A DNA stretch of 47,211 nt from Acidobacteriota bacterium (GTDB lineage: Bacteria; Acidobacteriota; Terriglobia; Acidiferrales; UBA7541), in the NCBI GenBank assembly GCA_003224145.1, contig QHYN01000207.1, forward strand, positions 1 through 47,211, written 5' to 3'. The position numbers and the translations under genes were made by a program. Position 1 is the stretch's first letter, and the number at the start of each line of letters is the position of its first letter. Below are positions 1 to 47,211 of this stretch, piece by piece. The notes beneath the pieces were generated by a model. The model saw nothing but the letters and a program-made list of their open reading frames with translations, made no database searches and was not told where the DNA came from.

Positions 1-103
1 TACGCTCGCCTTCGCTCCGTTCCGCGACAGCCAAACCCCCAGAGGAAAGAACACCAAGAGAATTCCCGTTCAGCTCTTCCTTTTTCTTCCTCGCCCTGCT
101 CAT
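1..103 (-). other. Possible start of a gene running off the left edge
   Basis: On the minus strand an ATG at 103 opens a frame that stays open to the window edge (34 codons, beginning MSRARKKKEEL). No domain can be recognised, the codons near the edge are repetitive (Glu/Arg/Gly/Ser) and no good ribosome binding site is visible. It would follow the 53-residue ORF at 127-288 on the same strand. It may be a gene fragment or chance. Confidence 0.15.
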
Positions 104-126
104 TAATTAAGGGTACTAGACTTGTC

Positions 127-288
127 TCAGAGATGTTGGCACGGAGGGGCTTTCGGCAGAAAGTGCTCGGCACCAAAGTCCAGTGACAGAAGGACAAATG
201 TATTCACAAAGAGCAGCGTAACAAAGACCCGAAACACCGGCGGCTCCTTGCCCACGAACTCGAATCTGTGTCGTCCTCCTCCCGGCAT
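127..288 (-). CDS. Small single-pass membrane protein (53 aa), unknown
   Basis: A 53-residue frame starts at ATG 288 behind GAGGAAACA, a fair ribosome binding site, and ends with TGA at 127-129. It has a basic N-terminus, one hydrophobic helix at about residues 19-36 (VFVTLLFVNTFVLLSL) and a short Pro/Cys/His tail, which is the shape of a small inner-membrane protein. The plus-strand frame over the same bases (122-400) begins with TTG, has no binding site and unusual composition, so the minus frame is preferred. Function is unknown; no family is recognised. Confidence 0.42.
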   Translation of the reverse strand: MPGGGRHRFEFVGKEPPVFRVFVTLLFVNTFVLLSLDFGAEHFLPKAPPCQHL

Positions 289-453
289 TGTTTCCTCGCC
301 GAATAGTCTGCCAGATTCTGGTAGCGTTTTGCTGTTGAACCGTTCAGTGAGTGCAAATATTCTGCCGCTGAAACCAGCCCAGGCGATTCTAGCTAGCTAA
401 CGCGTAGTTCACGCGGTTCCCGGAAACGGACCCACTGCCCGCGCACCAGCTCC

Positions 454-482
454 TTGACTTGCATGCACCAGAGGCACATAGT
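454..482 (+). promoter_or_regulatory. Candidate sigma-70 promoter for the GYD gene
   Basis: TTGACT (454-459) and CATAGT (477-482) are separated by 17 bases and lie 41 bases before the start at 524. The -35 matches 5 of 6 consensus bases and the -10 matches 4 of 6. No gene is seen in the rest of 289-523. Confidence 0.35.
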
Positions 483-523
483 CGTGCCTCCCCAGTATTC
501 CTTCCCCCTCAAGGAGGCTCACC

Positions 524-883
524 ATGCCGTTCTTTCTGCATCAGGTCAGTTACACGCCGGAAGCGCTCGCGCGGCTCATTGCCAATCCCCAGGATCGCTT
601 TGACGCTGTGCGTGCGCCCATCGACAAACTCGGTGGGAGGGTGTTGAACTCCTATTTTGCATTTGGAGAGTATGACGCCGTGCTGATCACCGAGATGCCG
701 GACAACGTTTCCGCCGCGGCGATCGCATTGGCGTTTGCCGCCGGCGGTTCGCTGCGCAACTGCCAGACCACGACGCTGCTGTCCAACGCCGAGGGCCTGG
801 AGGCCATGCGCAAAGCTGCCAACTGCGGCTATAAGCCGGTGCAGGCAGCCGCCAGCGGCGCCGCTGCTAAGCCCGGTTCTTGA
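524..883 (+). CDS. GYD domain protein
   Basis: This 119-residue protein matches the GYD family, small proteins of alpha/beta (ferredoxin-like) fold. Visible family features are the early 'SYTPEALARLI' segment, the middle 'FGEYDAVLITEMPDN' strand and turn (the family's G-[ED]-YD signature), and an Ala-rich helix. It is probably cytoplasmic; no biochemical role is established for most members. The start is well supported by AAGGAGG seven bases before ATG 524. The last 20 or so residues are Ala/Gly-rich and probably disordered. It appears to be a single-gene unit. Confidence 0.85.
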   Translation: MPFFLHQVSYTPEALARLIANPQDRFDAVRAPIDKLGGRVLNSYFAFGEYDAVLITEMPDNVSAAAIALAFAAGGSLRNCQTTTLLSNAEGLEAMRKAANCGYKPVQAAASGAAAKPGS

Positions 884-1024
884 AGGGCGCCGCGCCGTAA
901 GCAACGATTCCGCTCAGCCGAGTCGGGCCAACCCGCCGAATCGGGCCACGGCAAATTGGGAGTGTACCTTTCCGAGCCTATTTCTGCGCACCAAATGATA
1001 GACTCTGCTCGAAGGAGGCCTGCG

Positions 1025-1705
1025 ATGCGCCCGAATCGTCTGCTTACTCTTACTCTTTCACCGCTGGCCCTGCTTGTCGTTCTGCTCGCAGCTTATTTCC
1101 TTGTGGCGGAGCAGCGCGCCGAAGCGCAATCCGCGCAGCCTCAGCGCGAGCCCACCGCTGCCGAGATAAGCAAGAAGGAGACGGTGGCCTCCGCCTTTTT
1201 GCGTGGCCTGCAATACCAGGAATATGAAGTGCCTTCCGCCGCCGAAGCCATGCCGGAGGAAAAATACGGCTACCGCCCAGCAGAGGGCAAATTCAAGAAC
1301 GAAAGGCCGGAGTTCGGTCCCGCGGAGGTTCGCACGTTCGGCGAGCAGGTTAAGCACGTGGCCTGCGCGAATTTCGGCTTCGCCGCCGAACTCGATGGCA
1401 CGAAGCCGCCCGAGGCGTGTGATAAAGGCGGTCCGAGTCCCGCAAAGACGAAGAAGGAATTGCTCACATACTTGCGCGATTCGTTTGCCGCCGCTCGCAA
1501 ATCCCTCGGCGCCATCGACGCGAAGAACATGTTCGAGCCCATCGAAGGCCCCTACGCCGGGCCGAATACGCGCCTGGGCATAGCTACCGTCATCGTTTGG
1601 CACAACGCCGACCACTACGGCCAGATGGTGCTCTACCTGCGGGAAAACAATATCGTGCCGCCCGCCAGCCGCCCGAATCCACCGAAGCTGCAGGACACCT
1701 ACTAA
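1025..1705 (+). CDS. Secreted DinB-like (putative metal-dependent) protein
   Basis: ATG 1025 follows GAAGGAGG and gives a 226-residue protein; an earlier in-frame start at 956 lacks a binding site and would bury the signal peptide. Residues 1-35 form a Sec-type signal (RPNR then a long Leu/Val/Ala stretch ending AEAQ). The rest resembles the DinB/YfiT four-helix-bundle superfamily, whose members bind a metal through three His residues. Here the likely ligands are the His in 'QVKHVAC' and the two in 'HNADHYGQ', the family's typical C-terminal H-x3-H motif. Export is a feature of many acidobacterial members. The substrate is unknown. Confidence 0.75.
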   Translation: MRPNRLLTLTLSPLALLVVLLAAYFLVAEQRAEAQSAQPQREPTAAEISKKETVASAFLRGLQYQEYEVPSAAEAMPEEKYGYRPAEGKFKNERPEFGPAEVRTFGEQVKHVACANFGFAAELDGTKPPEACDKGGPSPAKTKKELLTYLRDSFAAARKSLGAIDAKNMFEPIEGPYAGPNTRLGIATVIVWHNADHYGQMVLYLRENNIVPPASRPNPPKLQDTY

Positions 1706-1735
1706 ACTGGTCGTCGTTGTAAGACTTCTTTTGAC

Positions 1736-1781
1736 TTGTACAAAAACGTGCAACTCCCATGATTTGTACGTTTCTGTACAA
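1736..1781. promoter_or_regulatory. Two TTGTAC-N6-GTACAA-like dyads forming a larger inverted repeat
   Basis: The bases at 1736-1753 (TTGTAC-N6-GTGCAA) and 1764-1781 (TTGTAC-N6-GTACAA) are each near-perfect or perfect dyads. They are also 16/18 inverted copies of one another across a 10-base spacer. The pair lies in the leader between the DinB-like gene and the small membrane protein gene at 1932. Paired palindromes of this size suggest tandem repressor sites; as RNA they could also form one long stem-loop. The cognate regulator is not evident here. Confidence 0.5.
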
Positions 1782-1931
1782 ATAATAAGAGTCGCCCATT
1801 TTCGCGGGCCGCCCGGATCCTCCGGAGTGGAAAGACTGAACTGCAGAGAGCCGTTTCGTGTATCGTGGGCTCACAGATTCCAGCAGCCTGCACCGCGGAT
1901 CCGTTTGGCAAGGCTCGCCTCTAGGAGGAAT

Positions 1932-2153
1932 ATGAAACGCGCTCTAATCATCGTCAGCGGCGTATCGGTCTTGTTCACCACCTTGGCCTTCGGGCACGTC
2001 ATGGTCCACGATACTGTGCACATGATGACCAGACATGAGGATAGCCATCTGTTCGTCGCTGTACACACCATTGTGGCGGTCGCCCTCGGCGTCCTGTCGT
2101 TGCTCGGAGCGTATTTTCTTCTGACGGGAGGGCGCCGCCAGAACTCGAACTGA
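1932..2153 (+). CDS. Small two-helix membrane protein (73 aa), unknown
   Basis: ATG 1932 sits six bases after AGGAGG. The 73-residue product has two hydrophobic helices (about residues 4-24 and 43-65). Between them is a His-rich loop (HVMVHDTVHMMTRHEDSH) with six His residues, which might bind metal. The longer in-frame ORF beginning at 1731 runs through the paired dyads and has no binding site. The gene is probably controlled by the operator-like repeats about 150 bases upstream. No family is recognised and the metal idea is only inference from composition. Confidence 0.6.
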   Translation: MKRALIIVSGVSVLFTTLAFGHVMVHDTVHMMTRHEDSHLFVAVHTIVAVALGVLSLLGAYFLLTGGRRQNSN

Positions 2154-2201
2154 GCTGTCGGCGCGTTCTGCTAAACTTTGGGTGTGTCCCCTCAAAATAC
2201 C

Positions 2202-2999
2202 ATGGAGAGCGTGAAGCCGAGGCTCGTCGGCATCCGCCTGCATCCGATCAAGGCGCTCGATCCGGTGCAGGTGAAAGAAGCGCGCATCGGCCCGGGCGGC
2301 GGGCTGGAATTCGACCGCGCCTGGGCGCTGTACTCTGCGGACGGCCAGTGGGTGAACGGCAAGCGCACCGCCGCCGTTCACTTGATCCGCGCCGCGTATG
2401 CGCCGGACCTCAGCTCCGTCACGCTTTCCCTTCCCGGCGATCGCGGCGGCATTCCCACGAAAACTTTCGACTTTCCGGGGGGCTCGGCGGACGCGGCGCA
2501 ATGGTTCAGCGCGTATTTCGAGCAGCCCATCACGGTGCGCCATTCTCCCGAAGGCTTTCCGGACGACACCGTCGCCAACGGCCCGACGATCATTTCGACG
2601 GCCTCGCTCGACGCGGTGGCGGCGTGGTTTCCCGGGCTGACTTCCAGCGACATGCGGCTGCGCTTTCGCACCACGCTGGAATTGGATGGCGTCCCGGCGT
2701 TTTGGGAAGATCAGCTTTTCGGCGCGGACCCGAACACGGCGGTGCGCTTTCGCATCGGCGATGTGAATTTCGAGGGCAGCAATCCCTGCGCGCGATGCCC
2801 GGTCCCTCCGCGCAATCCGCACACCGGCGCGGAGTTCACCGGCTTTCAGAAGCGCTTCACGGAACTCCGTCGCGCGACGCTCTCTCCTTGGTCGCCGCAG
2901 GAGCGTTTCGATCACTACTACCGCCTGGCCACCAACACGCGCGTCGCTCCGAGTGAGGCCGGCAAATCCCTTCGCGTCGGTGACCTGCTAGTGATCTGA
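2202..2999 (+). CDS. MOSC domain protein
   Basis: The 265-residue protein has an N-terminal MOSC beta-barrel (opening 'LVGIRLHPIKAL', with the family's YP[IV]K-like element as HPIK, then 'LEFDRAWALYSADGQW') and a C-terminal MOSC domain. The C-terminal domain carries 'NFEGSNPCARCPVPPRNP', whose Cys is the residue MOSC enzymes such as Moco sulfurase and mARC use for molybdenum-cofactor or sulfur chemistry. It therefore probably handles Moco or sulfur, but the substrate cannot be read from sequence. ATG 2202 is chosen over a TTG at 2178; neither has a strong binding site. No Moco genes lie nearby. Confidence 0.85.
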   Translation: MESVKPRLVGIRLHPIKALDPVQVKEARIGPGGGLEFDRAWALYSADGQWVNGKRTAAVHLIRAAYAPDLSSVTLSLPGDRGGIPTKTFDFPGGSADAAQWFSAYFEQPITVRHSPEGFPDDTVANGPTIISTASLDAVAAWFPGLTSSDMRLRFRTTLELDGVPAFWEDQLFGADPNTAVRFRIGDVNFEGSNPCARCPVPPRNPHTGAEFTGFQKRFTELRRATLSPWSPQERFDHYYRLATNTRVAPSEAGKSLRVGDLLVI

Positions 3000-3209
3000 A
3001 GGTCCAACGGCGAACAGTCCGTCCTGCAAATCATCGAAGGGGAGACAGGACGCCATCTCATTCACCGAAATTGCGCTGTTGTGCCGACAAACAGGTTGCC
3101 CACGCGTTGCTGCCATGGAATCTGGTAAGCTTCTGCGCTTGAACGATCCTGTGGTCTTTTCTTTAGCTCCTGTTGCCTTGGAGGACCGCCTCGAAGCGGA
3201 GCGGTGTTC

Positions 3210-4205
3210 ATGAACTTTGTCGACCGCGGCCTGGTTGCGGTGCACAAATTCCGGCGCTGGTGGAGCCGCCGCGTCCTCCGGCAACCCTGGATGCTCGAAC
3301 AGTTTGGCAATCCCTTCCTTCAAGAGAGCATGCTGCTGGACAAGGCGCGTTGCGAAGCCTATCGCGAGGCGATTTTCCGCACGGTAAAGCCGGGCGACGT
3401 GGTGGTGGATCTTGGCGCCGGTACCGGTTTGCTCTCGTTCTTCGCGGCGCAAGCGGGAGCGCGCCGGGTCTATGCGCTGGAGATGAGCAAGATCGCCGAT
3501 GTGACCGCGGAGTTGATCGAAGCCAACGCCGTGCGCGATCGCATCACGCTGATTCGCAAAAACTCGAGAAGGGCGCGGCTGCCAGAACGCTGCGACGTCC
3601 TGGTCACCGAAACTCTCAGCGCGTTTTGCTTCGACACGGAAAACACCATCGAGTACGTCGCCGACGCCCGAGAGCGCTTCCTGAAGCCCGGCGCGCGCAT
3701 CATTCCCGAATCCGCGGACACCTTTCTTCTGCCGTTTGCTTCGCAAGCGTTTGGCGCGGGACGGCTGCCATTGCCGTTCTACGGCATCGATTTCCGCCCG
3801 TTCCGGAAAAGACTTTTCGGCGAGTTTGGCCTCGTGCGCGCTTCCGGCAAGCCGTTTGTTGCGCTCAGCCAGGCCGCGCTTTGCTACCACATCGATTTTC
3901 GCAAGGACATCAAGAACCCCACGAAGACTTTCGTTCCTTTTCGCATCACCACCGATGGCCGCCTAGATGGCTTCCTCGGCTGGTTCGAGGCGCGGCTGTG
4001 CGAAGGCGTTACGCTCAGCAACTCGCCCTACCTACCGCTCACGCACTGGTGGCAGCACTGCCTTCCCGTTGCGGAACAGCCCTCCTATCGCGCCGGCCAG
4101 ATGCTTCTCCTCTGCCTCGATCCCAACATGGTTGCCGGCGAAGCCCATTGGAAATACGCCGTCCAGCCCGCCATTTCAGATTCTCTTCCTGTTCGGCAAG
4201 AATGA
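3210..4205 (+). CDS. PRMT-like SAM-dependent methyltransferase
   Basis: The 331-residue protein has a class I SAM-binding fold: motif I VVDLGAGTG at about 65-73, followed by an acidic strand end (YALEMS, about 89-93). The sequence around it, including 'FFAAQAGARRVYALEMS' and 'TETLSAFCFDTENTIE', resembles eukaryotic protein arginine methyltransferases more than ordinary small-molecule methyltransferases. Two Glu residues, E134 and E144, fall where PRMTs carry their 'double-E' loop, though ten rather than nine residues apart. A C-terminal beta-rich half (about 170-325) would match the PRMT barrel. ATG 3210 is preferred over GTG 3204 because of its distance from GGAG. The natural substrate is unknown. 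Confidence 0.75.
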   Translation: MNFVDRGLVAVHKFRRWWSRRVLRQPWMLEQFGNPFLQESMLLDKARCEAYREAIFRTVKPGDVVVDLGAGTGLLSFFAAQAGARRVYALEMSKIADVTAELIEANAVRDRITLIRKNSRRARLPERCDVLVTETLSAFCFDTENTIEYVADARERFLKPGARIIPESADTFLLPFASQAFGAGRLPLPFYGIDFRPFRKRLFGEFGLVRASGKPFVALSQAALCYHIDFRKDIKNPTKTFVPFRITTDGRLDGFLGWFEARLCEGVTLSNSPYLPLTHWWQHCLPVAEQPSYRAGQMLLLCLDPNMVAGEAHWKYAVQPAISDSLPVRQE

Positions 4206-4280
4206 GCCGCCTTTAAGCTGGGAACAAACGAGCTCAACTCGGCGTCTGTATAGCAGCCGAGGTGAAAAAGGCATGCCTCC

Positions 4281-4703
4281 ATGACTTGGAACCCATGGAC
4301 ATTTTTCCTAATGCTTGACTATTTCTCGCGAATTTATTTTGTTGGCGCACTGTTTTTTGCATTTTGGAGCTTCATAACTATTATCCGAATCATAGTTGGC
4401 GTTCAATCGATGAAAGTACGATCGGACAATTTCAAGGAATCTGCGTATTCAGAGCTGGAAAGGATGAACCGCAACGTCCATTCGATCTTTTCTCTGGGCT
4501 TGACTTTCACGGGGGGCTGCTGCGTCAACCAAATCTTCGGGGTCTGCTTTGTATACATGGCTCGCGCTACCGACGCGAATCCATTCTTTGCGCTTCGCCA
4601 AGCGTGGATTGTTATGCAGGTCTTGCTATGCCTTCTTGTCTCGTTAGATGCCGTCCGCCGATATGGTTCCTCAACTCTCGAACGACATCGTCCCGAACGT
4701 TAG
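4281..4703 (+). CDS. Hypothetical multi-pass membrane protein (140 aa)
   Basis: The 140-residue product is strongly hydrophobic, with about three predicted helices: residues 7-38, 68-93 and 105-125. A polar linker (SDNFKESAYSELERMNRN) lies between the first two. The arrangement faintly recalls MotA/TolQ-type channel subunits, but no defining motif is present, so no function is assigned. Binding-site evidence is weak (GAGGTGAAAAAGG is 8 or more bases upstream). GC content is lower than that of its neighbours, which might mean acquisition from elsewhere. Its 3' end is only 21 bases from the convergent ORF that ends at 4725. Confidence 0.55.
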   Translation: MTWNPWTFFLMLDYFSRIYFVGALFFAFWSFITIIRIIVGVQSMKVRSDNFKESAYSELERMNRNVHSIFSLGLTFTGGCCVNQIFGVCFVYMARATDANPFFALRQAWIVMQVLLCLLVSLDAVRRYGSSTLERHRPER

Positions 4704-4724
4704 ATTTGTGGCCTTCACTGGATT

Positions 4725-5123
4725 CTAAGCACCGGCAGCAAAGTATTTCCTCGGAGGGAACATGCCGCGGCGCAGCAATTCCCTGCCGCAACGATGGCGG
4801 ATCTGCTCCGACCAATTCACCCAACTGTGCTCGCTCAAGCCGAGAAAATGCCGCGCCGTTTCATACGGAGCGAGCCCCAGGTAGTAGAGGCGGAACAGTA
4901 CCATGCGCGAAGCCCACTCCGGGCCATCGAGCGCCGCCTGCCCCGCCAGCGCAAAATCCGCCACCCACTCGCTCAGCTTCGGCCGGATATCCGGCCGCCA
5001 CAGAAATTTCTCCGTGTCCTTCCAGTTCCGCGCAGAAACGCCGCGCTTCGTCTCCAGCACTTCCCGCGCGCCACGATACACTTCCCAGCACACATCAAAC
5101 GCCAGCTCCGGTTTGACGCCCAT
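4725..5123 (-). CDS. Unknown protein with a C-terminal HTH-like segment (islet ORF C)
   Basis: ATG 5123 lies close behind GGCGGAGGAG and gives a 132-residue protein. It is Trp-rich (eight Trp) with many charged helices. The C-terminal part, 'LGLAPYETARHFLGLSEHS' followed by 'WVNWSEQIRHRCGRELLRRG' and 'MFPPRKYF', reads like a sigma-region-4 or transposase-type helix-turn-helix followed by a short tail. It comes right after ORF B (27-base gap) on the same strand and may be translated with it. Small pairs of this type occur in prophage regulatory regions, but I cannot name the family; function is unassigned. Confidence 0.6.
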   Translation of the reverse strand: MGVKPELAFDVCWEVYRGAREVLETKRGVSARNWKDTEKFLWRPDIRPKLSEWVADFALAGQAALDGPEWASRMVLFRLYYLGLAPYETARHFLGLSEHSWVNWSEQIRHRCGRELLRRGMFPPRKYFAAGA

Positions 5124-5149
5124 AGCTCCTCCGCCAACGCTATTGCGAT

Positions 5150-5509
5150 CTACCGCGTCATCGCACGAGGAGCCAGCCGCGCCCTCTGCCGCCGCCTCCG
5201 CTTCCGCCCCACAATTCTGCGAACCGGGCGCTGGAGTTGATATTCCCAAACCGTGCCGAAATCTTCCCCGCGCAGAATTTTGCCCGTTGTGCGCTGCTGT
5301 TTCTCCACCTCGAATCCGCCGAACTGCGGCTTGCGCAGATGCCGCAATTGCGCGGAAATGCTCGCGGGCGGGTAATGCGTCAGCTTGGCGAGCTCGTCGA
5401 GCGTCAGCCACGTTTCACATTCCCGCGCGCTCAGCATCACGTCACAAAGCACATCGCGCTGCCTCCGCCGCAGACTCCCCTGCGCCGCCCTTCGCCCCGT
5501 CCTCCCCAT
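5150..5509 (-). CDS. Winged-helix-like DNA-binding protein (islet ORF B)
   Basis: ATG 5509 follows GGGAGGGGGG at good spacing. The 119-residue product contains a winged-helix-like core at about residues 25-90: 'LTLDELAKLTHYPPASISAQL' (cut here at positions 35-55) with a recognition-helix look, a basic wing 'RHLRKPQFGGFEVEKQQR', and a closing strand 'GTVWEYQL'. The N- and C-termini are Arg-rich. This suggests a small transcriptional or replication regulator. The gene is the middle one of three close minus-strand ORFs. Arg-rich ends and high GC make chance coding in other frames likely; those were discarded. Confidence 0.6.
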   Translation of the reverse strand: MGRTGRRAAQGSLRRRQRDVLCDVMLSARECETWLTLDELAKLTHYPPASISAQLRHLRKPQFGGFEVEKQQRTTGKILRGEDFGTVWEYQLQRPVRRIVGRKRRRRQRARLAPRAMTR

Positions 5510-5532
5510 GTCCGCCCCCCTCCCGCCGCTGG

Positions 5533-5826
5533 CTACGTCTCGGCAGGAAACTCATCCGCCGCCGGCCGCGGCCCGCTTGTGCCTTCATCGTCGTCACTCT
5601 CGCCCTGCGTCCAGGCCGTACGGTCCGGGTCCTCGTAATCTCCTGCGCATGCACTGCATGCGCGTACCGCGCCCTGCGTGCAAACTCTTCCGTCCCCGGA
5701 CATACCGCAGGAGACTCCCTGCCCGCTCCAAGGCTGTAAATCCGACCGCCAAGGTTTTGCACAGTTTTCCACAGATATTAGAGACTCGGTACTATAGACA
5801 TTAACTAATGGCCTGTTACTTTTCAT
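5533..5826 (-). CDS. Uncertain upstream ORF of the islet (ORF A), possibly frameshifted
   Basis: Two overlapping minus frames look partly coding. Frame 1 starts with GTG at 5762 and begins MQNLGGRIYSLGAGRESPAV; its first 40 residues look natural, then it degenerates into Arg/Gly. Frame 2 (5826-5533) has an implausible start but a natural acidic end, 'DPDRTAWTQGESDDDEG'. A single protein of about 75 residues made from the first part of frame 1 and the last part of frame 2 would end 23 bases before ORF B, so a frameshift near 5640 (error, decay or programmed) is possible. No function can be given. Confidence 0.3.
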   Translation of the reverse strand: MKSNRPLVNVYSTESLISVENCAKPWRSDLQPWSGQGVSCGMSGDGRVCTQGAVRACSACAGDYEDPDRTAWTQGESDDDEGTSGPRPAADEFPAET

Positions 5827-5851
5827 TTATATTGCTCTCCAGGAGGCCCAC

Positions 5852-6169
5852 GTGCCCGGTTCCAAAATGCAACCCCCGTGGGAGTTCCTTCTCACGGCCT
5901 CGCGCAACTCGCTGCAGAGCTTTGAACTTTCTCGTCTCAGCCATGCCGCCAATCTCCGCAAAGAAATTGGCGCACTGCTGGATGAATGGCTGGATGAAAA
6001 CGCTTGCGCCATGCTGGCGCGCTGGCTCATCGAGAAGCACGAACGGCCTTTGCGCGATACAAAGGCCGCTCGGGCCGATGAATCGCTGCCGCCGCACCGG
6101 CATTCTGTGTCCGATAATGTTTTTGCGAAGGGGGACCCGGCGTCGCCCGTAAACCGCGGCTCCGCATGA
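5852..6169 (+). CDS. Small helical protein of unknown function (105 aa)
   Basis: GTG 5852 follows AGGAGG with a five-base spacer, which decides the start (an internal ATG at 5867 lacks one). The 105-residue product is helical for residues 8-65, with Leu/Ala-rich amphipathic segments (SRNSLQSFELSRLSHAANLR) and several Trp residues, then a polar disordered tail. A long antisense frame covers the region but has no binding site and poor composition. It starts 26 bases from the left end of the divergent islet ORF A, so the two could share a promoter region. No known domain is recognised. Confidence 0.6.
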   Translation: MPGSKMQPPWEFLLTASRNSLQSFELSRLSHAANLRKEIGALLDEWLDENACAMLARWLIEKHERPLRDTKAARADESLPPHRHSVSDNVFAKGDPASPVNRGSA

Positions 6170-6513
6170 GGGAAGAACTATTTTTGGTGACGAAAACCGC
6201 AAATTGCCGCTGAATTCGCTGGAGGGCGCGACGCTCACGCGTTCTCTTGCTGGTGTGCGCCGATTCTCGCTTGGGGAGGCATGCCATTCGCGCAACGCAA
6301 TGCGCTTCTCCAGCGCCGCGCATCCTCGCGCCCAGACCCCGCTGCTTCCGCGCATCCACTCCTCGCTCGCCACGCCATCCTCCGATAACTTGCGTCTTCG
6401 TCACCTTATAAGTATTAGAGGACACGCGAGGAGGGCGATCGGAACATCCGCGTCACCCGCAGGCACACTTTGGCAAATGTCCTGAAACGCGGAACGACTA
6501 CACGCGCCAATTC
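6170..6513. other. Region without a supported gene
   Basis: Between the 105-residue ORF and nuoI there are 344 bases. Open frames exist on both strands but are Arg/Ser-rich, lack binding sites and overlap neighbours. No tRNA, clear terminator or repeat was seen. Confidence 0.5.
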
Positions 6514-6987
6514 TTAGCGCGACCTTGCAGGAACAGCCGGAGCTTTTTCGAGGAGTTGTTCTTTACGGTAGACGAGAGAGTTGATGTCGTACGTTGCGAG
6601 CTCGAATCCGTGGCCATGCGTGATGGCATCGGTCGGGCACGCTTCGACGCAGTACCCGCAGAATATGCACCGCGAATAATCAATGTTATATACGCTTGCA
6701 TAACGCTCACCGGCAGAGATCCGGTTGGCGTCGGTGTTCTCCGCCGCTTCAATATAGATGCAATTTGCTGGGCAGGCCGCCGCGCACAGAAAGCAGCCCA
6801 CACATTTCTCAAGACCGTTTTCATCGCAGTGCAGCACGTGGATACCCCGATAGCGCGGCTGAAAGTGCACAGGCTCATAGGGGTAGTTTTCCGTGACGGT
6901 CTTCCGGAACATGTTGCGGAAAGTCAGGCTGAAGCCCTTCACCAGCGCCCCGAAAGTTTCGCCTACTTCACGAAGAATAGATGGCAT
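6514..6987 (-). CDS. nuoI: NADH-quinone oxidoreductase subunit I (8Fe ferredoxin-type)
   Basis: The 157-residue protein has the NuoI layout: an N-terminal amphipathic anchor ('GALVKGFSLTFRNMFRK'), the 'PYEPVHFQPRYRGIHVL' segment, and two [4Fe-4S] motifs. The cluster ligands are C62-C65-C68-C72 and C107-C110-C113-C117. In complex I this subunit carries clusters N6a and N6b and passes electrons toward the quinone site at the membrane. No other nuo gene is in the window; it is the last gene of the run from parA, 69 bases after ypdA. It is either a detached complex I gene or an extra copy. Confidence 0.9.
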   Translation of the reverse strand: MPSILREVGETFGALVKGFSLTFRNMFRKTVTENYPYEPVHFQPRYRGIHVLHCDENGLEKCVGCFLCAAACPANCIYIEAAENTDANRISAGERYASVYNIDYSRCIFCGYCVEACPTDAITHGHGFELATYDINSLVYRKEQLLEKAPAVPARSR

Positions 6988-7056
6988 CGGTTAGCAGTCT
7001 AACAAACGCAAAGGGTGCCAGCAAATTAGTGCTTGAACTCCCCTTTCTGGCGCCTC

Positions 7057-8028
7057 TTATTTCTTCAGTGCTTCAATGATTTGTTTACCGTGGAACCGGC
7101 CGTTTTCGATGAAGATCTCGCTGGTGTGCCGTCCGCCAATCACAACTCCTGCCAGATGGATTCCCCGCACGTTGCTTTCGAGGGTATTCGGGTCCAAGGC
7201 CGGTTTTTTACTCTCCGGATCGAGCCTCACCCCCAGGCTTTCCATGAAGGAATAATCGGGGTGATATCCCGTTAACGCAAACACCTGCTTCGCCGGAATT
7301 CTTTTCGTTCGGGCATGCTGCTCGACGACCACCTCTTCTTTCGTGATTTCATCCACGCGGGTCTGCAACAGGGCCTGAATCTGTCCGGCCTTGATGCGGT
7401 TTTCGATATCCGGACGAACCCAGTATTTAATCGTCGCGCCCAGCTCCTTTCCGCGGTGCACGAGCGTCACCCGCGCCCCGCTTCGATACAGATCGAGCGC
7501 CCCCTCCGCAGCCGAATTCTTCCCGCCAATCACCACAACGTCCTGATTCCAGAATGCGTGAGGTTCCGTGTAGTAATGGGAAACGTGCAGGAGATTTTCG
7601 CCCGGCACGCCGAGCAGGTTCGGCAAATCGTAATAACCGGTCGCGACGGCGATTTTTTTGCCGTGATATTTTTCTATCGTTCCTTTCTCGGTCTTTGTAG
7701 CTACCGTAAAGTTTCCGTCGTTCCCATCAACGTCCAAAACTGTTTCGTACAACCGCAGCTCCAGGCCGTAGTGCTCCGTGGCTTTGCGGTAGTATTTCAG
7801 CGCTTCCAAGCGCGTGGGTTTCTCCCCGGCACACACCAGCGGCAAGTCTCCGATTTCGAGCAGTTCCGGCGTGGTGAAGAACACCATATTCACCGGATAG
7901 TGGTAAATCGAATTGCAAAGGCAAGCCTTGTCAATGACCAAGGGCTGCATTCCCGCGCGCTTCGCTTCGATTGCGGTGGCGAGCCCTGTCGGTCCCGCGC
8001 CGATGCAGATAATGTCGTACGTTTTCAT
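7057..8028 (-). CDS. ypdA: YpdA-type FAD/NAD(P) disulfide reductase-like protein
   Basis: The 323-residue flavoprotein has an N-terminal FAD Rossmann motif (IGAGPTG, residues 9-15) and a second dinucleotide motif (VVVIGGKNSAAEGA, about 167-180). A C-terminal 'GIHLAGVVIGGRHTSEIFIENG' segment is typical of the YpdA (Bdr) family. That family lacks the CxxC of thioredoxin reductase; in Firmicutes it reduces bacillithiol disulfide with NADPH. A lone Cys pair near 36-38 (ACLCNSIYHYP) fits the conserved N-terminal Cys region. Whether this organism makes bacillithiol is not shown here. It lies between a small unknown gene and nuoI. Confidence 0.88.
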   Translation of the reverse strand: MKTYDIICIGAGPTGLATAIEAKRAGMQPLVIDKACLCNSIYHYPVNMVFFTTPELLEIGDLPLVCAGEKPTRLEALKYYRKATEHYGLELRLYETVLDVDGNDGNFTVATKTEKGTIEKYHGKKIAVATGYYDLPNLLGVPGENLLHVSHYYTEPHAFWNQDVVVIGGKNSAAEGALDLYRSGARVTLVHRGKELGATIKYWVRPDIENRIKAGQIQALLQTRVDEITKEEVVVEQHARTKRIPAKQVFALTGYHPDYSFMESLGVRLDPESKKPALDPNTLESNVRGIHLAGVVIGGRHTSEIFIENGRFHGKQIIEALKK

Positions 8029-8076
8029 GGGACTTGAGTTTGCCGGGAGCCCCGGTGAATAGCAAATTTCCGCGGT

Positions 8077-8412
8077 TTATTGGTCCGGCGGCAAGTCCAA
8101 GATCTCAGCAAGTTCTTTTCGAAACGTCTCCAGTTCGCGCAGTTTCTCGGGGGCCGCTTCCACTTCCTGTTTTTTCCGTACAAACACCTCGCGGCCGCCC
8201 CGCTTCAGCTTCACACTGAAGTTTCCGTCCACCAGATAAGAAGGAGGCGCCAGCAGTTTTAATCCGCCATCCCGGATGGGCGCGAGGACTGCGGCGCATT
8301 CGCCCTTCTTGATGCACAGGGCGTTCTCGTAGGGCGGGATCGCAACGGGCCGAAAGCCAGCTTCAAAAAGCCGCTCCATGACTTGCATTTGGCGTGGAGA
8401 GAGTTCAACCAT
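8077..8412 (-). CDS. Small conserved-looking protein of the parAB operon, unknown
   Basis: The 111-residue protein is compact and soluble: an N-terminal helix ('LSPRQMQVMERLFEAGF'), a central beta region ('NALCIKKGECAAVLAPIRDG'), then a charged C-terminal coiled helix ('APEKLRELETFRKELAEIL'). It sits 50 bases after parB and 48 before ypdA, same strand, so it is probably co-transcribed. No catalytic motif is visible and I do not recognise the family. The two Cys residues might be redox-active given the ypdA neighbour, but this is speculation. Confidence 0.7.
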   Translation of the reverse strand: MVELSPRQMQVMERLFEAGFRPVAIPPYENALCIKKGECAAVLAPIRDGGLKLLAPPSYLVDGNFSVKLKRGGREVFVRKKQEVEAAPEKLRELETFRKELAEILDLPPDQ

Positions 8413-8462
8413 TCGGATGGATCGCGGACATGAGTTTGCCGCTCCCGGGCAGCGAATTGCCT

Positions 8463-9320
8463 CTACGCCGCCGTGGTGTCCGCTTCGGACGAAGACCCCT
8501 CGAGCTGCGTCAGAATCTCGCGCAACGTGGAGATCAATTCATCGCGGGAAACATGGCTCTTTTTAAACTGAATCCGGAATTTGAAGGTTTCGCTGGGTGG
8601 CTCGAACTGAAAGATGAAAGGCCGGGGCCGTTGCGGACCCATCTGGTCTTCGCGCCGTTCGCGCCGTGCCTCATCCCGCGTCAGCCCGCCCTGCATGATG
8701 CGGTGGAACATCTCGATCATTTTCTTTTCGGCGGGCTGCCGGGCGATCTGCAACAGGAGCGACTTCGAAAGAATTCCATGTTCCATGCACTTCTTGCGCA
8801 GCGAATCGGGTATGTTCCGCAGCGAAAGCGTCTCCGTCACGGAAGAGCGGGCCCGGCCAATCTTCTTGGCGATGTCCTCATGCGTGTATTCAAACTGCGT
8901 GTTCAGCCGATGCAGGCCGTCCGCTTCTTCAAACGGCGTCAAGTCCTTGCGCTGAATATTTTCGATGAGCCCGAGCTCTAGCGTCTCCGCGTCATCGGCC
9001 ATCTTCTCGATGCACGGCACTTCCCGCAATCCTGCCGCGCGTGACGCATGGTACCGCCGCTCTCCCGAAATAATGTAGTAGCAGTCCTCTCGCGGTACGT
9101 ACCGCACCAGCAGCGGCTCCAGCACTCCTTTCTCGCGGATGGACTCCGTGAGCTCCCGCAGATCCCCCAGTGCCTTACGTGGCTGATCCGGGTTCGGACG
9201 GATCTGGTCCACCCGGATCATCCGCCCGACGGCCGCCCCGCTATAACTGGTCAACGATTCTACGTAGTGCGCGTCATGCCGCATCTTCAGCGTGACGGGC
9301 AACCCGATCCTCTTCGACAC
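8463..9320 (-). CDS. parB: ParB-type chromosome partition protein
   Basis: The protein has the ParB N-terminal CTP-binding domain, with box motifs 'IRPNPDQPRK' and 'GERRYHASRAAGL' (GERR at about 86-89). A central helix-turn-helix ('YTHEDIAKKIGRARSSVTET') binds parS, and a C-terminal segment would dimerise. GTG 9320 is chosen (285 aa): it has GGGGGAGG nine bases upstream and keeps the 'GLPVTLKMRH' segment that resembles other ParB starts; ATG 9284 is the alternative. Either start overlaps the parA 3' end, implying coupled translation. With ParA it should segregate the chromosome. No parS consensus site was noticed in the window. Confidence 0.88.
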   Translation of the reverse strand: MSKRIGLPVTLKMRHDAHYVESLTSYSGAAVGRMIRVDQIRPNPDQPRKALGDLRELTESIREKGVLEPLLVRYVPREDCYYIISGERRYHASRAAGLREVPCIEKMADDAETLELGLIENIQRKDLTPFEEADGLHRLNTQFEYTHEDIAKKIGRARSSVTETLSLRNIPDSLRKKCMEHGILSKSLLLQIARQPAEKKMIEMFHRIMQGGLTRDEARRERREDQMGPQRPRPFIFQFEPPSETFKFRIQFKKSHVSRDELISTLREILTQLEGSSSEADTTAA

Positions 9321-10074
9321 GTTGGATAACCTCCCCCGCGAGTTTTTTGTACTCGACCGCGCCGGGTGACTTCGGCGCAAAAGTTAAAATCGTTTCTTTG
9401 TATGCGGGACTCTCTTCCAACCGCACATTCTTGGTGATCTTCGTCCTGAAAAGGACTTCGCCGAACACACTGCGAATCTGTCCGTGCGTATCCTTGGAAA
9501 TGTTCGTTCTTTTGTCAAACAGCGTGATCACCACGCCGAGCACTTTCAGTCCCGGGTTGGGGCGCGCGCGGATTCGCTCGTATGTTTCCAGAAGATCGTC
9601 CGTACCTTCGATCGCAAAATACGCCGCCTGAATGGGCACCAGCAAATGCGTCGAAGCCACCAGGGCATTCACTGTCAAGATTCCCAGCGACGGCGGAGTA
9701 TCTAAAATCACATAATCGTAATCTTTCAGCACCGCCGCAAGAGCGTCCTTCAATCGATATGGCGCGTCGAACTGTCCCGCCAGCACCTGTTCCAGCTTCG
9801 CCAATGCCAACCGCCCGGGCCCCAAAAACAGCATGGAATCTTTCGTAGCTTTGATCACCGCAGACAATCCAACGCGGCTGTCGCTGAGAACTTCAAACAT
9901 CGACGTGGAGATTTCCCCGGCATCATAAAAGGCGATCGTCGAATTGGCTTGCGGATCAAGATCGATCAGCAGCGTGCGCTTACCGCGATGCGCCAGCGCC
10001 GCGGACAAATTGATTGCCGTGGTAGTCTTTCCTACGCCGCCTTTCTGATTCGCAATCGTAATGATGGCAGTCAT
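9274..10074 (-). CDS. parA: ParA-type partition ATPase
   Basis: The 266-residue protein begins 'MTAIITIANQKGGVGKTTTA', with the deviant Walker A motif KGGVGKTT at residues 11-18. The 'LIDLDPQANS' Walker A' element and 'YVILDTPPSLG' Walker B follow. It forms an ATP-dependent dimer on the nucleoid that positions ParB-parS complexes. ATG 10074 with GGAGG upstream is preferred over the longer frame from 10128. It is the first gene of the minus operon parA-parB-unknown-ypdA-nuoI. Confidence 0.92.
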   Translation of the reverse strand: MTAIITIANQKGGVGKTTTAINLSAALAHRGKRTLLIDLDPQANSTIAFYDAGEISTSMFEVLSDSRVGLSAVIKATKDSMLFLGPGRLALAKLEQVLAGQFDAPYRLKDALAAVLKDYDYVILDTPPSLGILTVNALVASTHLLVPIQAAYFAIEGTDDLLETYERIRARPNPGLKVLGVVITLFDKRTNISKDTHGQIRSVFGEVLFRTKITKNVRLEESPAYKETILTFAPKSPGAVEYKKLAGEVIQRVEEDRVARHAEDAA

Positions 10075-10198
10075 CTGTTTCTGCCTCCGCCCGTCTGCCC
10101 CTGCCAAATTCGAGGGGCGCGCGCACAAGCAAACCGCCGCGTTCCGGCAACTGGGTTCCTATATATGGGTGTCGCCTCCAGAAAACCCCCAAGGCCTA

Positions 10199-10231
10199 GG
10201 TTACTTTACGTTCGTAACCCATCATTGGCAA
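10199..10231 (-). promoter_or_regulatory. Candidate parA promoter overlapped by a dyad
   Basis: Read on the minus strand, TTGCCA (10231-10226) and TAAAGT (10208-10203) are 17 bases apart. The region also holds the inverted repeat GGTTAC-N9-GTAACC (10199-10219) and, inside it, TTACG-TT-CGTAA. A dyad over the -10 suggests repression, perhaps ParA-ParB autoregulation. The leader to ATG 10074 is about 125 bases. Confidence 0.4.
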
Positions 10232-10318
10232 GGGAAAAAGTGCGGGGTCCCCGGAAATCAGGGTGGAAAACCAAAAGTCGCAAGATGCGAGCCCACCGCA
10301 AATTTACCGGTCAGCGTC

Positions 10319-10654
10319 TTAGAAGTCGAGGCCCCAGAAATCGCCGGGCGGTTCTTGAAGTTCAAAACCGAGCTCCCACCCCGCAGGCCCCTCGTGTCCA
10401 CGCCAGATCAGGACCGCGTCACTAGCACTCTGGTTGATTAGATTGATGATCCGCAGTTTCTGCCCTATGACAACGTCGTGCGGCACCATGGCCAGGCAGC
10501 CCTTCGGGCTGATGTCCTTTGTGAAGCCTTCCGCCCGAAGCGCATGCCCGTCCTCGGTCCACTCAATCGCAACCGGCACGCGGGAATTGAGGCGCCCCGC
10601 GCCGCGAATATGCCTTCCCTTCTCGTCAAATTTCACCTGTTCTGTCAGCGGCAC
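10319..10654 (-). CDS. PilZ domain protein
   Basis: The 111-residue protein is one PilZ domain. It shows the c-di-GMP-binding RxxxR motif (RLNSR, residues 21-25) and the DxSxxG motif (DISPKG, about 47-52), followed by the usual beta-barrel strands ('QKLRIINLINQ', 'WELGFELQ'). It probably binds cyclic di-GMP and acts as a small adaptor; the partner is unknown. It is upstream of the parA promoter on the same strand but separated by 245 bases, so it is probably its own unit. Confidence 0.85.
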   Translation of the reverse strand: MPLTEQVKFDEKGRHIRGAGRLNSRVPVAIEWTEDGHALRAEGFTKDISPKGCLAMVPHDVVIGQKLRIINLINQSASDAVLIWRGHEGPAGWELGFELQEPPGDFWGLDF

Positions 10655-10938
10655 TCGATTCCCCCACGATCAATTGAATTTCAGTCTTGGCTTGGCACAT
10701 CAGTTCGCTTGCTGGGAAGGGTCACTCATAGGGAAGCCCAAACCGCAACAACATCACAGCCTATGGATGGCCAAAGTCCGGGTCAATGGATCTTCGCTCC
10801 AAGTACGCCCCGGAAGTTAACACCCTGATCCTTCCGGTCTGTCCACTTGATTTTCGCCGATCCGGAAAGCAAGATCTCCCGCCTCGGTTTGCGCCTTTCC
10901 TTCTGCCCGCTTACACTCTCCTAGCTGCTCGCGCGCTC

Positions 10939-12333
10939 ATGATCAGCCTCCCGGTACTTCGCCACGAACTCCGCCCCACCATTCGGCTCGCTCTGCCATT
11001 GGTGCTCGCAGAAATCGGCTGGATGAGCATGGGCATCGTGGATACCATCATGGTTGGTCACCTGCCTGATAGCGCGCGCGCCATCGGTTCCGTCAGCATC
11101 AGTTCCAACCTCTTCAACGTCCTGGCTTTTTTCGGCGGCGGCGTGCTTATCGGGCTCGATACTCTCGTCGCTCAAGCCTTTGGTGCCGGTCAGCGCGAAG
11201 ATTGTCACCGGTCGTTGGTCAACAGCATTTATCTCAGTATTGTCATGACGCCCTTCCTCATGGTCCCCGTGTGGTACTTCGAGCCTCTGCTCCAGTCTCT
11301 GCGCGTGGAACCGCAAGTCGCCGCACTCGCCGTCCCTTACATGAAAGCCCTTGCTTTCGGCCTCTTCCCGCTGCTCTTGTACTTCGCTGTGCGCCGTTGC
11401 CTGCAGGCCATGAACATGGCACAACCCATCGCCTTCGCGCTGGTAAGCGCCAACATCATCAACGCCCTCTTCAACTGGATTCTCATCTACGGCAAATGGG
11501 GCGCGCCTGCCATGGGTGTTGTAGGGTCTGGTTGGTCCACAGCAATCTCCCGCGTCTATTTAGCCGTGCTGCTCGTGTCCTATCTTCTCTGGTACGACCG
11601 CCGGCATCGCACGGAGTTGCTGAAGACGCCGATCAATATCGACTTTGTTCGAATCCGCCGCCTGATCTCTCTCGGCCTGCCCGCCGCTGTACAAATCACT
11701 CTGGAAATCAGTGTCTTTGCGCTCGCCACCGCTCTGATCGGCCGCTTGGGCGCCATCGCTCTCGCCAGCCACCAAATTGCACTGAACACCGTGGCATTCA
11801 CCTACATGGTTCCCCTCGGAATTTCTTCCGCTGCTGCGGTTCGCGTAGGCCACGCCATCGGCCGCGGCAAACCAATTCCCGCTGGCCACGCAGGCGACAC
11901 CGCCATCATTCTCGGCGCTACGTTCATGACCCTTGCCGCTGTAGCACTCCTCGTCTTCCCCCGCTGGATCGCCCGGATGTATACCCCGGACGAGACCGTC
12001 ATCCGCAGCACGGTCCTTCTTCTGGCCGCGGGCGCGGCCTTTCAGCTGTTCGATGGAATTCAGACTGTCGCCACAGGCGCATTGCGCGGCGCGGGAGACA
12101 CCCGGACGCCGATGCTTTGCCACTTCACGGCCTACTGGATTATCGGCCTGCCGCTCGGGGTCTGGCTCTGCTTCTGCCGAAGCTGGGGCGCCTTCGGCAT
12201 TTGGTCGGGTTTAAGCCTCGCGCTAATCCTCATCGGCATCGTTCTGCTCTTCGCGTGGCGTCGTGCGGTTCGGCGTCTCGCAGTAGGGCCCTCGCCTGAG
12301 CGCCAACCCGAAACAAATTCCGTGCCTGATTGA
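10939..12333 (+). CDS. MATE-family multidrug/cation exporter (NorM-like)
   Basis: The protein is 464 residues from ATG 10939, the usual MATE length, with twelve hydrophobic helices in two pseudo-repeats. Landmarks are 'LVLAEIGWMSMGIVDTIMVG' in helix 1, 'GLDTLVAQAFGAGQ' after helix 2 and 'AAAVRVGHAIGRGKP' in the second repeat, all typical of NorM. It would use Na+ or H+ to pump drugs or metabolites across the inner membrane. The longer frame from 10786 has a non-membrane N-terminus and is rejected. No binding site is obvious at 10939. It is a single-gene unit. Confidence 0.9.
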   Translation: MISLPVLRHELRPTIRLALPLVLAEIGWMSMGIVDTIMVGHLPDSARAIGSVSISSNLFNVLAFFGGGVLIGLDTLVAQAFGAGQREDCHRSLVNSIYLSIVMTPFLMVPVWYFEPLLQSLRVEPQVAALAVPYMKALAFGLFPLLLYFAVRRCLQAMNMAQPIAFALVSANIINALFNWILIYGKWGAPAMGVVGSGWSTAISRVYLAVLLVSYLLWYDRRHRTELLKTPINIDFVRIRRLISLGLPAAVQITLEISVFALATALIGRLGAIALASHQIALNTVAFTYMVPLGISSAAAVRVGHAIGRGKPIPAGHAGDTAIILGATFMTLAAVALLVFPRWIARMYTPDETVIRSTVLLLAAGAAFQLFDGIQTVATGALRGAGDTRTPMLCHFTAYWIIGLPLGVWLCFCRSWGAFGIWSGLSLALILIGIVLLFAWRRAVRRLAVGPSPERQPETNSVPD

Positions 12334-12498
12334 GGAAGTTGATTCAGAGCTCCTTCTGCTTCGAGCTTTCTTCATACGGCACAGTAGCTTGCATCCTCTT
12401 TGGCTCAAAGCGCATCCTAGAATCAAGAAGAATTCCCCGGCAAGCCCTGGCGATGTGCCCTGCCCTGTCCCGGCTAGCCTAGATAACAGGAGGATCCC

Positions 12499-12981
12499 GT
12501 GAACCATAAGCATCTTGCTTTGTTCGTGGCTATGACGTTTGCTTGCAGTTCGTCGGCTCTTGCGCAGCGCTCGCATCCCGGTGGCGGGCCACCCGCAGGC
12601 CACGGCCCCTCGAGCCCGGGCGGAAGTGCTGACAACAAAAGCGGCGCGATGGGCCATACCGACATGTCGCACGCTTCGCCAAGCGATGTACTCAATCACA
12701 ACACCGCTATCGCCAGCAAAATCAAAGCATTGACTGGCGAGGATGCGCAGACGGCCTGCAATGGTTTTAAGAATCTTGGCCGGTGCGTGGCGGCTGCACA
12801 CGTGGCAAAGAACCTGGACTTTCCCGGCGGCTTTGATGCCCTAAAAGCAAAGATCACTGGAACTGGAGCCGTCAGCTTAGGCAAGGCTATCGAAGGGCTT
12901 GCCCCAAGCGCCAACGCAAAATCGGAAGTCAAGAAAGCCAACAAGCAAGCCTCGGATGACATGAAAGAGGCCAGTTCCTAA
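12499..12981 (+). CDS. Secreted small protein of unknown function (160 aa)
   Basis: GTG 12499 follows AGGAGG and begins a Sec signal peptide (MNHKHLALFVAMTFACSSSA, cleavage likely after ALA-Q). A Gly/Pro/His/Ser-rich low-complexity stretch (residues 24-62) follows, then a folded helical part with a Cys pair ('DAQTACNGFKNLGRCVAAAH') and a Lys-rich tail. No known domain is recognised; a periplasmic or surface role is inferred only from the signal. It ends just before a strong terminator. Confidence 0.7.
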   Translation: MNHKHLALFVAMTFACSSSALAQRSHPGGGPPAGHGPSSPGGSADNKSGAMGHTDMSHASPSDVLNHNTAIASKIKALTGEDAQTACNGFKNLGRCVAAAHVAKNLDFPGGFDALKAKITGTGAVSLGKAIEGLAPSANAKSEVKKANKQASDDMKEASS

Positions 12982-13013
12982 GCCTCCCGGGACTTGAGGC
13001 TGGGGCCCTTAGC

Positions 13014-13051
13014 AGGTGGCGAAGCTTACCTTCGCCACCTTTCTTATTTTT
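13014..13051 (+). terminator. Rho-independent terminator
   Basis: An 11-base-pair perfect stem (AGGTGGCGAAG / CTTCGCCACCT, 13014-13024 and 13030-13040) with a five-base loop is followed by a T-rich run to 13051. It ends the secreted-protein transcript on +. Confidence 0.85.
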
Positions 13052-13119
13052 CGGGAAGAAACCTCTTTAGCTGGCCTGGCCGGATGCGCGATGCGTGCGG
13101 CGAAGAATGCCCGCCGACG

Positions 13120-13605
13120 CTACATCTTGTAACGGCCAAGGTCCTCGTCGGAGAGCCCTTCGAGCCAATTGCGGAGTTGCTCGTTGGTATTTCGCTCGGA
13201 AAAGGCGTTGGACACTTTGGAGTTCTTAAGCACCACTTCGTCCACGTAGATCGGGCAATCCATGCGCAGCGCCAAAGCCAGCGCATCACTCGGACGCGAA
13301 TCGATGGTCATCATCTGTCCATCGCGCTCTACCCAGATGAGCGCGTAAAACGTGTCGTCCTTTAGGTCATTCACCACGATTTTCCGAACGCGCACTTCCA
13401 GGCCCAGCAACACATTTTTCAGCAGATCGTGCGTCATGGGCCGTGGCGTTTGTACCTTCTCGATTTCCAGCGCGATGGCATTCGCTTCATACACGCCAAC
13501 CCAGATCGGGAGGATCGCCTGCCCTTGAACGTCTTTCAGCACCACGATGGGCATGTTTGTCACGGGATCCATCATCAGGCCGCGGATTTTCATCTCCACT
13601 TCCAT
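13120..13605 (-). CDS. Bifunctional nuclease family protein (DUF151)
   Basis: The 161-residue protein matches DUF151/bifunctional nuclease: 'GLMMDPVTNMPIVVLKD' at the start, 'ILPIWVGVYEANAIALEIEK' (residues 31-50) and 'SRPSDALALALRM' (about 103-115) are hallmark segments. Members have been reported to act as DNase/RNase, but the cellular role is poorly known. ATG 13605 has AGGGAGG five bases upstream. The gene follows miaB by 16 bases on the same strand, so the two form a small operon. Confidence 0.9.
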   Translation of the reverse strand: MEVEMKIRGLMMDPVTNMPIVVLKDVQGQAILPIWVGVYEANAIALEIEKVQTPRPMTHDLLKNVLLGLEVRVRKIVVNDLKDDTFYALIWVERDGQMMTIDSRPSDALALALRMDCPIYVDEVVLKNSKVSNAFSERNTNEQLRNWLEGLSDEDLGRYKM

Positions 13606-13621
13606 GGAGGCCTCCCTTGAG

Positions 13622-15022
13622 CTAAACGGCGTGCTCGCCCACCAGGCTGTTCGGCGTTGCGCCAGTCACGCGCGCCTGCACGTAGGTTCCCAGAAGTTCC
13701 TTCGCAGGTGAAGTAAAATTTACGACGCGATGCGAACTGGTATATCCGGACCATTGGTTCTCGCGGCGCGATTTTCCGCTGACGAGCACTTCAACCGTCT
13801 CTCCGATCAACGTCAGATTGCGCGCCGTCTGGATTTCCCGCTGCTTTTCTTGCAGAACAGCAAGGCGGCGTCCTTTCTCTTCTTCCGGAATAGGATCGTT
13901 CATCCGCAGCGCAGCTGTGTTGGGCCGCGGTGAGTACTTGAACGAGAACAGACTGTCGTACCTCACTTCATCCAGGAGACTGAGCGTCTGCTCAAAATCC
14001 GACTCCGTTTCGCCGGGAAAACCTACGATGATATCCGTGGTAATGGCGATCGGACGCCTCGCGCCGCGGATCATAGCGATCTTTTCCAGATATTCTTCAC
14101 GCGTGTAGGTGCGCTGCATCTCACGCAAAACCTTGCCCGAGCCGGACTGCGCCGGCAAATGCACATGGTCACAGATTTTCGGCTGCGAATCGATGGCCTG
14201 CACGATATCCGCCGTGAAGTCACTCGGATGCGAGGTTGTGAATCGCACACGCCGGATTCCCGGCACTTCTGCAGCGGCCAGCAGTAATTCCGCAAAACGC
14301 ATTTTCCGCGGCGTGGGATCGGCGTAGGAATTCACCGTCTGTCCAAGAAGCTGAACCTCGGAATAGCCGAGCTCCGCGAGCTGCCGCACTTCCCGCAGAA
14401 TGGAATCGCTCGCCCGGCTCCGCTCCGGCCCGCGTGTGTACGGCACCACGCAGTACGAACAAGACTTGTCACAGCCCTCGATGATCGTCAAATATGCGCG
14501 AAACGGATTGTCCCGCCTCGTCATCTCCGTCTCAAACGTTTCGTCCGTATCCGTATCCAGGCCGGTCACCCGGTGATTCCCTGTTTCGAGCTGTGCGATC
14601 ATTTCCGGCAGCCGGCGATAGCTTGCCGAGCCGCACACCAGGCTGACCCACGGCGCGCGCTCGAAAATCGCTTCGCCTTCTTGCTGCGCCACGCACCCCA
14701 GCACGCCGATGATTTTCCCTTCGACTTGCTTCGTGCGGTATTCACCCAGCCGTGAGAAAACTTTCTGCACCGCTTTTTCGCGAATGCTGCACGTGTTGTA
14801 GAGAATCAATCCGGCGGCCTCCGGCGTCTCCACTTGCCGGTAGCCGCGCGCAAGCAAGACGCCCGCCACTTTTTCCGAATCGTGGTCGTTCATCTGACAT
14901 CCGAACGTTTCGAGGAAGAACGTCCCGCGTTCCTGTGAGCTGGCAAGATTCATCGCCGCTGGGCGGGAATAAGAAGCCTGGCCCGTCAGTCTTTCCAATT
15001 GGATGTCAAAAGGCTTTTCCAT
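13622..15022 (-). CDS. miaB: tRNA 2-methylthio-N6-isopentenyladenosine synthase (MiaB)
   Basis: This radical SAM enzyme adds the methylthio group to i6A37 of tRNAs. The N-terminal methylthiotransferase domain supplies C42 (TFGCQMN), C78 (YNTCSIREKA) and C110 (GVLGC) for one cluster; CxxxCxxC (C184, C188, C191) holds the SAM cluster. A radical SAM barrel and a C-terminal TRAM domain ('GETVEVLVSGKS') follow. The length of 466 residues is normal. The 'YNTCSIREKA' sequence favours MiaB over RimO or MtaB. A start at ATG 14953 is possible; neither has a clear binding site. It is divergent from the DUF1259 gene. Confidence 0.93.
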   Translation of the reverse strand: MEKPFDIQLERLTGQASYSRPAAMNLASSQERGTFFLETFGCQMNDHDSEKVAGVLLARGYRQVETPEAAGLILYNTCSIREKAVQKVFSRLGEYRTKQVEGKIIGVLGCVAQQEGEAIFERAPWVSLVCGSASYRRLPEMIAQLETGNHRVTGLDTDTDETFETEMTRRDNPFRAYLTIIEGCDKSCSYCVVPYTRGPERSRASDSILREVRQLAELGYSEVQLLGQTVNSYADPTPRKMRFAELLLAAAEVPGIRRVRFTTSHPSDFTADIVQAIDSQPKICDHVHLPAQSGSGKVLREMQRTYTREEYLEKIAMIRGARRPIAITTDIIVGFPGETESDFEQTLSLLDEVRYDSLFSFKYSPRPNTAALRMNDPIPEEEKGRRLAVLQEKQREIQTARNLTLIGETVEVLVSGKSRRENQWSGYTSSHRVVNFTSPAKELLGTYVQARVTGATPNSLVGEHAV

Positions 15023-15127
15023 ACCAATTTTTCAGTCTATCACACCTGCTTTCGGTCGGAGGCAATCCCGAGTGACCGTTCTCTTCCTTGGGTCTCCGGT
15101 GTAAAGTTAATGTTGAGGGACATCACT

Positions 15128-16018
15128 ATGAAATCCGCTCATCTACGCATTTTCGTTCTTAGCTTTTTCGTTCTTGTGCTGATTCCCGATCCACTTCCCG
15201 CCCAGGATGTGCCCAAGGACTACCAGGAAGTTCTCACCTTTCTCGGCCGCAGCGGAGATTTTAAAGCCAACGTGTTGAAGGTCAACATCCCACGCAATGA
15301 TTTGCACGTGACCATCGCGGGTCAACCCACGCCCACGCCTTTCGGCTTTGGTGGCTGGGTCGCCATGACAAAGGGTGACGGCGGCGCAGAAGTTCTGATG
15401 GGAGACCTTGTCCTGACGCAGGACGAAGTCAATCCCGTCCTTTCGGCTCTGCTCGATCACGGCATTGAGGTCACCGCGCTGCACAATCATTTCTTCTTTG
15501 ACGAACCACGCATCTACTTCATGCATGTGCATGCGCACGGGGACGCCATGAGCCTTGCGAAGGCCATCAAGCCCGCGCTCGACCTCATTCCTCGTCCGCC
15601 CGCACCGGCTTCCGCCCCCGCTCCTGCGGGGCCTGCCTTTAATATCGTTGCCCTCGACAAGATCGTTGGCCATCAGGGCGAGGCCCTCGGCCCGGTCTAC
15701 AAATTCACTGTGGGTCGCGATGATCTCAATCTCAAAGAGCACGGCGCTTCCATCAATGCGCGCATGGGCCTTAACTCCTGGGCTGCCTTTGCGGGGAACG
15801 AATCAGACGCGCAAGTCGCCGGCGACATCGCCATGCGCGAGAGCGAAGTCCAACCTGTCTTAAAGGCTCTGCGGGCCCACAAACTCAATGTCGTCTCTAT
15901 CCATCACCACATGCTGGGAACGCAGTCCCCGGTTATTTTTCTTCATTACTGGGGCCGCGGTAACCCTGAGAAACTCGCCGCTGGCTTCCGCGCTGCCCTG
16001 GACGTATTAGGCAAGTGA
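15128..16018 (+). CDS. Secreted DUF1259 protein (LppY/LpqO-like)
   Basis: ATG 15128 gives a 296-residue protein with a Sec signal ('LRIFVLSFFVLVLIPDPLPAQ'). Two similar halves follow, each with the DUF1259 pattern: the first has 'VTIAGQPTPTPFGFGGWVA' and 'ALHNHFFFDEPRIYFMHVHA', the second 'INARMGLNSWAAFAG' and 'SIHHHMLGTQSPVIFLHYWG'. Repeated His-rich strands suggest metal or ligand binding, but no activity is established. ATG 15110 is an alternative start six codons earlier. It probably forms a two-gene operon with the YncE-like gene 12 bases downstream. Confidence 0.85.
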   Translation: MKSAHLRIFVLSFFVLVLIPDPLPAQDVPKDYQEVLTFLGRSGDFKANVLKVNIPRNDLHVTIAGQPTPTPFGFGGWVAMTKGDGGAEVLMGDLVLTQDEVNPVLSALLDHGIEVTALHNHFFFDEPRIYFMHVHAHGDAMSLAKAIKPALDLIPRPPAPASAPAPAGPAFNIVALDKIVGHQGEALGPVYKFTVGRDDLNLKEHGASINARMGLNSWAAFAGNESDAQVAGDIAMRESEVQPVLKALRAHKLNVVSIHHHMLGTQSPVIFLHYWGRGNPEKLAAGFRAALDVLGK

Positions 16019-16030
16019 ACTGAGACTGGC

Positions 16031-17032
16031 ATGTACAAACTCACCGCGCTGGCAAACTTCTTGAGTGCACTGGTTGCCGCAAGCCTTCTTGCGCAACCTG
16101 CCGAATCCCCTCTACGCAAACTCACCTCCATCGAGCTGCCCGGTCCCAAGGGCAAGAGATTCGATTACGTGACGACCGATCCGGACGACCATTTCATCGT
16201 CGTAGCCCACATGTACGGTAATCAGACCTATTTCGTGGACACGCGCACGAATCAAGTCGCCGCCACGGTCACCGACACTCCCGGCGTCGAAGGTGTCGAA
16301 TACGTCCCTGACGAGAAGAAAATCTATACATCGAACTCCGGCGACAACACCATCGGCGTAATCGATATCGCGCAAAGGAAAGTCATCAAGAAGCTGAAAA
16401 CGGAAGCCAAGCCCGACGGCAACACCTACGCGACGCCCTTCCACAAGCTCTACGTGTCCGATGAACGCGGTAAGGCTGAGGCCGTGGTCGACACGCGCGC
16501 GGATACGATCATCAAGACTCTTCGTTTTGATAGCGAGACCGGCATGCCCCAGTACGACGCGGTGGCCAAGCTTGTCTACGTCAATCTCCAAGACATCAAT
16601 CGCTTCGCGGTCATTGATCCGAAGGACGACCGCGTGCTCTCGCAATATCCGGTAGGCCGGTGCCGTGGAAACCACGGCATGGCCCTGGACCCCGAGCGGC
16701 ACAGAGCCTTCCTCGTCTGCGAAGAGAATAATCTCCTGGCTGTATTCGATCTCGAAAAGCACGAGGTCATCCAGGATTTGCCGCTCCCCGGTGGCGGCGA
16801 CGTCGTGAAATATGACCCGGGCTTGCGCCGTATCTACGTAGCCTGCTACAGCGGTGCAATCACCGTGATTCAGATGGATGACCCCAATCATTTCCGGAAA
16901 CTAGCCGACGTGCCGGCCCAGAAAAAGGCCCATAGCCTGGCGGTCGACCTCGCAACGCACCGTGTTTACGTGCCGCTGCAGGAAGACGATGGCGCTCCGG
17001 CGTCACGCCTCGTGGTCTACGAAGCAAATTGA
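16031..17032 (+). CDS. Secreted YncE-like beta-propeller protein
   Basis: The 333-residue protein begins with a signal peptide (to about residue 22) and continues with repeated four-stranded blades. Each carries a 'YV..D...' / 'I.VID......' pattern typical of YVTN/YncE-type propellers, for instance 'NTIGVIDIAQRKVIKKLKTE', 'RFAVIDPKDDRVLSQYPVG' and 'LLAVFDLEKHEVIQDLPLPG'. It is probably periplasmic. The ligand is unknown; such propellers are often binding or scaffold proteins. The next gene, tolQ, appears to have its own promoter. Confidence 0.82.
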   Translation: MYKLTALANFLSALVAASLLAQPAESPLRKLTSIELPGPKGKRFDYVTTDPDDHFIVVAHMYGNQTYFVDTRTNQVAATVTDTPGVEGVEYVPDEKKIYTSNSGDNTIGVIDIAQRKVIKKLKTEAKPDGNTYATPFHKLYVSDERGKAEAVVDTRADTIIKTLRFDSETGMPQYDAVAKLVYVNLQDINRFAVIDPKDDRVLSQYPVGRCRGNHGMALDPERHRAFLVCEENNLLAVFDLEKHEVIQDLPLPGGGDVVKYDPGLRRIYVACYSGAITVIQMDDPNHFRKLADVPAQKKAHSLAVDLATHRVYVPLQEDDGAPASRLVVYEAN

Positions 17033-17097
17033 TCTGCTCGCTCGCGAATCTCCCCTGTTTCCCGATAGGCAGCAGAACAGGAAACTTGCGCATCCTA

Positions 17098-17125
17098 TTG
17101 GTTGCACCCTCTTGGTGCGTATGCT
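17098..17125 (+). promoter_or_regulatory. Candidate promoter of the tol operon
   Basis: TTGGTT (17098-17103) and TATGCT (17120-17125) are 16 bases apart. The spacer is a short hairpin-forming repeat, GCACC-N5-GGTGC (17104-17118). It lies about 50 bases before the proposed tolQ start. Confidence 0.35.
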
Positions 17126-17173
17126 ACGTTTCTTACGCCCAGAAAAATTTTGGTTTTCACTGAGGAGTCCGTC

Positions 17174-17860
17174 ATTTTTCTGTTCACCGCCATTCTTCTG
17201 ACCGATATCGGAAACATTCTCACGCAAACCGGCTGGGTTGCCCGCGGCGTCCTCTTGCTTCTTCTTCTCTTCTCGCTTATTTCCTGGGCGATGATTTTTC
17301 AGAAGCTCGGCGCTTTCGGCCGCATTCGCCGCCAGAGCGACCAGTTTCTCCACATTTTTCGCGCCACTCGCGGAGTTGCCAATCCCCAGGCCCTGGCATC
17401 TGCAGGCTCACCGTTTTCTTCCGTGTACGCAGCAGGTTATCGCGAACTCCAAACCCAGGTCGGCGGCGTGGCTGCTAATCCACATCCGCCCAAACTGAAA
17501 AGCCTGCAAGCAGTCACCGTGAGCATGCAGCTCGCCTCCGCGGAAGAGGTTCGCCGCGTCGAAAAGGGCATGTCCTGGCTTGCCACCACCGGTTCTGTCA
17601 CCCCATTCATCGGCCTTTTCGGCACGGTCTGGGGCATCATTGACGCCTTCTCTGGCCTCGGCAGCGCCGGAGCTGCGAGCCTTCGTGCCGTCGCGCCCGG
17701 TATCGCCGAGGCACTCGTGACCACGGCTGCGGGTCTGGCCACCGCCATTCCCGCCGTCATCTTCTATAACCAGTTCTTGCAAAATATTCGCGACCTTGCG
17801 CAGCGACTGGACAACTTCGCCATGGAAGTCACTGCGCAGGTTGAAAAAACGTTTAGTTAA
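17174..17860 (+). CDS. tolQ: TolQ proton-channel subunit (apparent ATT start)
   Basis: TolQ with TolR forms the inner-membrane motor that uses the proton gradient to energise TolA. The protein has a first helix after 'GWVARG', a cytoplasmic loop, and two C-terminal helices. 'SVTPFIGLFGTVWGIIDAF' and 'GIAEALVTTAAGLATAIPAV' are TolQ/ExbB hallmarks. No ATG, GTG or TTG lies where homologous TolQ proteins begin. The ribosome site TGAGGAG (17161-17167) is six bases before ATT 17174, giving MFLFTAILL at the N-terminus (228 aa). TTG 17150 or 17102 are alternatives without binding sites. Confidence 0.85.
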   Translation: MFLFTAILLTDIGNILTQTGWVARGVLLLLLLFSLISWAMIFQKLGAFGRIRRQSDQFLHIFRATRGVANPQALASAGSPFSSVYAAGYRELQTQVGGVAANPHPPKLKSLQAVTVSMQLASAEEVRRVEKGMSWLATTGSVTPFIGLFGTVWGIIDAFSGLGSAGAASLRAVAPGIAEALVTTAAGLATAIPAVIFYNQFLQNIRDLAQRLDNFAMEVTAQVEKTFS

Positions 17861-17907
17861 GTTTTCGCGCCCCGGCGCACCCGGCCGCGGCGGCAAAGTT
17901 ACGAACG

Positions 17908-18324
17908 ATGCAACTCTCCAAAGTAACGCAGACTTCGCTCTCCGAGATCAACATGGTCCCCTTCGTGGACGTGGTTCTCGTCCTGCTCATCATCTTCATG
18001 ATCACCGCCCCCATCTTGCAATCCGGCATCGAAGTGGATGTCCCTAAAACGCGCACCGTGAAAGATATCAGCCAGGACCGTCTGGTTGTTACCATAGACA
18101 AAGGGCAACGGGTCTACCTTGGCAACGATCCCGTCAATATTCACCAGCTTGGCGCGAGAGTTCACGCGCAATTGAGGAGTACGCAGCAGAGTGTGTTCCT
18201 GCGCTGTGATGAAGCGGTTCCTTTTGGCATTTTTGCCTCTGTCGTTGATACTCTGCGCCAGTCCGGCATCAATAACATCAGCATCGTCACCGAGCCCATC
18301 ACCGGCCGCGCGCGAACTCAGTGA
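17908..18324 (+). CDS. tolR: TolR (ExbD-type) motor subunit
   Basis: The 138-residue protein has a short cytoplasmic N-terminus, one membrane helix (about 17-37, 'VPFVDVVLVLLIIFMITAPI') and a periplasmic domain. D21 in the helix corresponds to the proton-carrying Asp of TolR (D23 in E. coli). The C-terminal 'VPFGIFASVVDTLRQSGI' is typical of the ExbD/TolR periplasmic fold. It partners TolQ. The next gene begins one base after its stop, implying translational coupling. Confidence 0.92.
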   Translation: MQLSKVTQTSLSEINMVPFVDVVLVLLIIFMITAPILQSGIEVDVPKTRTVKDISQDRLVVTIDKGQRVYLGNDPVNIHQLGARVHAQLRSTQQSVFLRCDEAVPFGIFASVVDTLRQSGINNISIVTEPITGRARTQ

Positions 18325-18325
18325 T

Positions 18326-19123
18326 ATGTCCGTCGCCTACGCCAATCCGGACGAACTCAACCTGCGGAAATATTTCAAATATTCCGTCTTCTTCCACATT
18401 GCTTGCGTGGCGGCCATTCTCAGCGCCTCGTTTTTCGAGCGTCACGGTGCCGGTTGGGGCGGAGTCGGCGGCAAGCTCGGCGGTACGAAAGTGAATCTCG
18501 TCAGCTCCGCTGGCATTCCTATGCCCAAGGAATCCATGGTCACGGAGAGCAAAGCCGTTGACCCCACCAAGAGTCTTCACAAGGAAGAGCCGAAGCCTGC
18601 CCCGCCTGAGCCAAAGACCGACGCGACCAAGATTCCCAAGTTTGAAAAAGAAAAGCCTTTGCCGCCATCCCGTAAGTCTCGAACTCTCGAAAACAAAACC
18701 CCTGAGCCCGACAATGCCATCCCCGGACATGGCGGAACTCCCGACCTCCCGACCGGCTATTCTCAGACCCCTGGGGCTTCTTCGGGGGTTCAAACCAAAG
18801 GCCAAGGCGGCGGCGACTTCGGCGGTCGCTATCCCTGGTATGTGGACGGTGTGCGCAACCGCATTGTCCAAGTTTGGGATCAGTCCGCTATTGATCCGGC
18901 AGTCCGCGGCGCCCGCCGGGCCCACACCGTGATGACTTTTCGGATTAGTTCGGACGGGAGCGTTTCCAGCATCAAGTTATTTCAATCCAGCGGCAATCAA
19001 TCCATGGACTATTCTGCCCAGCGCGCTTTGATGAGCATCGGTGCTTTCAGTCGGCTTCCGAATGACTATATGGGATCCTATGTGGACGTAACGTTTGATT
19101 TCGATCTGGCGTTGACACAGTAG
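18326..19123 (+). CDS. TolA/TonB-like protein
   Basis: The 265-residue protein occupies the tolA position. One N-terminal helix (about residues 17-36, 'KYSVFFHIACVAAILSASFF') anchors it in the inner membrane. A Lys/Pro/Glu-rich periplasm-spanning stretch (about 75-150) and a Gly-rich linker follow, then a TonB-type C-terminal domain: 'RYPWYVDGVRNRIVQVWDQ' and 'VMTFRISSDGSVSSIKLFQS'. The C-terminus is closer to TonB than to E. coli TolA, but its context argues for the TolA role of linking TolQR to TolB/Pal. An upstream in-frame extension from 18191 overlaps tolR and is rejected. Confidence 0.85.
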   Translation: MSVAYANPDELNLRKYFKYSVFFHIACVAAILSASFFERHGAGWGGVGGKLGGTKVNLVSSAGIPMPKESMVTESKAVDPTKSLHKEEPKPAPPEPKTDATKIPKFEKEKPLPPSRKSRTLENKTPEPDNAIPGHGGTPDLPTGYSQTPGASSGVQTKGQGGGDFGGRYPWYVDGVRNRIVQVWDQSAIDPAVRGARRAHTVMTFRISSDGSVSSIKLFQSSGNQSMDYSAQRALMSIGAFSRLPNDYMGSYVDVTFDFDLALTQ

Positions 19124-19155
19124 CTTTGCAATTTCTATTTTACAAGGGGGTTCTT

Positions 19156-20496
19156 GTGTTGAGTCTTGCAAAGCATGTCAGATGGCTGCTTTTCGTTGTC
19201 GCGACCCTATTCCTGACTTGCTCAGCCATTGCTCAGGACTGGGTCCGCACCGGAACCGGGCTCGGTCAAGTAAAACCCCGCGTAGCCCTAGCCGACTTCG
19301 GCCCGCGCTCTGACTCCGCCAAATCTCACTCTTCGCTCTTCACTCAGGTAGTCCGCGATGATCTCCAATTCAGCGGCATTCTCGAACTTGCCAGTCCCAG
19401 CTTTTATCCTCCTCAAGTGCCCACGGTCCCCACGGAACTGAAAGCCGGAGCTTGGCTCGATCCTCCAACAAGCGCGTTCTATGTCGGCTTTGGCAATTTG
19501 TCTGAGTCCACTGCCGAAATCGCCATCCAAGCCTGGCTCTTTGACGTGCGCAACCCCTCCTCTCAGCCGGTCGTTGGCAAAGTTTATCGCGGCGCTCCCA
19601 CCGACCTGCAGGTTCGCAAGTTCGCCCACCAATTTGCCGACGAAATCATCAGCAAGCTTTCCGGCGGCCTCCCCAGCGTGGCCTCCACGCAAATTGCCTT
19701 CGTCAGCTCCCGCACTGGCTCCAAGGAAATTTGGGTCATGGATTATGACGGTGCCAACCAGCACCCGCTCACTTCCCTCCGCTCAATTGCTATTACTCCT
19801 CGCTGGTCGCCTGATGGCTCGCGCATTGCCTTTACCTGCTTTGCGCCGTACAACGGCCTCACCAGCGCGCAAATCTGCATGTATTCCATGGACACCGGCA
19901 AACTGGTTGCCTTTCCCCGCTTCCGCGGTACCAACATCACGCCAGCGTGGTCCCCGGACGGCGCCCAGTTGATCTTTTCTTCTTCCATGCAAAGCAATCC
20001 TGAGCTTTACGTCAGCGACATCAGCGGAGGCCGCCCCAAACGCCTCACCTTCTCCAACGGCGCCAACATGTCCCCCGCCTGGAATCCGAAAACTGGACAG
20101 ACCATCGCTTTCGTCAGCGACCGTGGCGGCACTCCCCAGCTCTATCTGATGAATGCAGACGGCACTAGCACAACGAAACTCGACCTTCCCGATAAGGGTT
20201 ATGTCATCGATCCCGCCTGGTCCCCGAACGGCCAGTTGCTGGCCTTCAGTTGGCGCCGTCCGAATGACAACTACGACCTCTACATCATGGACGCGGCTTC
20301 CCATCAGCTCGTGGAGTTGACCCGCGATCAGGGCCGCAACGAACGCCCTAGCTGGGCGCCCGATGGCCGTCATCTTGTTTTTGAATCCACGCGCACCGGC
20401 ACGCGCCAAATTTGGACCATGCTCGCCGATGGTTCCCAGCCGCACCAATTAACCACGGGCGGCCACAACGAGTCGCCCAACTGGTCGACCCATTGA
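19156..20496 (+). CDS. tolB: TolB periplasmic beta-propeller
   Basis: GTG 19156, five bases after AAGGGGG, starts a 446-residue protein; TTG 19126 is rejected for lack of a site. A signal peptide ends at 'CSAIA-QDW'. The N-terminal alpha/beta domain (about 25-160) precedes a WD40-like/PD40 propeller with repeats such as 'PRWSPDGSRIAFTCF', 'PAWSPDGAQLIFSSS' and 'PAWSPNGQLLAFSW'. TolB binds Pal and TolA in the periplasm. Length matches the family. Confidence 0.93.
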   Translation: MLSLAKHVRWLLFVVATLFLTCSAIAQDWVRTGTGLGQVKPRVALADFGPRSDSAKSHSSLFTQVVRDDLQFSGILELASPSFYPPQVPTVPTELKAGAWLDPPTSAFYVGFGNLSESTAEIAIQAWLFDVRNPSSQPVVGKVYRGAPTDLQVRKFAHQFADEIISKLSGGLPSVASTQIAFVSSRTGSKEIWVMDYDGANQHPLTSLRSIAITPRWSPDGSRIAFTCFAPYNGLTSAQICMYSMDTGKLVAFPRFRGTNITPAWSPDGAQLIFSSSMQSNPELYVSDISGGRPKRLTFSNGANMSPAWNPKTGQTIAFVSDRGGTPQLYLMNADGTSTTKLDLPDKGYVIDPAWSPNGQLLAFSWRRPNDNYDLYIMDAASHQLVELTRDQGRNERPSWAPDGRHLVFESTRTGTRQIWTMLADGSQPHQLTTGGHNESPNWSTH

Positions 20497-20616
20497 GCGA
20501 CTCTAATGGAACCGTGGGAGCCGCCCCAGCATCTTATGGGTGGGCTCGAAGAAGGAAATCGCTTTTTTCCGGGGTATCGCTTTGTGAACTCATCCCGCTT
20601 ACGTCTGCCTGCGATG

Positions 20617-20638
20617 TATAATATATCGTGTTACGATA
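20617..20638 (+). promoter_or_regulatory. -10-like element with adjoining perfect palindrome upstream of pal
   Basis: TATAAT (20617-20622) is followed by TATCGT-GTT-ACGATA (20624-20638), a perfect 6+6 dyad. It would overlap the start point of a pal transcript. No convincing -35 is seen at the normal spacing. This suggests a pal-cpoB promoter with its own operator, 85 bases before the pal ATG. Confidence 0.4.
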
Positions 20639-20722
20639 CATTGCCCAAGCCCAGCCCGCTGGTGTTAGCATAGGGGCTCTGGTGGGACGAACACGGGATC
20701 TTCAACACTGAGGAGAAAACGC

Positions 20723-21469
20723 ATGAACTCGGTCTCACGCTCGCTCTTTCGCGCTGGTTTGTTCACTGCCCTTGTTGCTGTTCTTTCCGTTGGTTGTGGC
20801 AAAAAAGTGACTCCGGCGCCGCCGGCACCGCCGCCGCCGCCGCCGGCCGCCGCGCGCCCAACGGTGACCTTGCAGGCTAGCCCTGCCACCATTAACAAGG
20901 GCGAATCCTCGACCCTCTCTTGGAATTCCACCGACGCGACTCAGCTTTCCATCGCGCCGGAAGTCGGCGCCGTGACCGCTCAGGGCTCCACCAAGGTCAC
21001 GCCTTCCGATTCGACGACCTACACGATCACCGCTTCGGGTCCCGGCGGCTCCGCCAGCGCCACCGCCAGTGTCTCCGTGAATGCTCCTCCGCCCCCCGTC
21101 GTGGAGAAAGGGCCTTCCGATGATGAACTCTTCCTCAAAGAGGTCCGCGATGCGTATTTCGATTACGACAAAGCAGATATTCGCCCCGATGCGCGCGAAG
21201 CGCTCTCCAAGACCGCCGATTTCTTGAAGGGCCATCCGCAGTTCAAAGTCACAATCGAGGGCCACTGCGACGAGCGCGGCTCGACCGAATACAACCTCGG
21301 CCTCGGTGACCGTCGCGCCAGCGCCACGAAACAGTATCTCGTCTCGCTCGGCGTTCCCGCAGACCGCCTCACCACCGTCAGCTTCGGTAAGGAGAAGCCC
21401 TTCTGTACGGAACACAACGAAGCCTGCTGGCAGCAGAACCGTCGTGGCCATTTCGTCAAGGCCAACTGA
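20723..21469 (+). CDS. pal: Peptidoglycan-associated lipoprotein Pal with extra Ig-like domain
   Basis: The 248-residue protein is a lipoprotein: lipobox LSVG-C with the acylated Cys at residue 25. A Pro-rich linker follows, then an Ig-like beta domain (about 46-122, 'VTLQASPATINKGESSTLSW') not found in E. coli Pal. The C-terminal OmpA-like domain (about 140-248) carries 'YFDYDKADIRPDAREAL' and the peptidoglycan-binding 'IEGHCDERGSTEYNLGLGDR'. It anchors the outer membrane to the wall and binds TolB. ATG 20723 follows TGAGGAG. A hairpin lies downstream. Confidence 0.92.
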   Translation: MNSVSRSLFRAGLFTALVAVLSVGCGKKVTPAPPAPPPPPPAAARPTVTLQASPATINKGESSTLSWNSTDATQLSIAPEVGAVTAQGSTKVTPSDSTTYTITASGPGGSASATASVSVNAPPPPVVEKGPSDDELFLKEVRDAYFDYDKADIRPDAREALSKTADFLKGHPQFKVTIEGHCDERGSTEYNLGLGDRRASATKQYLVSLGVPADRLTTVSFGKEKPFCTEHNEACWQQNRRGHFVKAN

Positions 21470-21527
21470 GCCGCTTTGCTTCTGCTGTAACGATGACCGA
21501 TTGAGGGTGACCGATTGGTGACCAAAC

Positions 21528-21574
21528 AGGCCGCGGGCCCAGGCAAACTCTTGCCTGCCTGCGGCCTTCTTAAT
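21528..21574 (+). terminator. Hairpin after pal, probable terminator or attenuator
   Basis: An outer stem AGGCCGC/GCGGCCT (21528-21534, 21561-21567) encloses CAGGCAA-ACTC-TTGCCTG (21540-21557), followed by a modest T/A tail. It separates pal from cpoB. The inner hairpin resembles one in the repeat at 24945. Confidence 0.55.
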
Positions 21575-21673
21575 TAGAGTGCAAGCTACTCCACTGGCCT
21601 GTATGATTTTTGTTGGCCGCTTGCCGGCCACTGTGGATTTGGAGCCCTTAGGAGCCCTTCAGGAGGATTGTCC

Positions 21674-22591
21674 ATGCGCATAAGCAATATCGCCATCTTC
21701 GGCGCCGCAGTTCTGGCTGGCGCACTCGGTGGAAGCCTCATCGGTCCTCACCCCGCCGAAGCCGTCGCTCGGGAGATTATCGAACTCCAGCGCGACGTCA
21801 CTTCCCTGCTTCAAGGGCAAAAGGATCTTGCTATCCAGGTGACCCAGGACAACACGGTCATGAAGACCCTCATCAGCCAATCGAACGATAATGTCGCCAA
21901 GCTCGCCTCCTCCGTTGGCTCGATGCAAAAGTCCGTCCAGGACGTCCAGGCCAATTCCGGCGCGCGCCTCGACACCATGTCTACCCAGGTCCAGGGACTC
22001 TCCGACAACCTCGAGGAGATCAAGTCGCGCCTGGGCAAGCTCAACCAGCAGCTCGTCGATCTCCAGAATGCCGTGCAGGGCCTGGATGCAAAAATTTCTA
22101 GCGGCGGTGCCGCTGCTCCCGCTACGGGAGTCCCCACGCCAACTGCCGGCGTCGCTTCGCCAGCCGGTTCTTCTGCAGTTCCCAGCGGCCCCGCCCCTTC
22201 TGCCAACACGCTCTACGAAAACGGCCTTCGCGACATCCAGAGCGGCAAATACGATCTTGCTCGCTCGGAATTCCAGGATTACCTGAAGTACTACAGCAAC
22301 ACCGATCTGGCTTCCAACGCCCAATTCTATCTGGGTGAAATCTTGTACAAGCAAAAGCAGTACAACGAAGCCGTCGCCGCCTACGACAAAGTCCTCACCA
22401 ACTATCCGAAAAGCTTCAAGCTGGGCCCTGCTCGTCTGAAGAAAGGTATGGCGCTCCTCGACCTCGGCCAGAAATCGACCGCTATCCGCGAGTTTCGCGA
22501 AGTCATCAGGGCCTTTCCCGGCAGCGAAGAGGACCGCCTGGCCCGCGCGAAGCTCAAAGAACTCGGCGTCCCTGTCTCCGCAACGCGTTAA
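21674..22591 (+). CDS. cpoB: CpoB/YbgF cell-division coordinator
   Basis: ATG 21674 is seven bases after AGGAGG. The 305-residue protein has a signal-like N-terminus, a long coiled coil (about 30-145, heptads such as 'LQRDVTSLLQGQKDLAIQ'), an Ala/Pro linker and a C-terminal TPR domain ('LYENGLRDIQSGKYDLARSE', 'AQFYLGEILYKQKQYNEAVA'). That is the YbgF/CpoB architecture; in E. coli it trimerises, binds TolA and coordinates septal wall synthesis with outer-membrane constriction. It is the last gene of the tol cluster. Confidence 0.9.
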   Translation: MRISNIAIFGAAVLAGALGGSLIGPHPAEAVAREIIELQRDVTSLLQGQKDLAIQVTQDNTVMKTLISQSNDNVAKLASSVGSMQKSVQDVQANSGARLDTMSTQVQGLSDNLEEIKSRLGKLNQQLVDLQNAVQGLDAKISSGGAAAPATGVPTPTAGVASPAGSSAVPSGPAPSANTLYENGLRDIQSGKYDLARSEFQDYLKYYSNTDLASNAQFYLGEILYKQKQYNEAVAAYDKVLTNYPKSFKLGPARLKKGMALLDLGQKSTAIREFREVIRAFPGSEEDRLARAKLKELGVPVSATR

Positions 22592-22739
22592 ATCTTCCCC
22601 GCCCTCGCAGCCCGCTGATCAGCTTTCCGGCCCTACGCTCAGTGCTCCCAGTCCGCAGTACGTAGAAAGTACGCAAGTCAATCTCTTGACGGGTTGTCTG
22701 CCCTAATCCGCGCAAGTCTCTTCTGGCTGCCGATACCCC

Positions 22740-24290
<1,551 letters not shown>

Positions 24291-24461
24291 GTTCGATACC
24301 TCCAGAACGAATCAGAAAAAGGCACGTTAGGCTGCCTCCGCTCATTTGTCAATTTGGACGTTCTCGATCGGTATGCTCACTTCCTCGCGCGCTTCAGTCT
24401 TGCCACGATTTCCCTTTTCCTGTTTCGCGTGTTATCTTCGCCCTCGCAGGGGGAGATTGTC

Positions 24462-24944
24462 ATGTCTGTAAATAAAGTCATTCTCGTCGGCCGCTTGGGC
24501 CGCGATCCCGAAACGCGCTATACCGGTAGTGGCCAGGCCGTTGCGAATTTTAGCGTGGCCACGGATGAATCCTACAAGGACCGCAATGGCGAGCGCCAGA
24601 AGCGCACCGAGTGGCACAAGATCGTCGTCTGGGGAAAACAGGCCGAGATCGCTCAGCAATATCTAAAGAAAGGTTCGCTCATTTTCATCGAAGGCCGCAT
24701 CCAATCCCGCGAATGGCAAGACAAGGAAGGCCAGAAGCGCACCAGCTTTGAAATCGTGGCCAACAACTTCCGCATGCTCGGTGGCCGTGCCGAAAGCGCG
24801 GCCGCAGCCGGTGGCGGCGAAATGGGCGGAGGGGCATCGCGCGGCGGCGACTTAGAGCCAGCCGCTCCCGCAGAGGAGAGCTATGGTGGGGGCGGCGGCC
24901 AGACCGGTGGCCCCGAAATCTCCGACGAAGACATTCCCTTCTAG
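24462..24944 (+). CDS. ssb: Single-stranded DNA-binding protein
   Basis: The 160-residue protein has the OB fold at residues 1-110 ('[19 protein letters not shown]', '[20 protein letters not shown]') and a Gly-rich linker, and ends in the acidic tip DEDIPF that recruits repair and replication proteins. It coats ssDNA. ATG 24462 has GGGGGAG upstream; a huge read-through frame in phase with it to the left is antisense to the propeller gene. It is probably its own unit, followed by a two-hairpin repeat. Confidence 0.95.
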
Positions 24945-25024
24945 GTAGCACAGGCACTCTTGCCTGAGCGGCTTGGTGTTGCCCGTCACGGCTTGGGGCG
25001 CACAGCCAGGAGTGGCTGTGCTAC
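24945..25024. repeat. Two-hairpin REP/BIME-like repeat after ssb
   Basis: The element is bounded by perfect inverted ends GTAGCACAG (24945-24953) and CTGTGCTAC (25016-25024). Inside are two hairpins: CAGGCA-CTCT-TGCCTG (24951-24966) and CACAGCCA-GGAG-TGGCTGTG (25001-25020). The two stem-loops share a similar plan but differ in sequence. Such extragenic palindromes are usually multicopy and may act in transcript ends or as RAYT-mobilised repeats; copy number cannot be judged from one window. Confidence 0.65.
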
Positions 25025-25090
25025 GGCAGAGACGCTAGCAGTCCCACCCGGTCAGAGTTGGCCTCATGGGAAATCAGAGGGAAGACGATC

Positions 25091-26092
25091 ATGCCAGCCA
25101 CTAATCGCCAGCTCATTCTGCACTCGCGCCCCAAAGGTCTTCTCGCGCCTGGCGATCTTCAACTCACGGAAACGCCACTGCCGGAACTCCAGGACGGCCA
25201 AGCGCTCGCTCGCGTAAAATATCTTTCGATCGATCCCACCATGCGCGTATGGATGGCAGCGGACACCTATCTTCCTGCCGTGGCCATCGGCGAGGTCATG
25301 CGCGCGGGCGGCTTCGCCGAAATCGTCGAGTCGCGCCACCCCGACTACAAGAAAGGCGACCGTGTCACGGGCCTCACCGGTCTTCAGGACTACGTCATCG
25401 TCGATTCATCCGCAAAGCACTTCTTCCAAAAGGTTCCCAAGATTCCTTTCGTTTCCGATACCGTTTTTCTCGGTGTGCTGGGCATGAACGGCGTTACCGC
25501 TTTTTTCGGGATGGAAATCGCCCAGCCCAAAAAGGGCGAGACTCTCGTGGTCTCCGCCGCCGCTGGCGCCACGGGCAGTATCGCAGGCCAAATCGGGAAG
25601 ATTCGTGGCTGCCGTGTGGTCGGCATCGCCGGCACCGACGAAAAATGCAATTGGCTCACGAAGGATCTACGCTTTGACGCCGCTATCAACTACAAGCACC
25701 CCGATTGGAAGGAAAAACTCGCTGCTGCCACTCCCAACGGCATCGACATCGACTTTGAAAATGTCGGCGGCGAAATCATGCAGGAGGTCTTAAACCGCAT
25801 GAATCTCCACGGCCGCGTGGTCGTCTGCGGGCTGATCTCCGGCTACACCAAAGAGAACGTCGGCATGGCCAGCCTCGGCACCATCCTGGTGAAGCGGCTC
25901 CGCGTCGAGGGCTTCATTATCCTCGACTACGCCCCGCGCTTCATGGAAGCGGCCACGCAACTCGGCCAGTGGAAAATGTTCGGCAAAATCAAGGACCGCG
26001 AAACCATTGTCGAAGGCCTGGAGAAAGCCCCCGACGCCATCAACATGCTCTTCACCGGCGGCAATATCGGCAAACTGATCGTCAAAGTTTAG
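25091..26092 (+). CDS. NADP-dependent zinc-free oxidoreductase (LTB4DH-like MDR family)
   Basis: ATG 25091 (behind GAGGGAAG) gives a 333-residue medium-chain reductase. The N-terminal GroES-like domain contains 'LSIDPTMRVWMA', typical of the leukotriene-B4-dehydrogenase/YfmJ/CurA group. The Rossmann half has 'GETLVVSAAAGATGSIAGQI' and 'VVGIAGTDEKC', where the loop favours NADPH. Members reduce the double bond of alkenals or enones; no zinc ligands are present. A role in detoxifying reactive carbonyls is inferred. It follows the REP-like repeat and stands alone. Confidence 0.88.
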   Translation: MPATNRQLILHSRPKGLLAPGDLQLTETPLPELQDGQALARVKYLSIDPTMRVWMAADTYLPAVAIGEVMRAGGFAEIVESRHPDYKKGDRVTGLTGLQDYVIVDSSAKHFFQKVPKIPFVSDTVFLGVLGMNGVTAFFGMEIAQPKKGETLVVSAAAGATGSIAGQIGKIRGCRVVGIAGTDEKCNWLTKDLRFDAAINYKHPDWKEKLAAATPNGIDIDFENVGGEIMQEVLNRMNLHGRVVVCGLISGYTKENVGMASLGTILVKRLRVEGFIILDYAPRFMEAATQLGQWKMFGKIKDRETIVEGLEKAPDAINMLFTGGNIGKLIVKV

Positions 26093-26614
26093 TTGGCCTG
26101 CGTTACTTTACCGGTGATAGCCGGGACTTAATCATGCATGCTTGGCCGTCGCACCAGTTCAGGTGTGCCCGCAACGCTGCACCAGCTTTTCATTTCCCGC
26201 TTCCCCGTCATCCGCCCACAATCCAGAAAGGGGTTGCTAATCGGCTGCCAAGCAGGCCACTTCTACGCATAGCCAAACTCTACAGCCAGGTTCTTTCGGG
26301 CCATCCCGACGGTCTCCTCGAGCCACTTTCATGAACACGCGTTTCGCGGGGCGGAATACAACGAAGCGGGTGGAATGATTCCTTTGCGCTAGAAACCTGC
26401 CGGATTTAGATGCGCTAAGTCATTGTGTTGCCCTTACCGCTTCTGGCTGAACTCGCTGTTGCCAAACCGCATAGTTTCGAGCAGCTCAACAAGCGCGATT
26501 CCAAGGCTGAAAAGGATCTGAAGTTCGCCGAGAATGCTGGGTCCATTCTGCACGCATTCTTCGATAGAGACTGCTTACCACTGTCCCTGCGTGGCTTCGA
26601 ATGAACCACCCCGA
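26093..26614. other. Gap between genes with one possible gene remnant (26425-26604, +)
   Basis: No full gene is seen. A 59-codon plus frame from GTG 26425 to TGA 26604 has natural-looking composition (for instance 'PHSFEQLNKRDSKAEKDLKF', then 'NAGSILHAFFDRD'), but no binding site and no upstream continuation. It could be a decayed gene end or a small protein. The rest has neither repeats nor terminators that I could find. Confidence 0.3.
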
Positions 26615-27976
26615 CTACTTGCGAGAGCGATTGCCCTTCGGCTGCAGGTAGTGCGTGAAGGTCCATTCCCCGATGTCGATCCCCGCAGCCAGCCCGTCCT
26701 CGTTGGCGGACCGGTAGTGGATGCCACCGTAAAGGCGACTGACGGCCGCCTCACTGGCGGCAGCGGAGAAGCCAGTGAAGCTGCGGGTCACTCCTGGCAA
26801 GAAATCCGAACCAGTAGTGAAGGCGATGCTGTCCGTGCCATAGAATCTGGCCAGCACCGTCGAGGCCGCGCCACTGAAGGTACTGTGGCCAGAAGTGTAG
26901 TCAGGGAATGGAGGAGTGACGATGAACGAGCTCCAAGTCGGATCGGCGACCGTGGAGGAATTATCATCCGTGTCACCGTTGCGAATGGCTGTCACCGGGC
27001 GCCAGAAGTTGTAGGTGTACTTCGCGTCCCAAGCACAGATGGCTGCGTCAGCCATGGCGATGTTCAAAAGTGCGAACAGGCGCGCATTTTCTTCCAGCGT
27101 GTTACCCTTCGCGGCGGCGATGTCCTGCGCAATACTATTCCAGTGCCCAGGTGGTGTCTCAGTGCCGGCACCGTCTGCCCAAAATAGGGCGATCAGATCT
27201 TGCTCAGATGTGCGTGCAGAGCCAACTGCCGCGCCCAGTGCTTTGACTTCGTTGTAGTCCGCAGCGTACTTCTCGTTAGTAAGGGCGGGCGGTCCCGGCG
27301 GACGGAACTGCGAACTGTTAGTCATGGCGAAGGGTGTGACGAATGCCCATTGTGGCAACAAGTACGGAGCAAACGCAGGCGGCGTCGGCTGCCAAACGCC
27401 AGGGCCGCTGCCCGAAGGGGGAGGGACCGTTGTCCCAGAACCGTCGTTGCCGCGCCGGGCGAGAATCTCGTCCGCGACCGATTCGCCCCAGGCGATGCCG
27501 GCGTTCTTCTGTGGGTCCTTCGGGATGGCGGTCAGAATCGTCGTATGGAGATCATCGAAACTGGGCGCATTTGCGGGGAAGAGAGTGACGAGTACCCTGT
27601 GCGCGGCGGCGCTGGCAGCGGCTTCCTCGGAAGCGCTGGCTGGCACCGCGCCTTGCACAAGATAAGCCTCGTGCCTGCGGTCGATGCCATTGATCGCGTC
27701 GTAAATTGATGCGTGGAGAATGGCGAGAGCGCGCGAGGCTATCGGCGGCGGCGTCCTGCCAGTGCGAATGGCATTGAGCGCAGCGGTGTTCCACTCGATG
27801 ACTACGTCACCATCGGCCGTTCCATTCGTGAAGGGACGTCCAACGCCCTCCTGCCTGTGGACAGAGAATTCGCCGCTGACTTGTGAGTTGGGGTTTTGCC
27901 CCGAGGCCGCGATCACAATGACGAAGGAGGATAGGGCAGCGAGCCATCCGTAGGTTTGTCTGCGAGTCTTGGTCAT
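26615..27976 (-). CDS. Vanadium-dependent haloperoxidase
   Basis: The 453-residue secreted protein (N-terminal hydrophobic signal to about residue 26) has all the vanadate-site residues of fungal vanadium chloroperoxidase with the same spacing. K319 and R326 lie in 'KYTYNFWRP', S362-G363-H364 in 'PDYTSGHSTF', and R414 and H420 in 'SRLYGGIHY'. H420 would coordinate vanadate and H364 act as acid/base. The fold is PAP2-like and helical. Such enzymes oxidise halides with H2O2 to halogenate organics; bacterial members may instead be phosphatases. It is upstream-adjacent, on the same strand, to the split Tat gene. Confidence 0.9.
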   Translation of the reverse strand: MTKTRRQTYGWLAALSSFVIVIAASGQNPNSQVSGEFSVHRQEGVGRPFTNGTADGDVVIEWNTAALNAIRTGRTPPPIASRALAILHASIYDAINGIDRRHEAYLVQGAVPASASEEAAASAAAHRVLVTLFPANAPSFDDLHTTILTAIPKDPQKNAGIAWGESVADEILARRGNDGSGTTVPPPSGSGPGVWQPTPPAFAPYLLPQWAFVTPFAMTNSSQFRPPGPPALTNEKYAADYNEVKALGAAVGSARTSEQDLIALFWADGAGTETPPGHWNSIAQDIAAAKGNTLEENARLFALLNIAMADAAICAWDAKYTYNFWRPVTAIRNGDTDDNSSTVADPTWSSFIVTPPFPDYTSGHSTFSGAASTVLARFYGTDSIAFTTGSDFLPGVTRSFTGFSAAASEAAVSRLYGGIHYRSANEDGLAAGIDIGEWTFTHYLQPKGNRSRK

Positions 27977-28188
27977 GAGACTTTTTTCCTATGCAGCCCG
28001 GACAAATTTGCCCGCAGAAGGAGGCGCGTGCTCACAGAAAAACTGACTGCTCACCCATTGGCACAAAATATTACCGGCTCAGGTCATTAGACCGACGGCG
28101 AGTGGAGTCCCTTTCGCTAGAGCCAACACTGCTGCGGCGGCAGGTTAGCCGGCCCGCCACGGATGTGCTGTCCTGCCTAGCAATGACG

Positions 28189-29115
28189 TCAGAAGAACAC
28201 GCCGTTGTGTTCCGTGCCGAATTGCGCGAAATCCGTGTGCGTAGTTGCTGGATCAGATTCGAAGTGGAAGCCGTGCCCGGTCTCCCGCGGCGTCGTGGCC
28301 GAGACCGCAATCGTCGCGGAACACTCGAAGAAGTCGCCACGGAACTTGTTCGTCGAATCGCTGAATCCGGGCACGCTGCGGGTGACGCCGCTCCACTCGA
28401 TTCTCATCGAGTTGATTATGGCGCCAAAAATCCCGAGGGCGTGCGCCGGATCGAAACTGTTGGGAACCGTGAAAACGTCGAAGACCGAGCAGACATTATG
28501 CACCAGCAACTGCGCCGTCCCTCCTCCAAGGTCCACCTTCCCGCTGCCGACGGGATAAGGAGTGCCCCAAAGGACGAGCGAGCCAGCCATAATCCCTGGG
28601 TCATAGGAGTGGAAGCCCAACGGGCTGCCATGGGGGGTCGCAGCGCTCACCCCCAAACTGTCCAATCATATGAAGCCAATGGTACCGCGGTGCCGCTCAT
28701 TGTCGAGCCCGATGAAGATACCGTCCATAAGGCGCATGTCGCAGTGGAAGTCGTAAATTGCGCTCTGGCCGCTATTGAGGTCCGTGCCTTTGCCCGAGAA
28801 AATCAAATCGGCTTGGGCGATCACGCCGGTGAAGTCGGTGATGATAGACGGGTCGTGGCCGGCGTTAGGGCTGGCTGTAGAGTCCGCATCAACAGGACCG
28901 GGGAAAAAAAAGTGGATTCCTGGAGGCGTTGTTAAGTGCGGGATGGGGCGTGGCACAGCCGGACAATCGTGATGGCTGGCCTCCTGCGCCAGCGCCCGGG
29001 TGTACAATCCCGAGCCCAGAACGAGTCCCGCACCGGCTGCTCCGCGGATTACGTTGCGTCGAGATACAATCCGCGTTTGAGGCTCGCGCGGGGGGTGATT
29101 CGCTTCGTCATTCAT
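28189..29115 (-). pseudogene. Tat-exported protein gene split by one in-frame TGA
   Basis: ATG 29115 (AGGAGAG upstream) starts a protein with a twin-arginine signal 'SRRNVIRGAAGAGLVLGSG' (about residues 18-36). The frame meets TGA at 28666-28668 after residue 149, then continues in the same phase for another 158 codons to 28189. The downstream half is natural coding sequence. Together they would encode about 308 residues of a beta-rich periplasmic protein of unknown family. The second half could restart at TTG 28665 directly after the stop, but no binding site is seen. A point mutation, sequencing error or read-through would explain it. Confidence 0.6.
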
Positions 29116-29494
29116 GTTGCTCTCCTGGGCCTTTCGGGAAGCGGACTGAGATAGATCCGCTTGCCGTGGCGAAACAATCGAGAGAAGGGCCGAAGGAACC
29201 GAGGAAAACGGAGGGACCGGCGGGGATTCTGTGCTTCGTTCTTGCCCGTGTCAACAAAAATCGAACTACTGGTAGGGGGAGAACCATGTGTGCCGCTCGC
29301 TTGGCTGAATAACGCGCTACCCGTAGAAATGACCGTCCTCGGCATTTCGATTCGAGCCACCGATGCAGTAACTCCCGGATGGTCGGCTAACCGGAAGTTG
29401 GGATGTCGGGACCGGAATCCTCCCCCGTGTCTGAACGTGGAGCCTCGTCAACGAGGCCGGTAAGGGCGAGTTCAGACCATTACACCATCGCGGA
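29116..29494. other. Intergenic region containing nested perfect hairpins (29429-29477)
   Basis: GTCTGAAC/GTTCAGAC (29429-29436, 29470-29477) encloses GCCTCG-TCAA-CGAGGC (29442-29457). The minus strand just outside starts with TCCGCGATGGTGTAATGG, which looks like a tRNA 5' end, but no matching acceptor 3' strand or proper T-loop is found, so no tRNA is called. The hairpins may terminate the 29495 gene's transcript or be a structured RNA. Confidence 0.35.
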
Positions 29495-29896
29495 TTACTT
29501 CGGGGCGTGCCCTTTTCTTTCTGCGTCCAGCTTCGTGAGGAATTCTTCAAACTTCGGTTTTTGTTCCGGCGTGAGGATCACTCGAATCTGATTGCGGCCT
29601 TTCTGACGCAACTGCTCAATCTGTGCATCCGACTGCTCGTGAATCATTTTCGCTTCGGCATGCCACTGCATCAGAATGGCATCCAATTGTTTCGCCTGGT
29701 CACTCGTCAAGCCCAACTCCTGCGTCATCTGCTCGACCCGGTGAGCACGCCGCACCGGCTCTGGCAGCGGCGCGTTGGCTGCAGCGACTGACCGATGGGC
29801 GTAGCCATAGCCGATCATTCCGCCCAGCGCCGCTCCCAGCAGAAAAACGATGCCCACCCAAACGGCTGCTTTCCGCCTTGCGGGTGTTTCGCTCAT
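29495..29896 (-). CDS. Spy/CpxP-like periplasmic heavy-metal-sensor-type protein
   Basis: The 133-residue protein has an N-terminal membrane anchor (about 12-31), then a helical 'LTSDQAKQLDAILMQWHAEAK' (about 62-82) and 'LTPEQKPKFEEFLTKLDAER', the LTxxQ motif pair of Spy/CpxP/ZraP proteins. These dimerise as periplasmic chaperones or sensors in envelope stress. The ATG overlaps the anti-sigma gene stop by four bases (ATGA), so it is co-translated. It is the last gene of the sigma/anti-sigma operon and may be a regulator or effector of that system. Confidence 0.85.
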   Translation of the reverse strand: MSETPARRKAAVWVGIVFLLGAALGGMIGYGYAHRSVAAANAPLPEPVRRAHRVEQMTQELGLTSDQAKQLDAILMQWHAEAKMIHEQSDAQIEQLRQKGRNQIRVILTPEQKPKFEEFLTKLDAERKGHAPK

Positions 29897-30405
29897 GGAT
29901 TGCTCTCTTCCATGCTGATCAGGACATCGTCCTGATTCGTTTGCTGCGGCGCTTCAAAGATGGATTCCTGAGGTGCTGCGCCTTTCAAGGGATAACTCGG
30001 CGCCTTCATTGCTTTCTCGTAGAACCACGTGCTTCCTGCCAACAGCACCACTGCCGTAATCCAAGCCAGTCGCGACGCAAAACGCGGAAATTCACTCCAA
30101 GCGCTCACCCGCAGCGAGAGTTCCTTCTCGCGCGCGGCGATGGCATTCATGACGCGCGCCGCAAACCACGGCCTCGCATCCTCCGCGAAACTGGCGGCTC
30201 CTTGGAACAGTCTCTTCGTCGCAGCAAGATCCTGCGCCGCTTCGCGGCAACTTTCGCACGAAGTTACGTGTTCGCGCTCCGCCTGGGGTAGGCTCTCAAT
30301 CAATCCTTCGACACTGATCGCGCCGGCATGCTTCGTCGCTGCCTCTTCGAAGGAGTCACGCAACCTCCCGCATTCTGCATTGTTCTTCTTCAGCAGGTTC
30401 CACAT
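29893..30405 (-). CDS. Anti-sigma factor with zinc-finger-like HC2 domain
   Basis: The 170-residue protein has a cytoplasmic HxxxCxxC motif (H46, C50, C53: EREHVTSCESC). A single membrane helix at about 112-128 and a short periplasmic tail follow. This is the ZAS/zf-HC2 layout that binds an ECF sigma factor and releases it on stress. It follows the sigma gene by 27 bases and overlaps the Spy-like gene. The periplasmic part (about 40 residues) is short. Confidence 0.88.
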   Translation of the reverse strand: MWNLLKKNNAECGRLRDSFEEAATKHAGAISVEGLIESLPQAEREHVTSCESCREAAQDLAATKRLFQGAASFAEDARPWFAARVMNAIAAREKELSLRVSAWSEFPRFASRLAWITAVVLLAGSTWFYEKAMKAPSYPLKGAAPQESIFEAPQQTNQDDVLISMEESNP

Positions 30406-30432
30406 ACCCGCCTCCTTGCCGCCGCGTGCTCC

Positions 30433-31122
30433 TCAGTTTCCGCGCGCTTTGGCCTGCTTTACCAGCCGCCGCCGCGCCCGGAACAGCCTCACCTTCACGG
30501 TGTTTGCATTCAAGTCCAAAACTTCCGCAATCTCTTCAATCGAAAACCCTTCCACTTCTTTCAGCATCAGCATAAGCCGGTCCCGTTCCTCCAGCCCGGC
30601 CAGCAGCCGCTCCAGGCGCTGCCTTGCTTCCAGTCTCGCGCTGATGTCCGGCCCGTCATTCTTCCTTTCCGCGGAATGGATCACCTGCCTCGCCTGCTCT
30701 TCGCTCAAATCCGATTCATACACCAGCGGCCGCACTTTTTTCTTTCTTAGCAAGTCCCAGCACTCGTTCACCGTAATCTTATACAGCCAGGTGCTGAACG
30801 CCGCCCGCTGGTCGAACCGCTTCAGCGAAAAATACGCTTTGACGAATACTTGCTGCGCAATGTCTTCCACGTCTTCGCGCTTTCTCAGTATCCCTCCCGC
30901 TACGGCAAATACGCGGTGCTGGTGGCGCCGGATCAATTCCTCAAACGCGTCCTTCTCCTCGGCTTGGGTCCGCCCCACGAGTTCCCGGTCATCGGCGGCG
31001 GCGACCGGCCTGGAAATTTGTCCCCTCCGAGCCTTCACCGAGGAAGACGCATCCAAGGGCTCTGTTTTTGGGACGTGCGCCATACGATTTTGGTTACGAC
31101 CAATATCTCCAGATTTCCCCAT
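30433..31122 (-). CDS. ECF RNA polymerase sigma factor
   Basis: The 229-residue protein has region 2 ('DAFEELIRRHQHRVFAVAGG', 'DVEDIAQQVFVKAYFSLKRF', 'FSTWLYKITVNECWDLLRKK') and region 4 ('MLMLKEVEGFSIEEIAEVL', 'NANTVKVRLFRARRRL'), separated by a Glu-rich linker. It directs RNA polymerase to its own regulon, and the anti-sigma downstream should hold it inactive. The N-terminal 45 residues are an extension; ATG 31083 is an alternative start. It is divergent from the XRE regulator 77 bases away, and both may share control elements. Confidence 0.92.
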   Translation of the reverse strand: MGKSGDIGRNQNRMAHVPKTEPLDASSSVKARRGQISRPVAAADDRELVGRTQAEEKDAFEELIRRHQHRVFAVAGGILRKREDVEDIAQQVFVKAYFSLKRFDQRAAFSTWLYKITVNECWDLLRKKKVRPLVYESDLSEEQARQVIHSAERKNDGPDISARLEARQRLERLLAGLEERDRLMLMLKEVEGFSIEEIAEVLDLNANTVKVRLFRARRRLVKQAKARGN

Positions 31123-31199
31123 CCTGCATCATCTGTTTCATTTCGCTGGCCCTAACTTTTTACTTGCTTCGGCTCGTGGCAACATGCAATAATATCTTC

Positions 31200-31571
31200 A
31201 TGATTATTGGCGACCGTCTTCGCGCACTCCGCGAAGAAAAGAAACTCTCCCAGGGCGACATCGAAAAGCGTACAGGCCTGCTTCGTTGTTACATTTCTCG
31301 CGTGGAAAATGGTCATACTGTCCCGGCCATCGAAACGCTCGAAAAGATGGCCCGCGCTCTCGAATGCCCACTCTATCAACTTTTTTATGACGGTGAGGAA
31401 CCGCCGCAGTTGCCGAATCTCCCGAAGCGCAAGTCATCCGACGACATTGCCTGGGGCAGCGTCGGGAAAGAAGCACGCTTTCTCAACAAGCTTCGCCGCT
31501 TGCTGGGCAAAGTGGAAGAGGGCGATCGTAAACTCATTCTCTACATGGCCCAGAAAATGGCCAACCGGTAG
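31200..31571 (+). CDS. XRE-family transcriptional regulator
   Basis: The 123-residue protein has an N-terminal Cro/C1-type helix-turn-helix (residues 3-60, 'LRALREEKKLSQGDIEKRTG', 'YISRVENGHTVPAIETLEKM'). A short linker (PNLPKRKSSDDIAWG) and a helical C-terminal part ('FLNKLRRLLGKVEEGDRKLI') that may dimerise follow. The target is unknown; it is divergent from the ECF sigma gene and may regulate it. A longer in-frame start at 31068 overlaps the sigma gene and is rejected. Confidence 0.88.
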   Translation: MIIGDRLRALREEKKLSQGDIEKRTGLLRCYISRVENGHTVPAIETLEKMARALECPLYQLFYDGEEPPQLPNLPKRKSSDDIAWGSVGKEARFLNKLRRLLGKVEEGDRKLILYMAQKMANR

Positions 31572-31625
31572 TTCCGCGGCTGCACTTTCACGGGAACGGT
31601 TGTTACTGTCAAGGCGAATTAAGCG

Positions 31626-31659
31626 GAGGCCGCGCAATTCCATTACGCGGCCTCTTTTT
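31626..31659 (+). terminator. Rho-independent terminator
   Basis: A perfect nine-base-pair stem GAGGCCGCG/CGCGGCCTC (31626-31634, 31646-31654) with an 11-base loop is followed by TTTTT. It ends the XRE transcript; the convergent guaA 3' end is 92 bases away. Confidence 0.88.
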
Positions 31660-31750
31660 CTGCCGGTTTTGCTGTTTTTCAGCAAGCTTTCCTTCCGGGT
31701 GTCTCTCCTTCGTTTCTAGGCGTCTCTCGTGCTTGGAGTCCTGTGTTCGG

Positions 31751-33325
31751 CTACTCCCATTCAATCGTGCTAGGTGGTTTAGAACTGATATCATACACAA
31801 CCCTGGTGACGCCCCTCACTTCATTCACAATGCGTGTCGAGATCCGTTCGAGTACTTCCTCCGGCAGCTTCACCCAGTCCGCTGTCATGGCATCATCCGA
31901 TTCCACCACCCGTACCGCCACGGTCAGTCCATACGTCCGGCCATCCCCCATTACACCGACGCTCCGGACTGGCAGCAATACCGCGAACGCTTGCCAGACC
32001 TTCTCATACAGTCCCGCCCGCCGAATCTCCTCAACTACAATGGCATCAGCATCTTGCAGGATAACCAGATGTGTATGGGTGACCTCCCCAAGGAGCCGCA
32101 CGGCCAGTCCCGGTCCGGGAAACGGGTGTTTCACCAGAATCTCAGGAGGCAACCCCAGATCCTTTCCGATGCGCCGAACCTCGTCCTTGAACAGGTCCCG
32201 AAGCGGTTCGATGAGCGCGAAGGGCATTTGCGCAGGCAGCCCCCCCACATTGTGGTGCGTTTTAATCGTCGCCGACGGGCCCTTCACCGAAACCGACTCA
32301 ATCACATCCGGGTACAGCGTTCCCTGCACCAGGTAACCAATCTCCCCGTGAGCCTCCCCCCCCTGTAACTTCTGCGCCTCCTCGGCAAAGACGGCGATAA
32401 ACTCCCTCCCGATGCGCCTTCGCTTCTCCTCCGGGTCCGTAACCCCTTTCAATAGAACGAGAAACCGGTCTGATGCATCCACTCCGATGACGTGCAGCTT
32501 CAGCCGCTCGCGCAGCATCTCCAGCGTTTGCTCAAACTCATTCTTTCGCAGCAGACCGGTATTCACGAAGATATTCGTCAGCCGGTTGCCCATCGCCCGG
32601 TGCACGAGCACGGCCGCCACGGTCGAGTCCACGCCACCGCTCAGCCCGCAAATCGCCCATTTGTTCCCCACCTTCGCGCGGATTGCCTGCGTGGTTTCTT
32701 CGATAAACGCAGCCCCGCTCCATTTCGGCTCGGCCTTGCACACCCGGAACAGGAAATTCCTCAGCAGCTCCGTTCCGTGCTCGGTGTGCTTCACCTCCAC
32801 GTGGAACTGCGTGGCGTAAATTCTCCTTTTCGGATCCTCCACGGAGGCGATGGCGTTTGCTGTGTGTCCCGTGGCGCGAAATCCTATGGGGAGGCCTCGC
32901 ACGTGGTCTCCATGGCTGTTCCAAATTCGCAGCGCCTCCGGCACCCCCGCGAACAGCTCGGAGCTGTCGGGCCCACCCTGACAATCCACTCTCAGGTGGG
33001 CGCGCCCATATTCCCGCCGCTCCGCCTTTTCGACCCTTCCCCCGAGCGTGTGCGCAACCCACTGCATGCCATAGCAAATTCCCAGAACGGGAATCCCAAG
33101 TTCCAGCACCTGGGGATCGCACTTCGGCGCGTCGGCGTCGTACACCGAGCTCGGCCCGCCCGACAATACAATCCCGGCGGGCTCGAGTTTCTGGATCTCC
33201 TCCATCGGCGTGTTGCACGGCAAAATCGCGGAGAAAACCTGCTGCTCGCGGATGCGGCGCGCAATCAATTGCGTATACTGCCCGCCGAAGTCCAGCACCA
33301 CCACTCCGCCGAGTTCCGCCTTCAT
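31751..33325 (-). CDS. guaA: GMP synthase (glutamine-hydrolysing)
   Basis: The enzyme converts XMP, ATP and glutamine to GMP. The N-terminal class I glutaminase has the nucleophile Cys in 'GICYGMQ' (about residue 84). The ATP pyrophosphatase domain has the P-loop 'GLSGGVDST', and the C-terminal dimer domain ends 'STIEWE', the canonical GuaA terminus. ATG 33325 with GGGAGGCAGG upstream gives the usual 524 residues; an earlier frame start at 33382 is ignored. It is the last gene of nfo-leuS-guaA. Confidence 0.96.
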
Positions 33326-33394
33326 CCTGCCTCCCTGCTCATGCTCCCGCTCCGCCACTCGCCTCGCCGCACTTTCTGCCACGCCGCCCTCCTG

Positions 33395-35947
33395 TTAAGA
33401 CACCACCAGGTTCAGCAATCTGTCCGGCACAAAAATCTTCTTCACGATGCGTTTCCCGTTCGCATGATGTGCCACACCGGGATCGGCCAGCGCCAGCTTC
33501 AGTACTTCTTCCTCGCCTGCCCCCGCCGCCACCTTCACTCTTCCCCGCACTCGGCCATTTACCTGGACAGGGATTTCGACCTCTACATTTTGCGAAAGCT
33601 GAACCTGCTCCACTCCCAAATAGGGCCACTTTGCATTCCACAAGCCGTCAGAATGTCCCAGCATTTCCCAAAGCTCCTCAGCTAGGTGCGGAGTCATCGG
33701 CGCCAGCATTAGCGTGGCCATTTCTAGAATCTCCCGGCGCACTTCCGGTCGCACTCCTTCTTCCAATGGCTCTTGGGCATAGATTTCATTTGTCAGTTCC
33801 ATAATCAGCGCGATCGCTGAATTGAAGTGCCAGCGCGTTTCAAAATCGCTGGTCACTCGTTGCAACGTCTGGTAGGTTTTGCGAATCAACTCTCTTTCCT
33901 TTTCAGACACAGCGCTGCGGCCAAAATCAAAATTGCCCACGTTCGCAAGCGCCTCTGCGTGCCGCTCGATCAGCCGGTACACGCGGTTCAGAAACCGCCA
34001 CGAGCCCTCGATGCTCTCTTCACTCCACTCCAGATCCTTCTCCGGCGGCGCTGCAAACAGCGTGTAAAGTCGCCCCGTATCCGCTCCATACTTCTGCGCC
34101 ATTTCCTCCCCGCCAACTACGTTCCCCCGCGACTTCGACATGGCCACGCCACCCCTCAGCACCATCCCTTGCGTAAAGAGACGCGCCACCGGCTCAGCAT
34201 GCTTGATCAAGCCGAGGTCGCGCATCACCTTGCACCAAAAGCGCGAGTAGAGAAGATGAAGAATGGCGTGCTCGATGCCGCCGATGTACTGGTCGATGGG
34301 AAACCAGTAATTGACCTTCGCAGAATCGAAGGGAGCCTTGTCGTTGTGGGCGTCGCAGTAGCGGTAGAAATACCAGGACGAATCCACGAATGTGTCCATT
34401 GTGTCGGTCTCGCGACGCGCTGGCCCGCCGCATTTCGGGCAAATCGTATTCACAAATTCCGGCGTCGACGCCAGCAGCGAACCGCCCTCTCCTGTCAATT
34501 TCACGTCTTGGGGAAGAATCACCGGTAGATCGCTATCAGGCACGGCTACGATCCCATCCTTAGCGCAATACACCACGGGAATCGGCGTGCCCCAATACCG
34601 TTGCCGCGAAATGCCCCAATCCTTCAGCCGGAAAATCGTCTCGCCGCGGCCAAATACTTTCTGCTCGGCAAACGCTGTCATTTTCGCGATCGCATCTAGC
34701 GGGGAAAGCCCGTTGTACGGCCCCGAATTCACGAGCTTGCCTTGCATGTGCTCGTCGAACGCCGTGGTCATTTTTTCAGCTTCCAACGGCTCGCCCTCGG
34801 GCGGCTGCACCACCACACGGACTGCCAAGCCATACTTCCTGCAAAATTCCAGGTCGCGCTGATCGTGCGCCGGCACGGCCATAATTGCGCCCGTGCCGTA
34901 CTCCATCAGCACGAAGTTGCCCACCCAGATGGGAATCTTTTCGTTATTGAAGGGATTCACCGCATACCATCCGGTGAAAAATCCCTCCTTCTCCATTGTC
35001 GCCAGGTCCTCCGCCTTCACCGAAGCCTGGCGCATCTTCGCCAGTTTCCCCTCGGCTTCGACGCGCATCGCTGAACCTTTCAGCAGCCTCGTTACCAGTG
35101 GATGCGCCGGCGCCAGGATTACCGCCGTCGAACCATAAATCGTGTCGATCCGCGTGGTGAAAATTTCAATGGGTTCAGCGCCCGCCAGGTCCGCTACGGC
35201 AAACTTCACCTTCGCGCCTTGCGACTTCCCGATCCAGTTCTCCTGCATCACGATGACGCGCTCTGGCCATGTTCCCTCCAGTTGCTTCAAATCATCGAGC
35301 AACTGATCGGAGTAGGCAGTGGTCTTCAGGAACCACTGTTCAATCTCGCGCGATTCCACGAGCGTGTCTTCGTGCCGCCAGCAGTGACCGCCGTTGATCA
35401 CCTGCTCATTCGCCAGAACGGTGCAACATTTCGGACACCAGTTCACCCGGCTTTTCTTCCGGTACGCCAGCCCGCGTTCGAGCATGCGCAGGAAAAACCA
35501 CTGGTTCCAGCGGTAATACTCGGGCTCGCAGGTGGAAATCTCGCGCCGCCAGTCGTAGCTAAACCCAAACCGCCGCAACACCTTCTGAAATTCCGCAATA
35601 TTATTGTTGGTCCACGTGCGCGGATGCGTGCTGTTCTTGATCGCAGCGTTCTCCGCGGGCAGCCCAAACGCGTCCCAGCCCATCGGGTGCAGCACGTTGA
35701 ACCCGCGCATGCGCTTCACGCGCGCCACCACGTCGCCAATGGTGTAATTGCGCACGTGCCCCATGTGTGGCGTGCCGCTCGGGTACGGCAGCATTTCCAG
35801 CGTGTAATATTTCGGTTTCGAAGGATCCGCTTCCGATTCGAACACACGCGCTTCCGCCCAGCGCTTCTGCCACTTCGCTTCGACCTTCTGCGGGTCGTAG
35901 CCGCTCACTCCTCCCCCGCCCGCCCCCGTTGTGTTCTGCTCCGCCAC
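33395..35947 (-). CDS. leuS: Leucyl-tRNA synthetase
   Basis: The 850-residue class I synthetase has the HIGH-type motif HMGH (residues 61-64) and the KMSKS-type motif AMSKS in '[12 protein letters not shown]'. The CP1 editing domain contains '[13 protein letters not shown]' and '[14 protein letters not shown]'; Cys pairs (CPKC twice) are spread through the catalytic core. It charges tRNA-Leu and hydrolyses mischarged products. Start is GTG 35947. It is five bases after the nfo stop and 69 before guaA. Confidence 0.96.
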
Positions 35948-35952
35948 GCCCG

Positions 35953-37122
35953 CTATCCTCTCCTCCTCGCCTTCTTGGCCGTGCTCCTTGCCTTTTTCCT
36001 CGTGCTGGATTTCTTGCTCTTCCCTCTCAAACTCTTCCGCTTACGGTGCGGGCTCTGAGCCCTTGGTGCTCTCCGTGACGAAAGTTTTCTCTTCAGCGCC
36101 GCCGTCAACATCGAGAAACCCTTCTCCGCCTCTGGTGCCTGCTCCTTCAATCCCGCCAGTTCCCACAGCATCGCCACGTTCCGTCGATCATCTCCCGGAT
36201 CATCGATCGGCGTCTCCGCCACAAACGCCCGCCCCGCCAACCCTTCCGGCCCGGAAGATGCCAGTCGCGGATGCTGCAGAATTCTCGCAAACGCCGCTGC
36301 ACCAATCTTCCCCTTCCCGATATGCGCGTGCCGGTCCACGCGCCCGCCCAACTCCACTTTCGAATCGTTCGCGTGAAAAACTGGCACATTCTCCAGCCCA
36401 AGGGCTCCATCAATCTGCCCAATCGTCGACGCCAATCCAGCTTCGCTCTTGATGTCGTATCCCGCGGCAAAAAGGTGCGCCGTGTCCAGGCACGCGCCCA
36501 CCGGCAATCCCTTCAGCCCCGCCAGAATCTCTCCGATTTCCTCCAGCCGCGACCCAATTGCCGTTCCCATCCCCGCCGTATTCTCAAGCAGAATTTTCAG
36601 TCCGCCCAGCGGCACGCCTTTTGACGCCTGCTTCACCGACTCCACAATCGTCGCAATCGCCTGCCCCGTGGTGGCCTCTCCGCGCGCGCCCGGATGCACC
36701 ACCAGGAAATCCGCTCCCAGCGCCAAGGCCCGCAAAATTTCATCATGGAAAGCTTGAATCGACCGCGTCCGCAGCATCGGTTGCGCCGCGGCCAGATTGA
36801 TCAGGTAATTCGCATGAATCACGAGTGGCCCCAGCCGCAGCTCTCCGCGCCGCGTTCGAAACGCTGCGGCATCGACCTCCGGAATCCGGGCGGGCCCGCC
36901 CTGCCACATCCGCGGGCTCGCGGAAAAAATCTGCACCGCGTTGCAGCCCAATTTTCGTGCGGCTTCCAGGGCGTTGAGGTAGCTTCCCGCAATGGAGGTA
37001 TGAATGCCGATTCGAACGCTTCCGCCCATCCACGATGGGGGCAGCGGTTCTGGCTCAGGTTCCGGGCGGTATTCGTCTTCTGGATCGAACTCGGTCGCTT
37101 GCGTGATGGGCTGTTCCGGCAT
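35953..37122 (-). CDS. nfo: Endonuclease IV (AP endonuclease) with charged extensions
   Basis: The core (about residues 36-325) is a TIM-barrel AP endonuclease of the Nfo family: '[20 protein letters not shown]', '[10 protein letters not shown]', '[15 protein letters not shown]' and '[20 protein letters not shown]' carry the His/Glu/Asp trinuclear-zinc ligands. It cuts DNA 5' of abasic sites in base-excision repair. The N-terminus has an acidic/Pro stretch (about 10-28) and the C-terminus a 45-residue Lys/Arg/Ser tail, both absent from E. coli Nfo; the tail may bind DNA. It is the first gene of nfo-leuS-guaA. Confidence 0.92.
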
Positions 37123-37258
37123 GCCTCAGGAAAATTTCAGCTCCCTGTTAAACTACCCATTCTAGCACACGCTCCAAATCACTCCCTCTGCGGCAATTTT
37201 TCGGTGGTGACCCACGCCGCGAGGGCCCCGTCTCTGGACCGGGAGGTAGCTGAACCCC

Positions 37259-37822
37259 ATGTCCGGTAGTCCGATTATCAGGAGTTACCGAGCGACCGAT
37301 GTTCTTTTCAGCGTTCCCGGCCCAGCACTATTGAGAAGCTTTTACGTGGTGTTATCCTCAATGCTGATGGCGGCCGAAAATTTCAAAGTGCGCGAAATTC
37401 TTCTCATGGTCACTGGATGGGCTGTAACCCTGATGGTCATCATGAGTTGCACTGGCCTCTACGCTCGCAAGTATCGTGAAGGCGCATTGTTGCTGGTTGT
37501 GGCTGCTGCGCTGGCTTTTGTCTTCTTCCGAAGGCGCAAACTCGTTCTTATCCTCAGCGGTTTGTCATGGGTCTTGGTGAACGCGGGCATCACCTTTCCC
37601 TTTCACCCGAGCCTGTTAGGACTGGCGTTGACGATTGGCTCTGCTGCCGGAATCTACTTGACCGTTCGCTGGACTTACAAAAGGTATCCGTACCTATCTT
37701 TTAAGCACATTCATGCTGCATTTGACGGAGAGGCAGCTATGGCTGCCGAGAATGCGCGCATAGAGGCAGAAGCCCGAGAACTCGTGAAGAGACGCCCATA
37801 CGGGCCGTGGTTGTTCCGCTGA
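37259..37822 (+). CDS. Hypothetical membrane protein (187 aa)
   Basis: The product has about four hydrophobic helices (about residues 26-38, 46-66, 76-89 and 96-135), a basic loop (FFRRRK) and a cytoplasmic-like C-terminus of charged helices ('EAAMAAENARIEAEARELVK'). No family is recognised. GGGAGG lies 13 bases before ATG 37259, slightly far; ATG 37361 is an alternative that would lose the first helix. It is divergent from nfo and convergent with the minus ORF at 38032-38340. Confidence 0.55.
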   Translation: MSGSPIIRSYRATDVLFSVPGPALLRSFYVVLSSMLMAAENFKVREILLMVTGWAVTLMVIMSCTGLYARKYREGALLLVVAAALAFVFFRRRKLVLILSGLSWVLVNAGITFPFHPSLLGLALTIGSAAGIYLTVRWTYKRYPYLSFKHIHAAFDGEAAMAAENARIEAEARELVKRRPYGPWLFR

Positions 37823-38031
37823 TTTGTTTCCCAAACTACCTGATTAACGCGCTGACCGGAGAAATGCGACCCGGCTCCGCAGAAGTCAATTTCGAGGGAG
37901 TTATTTCGTTGCTTGGTGAGCCAGGTTCTCGGAAACCGATCCGCGACCAATTTTTTTCCGCCGCGTTGCACCCCTGCCCTTCCGGGCGTCAACCCGCCAG
38001 CGGAAGACGTCCGTCAATTTGTCTGTGCGGA

Positions 38032-38340
38032 CTAGCGCCCGAACATCGAGTACGGAATCCGTCCCGTGGACTCCTCTGGCTGCCGGCTGGACGCCGACGC
38101 GATCACCTGGTCCGCCGGACGATTCGCGATGCGGTCCAGGGCGTCCGCGATGCGCGACAGTTCGTATACCAACTGATCGCTCACCGCCGATTTCTGCACA
38201 ACGACCGATCGTCTGCGCCGGAACTGCTGCACCGCCCAGGCAGTCGCCGCAATGACGAGAACGAGGATTGCCAGGAACTGTTCATAGCCTGTGATGGTGA
38301 TGGTCCGGCCGAAAAAGTGAAAGACATGGTCCGAGAGCAA
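38032..38340 (-). CDS. Small single-pass membrane protein (102 aa), TTG start
   Basis: The longest frame begins at ATG 38448, but GGAGG followed by five A's directly precedes an in-frame TTG at 38340, so TTG is the likely start. The 102-residue product has one membrane helix (about 21-38, '[19 protein letters not shown]'), a basic stop-transfer (RRRR) and a cytoplasmic helix ('[20 protein letters not shown]') that may form a coiled coil. Function is unknown. The same region on + is the 5' flank of the DAHP synthase gene. Confidence 0.5.
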
Positions 38341-38519
38341 TTTTTCCTCCCGGCTGGGGCTCCATGGAACAACTACCTCTTCATTGGATGCCTTCTTGTC
38401 AGCCAACGTCAACCAAATTCTTTGTCCGTCGGCCTGCTCTCGCCTCACTATTTGCGGGTCCTCGCCAGCTTGCCGTAGACTTACCTTCTACCGTTCTACT
38501 CGCCTGGGGGGAGCCGTTC

Positions 38520-39548
38520 ATGCTGGTTGTCATGCAGTCGCACGCCACCGAGGAGCAGGTCCGCGCGGTCTGCCAGCGCATCGAAAGCCTCGGCCTCAAA
38601 GCCCATCCGATTCCGGGCTCTATTCGAACCGCCATTGGTATTACGGGCAATAAGGGCGCCATCGACCTCGGCGTCCTTGAATCCCTTCCCGGCGTCGTCG
38701 AATGCATCCCCGTCAGCAAGCCCTACAAGCTTGTCAGCCGTGACGCAAAGGAAGAAGACACCATCCTTCGCATTCCCACGCCTTCCGGCGACGTTATCGT
38801 TGGCGGCCGGCACGTGGCCCTTGTCGCCGGGCCCTGCGCCGTCGAAACCGAGGAACAATGCCTGGCCATTGCCGAACGCGTCAAAAAATCTGGCGCGCGC
38901 CTTTTCCGCGGCGGCGCATACAAACCCCGCACTTCTCCCTACAGTTTTCAGGGCCTCGGTGAAGAGGGGCTGAAGATTCTTTCGAAAGTCCGCGCCACTT
39001 ACGGTTTCGGTATCGTCACGGAAGCGATCGACAATGAATCTCTCGACCTGGTCGAAGAATATGCGGACGTGATCCAAATCGGCGCGCGCAATATGCAAAA
39101 TTTCTCTCTGCTCAAGCGCGCCGGCCACGCCAAAAAGCCGGTCCTCCTGAAACGCGGCATGTCCGCCACGCTCGACGAATTCCTGATGGCCGCCGAATAC
39201 ATCCTCTCCGAGGGCAATTACAACGTCATGCTCTGTGAACGCGGCGTTCGAACGTTTTCCGATTTTTCCCGCAACACGCTCGACCTCGCCGTCGTCCCCG
39301 CCGTCAAGAAGCGCAGCCACTTGCCTATCTTTGTTGATCCCAGCCACGGAACCGGCAAGCGCCACAAAGTTTTGCCGCTTTCCCGCGCCGCCGTTGCCGT
39401 TGGCGCCGACGGCCTGCTCATTGAAGTCCATCACCAGCCCGACCAGGCGCTCTCCGACGGCATGCAGTCCATTCTTCCGGAAGAATTTGCTTCACTCGCC
39501 GATGAAATGCGCCAAATCGCCGCCGTCCTCCACCGCTCCATCAACTGA
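38520..39548 (+). CDS. aroF: 3-deoxy-7-phosphoheptulonate synthase (DAHP synthase, type I beta)
   Basis: ATG 38520 follows GGGGGGAG. The 342-residue protein has an N-terminal ferredoxin-like (ACT-like) regulatory domain ('[17 protein letters not shown]', about 1-70), as in the Thermotoga enzyme. The catalytic barrel has '[20 protein letters not shown]', '[17 protein letters not shown]', '[18 protein letters not shown]' and '[18 protein letters not shown]'. It joins PEP and erythrose-4-phosphate, the first shikimate step; the N-domain implies feedback by aromatic amino acids. No other aro gene is nearby. Confidence 0.93.
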
Positions 39549-39650
39549 CGGCGTTGCTCACACGTCCGTATTCACTTTTTCCTGGCAAATGAGCTATATT
39601 GCGGCACGCCAGCTTAATCAAAGCTGTTTGATTCGACAGCGGAGGCTCCC

Positions 39651-40655
39651 ATGGATCCCAATTCGTCCCTAAGACTGACTACGCGCCGGGAAATGTTGCA
39701 GCAGGCCAGCAGGCTCGCGAGCGGAGCGTTCTTCGCGCAACTCTTTCCTCCGTCGCTCCTGCGTGCTCCCGGCTCGCGGTACACGCAGCAGGCCAGCACT
39801 CCTCCACCCGACCCGGTCGCCGCGTTTCGCGCGCAGATGGCCGCCGTTCCCATCGAAGCGCAAAAGCTCGCCGACAACCTCACCCTCCTTTCCGGTCCTG
39901 GAGGAAATGTGGTCGTCCTCAATGGCGCTGATGGGAAGTTCGTGGTCGACACCTTCGTTTCGCCAGCATGGTCCAAGCTTAAAGAAGCGCTCGACGGCGT
40001 CAGCAACGCGCCAGTGAAACTCGTCATCAATACGCACTGGCACTTCGACCACACAGACAACAACGCTCCTCTGCATGCTGCCGGTGCAACGGTTCTTGCA
40101 CACGAAAATACCAAGCAGCGTATGTCCGAGCCGCATGACCTCCAGCCACTCGGTCTGCACTTTCCGCCATCACCCGCCGATGCTTTGCCCCAGCAGACCT
40201 TTCAAACCACCCACAGACTCCAGGCCAATGGTGAGACTCTCCTGCTTGAGCACGTGTCGCCCGCACACACGGACACGGACATCTACATTCATTTTCAAAA
40301 GGCCAACGTCATCCACATGGGCGATCTCTTTTTCAATGGCTTGTATCCCTTCATCGACGGAAGTACCGGCGGCAAAATCGCAGGCATGATCGCGGCTGCC
40401 GATAAGGTTCTTCCGCTTGCCAACAACTACACGAAGATTGTTCCCGGCCACGGCTCGCTGGGCAACAAAGCCGACCTTGCTAAGTTCCGGGATTTGCTCA
40501 TCACCGCGCGCGACCGTGTACAGAAATTGAAAGGGGCGGGGAAATCCGCGCAAGAAACTGTTGCCGCAAAACCTTTCGCCGATCTCGAGCCTGCCTGGGG
40601 CAAGGGCTTCTTCAACGGCGATGTATTCGTCCAGATCGTTTACCTGACCCTGTGA
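39651..40655 (+). CDS. Tat-exported metallo-beta-lactamase-fold hydrolase
   Basis: The 334-residue protein has a twin-arginine-like signal 'TTRREMLQQASRLASGAFFA' (residues 10-29). The MBL fold shows 'NTHWHFDHTDNN' (HxHxDH zinc motif, about residue 128), 'VSPAHTDTDIYIHF' and 'KIVPGHGSLGN'. It is probably a periplasmic dizinc hydrolase; lactamase, lactonase and glyoxalase activities are all possible. ATG 39651 is preceded by 'GGAGGCTCCC' at good spacing. It is the next gene after aroF, 100 bases away. Confidence 0.88.
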   Translation: MDPNSSLRLTTRREMLQQASRLASGAFFAQLFPPSLLRAPGSRYTQQASTPPPDPVAAFRAQMAAVPIEAQKLADNLTLLSGPGGNVVVLNGADGKFVVDTFVSPAWSKLKEALDGVSNAPVKLVINTHWHFDHTDNNAPLHAAGATVLAHENTKQRMSEPHDLQPLGLHFPPSPADALPQQTFQTTHRLQANGETLLLEHVSPAHTDTDIYIHFQKANVIHMGDLFFNGLYPFIDGSTGGKIAGMIAAADKVLPLANNYTKIVPGHGSLGNKADLAKFRDLLITARDRVQKLKGAGKSAQETVAAKPFADLEPAWGKGFFNGDVFVQIVYLTL

Positions 40656-40749
40656 CTCTGCGATTCTGGCGCGTCACAATTTCTTTGACTGCTCTCGCCG
40701 TTCGCAGCGATCAACTGGTCCTGGATTTTTTGGTTGTCAAGGCGCTGTT

Positions 40750-42495
40750 TCAGCCCGGGATCCGCAATTTCTTTTTCTGAGAACCCTTCTGTTTGTAGAG
40801 GGCGCGATCGGCTGCTCCCAAAAGTTCCTCGAGAGTAAGACCGTCTTGCGGGAATATGGCCGTGCCAGTACTCACCGAGAGCGGCGGGTGCTCGCCATCT
40901 TCGTGGAGCCGCCTGGAAATTCGATTCGCCACCTGCTCTGCCTCTTTCGATTCTGTTTCCGGCAGCACCAGGACGAACTCGTCGCCCCCATATCTCGCGG
41001 CGGTATCAATCCCGCGAGAATGAAGCCGCAAGATGGCCGCCAGCCGGCAAAGCGCCCGGCTTCCTGTAAGGTGGCCATAGGCGTCATTGATTTTCTTCAG
41101 CCCGTCGAGATCCAGCAAGATGACCGCGAAAGACTTGCCCGTGCGTCCGAACCTGTTGATTTCCGCGTCGAGCGCGTCGCGAAGCCGCCGGTAGTTGGCC
41201 AACCCCGTCAGGGGATCCCTTGTCGCTAAACGCTGGATCTCCTCATCTGCTCGTTTACGCTCGCTGATGTCCACGATCGCGCTTAAGACCAGAGGCCCCT
41301 CCTCCGTGTCGATCGGGTTGAGTCCAATCTCGACGGGAAACTCGCTGCCATCCTTCCGTACGGCATAGAGGTCCCGGCCCGCGCCCATCGGTCTGGCTCG
41401 TGGCGAGGAAGAGAATCCCATCCGGTGCTCTGGGTGGCCGCCCCGGAACCGCTCCGGGATAAGCGCCTCGACTGATTGGCCGGTTAGCTCTTCCCGGTTG
41501 TAACCAAACATTTTCACTGCCTGAGAGTTCACCATAACAATTTTGCCCTGCCGGTCTATCATCACCATCGCGTTCGGAGCCGACTCGACGGCAAGCCTAA
41601 ATCTCTCACCCGCTCGCTTGTGCTGGGAAATTTCGGCAGCGAGAGCTAGGGTCGTGATGGCCATAATGCCCATGAACAATTGCAATAGCAGCAAAGACGT
41701 GTTTTGGGACTCTCTTGAAAATGGGCCAAACCCGTGCAAAGTGCCCCACGTGGCAACCGCTGCCAGGGCGCAAATTGCGGTCGCCCCTTGCCGGCGGCCA
41801 AACCGGAACGCCGCCCAGATCAGAAAAGGAACGCAAAAATATTCCAAAGGATAATTCTTCTGGCCGGAGTGAAACCGGCCTCCGAATACAATCCAGGCCG
41901 TGAAAAATAGCCCCACAAACCAGAAAGCGAACTCGACAATCTGTTTACGGTTCCAGTTCAGTCGGGGATTCTCCCTCCACAGGAGCAGGAAGGGAGTGAC
42001 AACTACCGCGCCGACGGCGTCCCCTAGCCACCACGTGGTCCAGATGGCCCCCAACATCGCCCAGTCAGCGAATCCCCCTAAGGCCAGGGTCGTGACGCCG
42101 ACCGTTGCGCTTACTGTCGTGCTGACCATTCCTGCAAGGAAAGCAAACTTGAAAATATCGCGGGCCCTCTGAAAGGCACGCTGGCCGCCAGCGAATCGGT
42201 TTACCAAATAGCAGGCCGCCACTCCTTCTAACGTGTTTCCGATGGCAATCCCGATGGATGTGGTAAGTGTGCCTGCTGTGGTCAAGTTTACAAGGAATGC
42301 CCCTGCCAGGATCCCCGGCCACACGCGGTAGCCAAGAATGAGGAGCGCCGCAAGTGCAATCCCGGTGCAGGGCCATATGGCGGTGGCGCTGGCATTGACG
42401 GAGGCGAGTTTCAGGCCGAGCTTACCGGCAGCGAAATAGACGACCGCCAGCGCCGCCAGGAGGGGCACATCCTTAAGAGAACGGGAACGGAACAT
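40750..42495 (-). CDS. MASE1-PAS-GGDEF diguanylate cyclase
   Basis: Eight or so N-terminal membrane helices (to about residue 300) match the MASE1 sensor domain. A PAS domain ('FRLAVESAPNAMVMIDRQGK') and a GGDEF domain follow. The active loop is intact (YGGDEF, about residue 505). RGID sits five residues before it, so the inhibitory I-site RxxD is present, with the same spacing as in PleD (RAID). It should make c-di-GMP and be feedback-inhibited. ATG 42495 is preferred over 42531. A receiver-PilZ protein is upstream on the same strand. Confidence 0.9.
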   Translation of the reverse strand: MFRSRSLKDVPLLAALAVVYFAAGKLGLKLASVNASATAIWPCTGIALAALLILGYRVWPGILAGAFLVNLTTAGTLTTSIGIAIGNTLEGVAACYLVNRFAGGQRAFQRARDIFKFAFLAGMVSTTVSATVGVTTLALGGFADWAMLGAIWTTWWLGDAVGAVVVTPFLLLWRENPRLNWNRKQIVEFAFWFVGLFFTAWIVFGGRFHSGQKNYPLEYFCVPFLIWAAFRFGRRQGATAICALAAVATWGTLHGFGPFSRESQNTSLLLLQLFMGIMAITTLALAAEISQHKRAGERFRLAVESAPNAMVMIDRQGKIVMVNSQAVKMFGYNREELTGQSVEALIPERFRGGHPEHRMGFSSSPRARPMGAGRDLYAVRKDGSEFPVEIGLNPIDTEEGPLVLSAIVDISERKRADEEIQRLATRDPLTGLANYRRLRDALDAEINRFGRTGKSFAVILLDLDGLKKINDAYGHLTGSRALCRLAAILRLHSRGIDTAARYGGDEFVLVLPETESKEAEQVANRISRRLHEDGEHPPLSVSTGTAIFPQDGLTLEELLGAADRALYKQKGSQKKKLRIPG

Positions 42496-42720
42496 GGTCC
42501 GCTCTACCTCGTACAAGAGCGCGCCGCACATGGAGCCGCGGACGTTGGCCCATGCTCTCCGTTCGAAACCCCAAACTATTTTCTAAGCCTTTATTTTACA
42601 ACGGCCTAGCGGGCCGCCGCTAGCGGACGTCAAGGGCGTGTTTCCAGCTTGCTACCTCATCCCCTATACGGCGCAAGACCCGATGCCGCACTCCCTCCCT
42701 TGGCGGCCTTGTGTCTGGGC

Positions 42721-43434
42721 TCAATTCCCCCCTCCCCCTTGACTCCGTTTCTCCGCCAGGCGTTCTCGCCCTGCCAGCCAGGCATCCAGTTGCTCCCCGC
42801 CTTTACCACGCAGCGTTTGCAAGAGGATTCCTGCCATTCCCTCCGCGCTTACCCATGTCACCTGCCCCTTCCCGCTCACCCGCACCCCAAGGGACAATTC
42901 GAACACGAAGTCCACCACCGCCCCGTGCTTCAAAGCCTTCGCTGTGCACACGGCCATTCCTCCGCCGCTCAAATCCGTCATGCGCCCTTGCTGCTCCCCC
43001 ACTCCTTCCTTCAACGTCACCGCCAGATTCACCGGATACCGGAAATATCTTCGTTGCTCGTGCACCAGCAAATCTTTGGAGATCTTGATATGCAGCGCTA
43101 CACCCTCCTCATTCAGGGGCTTGCGCAGCAGAAAATTGGCGCCCGCACTCAAGATCTGCGTGGACTCTTTCGTGCTTCCGCCGCACGCAAAGATCACCGC
43201 TTTGCTATTCGACGTTCCCTTGCGGGTCGATTCGATCAGCCCCAGCGCCCCCGGCACGTCCATGTCCACAAACACGCCGTCAATCTTTCTCCGGTTCAGG
43301 CACTCCCTCGCTTCATGCGCCGTCGGCACCAGCACAAACTTGGCCCCAAGTTTCTTCACGCCTTTGGAGACCGCCTGCATCGTTGCATAGTCGCTGGACA
43401 CGAGCACAAATTCGAGCTCTTGGGGCTGGGTCAT
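42721..43434 (-). CDS. Receiver-PilZ protein (c-di-GMP effector)
   Basis: The 237-residue protein has an N-terminal receiver-like domain (1-115). The beta-3 Asp is present ('VFVDMDVPG') and so is the Lys ('LLRKPL'), but the N-terminal acidic pair is reduced to 'VSSDY', so phosphorylation is uncertain. The C-terminal PilZ domain (about 125-215) has RRYFR (RxxxR) and DLSGGG (DxSxxG), the c-di-GMP ligands. It could link phosphorelay or partner binding to the second messenger made by its neighbour. A strong promoter lies upstream. Confidence 0.85.
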   Translation of the reverse strand: MTQPQELEFVLVSSDYATMQAVSKGVKKLGAKFVLVPTAHEARECLNRRKIDGVFVDMDVPGALGLIESTRKGTSNSKAVIFACGGSTKESTQILSAGANFLLRKPLNEEGVALHIKISKDLLVHEQRRYFRYPVNLAVTLKEGVGEQQGRMTDLSGGGMAVCTAKALKHGAVVDFVFELSLGVRVSGKGQVTWVSAEGMAGILLQTLRGKGGEQLDAWLAGRERLAEKRSQGGGGN

Positions 43435-43515
43435 GGTAGCGGGGATTCTCCGTTATTTTGTGAAGGATGTTCTGTAAGGTCTGCCTGTTGGCTTGTTTTT
43501 TGTTTTGCGGCCGCC

Positions 43516-43543
43516 ATTATAACGAAAACATTTTTTCTGTCGA
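43516..43543 (-). promoter_or_regulatory. Strong sigma-70-like promoter for the receiver-PilZ gene
   Basis: On the minus strand TCGACA (43543-43538) and TATAAT (43521-43516) are 16 bases apart. Five of six and six of six bases match consensus. The leader to ATG 43434 is about 80 bases. Confidence 0.7.
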
Positions 43544-43661
43544 GATTCTTGCGCAGTGCATCCTTCCACAGTGAGAACCCGGGGGATCCCCACTTTTCTC
43601 TAGTACCGTGACCACCCAGTTCAATGCGCCCTGGCCGCAAGAATTTCATTTCGCGTCTGCT

Positions 43662-44345
43662 TCAGCTCCTTGCTGCCTTCTTGCATTCGACTTCGGTCCC
43701 CCGCGTGTCCCGACCAACGAGTGCGAGAGCCTCCTCGGTGGTGATGTGCCGAGCGCCACGGGACTGGAGCTCGTCGAGGATCTCGCTTCCCTTTTTTTGA
43801 TCGAGCGACCGGATCGCGTCTTTGACCAGCTTGACGCGTCGACCCCGGCACAACAGACCATCGGCCGCGCAGCGGACGCAATATTCCGTTACCACGCCGA
43901 AGACAAGGAAATCAGGACCGGGATCGAAAGCGGGCGAGTTCGCGGCGCTGAGTCGCGCGAGCAGCGCGTCGGTATTGGGATTGTCGAACACATCGAGCGT
44001 GTTCTTCTCTAGAATCACTTGCTGGTAGGCGCCGAGGTCACGCGGTAGAGCGAATTCCTGCTGGTTCGGAATGACGAGGTAGTTGGCGGCGCGCGCCTCG
44101 GGAATGAGCTCCGCCCCGGGAGTGCCTTTCACGCAGTGAGGTGGCCATTCGCGAAATTCGGGATCGTCGGGCTGATGCGCGTCAGCCGAGGAAATCAGAA
44201 AGGCGCGGCCCTGACGTGCGGTTTCGACCAAGCGATTTAGGTTAGGGATAATTTTTTCGGCCTGGGGAACGTACAATTTTCCGCCCGGCAACAGGAAATC
44301 GGCCTGCGCGTCCACTTCCCACAAAAGCGTATTTCTGGAGACCAT
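43662..44345 (-). CDS. pncA: Nicotinamidase (isochorismatase superfamily)
   Basis: ATG 44345 is five bases after GGAGG (44357 is an upstream in-frame ATG that overlaps this site). The catalytic triad is D12 (WEVDAQADF), K114 (LEKNTLDVF) and C156 (TEYCVRC). Metal ligands D55, H57 and H70 lie in 'SADAHQPDDPEF' and 'WPPHCVKGTPGAE', the pattern of nicotinamidases. It would deamidate nicotinamide to nicotinate, the substrate of the adjacent gene product. It is 16 bases after pncB; the two form an operon. Confidence 0.85.
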   Translation of the reverse strand: MVSRNTLLWEVDAQADFLLPGGKLYVPQAEKIIPNLNRLVETARQGRAFLISSADAHQPDDPEFREWPPHCVKGTPGAELIPEARAANYLVIPNQQEFALPRDLGAYQQVILEKNTLDVFDNPNTDALLARLSAANSPAFDPGPDFLVFGVVTEYCVRCAADGLLCRGRRVKLVKDAIRSLDQKKGSEILDELQSRGARHITTEEALALVGRDTRGTEVECKKAARS

Positions 44346-44361
44346 TTTCACCTCCATTGAT

Positions 44362-45741
44362 TCAGATGCGCGCGGTCTTCACAACGGCTTGCCGCACCTG
44401 ATCGCACAGCTCCTCGAGACGCGTGCTGTAGCGGACGGGGAACGGCTGCTGTGCGGGACGCAGGGCCAGGATATGGTCGGGAAAGCGCCCGCAGCCAGCA
44501 AGGAAACGTTGCCGGGCCGTCTGTGCTGTGGTTGCGGCAGATGCCACGGCTTCTTCCAGCCGCCGGCCTTGCCGCATCACCGGAACGAGCAGGACCTCCG
44601 CAGCCGTGAATGATTCCTCATCAAGGCCAATGACATCGCCAGAGAATTTGCCTTCTTCGCCGGTAAATCGAAAAACCTGCTTGCGGCCGGGATAGGTCAT
44701 CTTCTCCTGGCTGAACTTCGCGGCGCTGCGGACGTTTCCATCCATCTCGACTTCGACCAGCTTATAAATCACGCCGACGGCGGGCGAGTCGGCGGAGGTC
44801 GACAGCGCAGTCCCGACTCCAAAGGCATCGATACGCGCTCCGCTCCGCAGCAGATCTTCGATTCGATCTTCGTCAAGGTCCCCGGAGGCGAAAATCTGCA
44901 CGTCGGTCCACCCGGCCCGGTCCAGCCGTCGCCGCACCCATAGGCTATCGGCAAGAATATCGCCACTGTCGAGACGCACACCGCCAGGCTTGCGGCACAG
45001 CGCCATGATTTTTTCGATGGCCGCGTGAACATCGTACGTATCGACGAGAAGCGTGGATTGCTCCGGGAAAACATCCAGGAAATCGCGGAAGGCCTCGGCT
45101 TCGTCGGCGTGGGCCATGATCCAGGAGTGGGCTTGCGTGCCATAAACGGGGATGCCGAAGCGCCGACCGGAGTAGGTGTTTGACGTTCCTTGGCAACCAC
45201 CAATGAATGCGGCACGCGCGGCGAGAATGCCGGCCTCCATGCCATGCGCGCGCCGCGAACCAAATTCGACCACGGGACGTCCGGCAGCGGCGGTGATGAT
45301 GCGGGCCGCTTTGCTGGCAATAAGCGTCTGAAAATGCAGAATGCTGAGCAGGCCCGTCTCGACGAGTTGCGCATCCGCAATCGGCGCAGTTAAACGCAAC
45401 AGCGGTTCGCCGGGAAAGAAGATGGTTCCCTCGGGGAGCGCCCAAACATCCCCGGTAAACTGGAATTGCGAGAGATAGTCAAAGAATTCCGAATGGACAT
45501 GGCCGAAGCTCGGAAGAGCGCGCAGATAGGAAACGTCTTCGTCCGAGAAACGAACGTTTTCCAGAAAATCGAGCGCCTGTTCCAGGCCTGCGGCCACCAG
45601 ATAATTGCGGCGATGCGGAAGCTGCCGAACAAACAGTTCGAAGGTGGCGCGGGCCTCGAAGCCGTTCTGCACATAGCCGGCCGCCATGGTGAGTTCATAG
45701 AGGTCGGTGAGGAGTCCTGAGTAAAGTCCGTTAGGAACCAT
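44362..45741 (-). CDS. pncB: Nicotinate phosphoribosyltransferase
   Basis: ATG 45741 begins 'VPNGLYSGLLTDLYELTMA', the usual start of the family, giving 459 residues. Landmarks are 'EFGSRRAHGMEAGILAARAA', 'GTQAHSWIMAH' and 'GVRLDSGDILADSLWVRRRL', the phosphoribosyl-binding segments. It makes nicotinate mononucleotide in the Preiss-Handler pathway. An N-terminal in-frame extension to 46008 crosses the divergent promoter and is ignored. It is the first gene of the pncB-pncA unit. Confidence 0.93.
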   Translation of the reverse strand: MVPNGLYSGLLTDLYELTMAAGYVQNGFEARATFELFVRQLPHRRNYLVAAGLEQALDFLENVRFSDEDVSYLRALPSFGHVHSEFFDYLSQFQFTGDVWALPEGTIFFPGEPLLRLTAPIADAQLVETGLLSILHFQTLIASKAARIITAAAGRPVVEFGSRRAHGMEAGILAARAAFIGGCQGTSNTYSGRRFGIPVYGTQAHSWIMAHADEAEAFRDFLDVFPEQSTLLVDTYDVHAAIEKIMALCRKPGGVRLDSGDILADSLWVRRRLDRAGWTDVQIFASGDLDEDRIEDLLRSGARIDAFGVGTALSTSADSPAVGVIYKLVEVEMDGNVRSAAKFSQEKMTYPGRKQVFRFTGEEGKFSGDVIGLDEESFTAAEVLLVPVMRQGRRLEEAVASAATTAQTARQRFLAGCGRFPDHILALRPAQQPFPVRYSTRLEELCDQVRQAVVKTARI

Positions 45742-46105
45742 ACTGGAAAAGAGATTATGCCAGCCGGAGCAAAAGGGCAAAGGGAGATCAACCTCCTGAA
45801 GAGGATACAAGGCGTTTCCGGCGCACAACATGCGGTCTACGGCCGTGTCGTGGCCGTCACTAGGAACGGAACTGTTGAGGCCATACCTTACGACTGCGCT
45901 TTCCAGTGCGAACCAGCATTCCATCAAAACGCCCGCATAAGAGGTACTAAGGGATTCACCTGACCGTCTTTCAGGGTATCCCTTCGATTGGCGGTGAATC
46001 CCTTCCATGTTAATTGACCACCGAGCGGACGGTCGGGCAAAGCTGACGCTGCAGTCTCACCAGGCCCGCGCCTCTGACTCCGACAGCGAGCAGGACCACC
46101 GCTAC

Positions 46106-46441
46106 ATGATCTTTGCTCGAAAAGCAGAAGAAGGATTTGAAGGAAGAATGGAAAAGCGCCTTCCTATCGCGATCGTCGTGCACCTGAAGCAAGCGCAGTC
46201 TGTCAACGGAACAGAGGTAACCTATACGGATAACATCAGCGCTCACGGCGCTTGTGTGGTTTCCAAGCGTCCCTGGCTCCCCGGCGAAGTGGCGGAGGTC
46301 AAGTCCTTGAAAGATCAGGTTACGCTCCGCGGCAAGGTTGTCCACTGCCGCAAACGCAGCGACAACCGTTACGTCGTCGGTTTGACGTTCCAGGGTCCCC
46401 ACGGCACCGGATCCATCTATCGCATTTACGCCAGCACCTGA
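46106..46441 (+). CDS. PilZ domain protein
   Basis: The 111-residue protein (start ATG 46106) is a single PilZ domain: RMEKR (RxxxR, residues 14-18) and NISAHG ([D/N]xSxxG, about 43-48), then barrel strands ending 'RYVVGLTFQGP'. The start at 46148 would remove the first Arg of the motif, so 46106 is chosen; its binding site is weak. It is likely to bind c-di-GMP as an adaptor. It is divergent from pncB. Confidence 0.75.
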   Translation: MIFARKAEEGFEGRMEKRLPIAIVVHLKQAQSVNGTEVTYTDNISAHGACVVSKRPWLPGEVAEVKSLKDQVTLRGKVVHCRKRSDNRYVVGLTFQGPHGTGSIYRIYAST

Positions 46442-46568
46442 GCCAGGCTGCCGTTCCCGATCTCGATTTTTGCCTGCTGCCCCATGCACCGTTGGCGTTT
46501 AGCGCCATTGCGAGGATCGCGCACGATGGGATCTCTCCTCAGCTTCCAATCCTCACTCCTGCCAGCCT

Positions 46569-46889
46569 TCAAAGGATCTTTTTTCCACTTTTCTTCTTCC
46601 CTCCATACAGTGTGACTCTGCCGTCTACGACGTTGCCCACGTAGCGCCCCGCGTCAAGAAACTGCATCACCTTGTGTCCCTGGCGGGCCAGTTGCGCCCA
46701 GCGCGATTCCGTTTTCGGGTTTTGCTCCAGCCCGCGCAAGGTCTGTCCCCCGAACACAAAATCGATTTCCCGCAAATGTTTCTTCGGCGTGGTTCGCACG
46801 TGGAACTTCTGCCCGTCCAACTCCACTTCTGCTTTATCCTCCACTAACGCTCCCCGCCACACCGCCACCATCGCTTCCTCCAGCGTCAT
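46569..46889 (-). CDS. Small conserved-looking protein, unknown (106 aa)
   Basis: Two adjacent ATGs lie after AAGGAGG; the second (46889) has the better spacing. The 106-residue product has a helical start ('MTLEEAMVAVWRGALVEDKA'), a beta region ('VELDGQKFHVRTTPKKHLRE', 'IDFVFGGQTLRGLEQN'), and a C-terminal 'RQGHKVMQFLDAGRYVGNVV' with a Lys-rich end. No domain is recognised. Its 5' end overlaps, in another frame, the tail of the transposase fragment coming from the right edge. Confidence 0.65.
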   Translation of the reverse strand: MTLEEAMVAVWRGALVEDKAEVELDGQKFHVRTTPKKHLREIDFVFGGQTLRGLEQNPKTESRWAQLARQGHKVMQFLDAGRYVGNVVDGRVTLYGGKKKSGKKIL

Positions 46890-47211
46890 CATCCCTCCTT
46901 GCTCTCGCTTCTGCCAAGATTCTCGTGCGCCTACAGCGGAATGGCTTTGCTTCCTTTCTCGCGGTGCTCCTCCGATTGGCAATGCCGATCGCTTCACTGG
47001 TTAACCATAACTGGCCCCTCCCGTCATGTTTTTCGTAAGTGTTGATGGCTCTGTTGACATCCTCGAGGGCGAGTCGATGCCTCAAGCGGTAGAGGTTGTA
47101 GGCCAGGCCGAGCAGGAGCGCTTGGCGGATTTGCATCGACAGGCTACGTCCCGGAGCCCGCGAGGAGAGCTTACGTTTGACCACTGAGAAAATGGTTTCG
47201 ATCTTGGCGCG
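46834..47211 (-). mobile_element. Partial DDE transposase (C-terminal part), cut by window edge
   Basis: A minus frame open at the right edge encodes 'KIETIFSVVKRKLSSRAPG' and 'QIRQALLLGLAYNLYRLRH', the C-terminal pattern of IS4/IS5-type DDE transposases with the catalytic Glu region (IETIFS). The conserved core ends around 46990; beyond it the frame runs on to a stop at 46834 with weak composition, over the start of the neighbouring gene. The element's end and terminal repeats could not be identified. Confidence 0.7.

Follow-up and report, generated by a model that had tools for sequence, protein, structure and literature searches.

What do the genes of a small minus-strand islet of DNA-binding-like proteins control in an acidobacterial genome? 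The islet lies in the window, i.e., the whole 47,211-nucleotide stretch of DNA analysed here. A preliminary description of this sequence placed three minus-strand ORFs in the islet, compared them with prophage regulation modules and considered a domesticated phage remnant. All three ORFs are present and co-directional. Together with data from related genomes and viral contigs, they suggest that the islet is probably the regulator operon of the genus's domesticated phage, a gene transfer agent (GTA)-like element in two pieces. One piece, the regulators, would lie between a NuoI-like gene and a MOSC-protein gene, and the other, the structural cluster, between MOSC/GYD and a DsbA-like/NAD-synthase pair. 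The parts of the islet and its neighbours in the window are the following.

524..883, plus strand: GYD-type host gene, after which the cluster begins in several relatives (Pfam GYD, assigned on the relative G034)
2178..2999, plus strand: MOSC-protein host gene, conserved, between regulators and cluster (Pfam PF03476, 3.5e-11)
4725..5123, minus strand: P0001 (ORF C), 132-aa helical HTH protein, proposed Q/AlpA-type late antiterminator
5150..5509, minus strand: P0002 (ORF B), winged-helix protein, proposed partner regulator
5533..5826, minus strand: P0003 (ORF A), short ORF with a conserved core
5611..5664, minus strand: codons of the P0003 conserved core, RACSACAGDYEDPDRTAW (hand-counted coordinates)
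5756..5773, minus strand: tandem DnaA-box-like element TGTGGAAA-AC-TGTGCAAA (from a scan of 1.48 Mb)
5791..5819, minus strand: candidate promoter of the regulator operon, GTAACA-17-TATAGT (weak)
5852..6169, plus strand: divergent ORF (c2) of about 105 aa that accompanies P0001/P0002, possible fourth member
6514..6987, minus strand: NuoI-like host gene, conserved regulator-side flank (name read from sequence)

P0002 and P0001 are separated by 26 bp, and the GC content drops to 0.48 at 4251-4750, adjoining the islet, where a low-GC flank had been reported. P0003 had been taken for a possibly frameshifted ORF. Its frame is open, shows no sign of a frameshift, and its relatives have the core RACSACAGDYEDPDRTA in common; the overlap of its upstream part with the conserved DNA element at 5756-5773 leaves its start uncertain. 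The divergent ORF at 5852-6169 matches no family and is possibly a fourth member of the set, being present in 21 of 26 P0001 loci (counted by eye, with phage L095 and the unrelated L090 excluded). The five loci without it are either too short (L093, L094, and L067) or also without P0002 (G006 and G028), and in six of eight P0001-less sites the NuoI-MOSC gap, 54-342 bp, is too small for this ORF. An Rfam scan of window positions 1-12000 gave no match.

The AlphaFold2 models agree with the winged-helix-like and HTH-like character first read from the sequence. P0002 is modelled as a winged helix (pLDDT 74), with BirA, MarR, and Zalpha domains among its best matches (Z 7.6-9.8), and P0001 as an all-helical protein with an HTH resembling sigma region 4 (pLDDT 80). 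In VIA-align, the P0001 model scores Z 6.8 against AlpA (7xya; 4.4 A over 101 residues) and 6.1 against 7xyb, with 6.6 and 5.6 against sigma region 4; following the tool's own warning, the Z of 6.8 may merely reflect a common helical arrangement. Foldseek against the PDB gave a best E of 2.2 for P0001, which is not significant. Against viral models, the top match is an uncharacterised phage protein (E 1.8e-3), followed by several sigma-like phage proteins with E of at least 0.13. A DUF6456 phage protein appeared in the structure search only at E 1.7, and membership of P0001 in the GafA/GafZ (DUF6456) family was considered and set aside, there being no match in Pfam (no model up to E 5) or NCBIfam.

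The profile search recommended earlier for ORFs B and C assigned no family: neither these proteins nor P0003 matched Pfam or NCBIfam at the family cut-off, and PHROGs matches had E 0.016 or worse. The P0001 and P0002 alignments had no matches among PDB sequence profiles, and in 50,697 annotated phage genome records P0001 had no match and P0002 three weak ones. P0001 is well conserved, with 41 invariant columns of 134 in an alignment of 22 sequences and a median pairwise dN/dS of 0.14 (22 sequences). The corresponding medians, which use only pairs with dS<2, are 0.35 for P0002 (15 sequences) and 0.40 for P0003 (nine sequences), the highest of the three apart from its core.

The search for these genes covered 61 genomes, namely, the window's own, 35 of the same genus, which we infer to be Acidobacteria gp2, "Candidatus Acidiferrum", and 25 others; the named genus genomes are all MAGs. 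P0001 was matched in 24 of the 36 genus genomes and P0002 in 20, and neither was matched in any of the 25 others. All 20 genomes with P0002 have P0001, so that the co-occurrence of ORFs B and C, proposed as a check, holds in 20 of 24 P0001 genomes (P0002 is unmatched in G005, G006, G021, and G028). The conservation and adjacency of the islet genes are real and beyond chance.

P0001 is also associated with a phage head-and-tail cluster. The terminase large subunit (TerL) of this cluster occurs in 15 of the 36 genus genomes, all 15 of which have P0001; of the 21 without TerL, nine have P0001 and 12 lack it, a broken 37-aa TerL scrap in G029 being scored as absent. Fisher's test gives 2.6e-4, a guide only, because the genomes are related. 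Moreover, P0001 is intact in 14 of 14 cluster genomes, and in genomes without TerL it is intact in four (G002, G013, G022, and G023) and broken in four (G006, G012, G021, and G028; p 0.0096). This count omits G026 and G030, which have N runs, and treats G004, with a stop past the conserved end, as intact; some of the breaks may stem from errors in the assembly. The site can be inspected directly in G013 and G022, where P0001 is intact and the cluster is absent. G005 has TerL and P0001 without a P0002 match, and its tandem boxes (see below) lie just 343 bp before P0001; hence P0002 may be dispensable there.

These distributions bear on the idea that P0001 and P0002 serve the host as a regulator of other genes, independent of a phage-like cluster that is just a neighbour. 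The intact P0001 in four genomes without a TerL match would fit this idea, as would the host genes that separate the pair from the cluster (a distance of 15 kb in G027). However, none of the 15 TerL genomes lacks P0001, P0001 is broken only in genomes without TerL, and two phage homologues precede terminase genes (see below), all of which make an independent host regulator highly improbable.

The cluster itself is a co-directional block of about 20 phage-type genes in the relatives, beyond a MOSC and often a GYD gene, which are on the opposite strand. In the five genomes read through (G009, G034, G035, G019, and G007, the last with no GYD seen), it begins about 3-4 kb beyond P0001, extends over 24-33 kb, lies at the same place between MOSC/GYD and DsbA-NadE, and has a DsbA-like gene and NAD synthase (NadE) at its right end; in G003 and G027 it was judged by its left end and distance. 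TerL (PHROG E 6.8e-40), the major head protein (PHROG E 1.4e-5), a 982-aa virion structural protein (E 1.4e-8), and a transglycosylase (Pfam 2.1e-13) were identified by profile, and the portal-like d0, the tape-measure-like d12, and others are named by size and order only. The ORF before TerL, d2, matches neither a TerS family nor the TerS of phage-like contig L229, and thus no TerS is identified in the cluster. Among the scanned cluster proteins there are none of the Pfam families named for a GTA. The head protein is present in single copy in 13 genus genomes, and the other 12 are 88-97% identical to that of G027.

In the window, no phage structural gene is present, as the preliminary description stated; this statement does not extend to the locus as a whole, since the head-and-tail cluster lies next door in relatives. 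The window contig ends 523 bp past the GYD gene, near the expected start of the cluster. The window's own genome has terminase, portal-like, major head, and tape-measure-like genes on two other contigs, C150 and C64, and the DsbA-NadE pair on a third, C119; these contigs are separate, and their link to the window contig is putative.

Is the location a fixed one? On the regulator side, TrxR-NuoI is kept in the loci compared and ParA-ParB in most, G034 and G035 being the exceptions (the names TrxR, NuoI, ParA, and ParB were read from the sequences). A change of flanking genes, proposed as a check, is seen in the P0001-MOSC interval, which holds, e.g., an arginine-methyltransferase-like gene in the window and an insertion of roughly 10 kb in G027, but not in the outer host genes (NuoI; DsbA-NadE), which do not differ among the loci compared. 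From P0001 to NAD synthase, the distance is 29-47 kb with the cluster (G009, G034, G035, G019, G007, G003, and G027) and 4.8-17.6 kb without a TerL match (G013, G006, G030, G022, and G028). Some shortened sites still hold pieces of cluster genes: d25-like and d0-like in G022, d6-like (97%) and d25-like in G012, d15 and d12 pieces in G006, and a d25 piece in G013. None was seen at the G028 site or in the available part of G030.

Nine of the 12 P0001-less genus genomes were inspected. Seven of these loci have TrxR-NuoI-MOSC-(GYD)-DsbA-NadE together, with no P0001, P0002, or searched cluster genes; of the other two, G010 has a d25-like piece and G014 is too short to judge. In the empty sites, the host genes that separate the two pieces span 2-9 kb. 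This pattern of presence and absence at a split site indicates that the two pieces come and go almost together.

How does this element relate to phages? Pattern-based scans covered 2.9 million viral contigs. P0001 homologues were found in four contigs of the chromosomal type (L091-L094) and three phage-like ones (L095, L229, and L230), with a short weak match in L096; the resemblance to a prophage regulation module noted at the outset is borne out by the phage-like three. Downstream of the homologue in L229 (50%) come a terminator (-18.2 kcal/mol), a small terminase (PHROG 1.3e-28), and a TerL that is 49% identical to that of the cluster. In L230, the homologue (30%) is followed by one small ORF and a terminator, with a small terminase (8e-5) and TerL (39%) 1.6 kb on. 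Behind the homologue in L095 (70%) stand an ORF for a small membrane protein and a terminator (-20.7), without a terminase directly after them; TerL has a partial match there, but only some 9.5 kb farther along. To judge from this gene order, a P0001-type gene precedes the late genes in phages, i.e., at the Q position, with terminase in L229 and L230 and with the terminator only in L095. The phage-type regulation module in the suggestion of a domesticated phage remnant is thereby upheld; the word "remnant" does not fit, as the relatives have a conserved cluster and the window's own genome carries structural genes on other contigs.

A close relative that looks temperate is the phage contig IMGVR_UViG_3300050821_008264, seen as two halves, L095 and L220. 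Like the element in the genus, it has homologues of P0002 (46%) and P0001, and its head protein is 82-84% identical to that of the cluster. Unlike the cluster, it has an integrase (1.3e-16), a repressor (3.2e-6), and an exonuclease (1.3e-4), its regulators are 3 kb apart, and its structural genes are in another order. Such a temperate-looking relative, and the presence of the cluster in many IMG/VR contigs, could mean that the genus genomes are lysogens of an active family of temperate phages with a single, constant site of integration in the chromosome. This is improbable, however, in view of the host genes that split the regulators from the structural genes and keep the same place in genomes without either piece. 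The L095 integrase, exonuclease, and repressor also had no match in the 17 segments searched (tblastn for the integrase), and among 20 core (Pfam and PHROGs) and nine accessory (Pfam) proteins, most of which match no family, no integrase or replication gene was recognised.

The head-protein tree is a further argument against lysogeny: with 74 sequences in all, it places the genus copies (13) and most of the contigs that resemble them (32 IMG/VR contigs) in one clade (98/100), and most lower-identity rows fall outside. Also in the clade are five rows labelled phage-order (L181, L189, L191, L217, and L220), and 22 other rows with this label lie outside; the labelling was done by eye, in some cases from lower identity only, and was wrong for the phage L230. 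An integrated temperate prophage in the usual form, with an integrase and a contiguous phage genome, was likewise considered and rejected: no integrase was recognised and host genes intervene, with many proteins matching nothing.

If the islet is the regulator operon of the domesticated element, as we prefer, how might it act on a cluster several kb away? An alignment upstream of the first cluster gene revealed a late-promoter pattern. A scan for a sigma-70 promoter with a strong hairpin and T-run within 80 bases, in 27 sequences (1,049,946 bases, both strands; G026 outside the scan), returned 19 sites, all on the cluster strand after MOSC/GYD. They span 13 of the 14 cluster genomes scanned and contigs L091-L094, with two copies in G003 and G027. 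No other match occurred in the 1,049,946 bases, which include six P0001 genomes without TerL, and Markov-resampled sequence gave one match in 3.7 Mb. As the promoter and box patterns derive from alignments of these same loci, only the absence elsewhere serves as a control.

All 19 sites have an exact TTGACA, a 16-bp spacer, TG before the -10, and a hairpin with T-run. A TAGA(A/G)A element, whose T, A, and A are invariant in an in-register alignment, lies eight bases past the -10, and a conserved ATTTCTC-like stretch stands directly before the -35; no binding element beyond the TG is conserved between -35 and -10. The terminator stem begins 16-23 bases past the -10, which, for a transcript whose first base is 7 nt past the -10, would be about 10-16 nt from its 5' end, and two of the hairpins have -19.9 and -21.9 kcal/mol (z -4.6 and -5.3). 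Where both are on one contig, the late promoter is 1.6-6.3 kb past the P0001 start, with the exception of G027 (15-16 kb, genes inserted). The one late promoter visible in the window's genome, on C150, deviates (TTCACA, 9-bp spacer); the unsequenced gap of that genome may hide another copy, since G027 also has two. Among 70 viral loci (2.02 Mb, both strands), L160, L168, and L214 have the pattern at the expected place, and L171, L178, L182, and L185 have it off-place, on the other strand; most of the loci do not cover that stretch.

The promoter-TAGA-terminator layout that opens the cluster is, by sequence, that of Q/AlpA antiterminator targets, with TAGA as the presumed pause element. Such targets carry a pause sequence that resembles a -10 element and lies at the very start of the transcribed region, with an intrinsic terminator behind it; in AlpA targets, 26 or 54 nt separate the start from this terminator (PMC9371919, PMC7969949). 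Here, the presumably strong sigma-70 promoter before the cluster would fire and polymerase would halt at the intrinsic terminator. Like Q and AlpA, P0001 would then load on a polymerase paused at the TAGA element and enable it to pass the terminator and transcribe the 24-33 kb operon of head, tail, and transglycosylase genes. The winged-helix P0002 might assist by DNA binding at the regulator operon and/or the late promoter.

The expression of the regulators themselves may be tied to DnaA. An alignment upstream of the regulators shows TGTGGAAA-NN-TGTG(G/C)AAA, and a scan with up to one mismatch gave 20 matches in the two strands of 1.48 Mb, each of them upstream of P0001; G023 is a 21st locus, with two mismatches. 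The tandem boxes were not found in G006 and G028, both without P0002, nor in the 1.5 kb before P0001 of phage L095, a stretch that ends short of its P0002; L093, L094, and L067 are too short for this check. Single boxes, TGTG[GC]A[AT]A, occur at 4.6 per kb upstream of nine genus dnaA genes vs 0.18 per kb in 20 region loci. Going by these sequence patterns, the tandem boxes are probably read by DnaA. The P0003-P0002-P0001 operon would then be driven from a promoter region with two DnaA-box-like sites and could be under DnaA control; the promoter candidate is weak, with two promoter-like sites in the stretch vs 0.8 expected. As a separate observation, TTTTCCACA occurs together with the term "DnaA box" in published papers.

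Has the cluster been maintained, or is it decaying? Its structural genes are under purifying selection. The median dN/dS is 0.09-0.15 for seven cluster genes (MCP, TerL, d0, d15, d17, d18, and d20), e.g., 0.10 for the head protein, 0.13 for TerL, and 0.10 for d18. These values are like that of the host TrxR (0.12) and above that of NuoI (0.07). For d11 and d23 it is 0.18-0.21, and d9 (0.39), d12 (0.31), and d25 (0.30) evolve faster. The distances of RpoB and the head protein are correlated in 10 genomes (Mantel r 0.62, p 0.0027), and G007-G009 and G034-G035 are sisters in both trees; the deeper branches are poorly supported and partly different. Mantel tests with flank genes were mixed: strong for many cluster genes and weak for ParB-c2, ParB-d17, and TrxR-ParB. 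Agreement with the host tree is partial, and so the case for long residence rests on the place, the leftover pieces, and selection rather than on tree identity.

These data also allow us to weigh a resident cryptic prophage that has lost its integrase, is kept by drift or for immunity with its regulators beside it, and makes no gene-transferring particles. Decay is indeed frequent: nine of the 24 P0001 genomes have no TerL match, four have a broken P0001, and gene pieces remain at the site. The failure to recognise integrase or replication genes fits as well, as does cargo (Fic and a hybrid kinase) in the G009 copy. The copy in the window's own genome, where d20 was not found, looks imperfect. 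Yet the head protein, TerL, d15, d17, d18, and d20 evolve at rates near that of the host TrxR, the late promoter is retained in nearly all cluster genomes scanned, and the site is the same in the genomes read. A cryptic prophage is, on balance, unlikely.

A stronger form of the preferred reading is that the genus has a true GTA whose genes are unrelated to those of known GTAs and whose switch arose independently as a counterpart of GafY/GafZ. Control of the regulator operon through DnaA boxes, followed by Q-type antitermination of the particle operon, would tie gene transfer to the cell's replication state. We put this forward tentatively, as a possibility somewhat short of an even chance. GTAs have been described in a few lineages. 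In the accessible part of the literature searched, with preprints and most subscription journals beyond its scope, we found no description of a GTA in Acidobacteria. If true, a GTA would give soil Acidobacteria, which are abundant and for the most part uncultured, a new way to exchange genes, and many soil and peat "viral" contigs would be this bacterial organelle; up to 32 IMG/VR contigs in the clade of chromosomal copies may need relabelling. It could also explain part of the nonviral DNA in soil viromes, for which GTAs have been raised as a possible source (PMC6172770). The switch, reduced to one small protein, one promoter, and one terminator, is directly testable.

The islet can be compared with several known systems. 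With AlpA and Q it has in common a -10-like element, a close terminator, a gene before phage late genes, and a possible fold similarity over 101 residues (PMC9371919, PMC7969949). It differs in that P0001 has no sequence match among PDB entries, AlpA drives lysis genes, and no binding element beyond the TG is conserved between -35 and -10 here. The GTA activator GafA of Rhodobacter capsulatus combines DnaA-like and sigma-like DNA-binding domains, and in Hyphomicrobiales a small DnaA-like gene mostly precedes a shorter gafA (PMC9638019). Here, the resemblance to DnaA concerns the DNA boxes of the regulator promoter rather than a protein, P0002 being modelled as a winged helix. The nearest functional parallel is Caulobacter crescentus, where GafZ takes polymerase through a terminator and the GTA cluster is 14 kb (PMC11150451). 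The cluster here is about twice as long, 24-33 kb. Models of GafZ are reported not to resemble AlpA or Q (PMC11150451), whereas AlpA is the best fold match of P0001. No family in common was found in the Pfam search, where P0001 matches no model up to E 5. As in GafY/GafZ (PMC11150451), two co-encoded regulators, one with a sigma-like HTH, stand beside a chromosomal phage-like cluster that opens with a promoter and then a terminator, and activation plus antitermination is proposed here. Since no family is shared, the islet pair is best classed as working like GafY/GafZ rather than as a member of that group.

Two open reading frames (ORFs) occupy part of the window near P0001, the 132-aa helical HTH protein proposed as a Q/AlpA-type late antiterminator:

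Window 3204-4205, + strand: protein-arginine-methyltransferase-like ORF (PrmA, 1.5e-8; PRMT_C, 5.3e-5, the latter under the PRMT_C cut-off).
Window 4281-4703, + strand: 140-aa ORF resembling a membrane protein, within the low-GC segment adjoining P0001.

The former is flanked by P0001 on one side and the MOSC gene on the other, and ORF clustering across the loci compared placed a counterpart in genome G022 only. A family search with the latter returned no match above the cut-off.

Inside the phage-type head-and-tail cluster known from relatives in the same genus, genome G009 carries two genes on the strand opposite to the surrounding cluster:

L125:14142-15341, − strand: Fic/Doc protein gene.
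L137:8101-10521, − strand: PAS hybrid histidine kinase gene.

The ORF cluster that contains the kinase (d32) has a member in G007 as well. The late promoter-terminator unit is itself duplicated in genome G027:

L132, 15715 and 16324: tandem copies of the unit.

ORF d47 sits between these copies, and G003 likewise has two. Close to the cluster's end, an ORF of 186-215 aa was grouped into one ORF cluster with the portal-like d0 (~900 aa), and its G022 counterpart gives a 63% match to d0 residues 13-211; this shared grouping and match suggest a duplicated segment.

Outside the genus, similar genes were found in another family of the same order:

L262, contig of genome G037: TerL, d0-like, head protein (54%), d15-like and d18-like genes.

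These genes keep the cluster's gene order, and a search for P0001 in G037 gave no match. L262 would be either a related phage or a second element of this type. In the head-protein tree, the 13 chromosomal head proteins sit in one clade together with 32 IMG/VR contigs classed as viral (within L160-L228). For a further 27 IMG/VR rows from this range, which were labelled as phage by eye on the basis of gene order or lower identity, head-protein identity is mostly 74-82%.
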